Source: Clostridiales bacterium (GTDB lineage: Bacteria; Bacillota; Clostridia; UBA1381). From it: a stretch of DNA of 37,744 nucleotides. The stretch is taken from contig JAQXZB010000047.1 in NCBI GenBank assembly GCA_029226975.1, forward strand, positions 1 through 37,744. The letters are read 5' to 3'. Under the pieces are notes generated by a model. That model was given only the letters and a program-made list of their open reading frames with translations, had not been told where the DNA came from and searched no databases. A program made the translations under genes and the position numbers. How positions within the stretch are numbered: position 1 is the stretch's first letter; each line of letters begins with the position of its first letter. Below are positions 1 through 37,744 of the stretch, piece by piece.

Positions 1-27
1 CATCGAGGAATGCCTTTGGTATGCACT

Positions 28-85
28 TTTTGCGAAAATAAACTCTACCGTACCCTCGTACGCCTACGAGTTCATTTTCGCAAAA
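28..85. repeat. Imperfect inverted repeat with nested hairpin
   Basis: Arms at 28-45 and 68-85 are complementary over 18 positions with one mismatch. A second perfect 6-bp hairpin with a CGCC loop lies at 55-70, so the two structures share bases and compete. No gene is visible here. Function unknown; it could be part of a dispersed intergenic repeat. Confidence 0.6.
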
Positions 86-110
86 TCTGACTCAATTTCT
101 CGCAGTCTGC

Positions 111-140
111 CAGCGTGTAGACAAGTTTGTCTACACGCTG
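111..140. repeat. Perfect palindrome (14-bp arms)
   Basis: Arms 111-124 and 127-140 are perfect reverse complements around a 2-nt centre (GT). It lies directly beside the terminator hairpin at 141-172, downstream of the minus-strand adhE/phosphotransferase unit. There is no clear U tract, so it may be a repeat element or a secondary stabilising hairpin at the transcript 3' end. Confidence 0.65.
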
Positions 141-172
141 AAGCCGGCACAGGCTTGACCCTGTGCCGGCTT
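141..172 (-). terminator. Hairpin terminator of the adhE unit
   Basis: Perfect 13-bp GC-rich stem (141-153 with 160-172) and a 6-nt loop, 10 bases beyond the stop codon of the minus-strand gene at 183. The U tract on the minus strand is poor, so termination strength is uncertain, but position and stem fit a transcript end. Confidence 0.6.
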
Positions 173-182
173 ATCCGTTTAA

Positions 183-929
183 TTATTCATAATCAACAAC
201 GTTGACCCACTTTTGCAGAAATTCCTTTTCCTCCGGCTTATTCTTTACCATCTGGGAAGCGGCAACGATGGGGAGCCATTTCTGAATGTACTGAATTGCC
301 GTATCGCTCTTTTTGCTAAAAAGCTTTAAGTATTTTTCCGCAAGCTCGTCCTGCTTGTTAAGCTTAAAGAGCAGATATGTTCTTGCGGCGTCGGCACTGG
401 CATTGCCCTGGGTTGCGTGAGACCAGTCGATAACATATGCCCTGCCGTCATTTGCTATAATCACGTTACTGGGGTTAAAGTCGCCGTGGCATACCTTCCT
501 GTGCTTGGGCATGGACTCAAGACGGGTATGAAGCTCATATCTGATTGTTGCGTCCAGTCCCGACTGGGATATTTTTCTTTGCATCTTATCCTGTATTTTG
601 GTAAGAAGCGGTGCTCTTTTACTGTGTATCTCAAGCTGTGTATCAACAAACAGCTCCAAATATTCGTCCTCCTTATCGGGGTTTTCCTGCATAAGCTGTG
701 CAAGAGTTTTGCCCTCTATAAAGTCGGTTACTATTTCCCAACAGCCGTCCTCCTTGGTGACCTTTCTGATCTTGGGGATTGCAAGGCCTGTTTCCTCTAT
801 TCTTGCAGTGTTTAGTGCCTCGTTTAAAACGTCCGCCGTATTATAGCTTTCGTCAAACAGCTTTATAAGGCTGTCGCCGTCACGGTAGATTGTTTTGTCG
901 GTACGCTTTGCTATTACTTCTCTTGTCAT
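183..929 (-). CDS. Aminoglycoside/choline kinase-like phosphotransferase
   Basis: A 248-residue protein of the APH/choline-kinase fold. The catalytic motif HGDFNPSN is at residues 148-155 (D150 catalytic base, N155 metal ligand) and the second metal motif is IDW with D168. An N-terminal kinase-like lobe occupies residues 1-70. Proteins of this group phosphorylate small hydroxyl substrates; the substrate here cannot be read from the sequence, and a role in antibiotic resistance should not be assumed. The ATG at 929 follows a GAAAGGAG ribosome site and lies 22 bases after the adhE stop, so it is probably co-transcribed with adhE and ends at the hairpin at 141-172. Family assignment is firm; biological role unknown. 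Confidence 0.82.
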   Translation of the reverse strand: MTREVIAKRTDKTIYRDGDSLIKLFDESYNTADVLNEALNTARIEETGLAIPKIRKVTKEDGCWEIVTDFIEGKTLAQLMQENPDKEDEYLELFVDTQLEIHSKRAPLLTKIQDKMQRKISQSGLDATIRYELHTRLESMPKHRKVCHGDFNPSNVIIANDGRAYVIDWSHATQGNASADAARTYLLFKLNKQDELAEKYLKLFSKKSDTAIQYIQKWLPIVAASQMVKNKPEEKEFLQKWVNVVDYE

Positions 930-950
930 TGTTATGGCTCCTTTCTATAA

Positions 951-3551
951 TTATTCTCCGTAATATGCCTTTAAATACATATCCTTTATTTCGCTCATTA
1001 ACGGGTATCTGGGGTTTGCGCCGGTGCACTGGTCATCAAATGCCTGCTCCGTCATATCATCCAACTCGTCAAGGAATTTCTGCTCGTCTATGCCGTATTC
1101 CTTAATCGACTTCTTTATGCCAATCTGCTCCTTTAATTCCTCAATCTTTGCTATGAGTCTTTCAAGCTTATCCTCGTTTGTCTTGCCGCCAAGCTTTAAG
1201 AAGTCCGCAATCTGTGCGTATCTTTCAAGGGTCTTGGGGTGGTCATACTGAGGGAACGTACCCATCTTTGCGGGAACCTCTGCAGCATTGAAGCGAAGCA
1301 CATAGCTTATCATAAGAGCGTTTGCCACACCGTGGGGCAGGTGGTGGAATGCGCCGAGCTTATGAGCCATTGAGTGGCACACGCCCAAAAATGCGTTTGC
1401 AAATGCCATACCTGCCATGGTTGAAGCGTTTGCCATTTTTTCTCTTGCCGCAGGATTTGCCGCACCCTCGTTATATGCCTTGGGCAGATACTCGAATATT
1501 GTTTCTATTGCCTTAAGAGCAAGACCGTCGGTGTAATCGGTTGCCAGCATTGAAGCGTATGCTTCAAGAGCGTGAGTTAATGCGTCGATACCGGAAGCCG
1601 AGGTTAAGCCCTTGGGCATATTCATCATCATATCAGCGTCAACTATTGCCATATTGGGCATAAGCTCATAGTCTGCAAGAGGATACTTTACGCCGCTGTC
1701 CTGGTCGGTGATAACCGCAAAGGGAGTTACCTCCGAGCCGGTACCTGCCGAGGTGGGAACTGCTATGAAGTATGCCTTTTCGCCCATTTTGGGGAATGTG
1801 TATATTCTCTTTCTTATATCCTGGAAGCGCATTGCCATATCCATGAAGTCTGCTTCGGGGTGTTCATAGAGCACCCACATAATCTTGCCGGCGTCCATTG
1901 CACTTCCGCCGCCGATTGCGATAATGCAGTCAGGCTCAAAAGCGGTCATTTCCTTTGCGCCTTCCATTGCGCAGGCCAGTGACGGGTCGGGAGCAACATT
2001 AAAGAATGTGGTATGTGCTATTCCCATTTCGTCAAGCTTATCGGTAACAACCTTTGTGTAACCGTTCTTGTAAAGGAATTCATCGGTTACGATAAATGCC
2101 TTTTTCTTACCCATAACATTCTTAAGCTCATCAAGAGCAACGGGCAGACAACCCTTCTTTATATAAACCTTTTGAGGCGCCCTAAACCACAGCATATTCT
2201 CTCTCCTTTCGGCAACTGTCTTTATATTTACAAGATGCTTTACGCCAACGTTTTCCGATACCGAGTTGCCGCCCCAGGAGCCGCAGCCCAGTGTCAGTGA
2301 CGGCGCAAGACTGAAGTTATACAAATCGCCTATACCGCCCTGTGACGAGGGAGTATTTACAAGTATACGGCAGGTTTTCATTCTTGCCGCAAAAGCGTCT
2401 ATCTTTTCCTTTTCGGTTACGGGATTTACATACAGTGATGATGTGTGACCATAGCCGCCGTCGGCGATAAGTCTGTCCGCCTTGTCAAGAGCGTCCTCAA
2501 AGCTCTTTGCCTTATACATTGCCAATACCGGTGAAAGCTTCTCGTGAGCGAACTCCTCGTCAAGCTCCACGCTCTCAACCTCACCTATAAGTATCTTGGT
2601 TTCCTCGGGAACCTCAACTCCCGCAAGTGCGGCAATGGTTACGGGCTTCTGACCTACTATTTTAGCGTTTAGAGCGCCGTTTATGATGATTGTCTTTCTC
2701 ACCTTATCAAGCTCGTCGCCTTCTAAGAAATAGCAGCCTCTGTCCGCAAATTCCTTCTTAACCTTGTTATAAACCTTATCGAGAACGATTACCGACTGCT
2801 CCGAAGCGCATATCATACCGTTATCAAAGGTCTTTGAATGAATAATCGAGTTTACTGCCAAAAGCAAATCTGCGCTCTCGTCAATTATTGCCGGAGTATT
2901 TCCCGCACCAACGCCCAGTGCCGGCTTACCCGATGAATATGCCGCCTTTACCATGCCCGGACCGCCGGTTGCAAGGATTGTGTCCGCTTCCTTCATTACA
3001 AGGTTTGTCATTTCAAGTGACGGCTCGTCAATCCAGCCGATGATGTTCTCGGGTGCGCCCGCCTTAACAGCCGCTTCAAGAACAACTCTTGCCGCCTCAA
3101 TGGTGCACTTCTTTGCTCTGGGGTGGGGGCTTATGATAATGCCGTTTCTCGTCTTTAACGAGATAAGCGACTTAAATATAGCCGTTGATGTGGGGTTTGT
3201 GGTAGGAATTACCGCCGCGATAACGCCGATAGGCTCCATAACCTTCTTAATTCCCGCCGAAGCGTCCTCTTCAACCACTCCGCAGGTCTTGGTGTTTCTG
3301 TATTTATTGTAGATGTATTCCGAGGCATAATGGTTTTTTATAACCTTATCCTCTGCTATTCCCATGCCGGTTTCCTCAACCGCCAGCTTCGCAAGTCTTA
3401 TTCTTTCCTTATTCGCAGCAATCGCTGCTGCCTTGAATATTTCATCAACCTGCTCCTGAGTATACGAGGCGAACTGCTTTTGTGCCTCTCTTATCTCCTT
3501 GAGCCGTGCTTCCAATGCTTCAACATTGTCGATTACAGGATATTTTTCCAT
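951..3551 (-). CDS. adhE: Bifunctional acetaldehyde-CoA/alcohol dehydrogenase
   Basis: AdhE reduces acetyl-CoA to acetaldehyde and then ethanol, regenerating two NAD+ in fermentation; the family forms cytoplasmic filaments (spirosomes). The protein has 866 residues, normal for the family. The N-terminal aldehyde dehydrogenase domain (about 1-440) has catalytic C248 in the context GMICASEQ. The C-terminal iron-dependent alcohol dehydrogenase domain (from about 455) has the nucleotide loop GGGSAMDAGK and iron-ligand motifs DALTHALEA and HKLGAFHHLPHG. I chose the ATG at 3551 because AAAGGAG lies just upstream; the open frame extends 16 codons further but without a better ribosome site. Its promoter carries two Rex-like operators (3610 and 3670), suggesting redox control. 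A phosphotransferase-like gene follows in the same transcript. Confidence 0.97.
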   Translation of the reverse strand: MEKYPVIDNVEALEARLKEIREAQKQFASYTQEQVDEIFKAAAIAANKERIRLAKLAVEETGMGIAEDKVIKNHYASEYIYNKYRNTKTCGVVEEDASAGIKKVMEPIGVIAAVIPTTNPTSTAIFKSLISLKTRNGIIISPHPRAKKCTIEAARVVLEAAVKAGAPENIIGWIDEPSLEMTNLVMKEADTILATGGPGMVKAAYSSGKPALGVGAGNTPAIIDESADLLLAVNSIIHSKTFDNGMICASEQSVIVLDKVYNKVKKEFADRGCYFLEGDELDKVRKTIIINGALNAKIVGQKPVTIAALAGVEVPEETKILIGEVESVELDEEFAHEKLSPVLAMYKAKSFEDALDKADRLIADGGYGHTSSLYVNPVTEKEKIDAFAARMKTCRILVNTPSSQGGIGDLYNFSLAPSLTLGCGSWGGNSVSENVGVKHLVNIKTVAERRENMLWFRAPQKVYIKKGCLPVALDELKNVMGKKKAFIVTDEFLYKNGYTKVVTDKLDEMGIAHTTFFNVAPDPSLACAMEGAKEMTAFEPDCIIAIGGGSAMDAGKIMWVLYEHPEADFMDMAMRFQDIRKRIYTFPKMGEKAYFIAVPTSAGTGSEVTPFAVITDQDSGVKYPLADYELMPNMAIVDADMMMNMPKGLTSASGIDALTHALEAYASMLATDYTDGLALKAIETIFEYLPKAYNEGAANPAAREKMANASTMAGMAFANAFLGVCHSMAHKLGAFHHLPHGVANALMISYVLRFNAAEVPAKMGTFPQYDHPKTLERYAQIADFLKLGGKTNEDKLERLIAKIEELKEQIGIKKSIKEYGIDEQKFLDELDDMTEQAFDDQCTGANPRYPLMSEIKDMYLKAYYGE

Positions 3552-3609
3552 AATGCCTTTACTCCTTTCATACTCCTCCCGCCTTGGCGGGATATGCAAT
3601 GAATTTTAT

Positions 3610-3627
3610 TCGTTATTTTTTTAACAA
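3610..3627 (-). promoter_or_regulatory. Rex-like operator 1 (adhE)
   Basis: TCGTTA-N6-TAACAA, one mismatch to the Rex consensus TTGTTA-N6-TAACAA. It begins about 5 bases downstream of the -10 box and covers the expected transcription start near 3625. Rex is an NADH-sensing repressor known to control adhE in clostridia; Rex itself is not encoded in this window. Confidence 0.7.
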
Positions 3628-3631
3628 TTAC

Positions 3632-3660
3632 ATTTTAACACTCTTTTATGTATTTTTCAA
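3632..3660 (-). promoter_or_regulatory. adhE promoter
   Basis: Minus strand: -35 TTGAAA (3655-3660), 17-bp spacer, -10 TAAAAT (3632-3637). It lies about 80 bases upstream of the chosen adhE start and is bracketed by the two Rex-like sites. Confidence 0.75.
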
Positions 3661-3669
3661 TTCGCATAA

Positions 3670-3687
3670 TTGATAAAAAAATAACAA
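3670..3687 (-). promoter_or_regulatory. Rex-like operator 2 (adhE)
   Basis: On the plus strand TTGATA-N6-TAACAA, again one mismatch to TTGTTA-N6-TAACAA and in the other half-site than operator 1. It lies 10 bp upstream of the -35 box. Centre-to-centre distance to operator 1 is 60 bp. Confidence 0.62.
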
Positions 3688-3736
3688 TTTTTACGATGTA
3701 TATTAAACATCTTGTATATGTGCGCGCAAAGTGCGA

Positions 3737-3762
3737 AAACCACCGCGTTTCGGCAGTGGTTT
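3737..3762 (-). terminator. V-ATPase operon terminator
   Basis: A 10-bp stem (3737-3746 with 3753-3762, one G-U pair) with a 6-nt loop, about 50 bases after the ntpD stop on the minus strand. The following U stretch is short (TTTT), so it may leak toward adhE. Confidence 0.65.
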
Positions 3763-3809
3763 CCATACTTAATAAGCCTGCCGTTTTCCCTCTATTCTTT
3801 CCTCCACCA

Positions 3810-4427
3810 TCATATCCTAACCTTCATAAGTCTTGTGGTTGAGGAGCGTTCACTCTCGTCAAGCTTCATTGTTATATATTTTATTGTATCCCGGTAATTG
3901 GGTATCATTATATGCTCCAGTGCGTTTACGCGGCGGCGGGTCTTTTCAATCTCAACGGACATAAGCTCGCAGGATTTTTCAACCTCGGCAAGCTTCAACA
4001 AATCCGGCAGAATATCCGCCAGATTTTTCACCGCGGTATCCAGATCGCTGTCGGTATTTTTATAGCCGTAGGAGTATATATCCCCCTCTTTGGACTGCAT
4101 GGTAAGCTCATAGACCGGGATTTCCACGCTCATTACGTTTTGCTTGCCCATTTCAAGCTGTGCCTTTTGTTTTGGCAAAAGCAAAGCGGACATAAGCACC
4201 TCCCGGCGCATAAGCGAGCCGGCGGCGTCAAAGGCGGAATTTGCGCGTCTTAGCTTTTCTTCAACCTTCAGTCTTAAATCCATATTAACCCGCACAAGCT
4301 CTAAAAATCGGCGCATAAGCTCATCGCGCTTATCCTTAAGAAGCTTGTGACCCTTAAGAGCGGTGGCAAGGCTCTTTTTAAGCCTTGTCAGCTCCATTCT
4401 TGTGGGATTTACGTTAAGCAGTGCCAT
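3810..4427 (-). CDS. ntpD: V-type ATPase subunit D (central rotor shaft)
   Basis: A 205-residue, mostly helical protein with the N-terminal signature NPTRMELTRLKKSL and long coiled-coil segments at the N and C ends, as expected for the antiparallel rotor shaft. In V/A-ATPases, D together with subunit F forms the shaft inside the A3B3 head and transmits torque to the membrane ring. It is the last gene of the operon; the ATG lies immediately after the ntpB stop codon. A hairpin terminator follows at 3737. Length is normal for the family. Confidence 0.94.
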   Translation of the reverse strand: MALLNVNPTRMELTRLKKSLATALKGHKLLKDKRDELMRRFLELVRVNMDLRLKVEEKLRRANSAFDAAGSLMRREVLMSALLLPKQKAQLEMGKQNVMSVEIPVYELTMQSKEGDIYSYGYKNTDSDLDTAVKNLADILPDLLKLAEVEKSCELMSVEIEKTRRRVNALEHIMIPNYRDTIKYITMKLDESERSSTTRLMKVRI

Positions 4428-4428
4428 A

Positions 4429-5805
4429 TCAGCTTTCCTTTCCGTAATACTTATCCAGATATTCGTCCTTAATACGTTTAAGCTCCGTACGGGGCAGAAT
4501 CGAGAGCAGCTTCCAGCCTATGGCAAGAGTTTCCTCAATGCTTCTGTCAGTATCGTTGCCCTGGGAAATATATTCCTCCTCAAAGGCATCGGCAAACTTG
4601 GCATAAATTCTGTCCATTTCCGAAAGTGCGGATTCGCCCAAAATTACCATAAGCTCCTTTGCGTCCTTGCCTCTTGCGTAAGCGGAGAAAAGCTGATTCA
4701 TGACATTTGCATGGTCCTCTCTTGTCTTGCCCTTGCCTATTCCCTTATCCTTCAGTCTTGAAAGCGAGGGAAGCACGTCTATGGGCGGTGAGATATTCTT
4801 TCTGTAAAGCTCGCGGCTTAAAATTATCTGTCCCTCGGTTATATAGCCGGTAAGGTCGGGTATCGGATGGGTTTTATCGTCCTCGGGCATGGTGAGAATG
4901 GGTATCATGGTAACGGAGCCGTTTTTGCCCTTTTGTCTGCCGGCTCTTTCATACAAGGTCGCCAGGTCGGTATACATATAGCCCGGATAACCGCGTCTGC
5001 CGGGGACTTCCTTTCTTGCCGCACTGACTTCTCTTAAAGCGTCTGCGTAGTTTGTAATATCCGTCATTATGACAAGAACGTGCATACCCAAATCAAAGGC
5101 AAGGTATTCCGCCGCCGTAAGAGCCATACGGGGCGTTGAAATACGCTCTATTGCCGGGTCGTTTGCAAGGTTGGTAAAGAGCACCGTTCTTTCCAGTGCG
5201 CCGGTGCGTCTGAAATCCTCCTCAAAGAAGCTTGCCTCCTCAAAGGTAATTCCTATTGCGGCAAAGACCACAGCGAAATTCTCGTCCTTGCCAAGCACCT
5301 TTGCCTGGCGGGCAATCTGCGCCGCAAGCTGGGCATGGGGCATACCGGAGCCGGAGAATATGGGCAGCTTCTGTCCTCTTACAAGGGTGTTCATTCCGTC
5401 AATTGCCGAAATTCCGGTCTGAATAAATTCGTCCGGGTAATCCCTTGCAACCGGGTTCATTGCCACGCCGTTTATATCAAGGCGTTTTTCGGGGATTATC
5501 GGGCCGTTTCCGTCAATGGGTCTGCCCATTCCGTCAAACACCCTGCCCAACATTTCCGGCGAAACGCCAAGCTCCATACCGCGGCCGAGAAATCTGACCT
5601 TTGAATTTGAAAGGTTTATACCCGCCGAATTTTCAAAAAGCTGAACCATTGCGTTTTGTCCGTCAATTTCCAAAACGCGGCAGCGGCGTTTTTCGCCGTT
5701 GGCAAGCTCAATTTCGCCCAGTTCGTCATATTTTACGTTCTCAACGCCCTGAATCATCATAAGCGGACCTGCCACCTCGCGGATTGTTCTGTATTCCTTC
5801 GGCAT
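4429..5805 (-). CDS. ntpB: V-type ATPase subunit B (regulatory head subunit)
   Basis: A 458-residue protein homologous to the F-ATPase alpha subunit. The N-terminal beta barrel begins [13 protein letters not shown]. As expected for the non-catalytic subunit, the P-loop position is degenerate ([13 protein letters not shown]) and contains no Walker A lysine. The C-terminal region has the typical [11 protein letters not shown] and [16 protein letters not shown] stretches. Three copies alternate with subunit A in the head. The ATG follows GAGGAGGAG closely after the ntpA stop; translation is probably coupled. Confidence 0.97.
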
Positions 5806-5806
5806 A

Positions 5807-7567
5807 TTACTCCTCCTCTCCCGCTTTCTTTATTTCGTCACGAAGCTGTGCCTTAATAGACGCCGCTTCATTTTCAATTTCATTTTCATGAACATATTTT
5901 ATACGGCCTATGCGCTCTCTTACCGGCAGTGACACAAGCTTATTCACGCCCGCGCCCTTTGAAAGTGCGCTCACGCATTGGTCGTAATACTCCAGTACAA
6001 GCTCCATCATCAGATACTGCTTTTTAAGGGAAGCATAGGTGTCAACCTCATGGAACGCGTCTTGGTGCAGATAGTCCTCCCTTATGCTTCTTGCGGCTTC
6101 AAGCTTTATTCTGTCCCCCGGAGAAAGCGCGTCCATACCAACAAGCTTTACAATCTCGTCAAGCTCCGCTTCCTCCTGCAAAAGCCGCATAATTCTCGAA
6201 CGATCCTTCATCCAGCCTTTGTTTATGTTATCCTCATACCAGTCGCTCATGCCGTTTAAATAGAGCGAATAGCTGTCAAGCCAGTTTATGGCCGGGAAGT
6301 GCCGCTTATAGGCAAGCGAGGAATCAAGCTTCCAGAACACCTTTACAATTCTTAGGGTTGCCTGTGAAACCGGCTCGGAAATATCACCGCCCGGCGGCGA
6401 CACCGCTCCGATTACCGACAGTGCGCCCTCTCTGGGGCTTGTGCCTATGCTCATAACCCGTCCGGCTCTTTCATAAAAGCTTGCAAGACGCGAGCCCAAA
6501 TATGCGGGATAGCCCTCCTCACCGGGCATTTCCTCCAGTCTGCCGGACATTTCTCTTAAGGCCTCCGCCCATCTTGATGTGGAGTCTGCCATAAGCGCAA
6601 CGGAATAGCCCATATCCCTGAAATATTCCGCTATTGTAATTCCCGTATAAATCGACGCTTCTCTTGCCGCAACCGGCATATCGGAGGTGTTTGCGATAAG
6701 CACCGTTCTTTCCATAAGAGTTCTGCCCGTTCTCGGGTCGTGAATTTCGGGGAACTCGTTTAAAACGTCGGTCATTTCGTTTCCTCTCTCACCGCAGCCT
6801 ATATAGACCACAATATCCGCGTCCGCCCATTTTGCAAGCTGATGCTGAACAACGGTCTTGCCGCTTCCGAAGGGTCCCGGCACCGCCGCCACGCCGCCCT
6901 TTGCAATGGGGAACAGCGTATCGATTACCCTTTGACCGGTCACAAGAGGCATATCCGGGGAAAGCTTGTTTTTATAGGGTCTGCCCACTCGCACCGGCCA
7001 TTTCTGCATAAGCGTAAGCTTATAATCGCCGTTTTTGGTTTCAACAGTGCCTATTTCCTCCTCAACGGTGAACTCGCCGCCTTTTATGGATTTAAGCGTT
7101 CCCGAAACATTGGGCGGAACCATGATTTTTTGCACAACCGCCTCGGTTTCGGTGACAGTGCCTATTATATCGCCGCCCTCGACCTTATCCCCGGCCTTTA
7201 AAATCGGCTCAAAGGTCCATTTTTTATCTCTTTTAAGCGAGGGAACCTGAACTCCGCGGTGCAGATTTCCTCCCGCCTTTTTCATAATATCGTCAAGGGG
7301 TCTTTGAATACCGTCATAGATAGAGCCGATAAGACCCGGCCCCAGCTCAACCGATAGCGGCGCGCCGGTGGATACCACCTTTTCGCCCGGTCCCAGGCCT
7401 GCGGTTTCCTCATAGACCTGTATGGATGCCCTGTCACCGTGCATTTCTATAATCTCGCCGATAAGCCCCAGCTCCGACACGCGCACAACGTCAAACATAT
7501 TGGCGTCCATCATGTCCTTGGCAATAACCAAAGGCCCCGACACCTTTTGTATGATACCTTCACTCAT
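5807..7567 (-). CDS. ntpA: V-type ATPase catalytic subunit A
   Basis: A 586-residue catalytic subunit. Walker A GPFGSGKT is at residues 231-238, the catalytic glutamate lies in GCGERGNE (E260), and the Walker B region is VALMADST at about 323-330. The long non-homologous insertion that separates V/A-type A from F-type beta (residues about 110-200) is present. It hydrolyses or makes ATP at the A/B interface. The ATG at 7567 is preceded by AAGAAAGGA; it follows the subunit F gene by 16 bases. Length and motifs are complete. Confidence 0.98.
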
Positions 7568-7583
7568 ATCCCTAAATCCTTTC

Positions 7584-7904
7584 TTAATTATTTCCGAACA
7601 ATATATCGGAGCCTACGGCGCGTTCCACCATTGAGCGCACCTTTCCCGTACCAAAGCCCGAATCTCCGCTTCCCGCCGGCAGCGGAATAACCGCCGGTGT
7701 AAGGCTTGAGGAGTATTGGGCTATGTCATTTTGTATCTTTTTTGCGTAATCCTCGGTTATATATATAATCCCGTAGTCCTCCGCGGCAAGGCGCGAAAGC
7801 GCCGATTTTGCCCCAATCTCGTCCTCTACCGGGAAAATATCTATTCCCACAGCCGCAAATCCGCATATAACGTCGCGGCTGCCTATTATTCCAATCTTAT
7901 ACAT
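7584..7904 (-). CDS. ntpG: V-type ATPase subunit F (rotor; NtpG in E. hirae naming)
   Basis: A 106-residue protein beginning [16 protein letters not shown], typical of the small Rossmann-like F subunit that binds subunit D on the central shaft. I favour the ATG at 7904, which overlaps the stop of the upstream subunit C gene by 8 bases, over an in-frame start three codons earlier; the overlap suggests translational coupling, since no strong ribosome site is seen. In Enterococcus hirae nomenclature this position in the operon is called ntpG; many annotations use atpF. Confidence 0.88.
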
Positions 7905-8859
7905 ACAGCTCACGCAGCCTTTCCGATATTATTTCCTTCGGGATATTATTTTTAAGACCGCTTATAATAATCCTCACCATGCCCGCTTCGTTTTCCTTAG
8001 TGTACAAAAACGCAACAATCGGCTCGATACCGAACGCCCGGTATCTTGCGCCCGCAAGATAGCGCGAGAGCATATAAGCCTTTTGCTTCTCGAACTCGGC
8101 AGGACTGCTCTCCCAGGCTTTTACAAGCTCCGGGTACAATTCGTCAAGATATGCCTTTGCCTCCTCATGTCCCTGCAAAATCGCCTGCACTGCCCGGGGC
8201 TTTGAAATTGAGCCTATGTCCGAAAGCGCTTCCTTTGCCAGTCTTTCGTCAATGCCCGCAGCCGAACCCCTAAGCATTACGCTGCAATTTAGCATATCAC
8301 TCTCCAACTTGGCAAGTCCTTCAAGAAACGGGCTTTTATGCTTCTTGACTTCTCGATACATTACCTCCACAAGCTCTCTGTCAAGATAAACCTCCATAAG
8401 CTGTCCGTCGCCGGTTTTGGCAAGCAGATCAAAGGCATGGGCGGCAATATCCGAAACAAGCTCCGGCAGTGCCGAAAAGTTTCCGTTTCGTACAGCGTCT
8501 GCCATTTGCCGCGGCTCTATCGTGCATGGGCGGAGCATCAGCGTTTCATAATCCACTCCGCCAAACATTGCCTTTATTATGCTCTTTAAATTCTGAAAAT
8601 CATTTTTATAGAGCAGAATATCCACCGGCGCGCCCTTGGGGCAGGCACCTCTGACCTCGCTCCAGCTTTTTTCAAGCTCCGCGCATATCATTTCCTCGGC
8701 GTCCTTTTTGCCATCTCCGTAGCCTGTCTGCTCCAAAATTCTCAGGGCTTCTTCCGCGTCTTGGGCATTTTTCAGGCTGTCGATATCCGAAGGCGAAAGC
8801 ATTTTATTTTCAAGCGTGCGCACATACGCAACAGCGAAGGCATAATCTGTTTCCCTCAT
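7897..8859 (-). CDS. ntpC: V-type ATPase subunit C (ring adaptor, d subunit)
   Basis: A 320-residue all-helical protein beginning ETDYAFAVAYVRTLENKML. It matches subunit C of V/A-ATPases in length, helical content, conserved YR/RxR-type patches and operon position. The family forms the funnel socket between the central shaft and the membrane ring. The start ATG follows GGAGTGAG, 5 bases after the ntpE stop. The 3' end overlaps the subunit F gene. Confidence 0.93.
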   Translation of the reverse strand: MRETDYAFAVAYVRTLENKMLSPSDIDSLKNAQDAEEALRILEQTGYGDGKKDAEEMICAELEKSWSEVRGACPKGAPVDILLYKNDFQNLKSIIKAMFGGVDYETLMLRPCTIEPRQMADAVRNGNFSALPELVSDIAAHAFDLLAKTGDGQLMEVYLDRELVEVMYREVKKHKSPFLEGLAKLESDMLNCSVMLRGSAAGIDERLAKEALSDIGSISKPRAVQAILQGHEEAKAYLDELYPELVKAWESSPAEFEKQKAYMLSRYLAGARYRAFGIEPIVAFLYTKENEAGMVRIIISGLKNNIPKEIISERLRELYV

Positions 8860-8863
8860 AGGC

Positions 8864-9451
8864 TCACTCCTTCAAAAAGGCATTGAGCATATCGCAAAGC
8901 TCGTCATGCCTGAACTCGATAATATCCTCTATCGCAAAATTCTCCTCGATGCGGTTTTTTCTTATTATAAATCCGCCGCTTATGGAAGCGTTTTCCTCGG
9001 CAAGGCTCAGCTTTAACCCACAAGCCGCGCTTTCACATTCACTGAGGAAGTCCTCCGGCATACGTGCCTTGTCGCGGCTGTTTAATATCAGCTCACACTC
9101 GCCCTTTGCCCCCGATGAGGTTATAAGCTTCTTTAAAGCCGCAAAATAATCCTTATCGCTCATGGCAAGAATACTTTCGCCGCTTTTTTTGATTATTTCC
9201 TCAATAACCTCCATGCGCACACGCATACGCTGCTGCGCGGCTCTTTGTCTGTCTGCCGCCTCGGCACGCTCGGCTGTGAGCTGTGCTTCCCTTGCGCGCT
9301 TTTCCTCGTATTTCTTCTGCTCGGCGCGCATTTTTTGACGTTCGGCTTCAAGCCTTTCTTTGGCCTTTTTTTGGGCTGCGTCCTCTGCCGCCTTCGCCTC
9401 GCGTCTTGCATCGTCAAGGATTTTTGCCGTTATTGCTTCAATACCACCCAT
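8864..9451 (-). CDS. ntpE: V-type ATPase subunit E (peripheral stalk)
   Basis: A 195-residue protein. Residues 1-100 are a charged coiled coil rich in Ala, Glu, Lys and Arg; the C-terminal globular part has the ENFAIEDIIEFRH segment that contacts the top of the A/B head in this family. With the small G/H-type subunit encoded at 11926-12243 it forms the heterodimeric stator stalk. The ATG at 9451 follows an AAGGGGGGA ribosome site. Confidence 0.93.
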   Translation of the reverse strand: MGGIEAITAKILDDARREAKAAEDAAQKKAKERLEAERQKMRAEQKKYEEKRAREAQLTAERAEAADRQRAAQQRMRVRMEVIEEIIKKSGESILAMSDKDYFAALKKLITSSGAKGECELILNSRDKARMPEDFLSECESAACGLKLSLAEENASISGGFIIRKNRIEENFAIEDIIEFRHDELCDMLNAFLKE

Positions 9452-9463
9452 AGCAATCCCCCC

Positions 9464-11919
<2,456 letters not shown>

Positions 11920-11925
11920 GCCTCA

Positions 11926-12243
11926 TCACGCCCCCTCCAATATTCTCTTGACCGCAAGCTCCACTCCGGCAGGAATTTTTTCCTCAAGCTCTGCCCGAAG
12001 CTCTGCACATTCCCGGTCCAAAGCCTTGTTTGCCTCGTCGCTCACACCCTGAGCCTTTGCCTTAGCGGCATCCACAGCCCTGTCGGTTTCCGCGCTCTGC
12101 GATTTTTCAAACTCCGCCCATTCCGATGCGATTTTGCTTTCGGTCTCGGCTCCGATAGTCTCGGCTCGCACCTTTGCCTTTTCAAGAAGCTCCTGCGCCT
12201 GCGCTTCGGCCTCCTTGATGGTGTTTACAATGTCTTTCGCCAA
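11926..12243 (-). CDS. ntpF: V-type ATPase small peripheral-stalk subunit (G/H type; NtpF in E. hirae)
   Basis: First gene of the ntp operon. The 105-residue protein is almost one continuous charged helix with Ala/Glu/Lys heptads, typical of the small stalk subunit that pairs with E. An ATG at 12261 is in frame but sits only about a dozen bases from the predicted transcription start and has no well-placed ribosome site; the TTG at 12243 is preceded by AGAGGGTGA at ideal spacing, so I prefer it. In Enterococcus hirae this gene is ntpF; elsewhere it is called subunit H or G. Sequence conservation is low in this family, so the call rests mostly on position and coiled coil. Confidence 0.85.
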   Translation of the reverse strand: MAKDIVNTIKEAEAQAQELLEKAKVRAETIGAETESKIASEWAEFEKSQSAETDRAVDAAKAKAQGVSDEANKALDRECAELRAELEEKIPAGVELAVKRILEGA

Positions 12244-12279
12244 ATAATCACCCTCTTTCATATAATCTTATTTCCCCTT

Positions 12280-12308
12280 AGTATATTACTTTAGGAAGCT
12301 TTTGTCAA
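12280..12308 (-). promoter_or_regulatory. V-ATPase operon promoter
   Basis: Minus strand: -35 TTGACA (12303-12308), 17-bp spacer, -10 TATACT (12280-12285). The start site would be near 12273, giving a leader of only about 30 bases to the TTG start at 12243. The operon therefore does not depend on read-through from the RNA gene upstream. Confidence 0.85.
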
Positions 12309-12402
12309 CGAAATTGATAAAAAGTTCACAGATTTTTAACATTAGCTTGTGCAACTACGTTAAAAAATATCGGTTTTCCGACAATTTGATATTTTTTTAA
12401 GC

Positions 12403-12758
12403 AAAAAAACAAACGGCATAGTAGAGTCTACACCGTTTGTCTGTCGCAAACCGGGAGGAGCTGCCTTTTTATTAAGCGCTCAACTCCTGCGTCCACAACC
12501 TGATAGAGTACAAATTTAATCTTAATGATTTATAACGGCAATCGCGCCACTGCCGTCTGCACCATAATGTCATATATATAAAATCTGCGCACTATTTCAT
12601 ACGAAACGCCGGGTTCATCATGCACTTCGGCTTCGCTCCTCCCCGGTCTTTGCGAAATAAATCCCGCAAATAACGGCTCGTCACTTCACCGCCGCACACA
12701 AATCCGCCATTGTTTCAAGCAGAGAATTGCTCCCCTGCCAATATGGCATCATAATACA
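12403..12758 (-). ncRNA. Candidate structured RNA of about 355 nt, class unknown
   Basis: Bounded on the minus strand by a promoter (12765-12793) and by a terminator hairpin (12410-12439) followed by seven U. No open frame. It contains a GNRA-type hairpin near the 5' end (GCAA loop within 12721-12740), enclosed by a GCCAT/ATGGC helix, a hairpin at 12649-12670, and one with ACGGCA/TGCCGT arms near 12535-12556. A striking long-range helix pairs 12444-12461 with 12635-12655: 18 bp with two small bulges. RNase P, tmRNA and SRP signatures are absent. It could be an independent regulatory RNA; a leader for the ntp operon is less likely because that operon has its own promoter beyond the terminator. 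Confidence 0.6.
12410..12439 (-). terminator. Terminator of the 355-nt RNA
   Basis: Outer 7-bp stem CAAACGG/CCGTTTG with an inner GTAG/CTAC helix, then seven U on the minus strand (plus-strand A run 12403-12409). Confidence 0.85.
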
Positions 12759-12764
12759 TTACTT

Positions 12765-12793
12765 ATTATACCATTATTTAGCGTTTTTGTCTT
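12765..12793 (-). promoter_or_regulatory. Promoter of the 355-nt RNA
   Basis: Minus strand: extended -10 TGG-TATAAT (TATAAT at 12765-12770) with a weak -35 AAGACA (12788-12793) at 17 bp. Expected start near 12758. Confidence 0.7.
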
Positions 12794-12892
12794 TATATAT
12801 TCTATACAATTTTTCAATTTTTATTTTGTGGATTTTGACAACATAATCAAAAAATGTCGTTTTTTCAGGAGATTTTTGGAGAAAACAAACAA

Positions 12893-12922
12893 CCCCACGC
12901 AACGGATAACCGCTGTGTGGGG
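12893..12922 (-). terminator. Terminator of the 135-nt RNA
   Basis: A 13-bp stem with one mismatch and one G-U pair around a 4-nt loop, with CCCCAC/GTGGGG at the base, followed on the minus strand by TTGTTTGTTTT. Confidence 0.82.
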
Positions 12923-12988
12923 CTGATGTAGAGAGAGACAAATCAAAAGACATACACCAATGTACTCCGGTTAGTGTACGCTTTGCTT

Positions 12989-13005
12989 TGTACCGAACCG
13001 GTACA
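12989..13005. promoter_or_regulatory. 17-bp palindrome, operator or RNA hairpin
   Basis: TGTACCG-AAC-CGGTACA, perfect 7-bp arms. It lies about 14 to 30 bases downstream of the predicted start of the 135-nt RNA, so it could be a repressor site or the first RNA hairpin. Confidence 0.55.
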
Positions 13006-13025
13006 TTGACCTGTTCAGTAATTAC

Positions 13026-13054
13026 ATTATACACCATTCCGATACGTTTGTCAA
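13026..13054 (-). promoter_or_regulatory. Consensus sigma-A promoter of the 135-nt RNA
   Basis: Exact TTGACA (13049-13054), 17-bp spacer, exact TATAAT (13026-13031) on the minus strand. A fully consensus promoter with no protein gene behind it argues for an abundant small transcript. Confidence 0.85.
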
Positions 13055-13087
13055 GCTGTTTTTTGAATTTTTTTTATCTAATTAGGA

Positions 13088-13119
13088 AATTTCTTAATTT
13101 CTTAATTTCTTAATTTCCT
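13088..13119. repeat. Short tandem repeat (AATTTCTT x3 plus one variant)
   Basis: Three exact 8-bp copies at 13088-13095, 13096-13103 and 13104-13111, then AATTTCCT at 13112-13119. It lies between the clpC terminator and the promoter of the 135-nt RNA. Flanking CTAATTAGG and CCTATTAG make the whole block roughly palindromic. Confidence 0.85.
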
Positions 13120-13125
13120 ATTAGC

Positions 13126-13191
13126 AAAAAAGCGTACCTCCCTGCCCCCAAGATTGGGGGTTGGGGGGTTGATGCGTTTTAACGCTTTTTT
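13126..13191 (-). terminator. clpC operon terminator
   Basis: Composite hairpin: outer arms AAAAAAGCG and CGCTTTTTT, inner perfect CCCCCAA/TTGGGGG stem. It overlaps the last codon of clpC by about two bases and ends in a U run on the minus strand. Confidence 0.8.
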
Positions 13192-15625
13192 ATTTTTTTG
13201 TAACAGTATATCCGTCATTTTCGTAACCTACGCATATGCTGTCGCCTTTTTTGACTTCGCCGTTTATTATCTTTTCGCTCAGCATATCCTCGATGCTGCT
13301 CTGTATTGCACGGCGCAGCGGTCTTGCTCCGTAGGTCGGGTCAAAGCCTGCCTTGGCAACGGCACTTACCGCATTATCGTCAAATTCAACCTTTATCTCA
13401 TTTTCCGAAAGCCTTGCTTCAAGAGATTTTAACATCAGTCTTGCTATTGCCTTTATATTATCCTCGCTTAAGCGGTCAAACACGATAATTTCGTCAATTC
13501 TGTTCAAAAACTCCGGCTTAAAGGCTCTCTTTACCTCATCCATGACCTTGTTCTTGATTTTCTCATGCTCGCTTTGCGACTTGTCCTCCGACTTGGAATC
13601 AAAACCCAGCTTTGTGTGCATATTTCCCAAAATTTCCTTTGCTCCCAAATTGGAGGTCATAATAATTACCGTATTCTTAAAGTCAATCCTTCTGCCCTGA
13701 GCGTCCGTAAGCAGACCGTCATCCAAAATCTGAAGCATAATGTTAAATACATCGGGATGCGCCTTTTCAATCTCGTCAAAGAGGATTACCGAATAGGGAT
13801 GCTTTCTTATTTTTTCGGTAAGCTGTCCGCCCTCCTCATAGCCTACATATCCCGGAGGTGAGCCGATGAACTTTGAAACCGAATGTTTTTCCATATACTC
13901 GGACATATCAACTCTTATCAGAGCGTCCTCACTGCCGAACAGCGTCTGTGCAAGAGTTTTTGACAGCTCCGTCTTGCCCACGCCGGTGGGTCCCAAAAAC
14001 AGGAACGAGCCGATGGGACGCTTCGGGTCCTTAAGTCCCGCTCTTCCTCTTTTGATTGCCTTGGCAACGGCGCTTACAGCCTCGTCCTGACCGATTACCC
14101 GCGCATGGAGTACCTCTTCAAGATGCTGAAGCTTATGCGCCTCCTCTTCTTTTAAAGCCGCCGCGCTTATATGCGTCCACTCCGACAGAATTTGAGCAAT
14201 ATCCTCCTCGTCAACCACAAGTCCGGAGCTTGTTCCGGTGCCCTTCCAGTCCTTTTTCATGGAGTCAAGCTCCTCTTTAAGCTTCTTTTCCTCATCTCTT
14301 AGAGCCGCCGCCTTTTCAAATTCCTGAGCGGTTATTGCTTCTTCCTTTTCCGAGAGTATGCTCTCAAGCTTCTTTTCCTTGTCCTTTATGGACTCCGGCT
14401 CGGTCTGGGAGCTTAAACGCTTCTTTGACGCAGCCTCATCGATAAGGTCGATAGCCTTGTCGGGCAGGAAACGGTCGCTTATATATCTTGCCGACATGGA
14501 AGCCGCCGCCTTTATTGCCTCATCGGTTATGGTAACGCTGTGATGCGCTTCGTATTTGTCCCTGATACCCTTTAAAATCTCAATGGTTTCCTCAACGGTC
14601 GGCTCGCCCACCGTAACGGGCTGGAAACGCCTTTCCAAAGCCGCGTCCTTTTCGATATACTTCTTGTATTCCTTAAGGGTGGTTGCTCCTATAAGCTGCA
14701 GCTCACCCCTTGCCAAAAACGGCTTTAGGATATTTGACGCGTCCATTGTTCCCTCCGCGCTTCCCGCACCGACAATGGTGTGCAGCTCATCTATAAAGAG
14801 TATTACGTTCTTGTCCTTTAATACCTCATCAATGACATTTTTTAATCTTTCCTCGAACTCGCCGCGGTATTTTGCTCCGGCTACCATGGAGGATAAATCA
14901 AGACCGACAAGTCTTTTGTTCTTTAAAGGCTCCGGCACATTTGCGGCGGCAATCCTCTGGGCAAGTCCCTCGGCAACCGCGGTTTTTCCCACGCCCGGCT
15001 CGCCGATAAGGCAGGGATTGTTCTTTGTACGCCTTGACAAAATCTGTATAACTCTGTCAATTTCCTCATTTCTGCCGATTACCGGGTCGAACTTTCCGTC
15101 GCGCGCCATTTGAGTGAAATCTCTGCCGTACTGGTTAAGGGTCGGAGTGTTGCGGTTTTGGGCTGTGCTTTGAGTATTTTCCTCGCCGCCCTCAACGCTT
15201 TTTACCGTATCATTGTATATAACCGGCGGATTTACCCCAAGGGTTGCGATAATTTTTGCGCCGACACCGTCTCCGTCATGAATTATGGCAAGGAGAATAT
15301 GCTCCGTTCCCACATAATTATGCCCTAAACGCTTTGCCTCCAGTGCGCTCATTTGAATGATACGCTTGCTTCTCGGAGTAAGCGCCAGCTCGGTATTTAG
15401 GTCTATGGGAACTCCCGTTCCCACATAGCTTTTAATCTTATCCTCAACCTTTTCCTTTGTTATGCCATGGTCACCCAAAACCTTTGCGGCAACTCCGCTG
15501 CCCTCTCTTAACAGCCCCAAAAGCAGATGCTCGCTGCCTATATAATCATGGCCGAGTCCCGCCGCACTGTCATGGGCTTCATTTATTGCTATTCTTGCTT
15601 TTTCCGTGAAATTTGAAAATAACAT
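13190..15625 (-). CDS. clpC: ATP-dependent Clp protease ATPase subunit ClpC
   Basis: An 811-residue Hsp100 unfoldase. Two N-terminal Clp repeats occupy about 1-140; the first AAA+ domain has Walker A GEPGVGKT (208-215); the middle UVR-like coiled coil (about 410-460, with ITAQEFEKAAALRDEEKKL) is the adaptor-binding M domain; the second AAA+ domain has GPTGVGKT (about 547) and the C-terminal small domain. It unfolds proteins, including arginine-phosphorylated ones, for ClpP. The ATG at 15625 (MLFSNFTEKARI) has AAAGGGGG at good spacing; an ATG three codons earlier abuts that site and is less likely. Last gene of the CtsR-controlled operon. Confidence 0.97.
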   Translation of the reverse strand: MLFSNFTEKARIAINEAHDSAAGLGHDYIGSEHLLLGLLREGSGVAAKVLGDHGITKEKVEDKIKSYVGTGVPIDLNTELALTPRSKRIIQMSALEAKRLGHNYVGTEHILLAIIHDGDGVGAKIIATLGVNPPVIYNDTVKSVEGGEENTQSTAQNRNTPTLNQYGRDFTQMARDGKFDPVIGRNEEIDRVIQILSRRTKNNPCLIGEPGVGKTAVAEGLAQRIAAANVPEPLKNKRLVGLDLSSMVAGAKYRGEFEERLKNVIDEVLKDKNVILFIDELHTIVGAGSAEGTMDASNILKPFLARGELQLIGATTLKEYKKYIEKDAALERRFQPVTVGEPTVEETIEILKGIRDKYEAHHSVTITDEAIKAAASMSARYISDRFLPDKAIDLIDEAASKKRLSSQTEPESIKDKEKKLESILSEKEEAITAQEFEKAAALRDEEKKLKEELDSMKKDWKGTGTSSGLVVDEEDIAQILSEWTHISAAALKEEEAHKLQHLEEVLHARVIGQDEAVSAVAKAIKRGRAGLKDPKRPIGSFLFLGPTGVGKTELSKTLAQTLFGSEDALIRVDMSEYMEKHSVSKFIGSPPGYVGYEEGGQLTEKIRKHPYSVILFDEIEKAHPDVFNIMLQILDDGLLTDAQGRRIDFKNTVIIMTSNLGAKEILGNMHTKLGFDSKSEDKSQSEHEKIKNKVMDEVKRAFKPEFLNRIDEIIVFDRLSEDNIKAIARLMLKSLEARLSENEIKVEFDDNAVSAVAKAGFDPTYGARPLRRAIQSSIEDMLSEKIINGEVKKGDSICVGYENDGYTVTKK

Positions 15626-15655
15626 AATCTTCATCCCCCTTTCAAAATCACGTTT

Positions 15656-16642
15656 TTATATGTTTTCCTTTAAAAACTGCGCGCGCTTTAAATCCCGTTC
15701 CTCCGGCTTTTGTCCGCCCATCTCGGCAGGAGAAGCCTTTACCATACATTCAAGCGCGGACATTTTTCCTTTTTTAAGTATACCCAGATTTTGTCCGAGA
15801 ATAACATCCGAGATAAGCTCTCTTGCTTCCTTGCTGCTCATTGAAAAGGCATATTTCAATATTCCGTAGGAACGGCCAAGCTTATCCTTTAAATAGTCGG
15901 CATTGGCTTTCATAAGCCCTTCCCTTGCCTTTTTCTCCAAATCGATTATCTGATCCACAACGCTCTTTAGCTTGTTTATTATCTCTCTTTCCGAAAGACC
16001 GAGAGTGACCTGATTGGATATTTGATACATATCCCCGTAAGCCTTTGTTCCCTCGCCGTAAAGTCCTCTTACGGTAAGCCCCATGGCGTTTACCGACGAG
16101 ATAATTCTCGAAATATTATCCGTAAGCCTGAGTGCCGGAAGATGCAGCATTACAGAAGCGCGCATTCCCGTTCCGGCATTGGTCGGGCAGGCGGTCAGAT
16201 ATCCGAACTCCTCGTCAAAAGCATAGGCAAGACTTTCTTCTATTACATCGTCAACCCTGTTGGCGGTTTCATAAGCCTCCGACAGTGCCAAGCCGCTTTG
16301 TATAATCTGAAGTCTTATATGGTCCTCCTCCATGAGCATAATACTCATGGTCTTATCCCGGCTTATCATAACCGACTGTCCCTTGCCGGAAATCATCTGC
16401 GGGCTTATCAAATGCTCCTCGGCAAGTGCCGAACGCTCCGTTTTGCTCTTTTGGTCAAGATTTATAAACTCAAACTCTCCCGCTAAGGTCGAATTTGATG
16501 CCAAAACCGCATTTTTTATCTTCTCCGTAACCTCTCCCTTGTCGCTCAAGGCGTTGGGGAACGGCGTTCCCTCAACATTTCTTGCAAGTCTTATTCTTGT
16601 AGAAACCGCTATATCCGCGTCATTATCCTTATACCAAATCAT
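15656..16642 (-). CDS. mcsB: Protein arginine kinase McsB
   Basis: A 328-residue phosphagen-kinase-like enzyme that phosphorylates arginines to mark proteins for ClpC-ClpP. Nucleotide-binding STRIRLARN is near residue 17, catalytic glutamates lie in MEEDHIRLQ, and the conserved cysteine in CPTNAGTG. Near the C end, EERDLKRA fits the Arg-Asp of the phosphoarginine-sensing pocket described in Geobacillus McsB. Slightly shorter than the roughly 360 residues of the Bacillus protein. I chose the ATG at 16642 because AGGAG lies 8 bases upstream, within the end of mcsA; a GTG three codons earlier lies too close to that site. Confidence 0.95.
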   Translation of the reverse strand: MIWYKDNDADIAVSTRIRLARNVEGTPFPNALSDKGEVTEKIKNAVLASNSTLAGEFEFINLDQKSKTERSALAEEHLISPQMISGKGQSVMISRDKTMSIMLMEEDHIRLQIIQSGLALSEAYETANRVDDVIEESLAYAFDEEFGYLTACPTNAGTGMRASVMLHLPALRLTDNISRIISSVNAMGLTVRGLYGEGTKAYGDMYQISNQVTLGLSEREIINKLKSVVDQIIDLEKKAREGLMKANADYLKDKLGRSYGILKYAFSMSSKEARELISDVILGQNLGILKKGKMSALECMVKASPAEMGGQKPEERDLKRAQFLKENI

Positions 16643-16647
16643 ACTGC

Positions 16648-17022
16648 TCACTCCTGTTCCATTGCCCTTATTTCCTTGTGGAGCCTTGCGGCCTCCTCAT
16701 AATTTTCAGCCCTTACCGCTTCTTGGAGCCTTGCCTTAAGCTCCTCTTTTCTGCGCTTTTGCCTTAGCTTTTCTCCCGATCTTGACGGGATTTTGCCCTT
16801 GTGGTCGGTGTTGGCGTGAATTTGTCTTAACAGTCCCGAAGCGTCGTTTCTGAATGTTTGGTAGCACTCCGGACAGCCAAATCTTCCCGTTTTTTGGAAG
16901 TCCTTCATGGTTTTGCCGCAGCCGGGACATTTCTTCTCCTCCCTGGCCGTTTGACCGTAATTCATAAAGCCCCCCAGCTCACTCCATACATCATTAAAGA
17001 AATCATCAAATAAATCCATCAT
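16648..17022 (-). CDS. mcsA: McsA-like kinase activator, short form lacking first zinc finger
   Basis: A 124-residue version of McsA, the zinc protein that activates McsB. Bacillus McsA (about 185 residues) starts with one CxxC pair module and then has a second one; here only one module is left (CPGC and CPEC), preceded by MMDLFDDFFNDVW. The C-terminal UVR motif (LQEAVRAENYEEAARLHKEI) that contacts partner proteins is intact. The reading frame is clean, so this is a family variant rather than decay. The start is the first ATG of an ATGATG pair after AAAGGAGAGAGTG; it overlaps no other gene and sits 15 bases after the ctsR stop, in operon context. Confidence 0.9.
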   Translation of the reverse strand: MMDLFDDFFNDVWSELGGFMNYGQTAREEKKCPGCGKTMKDFQKTGRFGCPECYQTFRNDASGLLRQIHANTDHKGKIPSRSGEKLRQKRRKEELKARLQEAVRAENYEEAARLHKEIRAMEQE

Positions 17023-17036
17023 CACTCTCTCCTTTC

Positions 17037-17486
17037 TCAAATAATTGCCGATAGCATATTTTTCATTATCGAGGCTCTTATCATATCCTTTTGCGCCGCT
17101 GTGCCCAGTGCGTTATCGGAAACGGCGCTTAAAATCAACCGTGCCGCCTCATCGCTTACAGCGCCCTTATCGGTGAGATACAGCACATAATTTCTTGCAG
17201 TGGGATAATCAATCCCCCCTCCGATCTCCCGTATCACCTCATATACGGGGTTTTCCTTTGTACTGTCAATGCGTCTTATCCGCACATAACCGCCGCCGCC
17301 GCGCTTCGACTCAACCGCATATCCCCTTTGGGGACTGAACCTGGTTGATATAACATAATTTATCTGCGAGGGTGCACAGCCGAATACGGAAGCAAGCTCA
17401 TTGCGCTTAAGCTCCAGCCAGTCGTCCTCCATATCGCTTTTCATAAGCTCTGTTATGAACGCCTCTATCCTGTCGCTTATTCCCAT
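17037..17486 (-). CDS. ctsR: Transcriptional repressor CtsR
   Basis: A 149-residue repressor of class III heat-shock genes. The N-terminal winged helix-turn-helix includes ELKRNELASVFGCAPSQINYVI and the wing SKRGGGGYVRI, whose glycine-rich loop is the temperature-sensing element in Bacillus CtsR. The C-terminal half is the dimer and McsB-interacting domain. The ATG at 17486 has AAGGCGGTGAG upstream; a GTG three codons earlier lies inside that ribosome site. It heads the ctsR-mcsA-mcsB-clpC operon and probably represses itself through the operator at 17508-17524. Confidence 0.96.
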   Translation of the reverse strand: MGISDRIEAFITELMKSDMEDDWLELKRNELASVFGCAPSQINYVISTRFSPQRGYAVESKRGGGGYVRIRRIDSTKENPVYEVIREIGGGIDYPTARNYVLYLTDKGAVSDEAARLILSAVSDNALGTAAQKDMIRASIMKNMLSAII

Positions 17487-17501
17487 TTTTCTCACCGCCT
17501 T

Positions 17502-17524
17502 TTTGACTTTGACTTTCTTTGACC
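17502..17524 (-). promoter_or_regulatory. CtsR operator with an extra half-site
   Basis: Minus strand: GGTCAAA-GAA-AGTCAAA (17508-17524) matches the CtsR box (A/G)GTCAAA-N3-(A/G)GTCAAA exactly. A third AGTCAAA at 17502-17508 overlaps it by one base. It lies between the predicted start (near 17531) and the ctsR ribosome site, so binding would block transcription. Confidence 0.93.
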
Positions 17525-17537
17525 TTTGATACTTATA

Positions 17538-17565
17538 ATTATACTCATTTTCCCCCGTTTGTCAA
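17538..17565 (-). promoter_or_regulatory. ctsR operon promoter
   Basis: Minus strand: TTGACA (17560-17565), 16-bp spacer, TATAAT (17538-17543). The CtsR box begins about 14 bp downstream of the -10. Confidence 0.88.
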
Positions 17566-17647
17566 TGAATATATTTTGCATTATTTGTGAACTTTTTATG
17601 AATTGGGAAGAAAAGAGCAATTTTTTGAATTTATTTTTAAAATACCC

Positions 17648-17676
17648 TTGTTTCGCGAGTATTTTTATGGTATAAT
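17648..17676 (+). promoter_or_regulatory. Promoter of the gene at 17755
   Basis: TTGTTT (17648-17653), 17-bp spacer, extended -10 TGG-TATAAT (TATAAT at 17671-17676). It leaves a leader of about 70 bases. Divergent from the ctsR promoter. Confidence 0.75.
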
Positions 17677-17754
17677 ATACAGTGGTTGTAAATGCTTTCG
17701 GCTCGAATTTATTCAGGCTGTATTGTATATTTTTATTTTGAAAGGATGAGCCTC

Positions 17755-18498
17755 ATGCTTGATATAAAGAAAATTGTTATATGCGCCGCGGCTGCGGTGG
17801 CGGTTATTTCCCTGAGCGGATACCTTATTTATTCCAAATATATTGTACCTACATATATTGAGCCGGTGCTTGAAACCACCGCCAATCTTTTAAAGGATAC
17901 CGATGTCCAAAAGGCAATAACGGACGTTGCCAAGGAGCTTGTCGACAACGGCACTCTTGACAAGAATACATTAAAAATATATGAAAGAAACGTAAGCAAG
18001 TACATTGACCCCCAAGTCCCCGAAGCCGCACCGGCAAGAGAGGACGAGCCAAGCAGCGAGGAGGAGACTTCGGACGCCAACACCCTTGTTGTTTCCTCAT
18101 CAAAATCGGAGCTGGGCATAGTGTCGGTAAACACCAACCCGGCTGTATCGGGAACCGCCGGGCAGAAGCTCAGTGATAAATTCCGCGAGAATGCCGAGGA
18201 AGAGATAGACCTTGAAAAGGTTACATATGAGATGGGTCAGGAGGACGAAACGGTCGAAACCGGCGAGGAGAAAAACGCTTCCGAGCTTTATAACAAGATT
18301 ATAAGCGTAATGAGCTCCCACGAACGCTCCGTATTCTACAGCGTTGTATGGAGAGCAGACATAAATACCTTAAAATCGATATATTCCTCCGGTGATAAGG
18401 CTGCCGCAAAGGAATATCTGCACAGCATTTTAAGCGATTCCGAATATGAGGAAGCAGTCAGCATATTCTTTAAATACGCATATCTTCTTGTAGAATAG
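17755..18498 (+). CDS. Membrane-anchored protein of unknown function
   Basis: A 247-residue protein I do not recognise. Residues about 5-26 form one N-terminal membrane helix or uncleaved signal anchor. The segment after it is acidic and low-complexity, with a Ser/Glu-rich stretch around residues 90-120. The C-terminal 70 residues (SELYNKIISVMSSHERSVF onward) look helical and globular. The ATG at 17755 follows GAAAGG; an in-frame ATG at 17746 overlaps that site. The next gene, a CapD-type dehydratase, starts 13 bases after the stop, so the two are probably one operon, suggesting a link to surface polysaccharide or envelope work. That link is inference only. Confidence 0.8.
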   Translation: MLDIKKIVICAAAAVAVISLSGYLIYSKYIVPTYIEPVLETTANLLKDTDVQKAITDVAKELVDNGTLDKNTLKIYERNVSKYIDPQVPEAAPAREDEPSSEEETSDANTLVVSSSKSELGIVSVNTNPAVSGTAGQKLSDKFRENAEEEIDLEKVTYEMGQEDETVETGEEKNASELYNKIISVMSSHERSVFYSVVWRADINTLKSIYSSGDKAAAKEYLHSILSDSEYEEAVSIFFKYAYLLVE

Positions 18499-18511
18499 TA
18501 AGGTGAAAATA

Positions 18512-20347
18512 ATGTTTACTAATATAAACCCAAGAAAAATACTCCTTGCCCTAATAGATGCGGCAATGATATTCGCTTCATTTCTTGTATCATCGCTGCT
18601 TTTAAACGGGCTGGGACTGATTACGCAAAGCTTCAGAGAAGGTTTTTTGTCACTTGTTGTGCTGCTTGCCTCCATGATGATATTCATGATCGCCCTGCGC
18701 GTATATTCCAATATATGGCGTTACGCGCAGATAAAGGATTTTCTAAAATGCTTTATCGGAGCAACCATGGGCTTTTTAGCGGCATATTTTATATGCGATC
18801 TGGCGGGACTTCGCCACTCGGATGTTGTTCTTGCTTTTGCATATCTTATATCCATTTGCTCCATTGTTGTATCAAGAACAATATACAGCTGGCTTTTTGA
18901 GCTGATAAAATACAAATCAAAAAGCAAAGAGGAGAAAATTCCCACTCTTATTGTCGGTGCCGGCATGGCGGGACACAGAATTATAAGCGAAATGCGGGAG
19001 TTTACCTGCTCATATCTTCCCATTGCCATTGTAGATGACGATTCGCAAAAGCAAAACACCTATGTGCGCGGAGTTAAGGTCATGGGACGCACCCGCGACA
19101 TTCCGAAAATCTGCCGCGAGCGCAATATTTCCACCATTCTTGTTGCCATTCCCTCAGTGGACACAAAGGAACGCCAGAGAATTTTAGACATATGCTCTAC
19201 CACCCAATGTACAGTAAAAACCCTTCCCTATGTGCATGAAATAATAGACTTTGAGGACTTAATGAGCCAGACTCAGGACATTAAAATAGAGGATCTTTTG
19301 GGCAGAGAGGTTATCACCTTTGACAATCAAAACGTCATGCAGTTTATTGAAAATAAAATCTGCATGGTAACCGGCGGCGGCGGTTCAATAGGCTCGGAGC
19401 TTTGCCGCCATATCGCAAAATACGACCCGAAAAAGCTTATAATTGTGGATATATCGGAAAACGGGGCCTATGACATACAGCAGGAGCTGCTTCGTCAATT
19501 CGGCAGTGCCTTAAACCTTGAGGTGGAAATTGCCTCGGTGAGGGATTACGCAAAGATGGATTTACTGTTCTCCACCTACCGCCCCGACCTTGTTTTTCAC
19601 GCCGCCGCCCACAAGCACGTTCCGCTGATGGAAACAAATCCCGAAGAGGCGGTAAAAAACAACATCGTAGGTACATACAATGTGGCAACGCTTTCGGATT
19701 TTTACAAGGTACAGCGTTTTGTGCTAATATCAACGGACAAGGCAGTTAATCCGACAAATGTAATGGGCGCGTCAAAGCGTTGCTGTGAGATGATTATACA
19801 GGAAATGGGACGTCATTCAAAGCATACCGCATTTATTGCAGTGCGCTTCGGAAACGTACTGGGCTCCAACGGCTCGGTTATTCCGCTTTTTGAAAAGCAG
19901 CTTGCCGCAGGCGGACCTCTTACCGTTACCCACCCGGATATTATAAGGTACTTTATGACAATTCCCGAAGCGGTATCCCTTATTTTACAGGCAGCATCGG
20001 GAGCACAGGGCGGCGAGATATTCGTGCTGGATATGGGCGAGCCTGTAAAAATCGTCACCCTTGCCGAAAACCTTATAAAACTTCACGGCAAAACGCCCTA
20101 CAAGGACATTGACATAGTATTTACGGGTCTGCGCCCCGGAGAAAAGCTTTTTGAGGAGCTTTTGATGGACGAGGAGGGACTGCGTAAAACGGACAATAAA
20201 AAAATATTTATCGGTTCTCCCATAGAGATAAACGAGGAAGTATTCTTAAAGCAGTTGGACAAGCTAAAAAGCATTGCCCTAAGCAACGACAAGGCGTCCG
20301 TTGTTGAGCTTCTCAAAAAAATAGTTCCCACCTTTACCCATAAATGA
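18512..20347 (+). CDS. Membrane-bound nucleotide-sugar 4,6-dehydratase/epimerase, CapD/WbpM type
   Basis: A 611-residue protein of the large SDR family that acts on UDP-N-acetylhexosamines at the start of capsule, O-antigen or glycoprotein sugar synthesis. Four N-terminal membrane helices (about 1-115) are followed by a first Rossmann domain (VGAGMAG near 147) and a second, catalytic one (TGGGGSIG near 286). The catalytic signature is S407-T-D-K410 and MxxxK (M418, K422), where methionine replaces the usual tyrosine, as in inverting 4,6-dehydratases such as WbpM. The ATG at 18512 follows AAGGTGA; a GTG three codons earlier is inside that site. No other polysaccharide genes lie nearby, which is a little unusual. 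Confidence 0.92.
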   Translation: MFTNINPRKILLALIDAAMIFASFLVSSLLLNGLGLITQSFREGFLSLVVLLASMMIFMIALRVYSNIWRYAQIKDFLKCFIGATMGFLAAYFICDLAGLRHSDVVLAFAYLISICSIVVSRTIYSWLFELIKYKSKSKEEKIPTLIVGAGMAGHRIISEMREFTCSYLPIAIVDDDSQKQNTYVRGVKVMGRTRDIPKICRERNISTILVAIPSVDTKERQRILDICSTTQCTVKTLPYVHEIIDFEDLMSQTQDIKIEDLLGREVITFDNQNVMQFIENKICMVTGGGGSIGSELCRHIAKYDPKKLIIVDISENGAYDIQQELLRQFGSALNLEVEIASVRDYAKMDLLFSTYRPDLVFHAAAHKHVPLMETNPEEAVKNNIVGTYNVATLSDFYKVQRFVLISTDKAVNPTNVMGASKRCCEMIIQEMGRHSKHTAFIAVRFGNVLGSNGSVIPLFEKQLAAGGPLTVTHPDIIRYFMTIPEAVSLILQAASGAQGGEIFVLDMGEPVKIVTLAENLIKLHGKTPYKDIDIVFTGLRPGEKLFEELLMDEEGLRKTDNKKIFIGSPIEINEEVFLKQLDKLKSIALSNDKASVVELLKKIVPTFTHK

Positions 20348-20354
20348 GTCGATT

Positions 20355-20385
20355 ATTGCATTAAGCGCCCGGCGCTTAATGCAAT
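20355..20385 (+). terminator. Perfect 15-bp inverted repeat, probable terminator
   Basis: Arms 20355-20369 and 20371-20385 are perfect reverse complements around a single C. It lies 7 bases after the dehydratase stop. The following sequence is only modestly T-rich, so termination is likely but not certain; a protein-binding palindrome is the alternative. Confidence 0.6.
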
Positions 20386-20406
20386 TTACATATAAGGAGA
20401 TTTCTC

Positions 20407-21321
20407 ATGGAAAAATTATTTACAAAGCCCGCATACGTCATAATCACAGCCGCAATATGCAATATGCTCTGGGGCAGTGCATATCCGGCAATAAAAATAG
20501 GCTATGAGCTGTTTGCCGTAACCGACGCTCCCCAAAAAATCCTCTTTGCCAGCATACGCTTTATTTTAGCCGGCTTAATGGTTCTTGCCTTGTCCGTACC
20601 GATACAGAAAAAAGCTCCCACATTTAAAAAGGAAGCGTTTTTTCCGATACTTTTAACAGCCTTTGTATACACCTTTTTGGAATATATATTTTTCTACATC
20701 GGTCTGTCAAACACAACAGGCTCCAACGGCTCTATTTTCAACTCAACCTCCACCTTCATGGCGGTAATAATCGCGCATTTTGTCTACAAAGATGACAAGC
20801 TTACCGCAAAGAAGCTCATAGGCTCCGCAATAGGCTTTGCCGGGGTCATAGCCGCCACAATGTCCGGCGGGCGGTTTTCTTTTAAGCCCGACGGCGAGGG
20901 CTTTATTATGCTTGCCGCTCTTTGCTTTGTGATAGGCTCCATGATAAGCAAGCACGCCGCAAAAACCACTCCGGTTATGACCGTTACCGGATATAATCTG
21001 CTTTTCGGCGGCATTATGCTCACAGTGTTCGGGCTTGCTCCGGGCGGTATGCTTACACAGATAAGCGCCAAGGGCATTTTTGTGCTGTTGTATCTTGCTT
21101 TTTTGTCCGCCTGCGCTTTTACGCTGTGGACAATGCTGTTAAAATACAACCCCGTAGGCAGCATAAGCGTTTATAATTTTATTATTCCCGTATTCGGTAC
21201 TCTGCTGTCGGCTCTGCTCCTTAAGGAGGACGCACTCAGGTGGGAATATCTGCTTTCGCTTGCCCTTGTCTGCGCCGGAATAATCATAGTAAATGCCCCG
21301 AAAAAAGCCCAAAAGCCTTGA
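20407..21321 (+). CDS. EamA/DMT-family transporter
   Basis: A 304-residue membrane protein with about ten helices in two repeated EamA units (about 12-150 and 160-300). The first helix region NMLWGSAYPAIKIGYELF and the pattern of small residues at helix ends are typical of drug/metabolite exporters of the 10-TMS type. Substrate unknown. The ATG is well placed after AAGGAGA, downstream of the inverted repeat at 20355, so it may have its own weak promoter or depend on read-through. Confidence 0.9.
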   Translation: MEKLFTKPAYVIITAAICNMLWGSAYPAIKIGYELFAVTDAPQKILFASIRFILAGLMVLALSVPIQKKAPTFKKEAFFPILLTAFVYTFLEYIFFYIGLSNTTGSNGSIFNSTSTFMAVIIAHFVYKDDKLTAKKLIGSAIGFAGVIAATMSGGRFSFKPDGEGFIMLAALCFVIGSMISKHAAKTTPVMTVTGYNLLFGGIMLTVFGLAPGGMLTQISAKGIFVLLYLAFLSACAFTLWTMLLKYNPVGSISVYNFIIPVFGTLLSALLLKEDALRWEYLLSLALVCAGIIIVNAPKKAQKP

Positions 21322-21372
21322 AATATGTCAATTTACCGCGTTTACCCCGGTTATTTTTGTGAAAAATGCTTC

Positions 21373-21400
21373 TTGACTATAAATTTGAGCATGGTATAAT
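21373..21400 (+). promoter_or_regulatory. Promoter of the gene at 21431
   Basis: TTGACT (21373-21378), 16-bp spacer, extended -10 TGG-TATAAT (TATAAT at 21395-21400). Confidence 0.82.
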
Positions 21401-21430
21401 TATTTTTGTAGGCAGGATAAGGAGGCAAAT

Positions 21431-22114
21431 ATGGGAACTTGGATAGTACATCTTAGAATAGCCGATTATTTCATAAACAAATTGAGCGGGCTTGACGCGT
21501 CCGAATTTGCGGCAGGGTCTGTCGCTCCCGACTGCGGCTACGGAAAAAAAGACAGCTTCGGCAGCTTTACTCCGCCCCCCTCGGTAACTCATTGGACGCC
21601 CACCGGCAAAAAGGTCAATTGCCGCTACAAGGATTTTTACAGCACATATTTAAAGGACTGCTCGGACATGAAAGCATATTCCTTTTATTTAGGCTACTAC
21701 ATACATCTTTTAACCGACGTTGTATGGTCATCGCAAATTTACCTGCCCACGCATATAAAATTCAAGGCCGAATACGATAAAAATCCCGACTTTCTCCTTA
21801 CCATAAAAAAGGACTGGAACGATTTGGACTTTAGATACCTTACGGAGCATCCGAATTTCAAGGCGTTTGCGCTTTTAGCGGCAAAGGACGAGGTACGCCG
21901 GTATCTCCCCTATTATGAGCCGGATCAGCTGAGCGTACAATGCAGATATATTGTAGACTTTTATCGGTGCGGCATAAAGACGGCGCATCCGTACAGAAAA
22001 TACTTCTATCTCACACCCGAGGAGCAAAACAGCTTCATATCGGACGTTACGGGCGTAATCGAAATGGATTTAATCAAAAAAGGCGTTCTCAGGCCGCTGC
22101 TTTGCGCGGTATAA
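21431..22114 (+). CDS. Zinc-dependent phospholipase C-like protein
   Basis: A 227-residue protein of the Zn_dep_PLPC-type family. It starts MGTWIVHLRIADYF and keeps likely metal-site residues H7, D34 (GSVAPDCG), H54 (THW), H92 and D96 (IHLLTDVVW). No signal peptide is present, so a cytoplasmic hydrolase is more likely than a secreted toxin. Monocistronic: its own promoter upstream and a GGGGACA/TGTCCCC hairpin right after the stop. Substrate unknown; many clostridia carry such small genes annotated as zinc-dependent phospholipase C. Confidence 0.78.
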   Translation: MGTWIVHLRIADYFINKLSGLDASEFAAGSVAPDCGYGKKDSFGSFTPPPSVTHWTPTGKKVNCRYKDFYSTYLKDCSDMKAYSFYLGYYIHLLTDVVWSSQIYLPTHIKFKAEYDKNPDFLLTIKKDWNDLDFRYLTEHPNFKAFALLAAKDEVRRYLPYYEPDQLSVQCRYIVDFYRCGIKTAHPYRKYFYLTPEEQNSFISDVTGVIEMDLIKKGVLRPLLCAV

Positions 22115-22116
22115 AC

Positions 22117-22134
22117 GGGGACAAACTTGTCCCC
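22117..22134 (+). terminator. Hairpin after the phospholipase-like gene
   Basis: GGGGACAA and TTGTCCCC around a 2-nt centre, starting 2 bases beyond the stop codon. No T run follows, so it is at best a weak terminator. Confidence 0.45.
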
Positions 22135-22197
22135 ACACCGAGCAAGGCCGGCTTTGTCATCAATTGCAATAATATTCCCAAAATTTTATTAAAATTA

Positions 22198-22226
22198 TTT
22201 ACATCTTTTATTTTTTGTGATATAAT
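22198..22226 (+). promoter_or_regulatory. Promoter of the rod-like RNA
   Basis: TTTACA (22198-22203), 17-bp spacer, extended -10 TGA-TATAAT (TATAAT at 22221-22226). Start expected near 22232. Confidence 0.82.
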
Positions 22227-22232
22227 GATACA

Positions 22233-22418
22233 GTCACATACTTACAATAGAATAAAATTGTTACGCAAAGGCTATTATATAGGTAAAAGCGCATTCTTCC
22301 GCTTTGCCATACCTTTGCGTTGGTAAATTTATTGTAAGTGTGTGACAACTCTGACAATTCGGAGATAATGCGTTTTTCGGTGCATAGCTCCGGTTCTGAG
22401 GTGGGTTATGCACTTTTT
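22233..22418 (+). ncRNA. Candidate small RNA of about 187 nt with a long rod-like hairpin
   Basis: The transcript would begin with a 114-base rod (22233-22346): a 19-bp closing stem with only G-U irregularities, an internal loop, a perfect 9-bp ACGCAAAGG/CCTTTGCGT stem, a second internal loop and a 9-bp apical stem. A small CTCTGA/TCGGAG hairpin follows, then a terminator (22380-22413 plus five T). No open frame. Length and rod shape recall 6S RNA, but I cannot confirm its consensus. A leader for the downstream operon is less likely, because that operon has its own consensus promoter after the terminator. Confidence 0.6.
22380..22418 (+). terminator. Terminator of the rod-like RNA
   Basis: GTGCATA (22380-22386) pairs with TATGCAC (22407-22413), followed by TTTTT (22414-22418). 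Confidence 0.78.
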
Positions 22419-22467
22419 AATTGCATTTTTTCCGAATAAACGGATTTAATAATTTTTAATATTTTTG

Positions 22468-22496
22468 TTGACAATTGTATACATTTGTATTATAAT
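22468..22496 (+). promoter_or_regulatory. Consensus promoter of the RHH-SPFH operon
   Basis: Exact TTGACA (22468-22473), 17-bp spacer, exact TATAAT (22491-22496). TTGACAA at the -35 is mirrored by TTGTCAA at 22511-22517, so the promoter is bracketed by inverted heptamers that could serve autorepression. Confidence 0.88.
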
Positions 22497-22535
22497 ACTA
22501 AATGAGATATTTGTCAATAGTTGAAGGTGATAAAT

Positions 22536-22727
22536 TTGGAAAAAAAGAAGCTTGTAATATCCCCCAAAAAATATATAGGCGAAACTGCGGTTGTTTCAGC
22601 AAGACTGCCTAACGATTTAATTAAAAGAGTAGACGAGATTTGCGAAGCAACAAGCAGAACACGAAACGAGATTTTACAGATGTGTATTGAATTTGCAGTT
22701 GATAATATTGAAATACAAGGGAGGTAG
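22536..22727 (+). CDS. Ribbon-helix-helix DNA-binding protein
   Basis: A 63-residue protein with a CopG/Arc-like fold: a short strand VVSARLPNDLIKRVDEICEA followed by a second helix beginning SRTRNEILQMCIEFAV. I place the start at TTG 22536, which has AAGGTGA five bases upstream; the frame also opens at an earlier TTG at 22521 without a good site. Such proteins are usually dimeric repressors. Being first in the operon, behind a consensus promoter bracketed by inverted heptamers, it probably regulates itself and the three membrane-linked genes that follow. It is not followed by a recognisable toxin. Confidence 0.85.
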   Translation: MEKKKLVISPKKYIGETAVVSARLPNDLIKRVDEICEATSRTRNEILQMCIEFAVDNIEIQGR

Positions 22728-22731
22728 ATTT

Positions 22732-23910
22732 ATGTTTAAAATATTCGATGTTATAAAGTATGAGGGAAATAACGATACGTTTATATGGAAGCATCCCTGT
22801 GAGGATTTTAACTGCCTTTCACAGTTAATCGTACATGAAAATCAAGAGGCGGTTTTCTATATGAACGGACAAGCTCTTGACCTTTTCGGACCCGGAAGAT
22901 ATACCCTTAAAACCCAAAATATTCCTTTAATAGGCCAAGCTCTCAACTTGGTAACGGGAGGAATGTCGCCATTTCACTGTGAGGTATATTTCATAAACAA
23001 AAGCGAGCAGATGTCCATTAAATGGGGTACCGATTCGAGAGTTCAGTTTATAGAGCCGACTTATAACTTTCCCCTTTCCGTCGGCGCATCGGGCGAAATG
23101 AGCCTGCGGGCGGCAGACAGCCGAAAGCTTTTAGTAAAGCTGGTGGGAACGGAGAATGACTTATCACAAGCGAAATTGGTATCTCATTTCCGTTCATTCC
23201 TGATGACAAGAGTTAAGACTTACATAGCCCAAATCATCAAATCCGAAAGCATAAATATATTTGAAATAGACGAAAGATTGACCCAATTTTCAGAGGCTAT
23301 ACGAAATCTGTTAGTTCCCGATTTTGACGATTACGGAATTTCTCTTGAGAAATTCTTTGTAAACAGGGTTATGAAGCCGGACGGAGAAGCGCAGTATGAA
23401 AAATTCAAGGAGCTGCATTTCCGTCAATATGCCGATGTTGCGGAGGCAAAGCTCCGTCAGCAGACTACTATAATAGAAGCCGAAACAGAAGCTCAAAAAA
23501 CCGTTATAGATTCCAAGGCTCAGGCTGCAAAGCGCGCCCAGGAAGGATATACTTATCAGCAGGAACGCGGTTTTGACGTTGCCGAAAAGGTTGCGGAAAA
23601 TGAAGCTGTGGGCGAATTTACCAATATGGGCGTAGGCTTCGGTACTATGGCGGGAGTAGGCGGTGCAGTCGGCGGCATGGTTGGCGGTATGATGAACGAC
23701 GCAATGAATACGGCCGCAAGTTCTCCGAAGGAGAATACACACACAGCCCATGGTTTTTGCGAGGAGTGCGGAGCACCGCTTTACTCTGAATCTGATTTTT
23801 GTGAGGAGTGCGGAGCAAAGGTAATCAATCACAACGACATATGCAAAAACTGTGGGTATAAATTCGAACGCCAAAGCAAGTTCTGTCCCAAGTGCGGAAC
23901 AAGGAGGTGA
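22732..23910 (+). CDS. SPFH-domain protein with C-terminal double zinc ribbon (YdjI-like)
   Basis: A 392-residue protein resembling Bacillus YdjI and the 'virion core protein' SPFH family. The SPFH/band-7 domain covers about 25-240, followed by a charged helix (AKLRQQTTIIEAETEAQK), a Gly/Met-rich linker near 300-320, and two zinc ribbons at 340-392 with four CxxC pairs (C343/C346, C357/C360, C371/C374, C385/C388). In Bacillus the ydj genes belong to envelope-stress, PspA-related functions. The ATG at 22732 has GGGAGG upstream; only four bases separate it from the RHH stop. Role in a membrane scaffold is inferred. Confidence 0.88.
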   Translation: MFKIFDVIKYEGNNDTFIWKHPCEDFNCLSQLIVHENQEAVFYMNGQALDLFGPGRYTLKTQNIPLIGQALNLVTGGMSPFHCEVYFINKSEQMSIKWGTDSRVQFIEPTYNFPLSVGASGEMSLRAADSRKLLVKLVGTENDLSQAKLVSHFRSFLMTRVKTYIAQIIKSESINIFEIDERLTQFSEAIRNLLVPDFDDYGISLEKFFVNRVMKPDGEAQYEKFKELHFRQYADVAEAKLRQQTTIIEAETEAQKTVIDSKAQAAKRAQEGYTYQQERGFDVAEKVAENEAVGEFTNMGVGFGTMAGVGGAVGGMVGGMMNDAMNTAASSPKENTHTAHGFCEECGAPLYSESDFCEECGAKVINHNDICKNCGYKFERQSKFCPKCGTRR

Positions 23911-23916
23911 TAATGT

Positions 23917-24609
23917 ATGACCAAGGCTTTTAAATTTTATGCCGCCATCTGGGCTGTCAGTTTGATTGTATTTAATTTTGCGGCTTTTATCTGCTGTGCA
24001 AAGGTTAATATGATAACAGGCAGCTTTTGGATAGGATATATTTTTATAGTGCTGGCGTTTATCGGGCAGCTTGCCGCAAGCTATATTGCTTTTAAAGCAG
24101 AAAACGCACAAAAGATGTTTTACAATATGTCATTATTCACAATAAGCTGTATCAGTCTTGCCGCAATGCTGATGTTCGGTGTAATGTGCATGGTTATTCC
24201 CCTCTTTCCCCTATGGCTCGGGGCTTCCTTGTGTATTATAATTACAGGCATATCCACCGTTATAAACATGACAGCCTATTGTGCCGCAAAAACGGCAGCA
24301 AGTATGGATAATGAAATAAACGCCAAAACATACACAATAAAAACGCTTACATCACAAGCCGAACATTTAATGGCATCAGCCAAATCAGACGAAATAAAAA
24401 GCGCCTGCAAAAAAGCATACGAGGCATTACGCTACAGCGATCCAATGAGCAATACAGCGCTTTCGGAATTAAACGAGCAGCTGCAGTGCCAATTCAAGGC
24501 CTTTGAGGACGCAGTCTTTTCCGAGGACTTTGAGCTGCTCTCTTCGGTTTTATGTGACTTACTTGACTTAATCGATAAAAGAAACAAAAAATGCAAATTA
24601 TTAAAATAG
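23917..24609 (+). CDS. Four-helix membrane protein of unknown function
   Basis: A 230-residue protein with about four membrane helices in the first 140 residues and a cytoplasmic helical C-terminal part (about 145-230) of predicted coiled character. I do not recognise a family. The ribosome site AGGAGGTGAT overlaps the stop codon of the SPFH gene, so translation is coupled. Its place between two zinc ribbon/membrane proteins suggests it is part of the same membrane complex. Confidence 0.8.
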   Translation: MTKAFKFYAAIWAVSLIVFNFAAFICCAKVNMITGSFWIGYIFIVLAFIGQLAASYIAFKAENAQKMFYNMSLFTISCISLAAMLMFGVMCMVIPLFPLWLGASLCIIITGISTVINMTAYCAAKTAASMDNEINAKTYTIKTLTSQAEHLMASAKSDEIKSACKKAYEALRYSDPMSNTALSELNEQLQCQFKAFEDAVFSEDFELLSSVLCDLLDLIDKRNKKCKLLK

Positions 24610-24614
24610 ATTAA

Positions 24615-24644
24615 ATGGAGGACAAAAAAATGGAGGACAAAAAA
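24615..24644 (+). repeat. 15-bp tandem duplication carrying a start codon and ribosome site
   Basis: ATGGAGGACAAAAAA occurs twice in a row (24615-24629, 24630-24644) and is followed by a third ATG at 24645. Each unit contains an ATG and a GGAGG that is well spaced for the next ATG. Confidence 0.95.
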
Positions 24645-26105
24645 ATGGATAACGAAAAAACAAAGGTAACTTCTGCACTATGTACAAATTGCGGCGGACA
24701 GCTTGATATTGACACATCCCAAGAAACGGTTGAATGTCCCTATTGCGCGACAAAATACAATGTTTCCGACTTGCTTGATGAAAGCGACGCTGTGCGAATA
24801 GAAAAAATCAAACAGCGCACTCAAAAAGATGTCGAAATCGAAAAGCTCAGACACGAAAAGGAAATGGCACAGAAGCACGAGGATAAAGCAAACAAAGAGG
24901 CATTTAAGAAAAGTAAATTCAGCAAGGTATTGATAGTATTCGCCATTATATGCGGTCTGATGTGCGCCGTATCCTTCAACGACAAAAAAATCCTTTCCGG
25001 AATTATCGCTCTTATTCAGGTGGGATTGTTTGCCGCCGCATGGCTTATGGGAATGCATAAGGTGAAAGAGCCTAAAAAAGGAATAAAATCATTGGCATCT
25101 ATTCTTGCTTTTTTGCTGTTTATTCCTTATTTCGGCGCATTCAATTCAAGCTCAAGCAACACCCAAAAAATCAATTGGAATGATATGGTGCTTTGCGAGA
25201 AGCTGCCCGAACCCGCTTCCAAGGTAGGTACGATAAGCTCCAATTCGGAGGAAAGGTTAAGCGTTGATATGCATAAAACTTCACAAAAGGATTACAGCGA
25301 ATATGTGAGCCAATGCGAAGCACTGGGTTTTACTACAGACGCCGATAAAACGGAAACAAACTACAGTGCCTACAATGCCGACGGTTATAAGCTTCACTTA
25401 TCATATTACGAGCGCAACAAAGAGTTAAGTATAGATCTTGACGCTCCCATGAAGCTGTCCGAAATAACATGGCCCAATACCCCCTTGACAAATCAGATTC
25501 CCGTACCAAATTCAACCTTGGGCAAAGTAAACTACGAACACGCAGATTCATACTCTGTATACATCGGCAATATGCAAAAAAGCGATTATGATGCCTATGT
25601 TCAAAGCTGCATGGATAAAGGCTTTAATATCGATTACAGCAAGAACGAAAACAGCTTCCATGCCGATAACTCCTCAGGAAGCCATTTGTCACTGGAATAC
25701 AGAGGCAATAATATTATGTACATAAGCATCGAGGCACCGGATAATTCAGCGGCCGCACAGACTACCGAAGCACCCAAAGACACTCCCCAACCGGCATCCG
25801 ATACAAAAGACACAAAACCCGCAAGCACCACAGCCGACAGCGGCGTTTCTCCCGATTTTAAAGCCGCTATGGACAGTTATGAGCAGTTCTTTGATGAATA
25901 TATTGCATTCATGAAAAAATACGAAAGCTCCGACGGTACCGATTTAAGTCTGCTTGCGGACTACACCAAATATATGGCAAAATATGCCGATACAATGCAG
26001 AAGCTTGAAAATATAGAAAGTGATGATTTGAATGCGGCAGAGCTTGCATATTATACCGAGGTTCACGCGCGAATTATAGGAAAATTGGCAGAAGTCGGGC
26101 AATAA
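24630..26105 (+). CDS. Zinc-ribbon membrane protein with duplicated C-terminal domain
   Basis: A 491-residue protein. It has an N-terminal zinc ribbon (CTNC...CPYC within the first 45 residues), a charged coiled-coil segment, two or three membrane helices at about 90-170, and then two copies of an approximately 85-residue domain (both of the form P-x-S-x-x-G-K/T...Y-x-x-Y-V-x-x-C...GF...L-x-Y...I-S/D-I...AP), resembling the repeat domain often labelled DUF6591. A Ser/Thr/Pro-rich linker and a short helical C-terminal domain follow. The start could be 24630 or 24645, since both have GGAGG at 8 bases; 24615 has none. Probably an envelope sensor or part of the SPFH module; not proven. Confidence 0.83.
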   Translation: MEDKKMDNEKTKVTSALCTNCGGQLDIDTSQETVECPYCATKYNVSDLLDESDAVRIEKIKQRTQKDVEIEKLRHEKEMAQKHEDKANKEAFKKSKFSKVLIVFAIICGLMCAVSFNDKKILSGIIALIQVGLFAAAWLMGMHKVKEPKKGIKSLASILAFLLFIPYFGAFNSSSSNTQKINWNDMVLCEKLPEPASKVGTISSNSEERLSVDMHKTSQKDYSEYVSQCEALGFTTDADKTETNYSAYNADGYKLHLSYYERNKELSIDLDAPMKLSEITWPNTPLTNQIPVPNSTLGKVNYEHADSYSVYIGNMQKSDYDAYVQSCMDKGFNIDYSKNENSFHADNSSGSHLSLEYRGNNIMYISIEAPDNSAAAQTTEAPKDTPQPASDTKDTKPASTTADSGVSPDFKAAMDSYEQFFDEYIAFMKKYESSDGTDLSLLADYTKYMAKYADTMQKLENIESDDLNAAELAYYTEVHARIIGKLAEVGQ

Positions 26106-26149
26106 TTTGCATAGTGCGCAAAAAAGACAAATTCAAGCCTGAGAAAGCA

Positions 26150-26178
26150 TTGCAAAAAACCGTATTATGTGCTATAAT
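26150..26178 (+). promoter_or_regulatory. lepA promoter
   Basis: TTGCAA (26150-26155), 17-bp spacer, TATAAT (26173-26178), about 30 bases before the lepA start. Confidence 0.8.
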
Positions 26179-26208
26179 AGATAAAAATACTATGCATGGA
26201 GGACTGAC

Positions 26209-28017
26209 ATGCCGAATAAAAGACAGGAAAAAATAAGAAATTTCAGCATAATAGCACATATCGACCATGGAAAATCCACCCTTGCCGACAGGCTTTTGGA
26301 GCTTACCGGTGAGGTGGAGGACAGGGACATGGAGGAACAGCTTCTTGACGATATGGACCTGGAGCGCGAAAGGGGCATAACCATTAAGGCTCATGCTGTG
26401 CGGCTTCAGTACAAGCATACCGACGGAGAAGTATATACCCTAAACCTTATAGACACACCGGGTCATGTGGATTTTAACTATGAGGTGTCAAGGAGCCTTG
26501 CCGCCTGCGAGGGCGCAATACTTATTGTGGACGCGTCCCAGGGAATAGAAGCACAGACCCTTGCCAACACATACCTTGCAATCGACCATGATTTGGAGGT
26601 TGTGCCTGTGGTGAATAAAATCGACCTGCCCTCGGCACAGCCGGAGCTTGTAAAGCGCGAGATTGAGGACATTATCGGAATTCCCGCCGAGGACGCGCCC
26701 GAGGTCAGTGCCAAAACCGGGCTTAACGTTGAAGCGGTGCTTGAGGAAATAGTGAACAAAATCCCCGCCCCCGACGGTGACGAGGACGCGCCCCTTAAAG
26801 CGCTCATCTTCGATTCCTACTATGACAGCTACAAGGGCGTTATCGTTTACGTCCGCGTAAAGGAAGGCTCCCTAAAAGCCGGTCAGCGCATCAAAATGAT
26901 GGCGACCGGTGCGCAGTTTGATGTTGTCGAGGTGGGAACAATGCACCCTTGCGGGCTTATCCCCTCGGATACTCTTGCCGCCGGCGATGTGGGCTACATT
27001 GCCGCAAGCATTAAAAATATCCAGGATACCCGCGTGGGCGATACGGTAACGCTGGTGCAAAATTCCGCAAAAGAGCCGCTTCCGGGCTATAAAAAGGTAA
27101 ACCCGATGGTATACTGCGGTATTTATCCCGCGGACGGGGCGCAGTACGAGGACTTAAAGGAAGCCCTTTTAAAGCTTCAATTAAACGACGCCGCGCTGAT
27201 GTTCGAGGCTGAGACCTCGGTTGCCTTAGGATTTGGATTTCGCTGTGGCTTTTTAGGACTTTTGCACATGGAAATTATCCAGGAAAGACTGGAGAGAGAA
27301 TATAATCTCGACCTTGTAACCACCGCCCCCGGCGTTATATACAAGGTTTATAAGACCAACGGCGAAATGGTATGGTGCGACAATCCCACAAACCTCCCCG
27401 ACCCCTCCGAGATAGAATATATGGAGGAGCCCATGGTAAAGGCTTCGATTATGGTACCCAAGGATTATGTGGGCAGCGTTATGGAGCTGTGCCAGGAACG
27501 GCGCGGAATTTACAAGGACATGACCTACATGGACGAAACGAGAGCGGAGATATTCTATGAGCTTCCTCTAAACGAGATAATATATGATTTCTTTGACGCA
27601 TTAAAATCCCGCACAAAGGGCTATGCCTCCTTTGATTACGAGCTTTGCGGTTATAACCGAAGCGAGCTTGTAAAGCTTGACATACTCTTAAACGGCGAAA
27701 TGGTGGACGCCCTTTCCTTTATCGTACACCGCGACAGCGCATACAAGCGCGGCCGCAGAATGGCCGAGAAGCTTAAGGAATGTATACCCCGTCAGCTTTT
27801 TGAAGTACCCATACAAGCGGCAATAGGCTCAAAGATAATCGCCAGAGAAACGGTAAGAGCCTTAAGAAAGGACGTGCTTGCCAAGTGCTACGGCGGCGAC
27901 ATTACGCGTAAAAAGAAGCTTTTGGAGAAGCAGAAGGAGGGCAAAAAGCGTATGCGCCAGGTGGGCAGCGTTCAGGTCCCCCAGGAAGCATTTATGTCGG
28001 TGCTAAAGCTTGACTGA
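26209..28017 (+). CDS. lepA: Elongation factor 4 (LepA) GTPase
   Basis: A 602-residue ribosome-associated GTPase. G1 is AHIDHGKST near residue 14, switch/G2 lies in the [10 protein letters not shown] region, G3 is DTPGH and G4 is NKIDLP. The C-terminal LepA-specific domain ends [24 protein letters not shown]-like, as in the family. It acts in ribosome assembly/translation fidelity under stress. The ATG follows GGAGGACTGAC. The next gene, an rRNA methyltransferase, follows immediately, so both serve the ribosome. Confidence 0.98.
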
Positions 28018-28034
28018 TGCGGAAAGGATACAAT

Positions 28035-29399
28035 ATGACGCTACCCGAACAATTTTGTAATCGTATGAGGGCAATGCTGGGCGATGAATACGAAGCTTTT
28101 CTGCGCTCTTATGATACCAAGCCCCACAGTGCCGTACGCATAAACACACTAAAATGCACCGACCCTGCCGCCGCGGCAAGGGTTATCGGCGCTCACGAAC
28201 AGGTGCTCTGGTGCGAAAGCGGCTATTACATTGACAAGGAAATCACAGACGGCACTCACCCTTACCACGCCGCCGGAGTGTTTTATTTTCAGGAGCCGTC
28301 GGCAATGTGCGTATCGGAGGGACTTCCCTTGGGCGAAGATTTTCGAGTGCTTGATTTATGCGCCGCACCCGGCGGAAAAACCACCCATATCGCGGCAAGA
28401 ATGAAAAACCGCGGACTTCTTGTTTCAAACGAGATAATTCCCAAGCGCGCGGCAATACTTTCCGAAAACACCGAGCGCATGGGGCTTACAAATACAATAG
28501 TAACAAACGAAACACCCGCGCGACTTGCGGAAAAATTCCCCTCCTTTTTTGATGCGGTCATAGTTGACGCGCCCTGCTCCGGCGAGGGTATGTTTAAAAA
28601 GGAGCCGCGGGCAATTACCGAATGGAGCGAAGCTCATTCCCTTTCCTGCGCCCAAAGGCAGAAAAGCATTCTTGACGAGGCATATAAAATGCTTCGTCCG
28701 GGCGGATATATAATGTATTCCACCTGTACCTTTGCCTATGAGGAGAACGAGGGCGCCGTGGAATATATGGTTGAAAAATACGGCATGGAAATATGCAAAA
28801 TTCCATGCCTTGATATGCTCCCCAGCGGAGCGGGCAGCCTTTCGGGTATCGAAAACTGCCGCCGCATTTTCCCCCACCTCCACAGCGGCGAGGGACATTT
28901 TGCCGCGCTTCTTAAAAAAAGCGGTTCATTTTCGGAGTCCGAAAAAAAGCGCAAAAAAAATAGCCAAAGACCCGACACTGTCCTTGAAGATGCCATAGGG
29001 CTATGGCGCGGCTTTGAGAAGAAAGCCCTTAACGTAAAGCTTGAGGGCGAATTTGTTCTTTTCGGCGACAGGCTCTATCTTTTGCCGCAGAAGCTTGACA
29101 TAAGCAGACTTAAAATATTAAGATGCGGACTTTTGCTGGGCAGAGCGGTACGCGGCCGCTTTGAGCCGGCACACGCCCTGTCCCATGCCCTTGAAGCTTC
29201 GGCTTTTTTGGGCAGAGTGGATTTGGATATTTCCGCTCCCGAAACGGCAAAATATATGCATGGCGAGGAAATAAACCATGTCGGCACATCCGGTTGGTGT
29301 GCCGTAACGGCAGGCGGTTTTGTTTTGGGCTGGGGCAAAGCCTCCGGCACGACCGTTAAAAATCATTACCCAAAGGCTCTGCGCACACTTAAATATTAG
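28035..29399 (+). CDS. RsmB/RsmF-type rRNA cytosine-C5 methyltransferase
   Basis: A 454-residue SAM-dependent RNA methyltransferase of the NOL1/NOP2/sun group. SAM-binding motif I is VLDLCAAPGGKTTHIA, motif IV with its cysteine is DAPCSGEGMF, and the nucleophile cysteine of motif VI is in YSTCTF. The C-terminal 150 residues match the extension typical of RsmF rather than RsmB, so 16S rRNA is the likely target; I leave the symbol open. An upstream ATG at 28017 overlaps the lepA stop, but GAAAGGA favours 28035. Confidence 0.92.
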   Translation: MTLPEQFCNRMRAMLGDEYEAFLRSYDTKPHSAVRINTLKCTDPAAAARVIGAHEQVLWCESGYYIDKEITDGTHPYHAAGVFYFQEPSAMCVSEGLPLGEDFRVLDLCAAPGGKTTHIAARMKNRGLLVSNEIIPKRAAILSENTERMGLTNTIVTNETPARLAEKFPSFFDAVIVDAPCSGEGMFKKEPRAITEWSEAHSLSCAQRQKSILDEAYKMLRPGGYIMYSTCTFAYEENEGAVEYMVEKYGMEICKIPCLDMLPSGAGSLSGIENCRRIFPHLHSGEGHFAALLKKSGSFSESEKKRKKNSQRPDTVLEDAIGLWRGFEKKALNVKLEGEFVLFGDRLYLLPQKLDISRLKILRCGLLLGRAVRGRFEPAHALSHALEASAFLGRVDLDISAPETAKYMHGEEINHVGTSGWCAVTAGGFVLGWGKASGTTVKNHYPKALRTLKY

Positions 29400-29418
29400 A
29401 GGGGTACTATTCCCCTCT
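29398..29418 (+). terminator. Bidirectional terminator between methyltransferase and pepD
   Basis: AGAGGGG/CCCCTCT with a 7-nt loop, followed by TTTT on the plus strand. It separates convergent genes and overlaps the last codons of pepD on the other strand. Confidence 0.85.
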
Positions 29419-30825
29419 TTTTAGTATCTCCAGTACATAATTATAAACACGTTCAACGGATTTTACGTTCATTCTCTCCTTTGGAGTGTGTATATCCTTA
29501 AGATCGGGACCTATGGAAATGCAGTCCATATCCTCGATTTTACCCGCTAAAATACCGCACTCCAGACCGGCGTGTATCGTTTCAAGCCGCGGCGCATAAC
29601 CGTACATATCCGAGAACACCCTAACCGCCGTATCACGCAGGGGCGAATTTTCCCGATACTCCCATGCGCCGTAGCCGCCTGAAAGCTCTGTGATGCCGCC
29701 GTTATTTTCAATTATTCCGGCGATTTTTTCGCAAAGTTCGTCCTTTTCGCGGTTTACGGAGCTTCTTATAAGAAAAACCATATTAAGACTGTCATTTTCC
29801 ACCTTTGCAACACCTAAATTTGACGAGGTCTGCACAAGTCCCTCGATGCTTTTGCTCATGCTCTGCACTCCGTCGGGGGCTTCTTTTAGAATACTTATAA
29901 TTCTGTCTGTGTCCTCGCGGCTGTACACATATCCGATTTTTTCCCCTAAACATTCAATACAGATATTTCCGTCAGTTTCGGCATATTCTTCCCTAAGCTT
30001 TGCTTCAAGCTTTTTCGCCGCCGCAAAAACCGCCTCGGTATCTTCGGCATACACAATAGCCGTTGCAAGAGCGGGTATGGCGTTGTCCCTTGCTCCGCCT
30101 TGTATATCTGCGATTTGTACTTTGATTTCACTAAGCAGCTCAGCCATTGCCTTTAGTGCGTTTATTCTGCCGGCGTTTATCTCCACTCCGGAATGACCGC
30201 CCAAAAGTCCGCTTATGTTTATTCTTACTCCCTCCTCGTCAAGGCTTTCTCTTTTTAGCTTTAATGTTCCGAACACCCGTATTCCGCCGGCACAGCCTAC
30301 GGTTATAATTCCCTCGTCCTCGGAGTCTATGTTTATGATTTTGTTCCCCTCCAAAACCGACGCGTCAAGACCTGCCGCACCGTCCATGCCCGTTTCCTCA
30401 TCAGAGGTAAAGAGTACCTCCAATTTGGGATGCTCCGCTCTGTCCGAGTCCAAAATCGCAAGTCCCATCGCAATCGCTACGCCGTCGTCACCGCCCAAGG
30501 TGGTCTTCTCAGCCCAAACCCATTCCCCGTCGGTTACAAGCGGTATCGGTTTATTTTCAAAATCAAAATCGCCCTCGGCTATGCACACCATATCCAAATG
30601 TCCCTGCAAAACAACCGCCGGTGCGTCCTCATAGCCCTTTGACGCCGGTTTTTTTATAATGACATTGTTAAATTCATCACGCTTTACCCACAGCCCGCGT
30701 TTCTTTGCAAACTCAACACAATATTCGCTTATTTTGTCCGTATTGCCCGAACCGCGGGGAATACGGGATATTTCCTCAAAAAACTCAAACACCTTTTGGG
30801 GTTTTAAATTATTTAATACCTGCAT
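29407..30825 (-). CDS. pepD: Aminoacyl-histidine dipeptidase (peptidase D)
   Basis: A 472-residue M20-family metallopeptidase that hydrolyses Xaa-His dipeptides in the cytoplasm. Metal and catalytic residues are visible: H76 and D78 (LQGHLDMVC), D114 (GGDDG), and E143/E144 (SDEETG). The C-terminal segment LETIHAGLECGIL supplies the last metal ligand. Length is close to the family's usual 480-490. The ATG follows AAGGTGA. It is convergent with the upstream gene and divergent from the DUF819 gene, hence monocistronic. No clear promoter core could be fixed in the 77-base gap. Confidence 0.95.
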   Translation of the reverse strand: MQVLNNLKPQKVFEFFEEISRIPRGSGNTDKISEYCVEFAKKRGLWVKRDEFNNVIIKKPASKGYEDAPAVVLQGHLDMVCIAEGDFDFENKPIPLVTDGEWVWAEKTTLGGDDGVAIAMGLAILDSDRAEHPKLEVLFTSDEETGMDGAAGLDASVLEGNKIINIDSEDEGIITVGCAGGIRVFGTLKLKRESLDEEGVRINISGLLGGHSGVEINAGRINALKAMAELLSEIKVQIADIQGGARDNAIPALATAIVYAEDTEAVFAAAKKLEAKLREEYAETDGNICIECLGEKIGYVYSREDTDRIISILKEAPDGVQSMSKSIEGLVQTSSNLGVAKVENDSLNMVFLIRSSVNREKDELCEKIAGIIENNGGITELSGGYGAWEYRENSPLRDTAVRVFSDMYGYAPRLETIHAGLECGILAGKIEDMDCISIGPDLKDIHTPKERMNVKSVERVYNYVLEILKRGE

Positions 30826-30902
30826 TTAATCACCTTTTCAATGTATAATATTGACCAAAACCGCAACAAATATAAATATAACTAAGTTAAGGAGTAATTT
30901 TT

Positions 30903-32078
30903 ATGATACATGATGGTTTTTTATATTTTGCGGTGTTGGTTTTGTTTTCGGCGCTGCTTTTGTGGCTGCCCACATGGCTTCGGGGAGGATTTTGGGATAA
31001 ATTCTTCGCCTTTGCGCCGCCCATAGTATTATTGTATATCGGATGTATGCTGTTGTCAACCCTGAATTTGTGGAATTTGGAGGAAACCGCCTCCGCTTAT
31101 TCCACATTAAAGAACGATATTCTTTATTCAATGATTTTTCTTATGCTGCTAAGATGCGATATACGAAAGATAATACGCTTGGGCGGCAGAATGCTTGCGG
31201 GCTTTTTCGCCGCGTCGGTATCAATAGGAATAGGCTTTATTGCCGCTTATGCGCTGATTCACGCGTCATTGGGCGCGGGAGCATGGAGATCCCTTGCCGC
31301 TCTGTGCGGAAGCTGGATGGGCGGCGGCGGAAATATGCTTGCCATACAGGCGGCATACAATGTAAGCGAGGATCAGATGGCGTTTGTATTGGTGGCGGAC
31401 TCTATCTGCGCTTCGGTATGGGTAATGTTCCTTTTATGGGCGGCGGGAAGAGCGGATAAATTCAACCGCTGGACAAGCTCCGACACGCATCTCATAGACG
31501 AGGTGGGAGAAAAGCTGCAAAAGGAAGCGGAGCTTGCAAGCGCGCCCATAAGCTTTAAAAGCATAATGCTGCTGTTCGGAAGCGCGTTTTTGGTATCCGC
31601 CCTTTCCCAAAGAGCCGGAGCCGCAGTAAATGCGCTTATGCCGTTTTTTGATAAAGCCACATGGACGGTGCTTATAATAACGGCTTTGGGAATACTTTTG
31701 GCTCTTACGCCCTTCGGCAGGCTCGGCGGCGTAGGCGAAATTTCCAATGTTTTATTATATTCGGTGGTGGCGCTTATTGCCTCCCGAGCAAGCCTGTCCT
31801 CCCTTATCGAAGCTCCGGTATGGATTTTGGCAGGATTTATTATACTGATAGTCCACGGCGCGCTCATGCTCCTTGCGGCAAAGCTTCTGCGCCTGGATAT
31901 TTTCACCTGTTCGGTAGCTTCCTTGGCAAACATAGGCGGCACAGCCACAGCCCCGATTCTTGCCGGTTCCTACAGCGGCGCCCTTGTTCCCATAGGCGTA
32001 CTGATGGCTCTTATGGGCTATGTAATAGGCACCGGCGGCGGTTTGCTTGTGGGACAGGTCATGAGCTTCTTCGGATAA
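30903..32078 (+). CDS. DUF819-family membrane protein
   Basis: A 391-residue protein with about eleven membrane helices. The family's hallmark loops are present: CGSWMGGGGNMLAIQ near residue 140 and ANIGGTATAPILAGSY near 350, two inverted glycine-rich segments that resemble re-entrant loops of Na+-coupled carboxylate or glutamate transporters. Substrate and function are not known. The ATG follows AAGGAG. A strong terminator at 32084 ends the unit. Confidence 0.92.
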   Translation: MIHDGFLYFAVLVLFSALLLWLPTWLRGGFWDKFFAFAPPIVLLYIGCMLLSTLNLWNLEETASAYSTLKNDILYSMIFLMLLRCDIRKIIRLGGRMLAGFFAASVSIGIGFIAAYALIHASLGAGAWRSLAALCGSWMGGGGNMLAIQAAYNVSEDQMAFVLVADSICASVWVMFLLWAAGRADKFNRWTSSDTHLIDEVGEKLQKEAELASAPISFKSIMLLFGSAFLVSALSQRAGAAVNALMPFFDKATWTVLIITALGILLALTPFGRLGGVGEISNVLLYSVVALIASRASLSSLIEAPVWILAGFIILIVHGALMLLAAKLLRLDIFTCSVASLANIGGTATAPILAGSYSGALVPIGVLMALMGYVIGTGGGLLVGQVMSFFG

Positions 32079-32083
32079 ACAAT

Positions 32084-32119
32084 CCCCTGTTTTAAAGCTT
32101 TAGGGCTTTTTGACAGGGG
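32084..32119 (+). terminator. Terminator after DUF819 gene
   Basis: CCCCTGT (32084-32090) pairs with ACAGGGG (32113-32119), with an inner AAAGC/GCTTT helix, then TTTTCTCTTTT. Confidence 0.85.
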
Positions 32120-32202
32120 TTTTCTCTTTTTACCGAAACGCGCTTTATAAATACGTTAATATTGTGAAAAATAGATAAACTGTGACTTTTTTTGATGTTT
32201 TA

Positions 32203-32231
32203 TTGATTTTACCCCATATTTGTGGTAAAAT
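32203..32231 (+). promoter_or_regulatory. Promoter of the diguanylate cyclase gene
   Basis: TTGATT (32203-32208), 17-bp spacer, extended -10 TGG-TAAAAT (TAAAAT at 32226-32231). The 95-base leader that follows shows no riboswitch consensus I can recognise. Confidence 0.7.
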
Positions 32232-32333
32232 TGTTTTATCTACGAAAAATTAAAACGGTAAAATTATCAAGCCAAAAAGCAGACCTATTTTAATAATACG
32301 GTTTTGCTTATTGTAATACAAGGAGCAATAATA

Positions 32334-33398
32334 ATGGATTTATATTCAGCAATAGTTTTTATAACATTTGCCGTTTCAACAGTAACAGCAGTAAATGTCT
32401 TTGCAAACCAACTGGTTTCCAAAGACAATAAATTCCAAATATTGACGGTATGCGCGCTTATCTGCATAGCAAGCCTATGCGAATGGCTCGGAATAAAAAC
32501 CGAGTATATGTCTGCTTCGCTTATCGGGCTTCACAAGCTGGCAAAGCTTGCCGAGTTTTGTTTAGCGCCCTGCATCAGCATTGCCGCCGCGGTTTCGTAT
32601 GGAGAAGTAAAAAGAAAGAAGCTTATATACTCCGCGCTCGGCGTACATATAATATTTGAAATTTTGGCATTGTTTAACAATTGGGTATTCAGTGTGGACG
32701 CGCAAAACATATATCACCGGGAGCAATTATATTGGGTGTATATCGCTGTTTTCTCCTTATCAATCATATATTGCTTTATATGCATAGTTCGGGGAATAAG
32801 AAAATATCAGGCAAGACTTGGCATTTCGCTTCTTTTTATACTGGGATTTCTTGCTTTCGGTATTGCTCTGCAAATGATAAAACGCAATATCAGGGTTGAT
32901 TTTATGTGCGTTGCAATAGGAAATTTGATGCTTTACAGTTACCGCGGCAATGTGATAAATCAAATCGATGTGACAACGCGGCTTATGAACCGCAGATGCT
33001 TTGAAAGAATTACGGAAAATATGAAATCACCGGCATATGTGCTGTTTTTTGACGTAAACAAGTTTAAGCATATAAACGATACCTTCGGGCATACCGAGGG
33101 TGACAAATACCTAAGACTTGTCGCAAAAAAAATATACGATATTTACGGAAAATACGGATTTTGCTACCGCATCGGAGGCGATGAATTCTGTGTTGTCATG
33201 TTCAGGAATTTAGACAAGCTGCAGGCGCTTAACCTTCAGTTTAAATACGAAACCGACAGACTGTTTATAAACAATATTCACACTCCCGGCGTTGCTTTGG
33301 GCTGGGCATATTACAATTCGGATACAACCGATATAAACACTGTCATAGATAAAGCGGACGAGAAAATGTATAAAGACAAACATCAATTGGATATATAA
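32334..33398 (+). CDS. Membrane-bound GGDEF diguanylate cyclase
   Basis: A 354-residue protein. Residues 1-203 contain up to seven membrane helices; the GGDEF domain fills 210-354 with the active-site loop G281-G-D-E-F285 and metal ligand D240 (FFDVNKFKHIND). The catalytic loop is intact, so c-di-GMP synthesis is expected. No RxxD inhibitory site is found at the usual place before GGDEF, so product inhibition is probably absent. The ATG at 32334 follows AAGGAG; an in-frame TTG ten codons earlier has none. Signal unknown. Confidence 0.92.
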   Translation: MDLYSAIVFITFAVSTVTAVNVFANQLVSKDNKFQILTVCALICIASLCEWLGIKTEYMSASLIGLHKLAKLAEFCLAPCISIAAAVSYGEVKRKKLIYSALGVHIIFEILALFNNWVFSVDAQNIYHREQLYWVYIAVFSLSIIYCFICIVRGIRKYQARLGISLLFILGFLAFGIALQMIKRNIRVDFMCVAIGNLMLYSYRGNVINQIDVTTRLMNRRCFERITENMKSPAYVLFFDVNKFKHINDTFGHTEGDKYLRLVAKKIYDIYGKYGFCYRIGGDEFCVVMFRNLDKLQALNLQFKYETDRLFINNIHTPGVALGWAYYNSDTTDINTVIDKADEKMYKDKHQLDI

Positions 33399-33412
33399 CA
33401 GTTTTTGTGTAC

Positions 33413-33445
33413 AAAAAGTCGAGGATTTTCACCCTCGACTTTTTT
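33413..33445. terminator. Bidirectional terminator
   Basis: A 12-bp perfect stem (33413-33424 with 33433-33444) ending in A and T runs, so it can act on both strands. It ends the diguanylate cyclase unit and would also stop minus-strand transcription coming from the island. Confidence 0.9.
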
Positions 33446-33526
33446 CGTTTAAAGTAATCAATAAAAGTCTGTACGCTTTTTATTTGTATCCGCTCAACTA
33501 ACCCACGTCCAAAGAGCGGCAATACA

Positions 33527-33541
33527 TCATTCCCACTCGAC
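33527..33541 (-). other. Possible attachment-site remnant (guaA 3' end)
   Basis: On the minus strand these 15 bases read GTC-GAG-TGG-GAA-TGA, encoding V-E-W-E-stop, which resembles the conserved C-terminus of GMP synthase (..IEWE-stop). A stop codon directly upstream shows no gene is attached. The 3' end of guaA is a known integration site for genomic islands, so this could be the outer att copy. Inference from a short match. Confidence 0.45.
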
Positions 33542-33578
33542 TTATGGGAAGTTAATCAAGGTGTTTTTCCTTGATTTA

Positions 33579-33662
33579 TCGTGATTTTATTTCTCAAATT
33601 TCACGAATTTTTATGTCGTGATTTGGTTTGTAAAAATTTTTGTACTCAAAATGTACTCACGA
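33579..33662. repeat. Four TCGTGA hexamers in alternating orientation
   Basis: TCGTGA at 33579-33584 and 33616-33621, and its reverse complement at 33601-33606 and 33657-33662. Just before the last copy TGTACTCA occurs twice (near 33640 and 33652). Such clustered short repeats next to an att site resemble integrase arm sites; no integrase is in the window. Confidence 0.5.
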
Positions 33663-33684
33663 AATATTCAATCAGAATCTAATT

Positions 33685-36222
33685 TTATACCATAAATTCT
33701 ACTTGAACTTTTATCCAATACGGTAATTCATCAAAATGAGACTGTATAACTTCACTTACATCATTTTCTATATCTGCATCACTCTTTTTTTCTTCCTTAT
33801 AATCTTCAAAAAATTTACTATAAAGGTAAAACGCACATTCTCTTGGCACTCCTACTCCTATTAAATATCTTGTCACTTGTCTATAAGCACCAGATTGCAT
33901 AGAAGGCACAAATAGGCTCTTATCATTCTTAATATCAAAGATAGGCTTTATTAAAAGAGGAACATTATATGAAACTATATTTTGTAATATTCTTATAGTA
34001 TCCTCAATTTGATCTGAAAAGTCATCTTCTCGTGTATAGCGTTTTTTCTCAAGTATTTCCGCTAATGGTGTTTCCTTTGCCCACAACATACACAAATCAC
34101 ATAACAATCCTCTATTGTTTCCCATTTGCAATGGTTTAGGAATATATTTTTCATACATTATATTTGTTTTATCATTATCTCGCAGAAATTTGAGCATTCT
34201 ATCTAACTTTGTCTTTGCGCCACGTTCTAATGGGTGTGTCGGTACTTCTTCGGGATAGTTTTTAAATATTATATCTAACACAAACGGATCCCAATATCTG
34301 TTTTTATAACATATTTCTTTAGGTATAGACAATTCTGAAAGCTGATAAATTATGGCAGCTACCTGTTCTTTTGACAGTTGTATTCCAACATTGTTCATTC
34401 TTGTAAGAGCATTTTCTCCATACCTAAGTACCGATTGCCGAATATACGATACTAAATCTCCATATCCAAGCATTTCATTATTCAACGGAGTATCTGTAAG
34501 AATTACATTTTCAATATCGCCTTTATATTTATCGAATCTTTCTCCATAACCAGTTGGTAGTTCTTTTGTCGCTTCATCAAACAATGTCATCTGTTCATAT
34601 CCATCAGTATTTGCAAAAGAAGATTCGTCCAAGACAAATGTACGTCCGATAAAATCTTTAAGTAATCTTCCTGCTCTACCTCTCAGATTAGCCATCTCAT
34701 AATTTGAAAGTTCTGCAGCTTCTTTGTTTTTGCTCAAATATAAATGTGGATTACGAATTATAATGTTTTGAGTAGGCAAATTCACCCCTTGTAGTAGTGT
34801 TGTTGTACACGCAATATTGCTTATCCATTTATTGTGTATTGCAACTTCCAAAGTCTTTCTAACATGATCCGGCAATTTGCCGTGATGATATGCAATACCC
34901 TTATTCAATGTACTGCACATAGAGTAGTTTGAATGTACAGTCGTTCTATAATACTCAATCAATTCATTGATTTCTGCAATGTCTGTTTCTTCGCCATCTA
35001 GGTTTATAGCTATTTTCCTAGCAGTCTGAGGTGTAGGCGAAAAAATAATATTTTGTTGACCTTTTAATCCACAAGCTATTTTATTTAAATATTGCAAATA
35101 ATCTTCATCATATCTTGACTTTCCATATCCCTTAATGAACGAAGGGTCTGTAATTTCCTTTATTGCAGGTTCCATTGTCAATCCACAATACTGTTTTATA
35201 TAATAACTATTTTTATTTTCATATACGCTATATGTTAAATTTAATACTGGACTATCGATAGAAGTAATATTTTTAGTTTCTTCTCCAAAAATACTTTCGC
35301 CAGTTTGATCTATAGCGTCGATGCGAGGACCAGAAATAATGATTTGATTTACATTATCTTTATATCTAAACTCATTTAACGCATCAAATAAAACTTTGGC
35401 TCTTTCGTCATTATCCTCTTTTATGCGTTCTATATTTTGAATCTCATCAGCGACTAAAATCAAGTCATTATTAAACTTGTTATTTGCATCACTTAGCGCC
35501 GAAATGGCTTTTTCTTGTGTTAAAACAAAAACACAATTTTCATCATCCTTGGTATTATCGTAAAATGAATTTATGATTTTGCAATTATTAATGTTCAATA
35601 TCTTCATCATTTTTGCAAAGTCCTCAGATACTTGATTTAATAAGCTTAAAGTTGGTACAATATATATAATATCAAACTTTGTTTTACATAACTTGTCCAA
35701 TAGTTTTAACAATATTACAAATGATTTTCCAGCCGATGTAGGGGCTGATATACCTATTATTTTCTCAGTGTCCATGCTATTCCATATATTTATTTGAAAA
35801 TCTGTTAGCAGAAATTTTTTATCTTGCACAATTATACTGTTGCGTTCTTGGTTTAATGTTGCCAGTAGTTGTTCTATAATGCTATCTAAACTTGTAAAAG
35901 TGCAATTATTCTTATCAAAATTTTCGTCAGCTATAACGGCAGATGTAGGATAGCCTATTCTAGATAAAAACTTAACAATAATTTTTCTTAAATTAAATTT
36001 TTCACGATTAGCATATTCCCACATCAGCGCAATTACAGTTATGACATAGTTGACCGAAGGGGAATTTTTCATTGTTGTTTCATAATCTAAACATCTAATA
36101 GTATTAAATATAAGTTCATCCGGAACCTCGATAGTCTCTCGCACAAATGCTAATTTATTTGCTATGTAGGCAAAATCTATCGACAACCACTTATTTAGAA
36201 CATTTTCTTTTAAGTGCTCCAT
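33685..36222 (-). CDS. hamB: Hachiman defence helicase HamB
   Basis: An 845-residue superfamily 2 helicase. A Q-motif-like segment (LLTDFQINIW, Q143) precedes Walker A APTSAGKS (160-167); the Walker B box is DEIQ (259-262), and motif VI is LRGRAGR near residue 510. An N-terminal 130-residue helical extension and a 300-residue C-terminal region surround the core. In Hachiman anti-phage systems HamB is the DNA-sensing helicase that holds the HamA nuclease inactive until damage or phage DNA is met. The ATG follows AAGGAG, 13 bases after the hamA stop. AT-rich compared with the genes to the left, suggesting transfer. Confidence 0.85.
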   Translation of the reverse strand: MEHLKENVLNKWLSIDFAYIANKLAFVRETIEVPDELIFNTIRCLDYETTMKNSPSVNYVITVIALMWEYANREKFNLRKIIVKFLSRIGYPTSAVIADENFDKNNCTFTSLDSIIEQLLATLNQERNSIIVQDKKFLLTDFQINIWNSMDTEKIIGISAPTSAGKSFVILLKLLDKLCKTKFDIIYIVPTLSLLNQVSEDFAKMMKILNINNCKIINSFYDNTKDDENCVFVLTQEKAISALSDANNKFNNDLILVADEIQNIERIKEDNDERAKVLFDALNEFRYKDNVNQIIISGPRIDAIDQTGESIFGEETKNITSIDSPVLNLTYSVYENKNSYYIKQYCGLTMEPAIKEITDPSFIKGYGKSRYDEDYLQYLNKIACGLKGQQNIIFSPTPQTARKIAINLDGEETDIAEINELIEYYRTTVHSNYSMCSTLNKGIAYHHGKLPDHVRKTLEVAIHNKWISNIACTTTLLQGVNLPTQNIIIRNPHLYLSKNKEAAELSNYEMANLRGRAGRLLKDFIGRTFVLDESSFANTDGYEQMTLFDEATKELPTGYGERFDKYKGDIENVILTDTPLNNEMLGYGDLVSYIRQSVLRYGENALTRMNNVGIQLSKEQVAAIIYQLSELSIPKEICYKNRYWDPFVLDIIFKNYPEEVPTHPLERGAKTKLDRMLKFLRDNDKTNIMYEKYIPKPLQMGNNRGLLCDLCMLWAKETPLAEILEKKRYTREDDFSDQIEDTIRILQNIVSYNVPLLIKPIFDIKNDKSLFVPSMQSGAYRQVTRYLIGVGVPRECAFYLYSKFFEDYKEEKKSDADIENDVSEVIQSHFDELPYWIKVQVEFMV

Positions 36223-36235
36223 ACCCTACTCCTTA

Positions 36236-37153
36236 CTACAACTTGTTTTGGAAATCACGTACTAACTCCTCTAATTTCCATACAGGAAAAACAATATATG
36301 TGATTCTATTCAATATGGCATTATGCTCTATATCAATTTTTGTATTATCAAAATTCTCGTATCGTTTTTTTATAATTTCTTCTATTTGATTACGAATATC
36401 AGATTTATTTGTTATATTTAATTTAGTAGTTTCATCATAAACAATTATGCTAACTAAATGAATTTCAACATCATCTAATGTATTATTTAAATATGCTTCT
36501 GCTATCTCATTCATATCTTTGTCTAAGAAATCCTCGTGTACATATAAACTCAATTCTTCCTTGTGGTTTTTATATGTTGTTAATATGCTGTTGACGGCAT
36601 TTTCAAAAGCTTCATTAAATTTATATTTGCTAGTATATGTTTTTGCTTCCCCAAGTATAATTAATGGTTTACAATTTTCGTATTTAAAATGAATCGCATC
36701 TGCACCAAATCTTTCATGATGAGCCGATGTAGTTATTTTCATTTTTCTAAGTAACGGAACTGCCTTTTGACATCTTTGTATAAAATGAAATAATAGCAAT
36801 TCCCCTAACTGACCTTGCATCAATAGTTCTTCGACTGTGTGGTTTCCTCTAAACTTTTCATGTGCCTTTCTTTGAACTTCAGCATGAGCGGCAGCTTCAC
36901 TTCTGCCCATTTTCATAGCAGCCTCTCGAAGCTCTTTGTATTTATCTGAACTATATACCCAATCAACAATTGAATTATATAATTCAGTTAGAAATTCATT
37001 TCTTAATTCACTTATATCTTGATAATCAATACTTGCACCATAATGACTGTTCTTATTGGGTACTATGTTAAATTTTTGCTGTATAATATAAATATTATTA
37101 AACAATGCATCGTTTGGGGTTAATCTTGCATTAATATCATTTTCATTCAACAC
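36236..37153 (-). CDS. hamA: Hachiman defence nuclease HamA (DUF1837)
   Basis: About 305 residues. It has the PD-(D/E)xK nuclease core expected for HamA: E118 (GQLGE), D152 (FGADAIHF) and the ExK pair E169-x-K171 (LGEAKTY), numbered from the start used here. HamA forms a complex with HamB and degrades DNA once released, stopping phage growth. Start is uncertain: GTG at 37153 has AGAGGTGG at good spacing, GTG at 37159 abuts that site and TTG at 37150 is also possible. All overlap or touch the end of the restriction gene (stop at 37143), implying translational coupling. AT-rich. Confidence 0.83.
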   Translation of the reverse strand: MLNENDINARLTPNDALFNNIYIIQQKFNIVPNKNSHYGASIDYQDISELRNEFLTELYNSIVDWVYSSDKYKELREAAMKMGRSEAAAHAEVQRKAHEKFRGNHTVEELLMQGQLGELLLFHFIQRCQKAVPLLRKMKITTSAHHERFGADAIHFKYENCKPLIILGEAKTYTSKYKFNEAFENAVNSILTTYKNHKEELSLYVHEDFLDKDMNEIAEAYLNNTLDDVEIHLVSIIVYDETTKLNITNKSDIRNQIEEIIKKRYENFDNTKIDIEHNAILNRITYIVFPVWKLEELVRDFQNKL

Positions 37154-37744
37154 ATTCACCCACCTCTATAATTTCATTATTTATACATATCTCATACCAC
37201 TCATGCGGTTTTAATTCCGACTTGTACGCCTCATCGAACACACCATACAAATCTTTGTATTTTATATTTTTTGATATGATGCTTTTTAATTCGCTTGTTT
37301 GCAGAGGTATTATCTTCATACCATCAACGAATTTTTCGTAGTCATTCGGATCATAATACGGCATATTCTTTCTACCTCTAAAATCCGCAATGACATTTAT
37401 ATTCAAGTAATTTGTCGCAAATACACAGTATGAATTCATATTGCCTGTCCTTATGAGATGCTGTCCCAAATGTCTTGAAACAGGCTCCATTTCCATACGG
37501 CGTTGGTTTGTACCGTCTGCAAGCGTTGCTTCAAGCAGCAGCGTATGTTCGGGATAATATTCTGTACTTTCATACTCGTAAACGATATCAGCTTCACCGC
37601 CTGCTGCATGTGTTTTAGGTAACAAATCAGCGTCGAGCGACAGTTTCATATAATCGAGAATTTTGCCTTTTCTTTCACTTGCCTTATACCACAGAATACC
37701 GAGCACATATTCAAAGATTGTAGGTATATCTGCGTTATCTGTTA
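37143..37744 (-). CDS. AlwI-family type II restriction endonuclease (5' end outside window)
   Basis: The frame is open to the window edge, so the N-terminal part lies beyond 37744; about 200 C-terminal residues are seen. The segments PTIFEYVLG, LDADLLPKTHAAGGEADIVY, LLLEATLADGTNQRRMEMEP and VSRHLGQH are those of AlwI-type enzymes, which belong to the PD-(D/E)xK fold (D of GGEADIVY, E of LLEATLA). AlwI recognises GGATC and relatives recognise similar pentamers; the site of this protein cannot be told from sequence. The cognate methyltransferase should be upstream, outside the window. The gene overlaps hamA by about ten bases, so the restriction and Hachiman genes share a transcript. Confidence 0.78.
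   Translation of the reverse strand, partial: TDNADIPTIFEYVLGILWYKASERKGKILDYMKLSLDADLLPKTHAAGGEADIVYEYESTEYYPEHTLLLEATLADGTNQRRMEMEPVSRHLGQHLIRTGNMNSYCVFATNYLNINVIADFRGRKNMPYYDPNDYEKFVDGMKIIPLQTSELKSIISKNIKYKDLYGVFDEAYKSELKPHEWYEICINNEIIEVGECVE

Follow-up and report, generated by a model that had tools for sequence, protein, structure and literature searches.

Organization of the locus

The window analysed here, a stretch of 37,744 nt from a Clostridiales bacterium (JAQXZB010000047.1), is one whole contig of a 2.8-Mb genome assembled in 123 contigs. Its last 4 kb carry, on the minus strand and in this order, the end of an AlwI-family type II restriction endonuclease gene (R), hamA and hamB. 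R is represented by its C-terminal third, a 199-aa frame (37143-37742) truncated by the contig end at 37744, the 5′ part of the gene lying beyond it. hamA (36236-37159), encoding the Hachiman nuclease effector, overlaps the end of R (37143-37159), and hamB (33685-36222), encoding the SF2 helicase sensor, follows after 13 nt. These coordinates agree with the original prediction of an AlwI-type frame overlapping hamA, itself 13 bases from hamB, all on the minus strand. The region was also said to be AT-rich, as confirmed by a GC content of 37.5% for the AlwI part, 29.2% for hamA and 31.2% for hamB, compared to 46.5% for bases 1-32000.

Downstream of hamB, a strong hairpin with a T run (33418-33444; fold -19.9 kcal/mol, z -5.5) is a probable shared terminator. 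It is located between hamB and a convergent GGDEF gene and is bidirectional. The consensus scanner did not list it, an omission probably explained by the A-T pairs that lengthen its stem.

hamA and hamB form a type I Hachiman system

HamA matches the Pfam HamA family (PF08878, DUF1837; 5.8e-39) and the PADLOC model PDLC00157 (395 bits), and HamB matches PDLC00177 across its full length (1066 bits) as well as the DEAD family (1.4e-13). The HamA nuclease motif D-GExK is present (D154...GE171-A-K173) and invariant in four relatives, and motifs I, II and VI of SF2 helicases are intact in HamB (AGKS 164, DEIQ 259 and RGRAGR 514). As judged by sequence, hamA and hamB are a type I Hachiman in its ordinary two-gene form, sharing with it both genes, their order and spacing, the nuclease motif and the helicase motifs. 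The HMM searches thus uphold the Hachiman identity initially proposed. What distinguishes the window from type I systems is that its hamA is preceded and overlapped by a restriction endonuclease gene.

An extra nuclease recruited upstream of hamA has been described in the nuclease-protease Hachiman HamMAB, where HamM is an MBL-fold pro-nuclease and a protease is fused to an inactive HamA (PMC12799240). HamMAB therefore resembles the window in having an additional nuclease gene directly upstream of hamA. In the window, by contrast, it is a restriction enzyme that is encoded upstream, and HamA is unfused with its motif intact. A Pfam scan of the three window genes revealed neither an MBL-fold nuclease nor a HamA-fused protease, and identity with HamMAB was rejected on this basis.

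Close HamA relatives were not found in the same genus and order beyond one weak match. Phages yielded no HamA, and viral contigs no close member of the window subfamily. No solved HamA structure was retrieved at E 0.01 in a profile search. The best PDB sequence match of HamB, covering the helicase domain only, is 9wh1, an 853-aa chain titled DNA polymerase theta, which may be a bacterial defence helicase under a misleading title. In another locus (L041:6471-8026), a close hamA relative is directly followed by a hamB that begins at residue 627, keeping its C-terminal part only. The helicase region is absent, whether truly deleted or lost in assembly, which would leave this HamA without its sensor.

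The AlwI fragment and its upstream cassette

The AlwI frame matches positions 297-441 of the 441 positions of RE_AlwI (PF09491, 9.6e-41), so that the identity proposed for it was recovered in the HMM search for the C-terminal third only. With such E-values, chance matches are ruled out for RE_AlwI as for HamA and HamB. The fragment is 84% identical to R of locus L027 and 90% identical to R of locus L036. It aligns with the C-terminal nuclease domain of N.BspD6I (2EWF), and this alignment places D, E and E (in GEAD, LLEAT and RMEME) on acidic residues of that domain, which we take to be those of the active site. AlwI-type restriction-modification (RM) systems cut unmethylated DNA, and AlwI leaves 1-nt 5′ overhangs.

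Three full-length relatives in viral contigs (84, 80 and 71% identity across the fragment) each have two Dam-family methyltransferase genes and R in a compact run. Such an M1-M2-R cassette is seen around the full-length relatives L027, L028 and L029 and in several genome loci, and most close whole-genome relatives are alike. Two Dam-family methyltransferases were seen in the close AlwI relatives examined, with the exception of L036, in which M1 was undetected. The window product thus shares the C-terminal nuclease domain and catalytic acidic residues of AlwI-type type IIS enzymes. It differs from its relatives by a tail of about 10 residues at the C-terminus, reading into the hamA leader, and its contig carries neither the methyltransferase genes found upstream in those relatives nor the N-terminus of R.

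By analogy, the missing upstream part would comprise M1, M2 and the N-terminus of R. Other pieces of R (PF09491) and an M1 homologue were sought in the window's own assembly without a convincing match, the simplest explanation being that the contig is interrupted within R. The AlwI cassette might nevertheless be incomplete in the cell, R being partly visible with M1 and its other parts unfound.

Overlap and junction between R and hamA

The AlwI stop lies at 37143 and hamA could start at GTG 37159, GTG 37153 or TTG 37150, giving an overlap of 17, 11 or 8 nt, respectively. A Shine-Dalgarno-like GAGGTG (37166-37161) lies 7 nt ahead of GTG 37153, the best-suited spacing among the three candidates; this codon is the most likely start. 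In blastn comparisons of the window with L036 and L041, DNA similarity to the closest AlwI gene (that of L036) extends to about 37192, and that to related hamA genes sets in at about 37150. The junction between the modules therefore lies within 37150-37192, similarity to each stopping at most 42 nt from the other. The additional AlwI C-terminal residues are probably encoded by a former hamA leader.

No terminator-like site was found on the minus strand between AlwI and hamA. A consensus scan returned 22 promoter-like hits against 26.4 in shuffled sequences, showing no excess, with weak minus-strand sites inside R at 37582-37554 and 37382-37353. A hamA promoter within R may escape such consensus scans. 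R, hamA and hamB are therefore likely to form one operon. The single transcript of the original prediction is retained as the likeliest arrangement, together with the gene identities and the overlap.

The nearest HamAB relatives (L012, L041 and L042) are without AlwI and the nearest AlwI relatives (L036, at 90% identity, and L098) are without Hachiman. This implies that the junction is recent and that the two modules move separately. Their base composition also differs, the AlwI part having 37.5% GC compared to 29-31% for hamA and hamB. At other loci, HamAB relatives are preceded by Kiwa, a flavin reductase-like gene or an AlbA gene. In L012, hamA begins 14 nt past the Kiwa gene kwaB, which is downstream of an HpaII RM system. 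This locus (L012:1354-10535) is a same-strand defence run composed of a Vsr-methyltransferase fusion, an HpaII-type R, a second C5 methyltransferase, a methyl-directed R, kwaA, kwaB, hamA and hamB, with kwaB split into two frames.

Genes located 3′ of AlwI endonucleases

We compared the 16 close AlwI loci, including the window, with enough sequence past R, and scored as tight any co-directional gene within 35 nt. Such a neighbour was present in 9 loci and none was that close in the other 7. Besides Hachiman (two loci, one of them the window), the tight cargo was an unknown gene followed by McrBC, a run from Panacea to SIR2, an HTH-peptidase with PIN, a protein kinase, GmrSD, a gene with an ExoX-like end and a response regulator. 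Leaving the window aside, one cassette in 15 carries a Hachiman (of another subfamily), 7 carry other tight genes and 7 carry none.

Tight 3′ neighbours (8/15 without the window) were compared with those of other genes in the same loci (49/163, about 30%; P ~0.05-0.06) and with the 5′ side (about 2/15; P ~0.025). Given small related samples and a high co-directional baseline, both P values are only suggestive of an enrichment behind AlwI. The pattern is consistent with a cassette that can receive various defence genes at its 3′ end. Among seven plasmid Hachimans sampled, none had a restriction gene annotated directly upstream of hamA. In the McrBC case (L029:6567-13495), AlwI R is followed after 17 nt by a 325-aa protein without family match, then by an McrB-like AAA protein and McrC; the 325-aa protein is possibly a third component.

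A second AlwI-Hachiman operon

An AlwI alignment search identified a viral contig (L053) carrying a complete M1-M2-R-hamA-hamB operon (3987-11084). Successive gaps are -16, +11, -4 and +9 nt, R and hamA overlapping by 4 nt. A survey of relatives for the AlwI-hamA overlap, suggested along with the original prediction, thus revealed it outside the window. The L053 HamA best matches PDLC00150 (374 bits) and its HamB (721 aa) PDLC00180, compared to PDLC00157 and PDLC00177 for the window; the two HamA are 21% identical across 145 residues. A tree built from 20 close R proteins separates the two R associated with Hachiman into distinct groups, both supported (97/91 and 100/99), and 3% of the bootstrap trees unite them. 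Since both HamAB subfamilies and R clades differ, the AlwI-Hachiman order arose at least twice; a single ancestral AlwI-Hachiman operon is ruled out on the same grounds. The L053 operon adjoins a relaxase-like gene, identified by eye only. It is the best template for experiments.

Stacked cassettes or functional partners

The most probable reading is that RM and Hachiman, separately inherited and each complete, have been joined by modular stacking, Hachiman becoming a translationally coupled second-line cargo of the RM operon. It builds on what was observed directly: the gene identities, the intact motifs, the overlap, the position of the junction and the second, independent case of the same order. 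It further supposes M1-M2 and the N-terminus of R upstream, a shared transcript, coupling and a second-line role. The AlwI-type cassette (M1, M2, R) would guard its own DNA by adenine methylation and cut unmodified incoming DNA. Transcription from the RM promoter would read through into hamA and hamB, directly behind R, and the translation of hamA would be coupled to termination on R. HamAB would then form a second line of defence independent of restriction: HamB would sense damaged or abnormal DNA and release the HamA nuclease, and the infected cell would be killed once restriction has failed or damage has built up. Abortive, damage-activated HamAB is established, and other HamAB systems are known to degrade DNA upon damage and to protect from phages (PMC12278908).

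The overlap could alternatively reflect a functional pairing, in which AlwI cuts phage DNA and HamB is loaded on the resulting ends once these are processed to 3′ single-stranded DNA, thereby triggering HamA; restriction would be the sensor that arms abortive infection. HamAB is indeed activated by DNA damage, including break-causing agents, and HamB unwinds blunt and 3′-tailed ends (PMC12278908). Unrelated HamAB lineages have also acquired the R-hamA overlap on at least two occasions. According to the main text of a report on Streptococcus thermophilus, transfer of a native 7.2-kb island carrying both Hachiman and a type II RM system into another strain gave far better protection than plasmid-borne Hachiman alone, the effect of RM alone not being separated (PMC12322248). 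However, one Hachiman in 15 other readable loci is about what is expected from its genome frequency of 3.4% (PMC11514479), with P ~0.24 for at least one in eight tight cargoes, and the slot behind R holds other kinds of cargo too. Moreover, HamB prefers long 3′ overhangs (PMC12278908), whereas those of AlwI are 5′ and 1 nt long. Restriction would also bring no benefit if each successful cut led to suicide. We consider this pairing unlikely, and restriction ends directly feeding HamB are possible but unsupported. The possible functional pairing of the original prediction is not supported as a dedicated one from either side: the single other Hachiman behind AlwI is of a different subfamily, the remaining loci having other cargo or none, and HamAB relatives sit behind Kiwa, flavin reductase-like or AlbA genes. 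A combined version is more doubtful still. The 3′ end of AlwI RM operons would be a preferred docking site for exchangeable second-line defences, and Hachiman would be recruited repeatedly as restriction products help trigger HamB, forming a restrict-then-abort unit.

Conversely, Hachiman may have come to lie next to R by chance within a defence island, hamA using its own promoter inside R and the proximity having no regulatory or functional meaning. The weak promoter-like sites within R would allow this, as would the roughly 30% of other genes in these loci with an equally close co-directional neighbour. A start overlapping inside R leaves no intergenic space, though, promoter-like hits are not above shuffles and the overlap recurs in L053, which makes pure chance improbable. 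Least probable of all is that AlwI is a broken remnant or the contig end an assembly artefact, hamAB alone being functional. Although the contig holds just 199 aa of R and neither a further piece nor M1 was found in the genome, the frame is uninterrupted, keeps its catalytic residues and is strongly conserved (90% identity with L036), and it continues up to the contig edge, as expected of a gene cut there.

Relation to known defence islands

Stacking of RM and Hachiman modules has a precedent, since Hachiman and a type II RM system are already known from one island of S. thermophilus (PMC12322248), where the neighbouring systems were transferred and tested as a unit. The main text of that study names no RM enzyme and reports no gene overlap, and no description of an AlwI-Hachiman overlap was found in the literature searched. 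If the modules are merely stacked, the locus is one more example of defence-island modularity. If RM operons carry exchangeable abortive cargo on the same message, restriction and suicide would share expression control and spread as a unit, an idea testable through the complete L053 operon.
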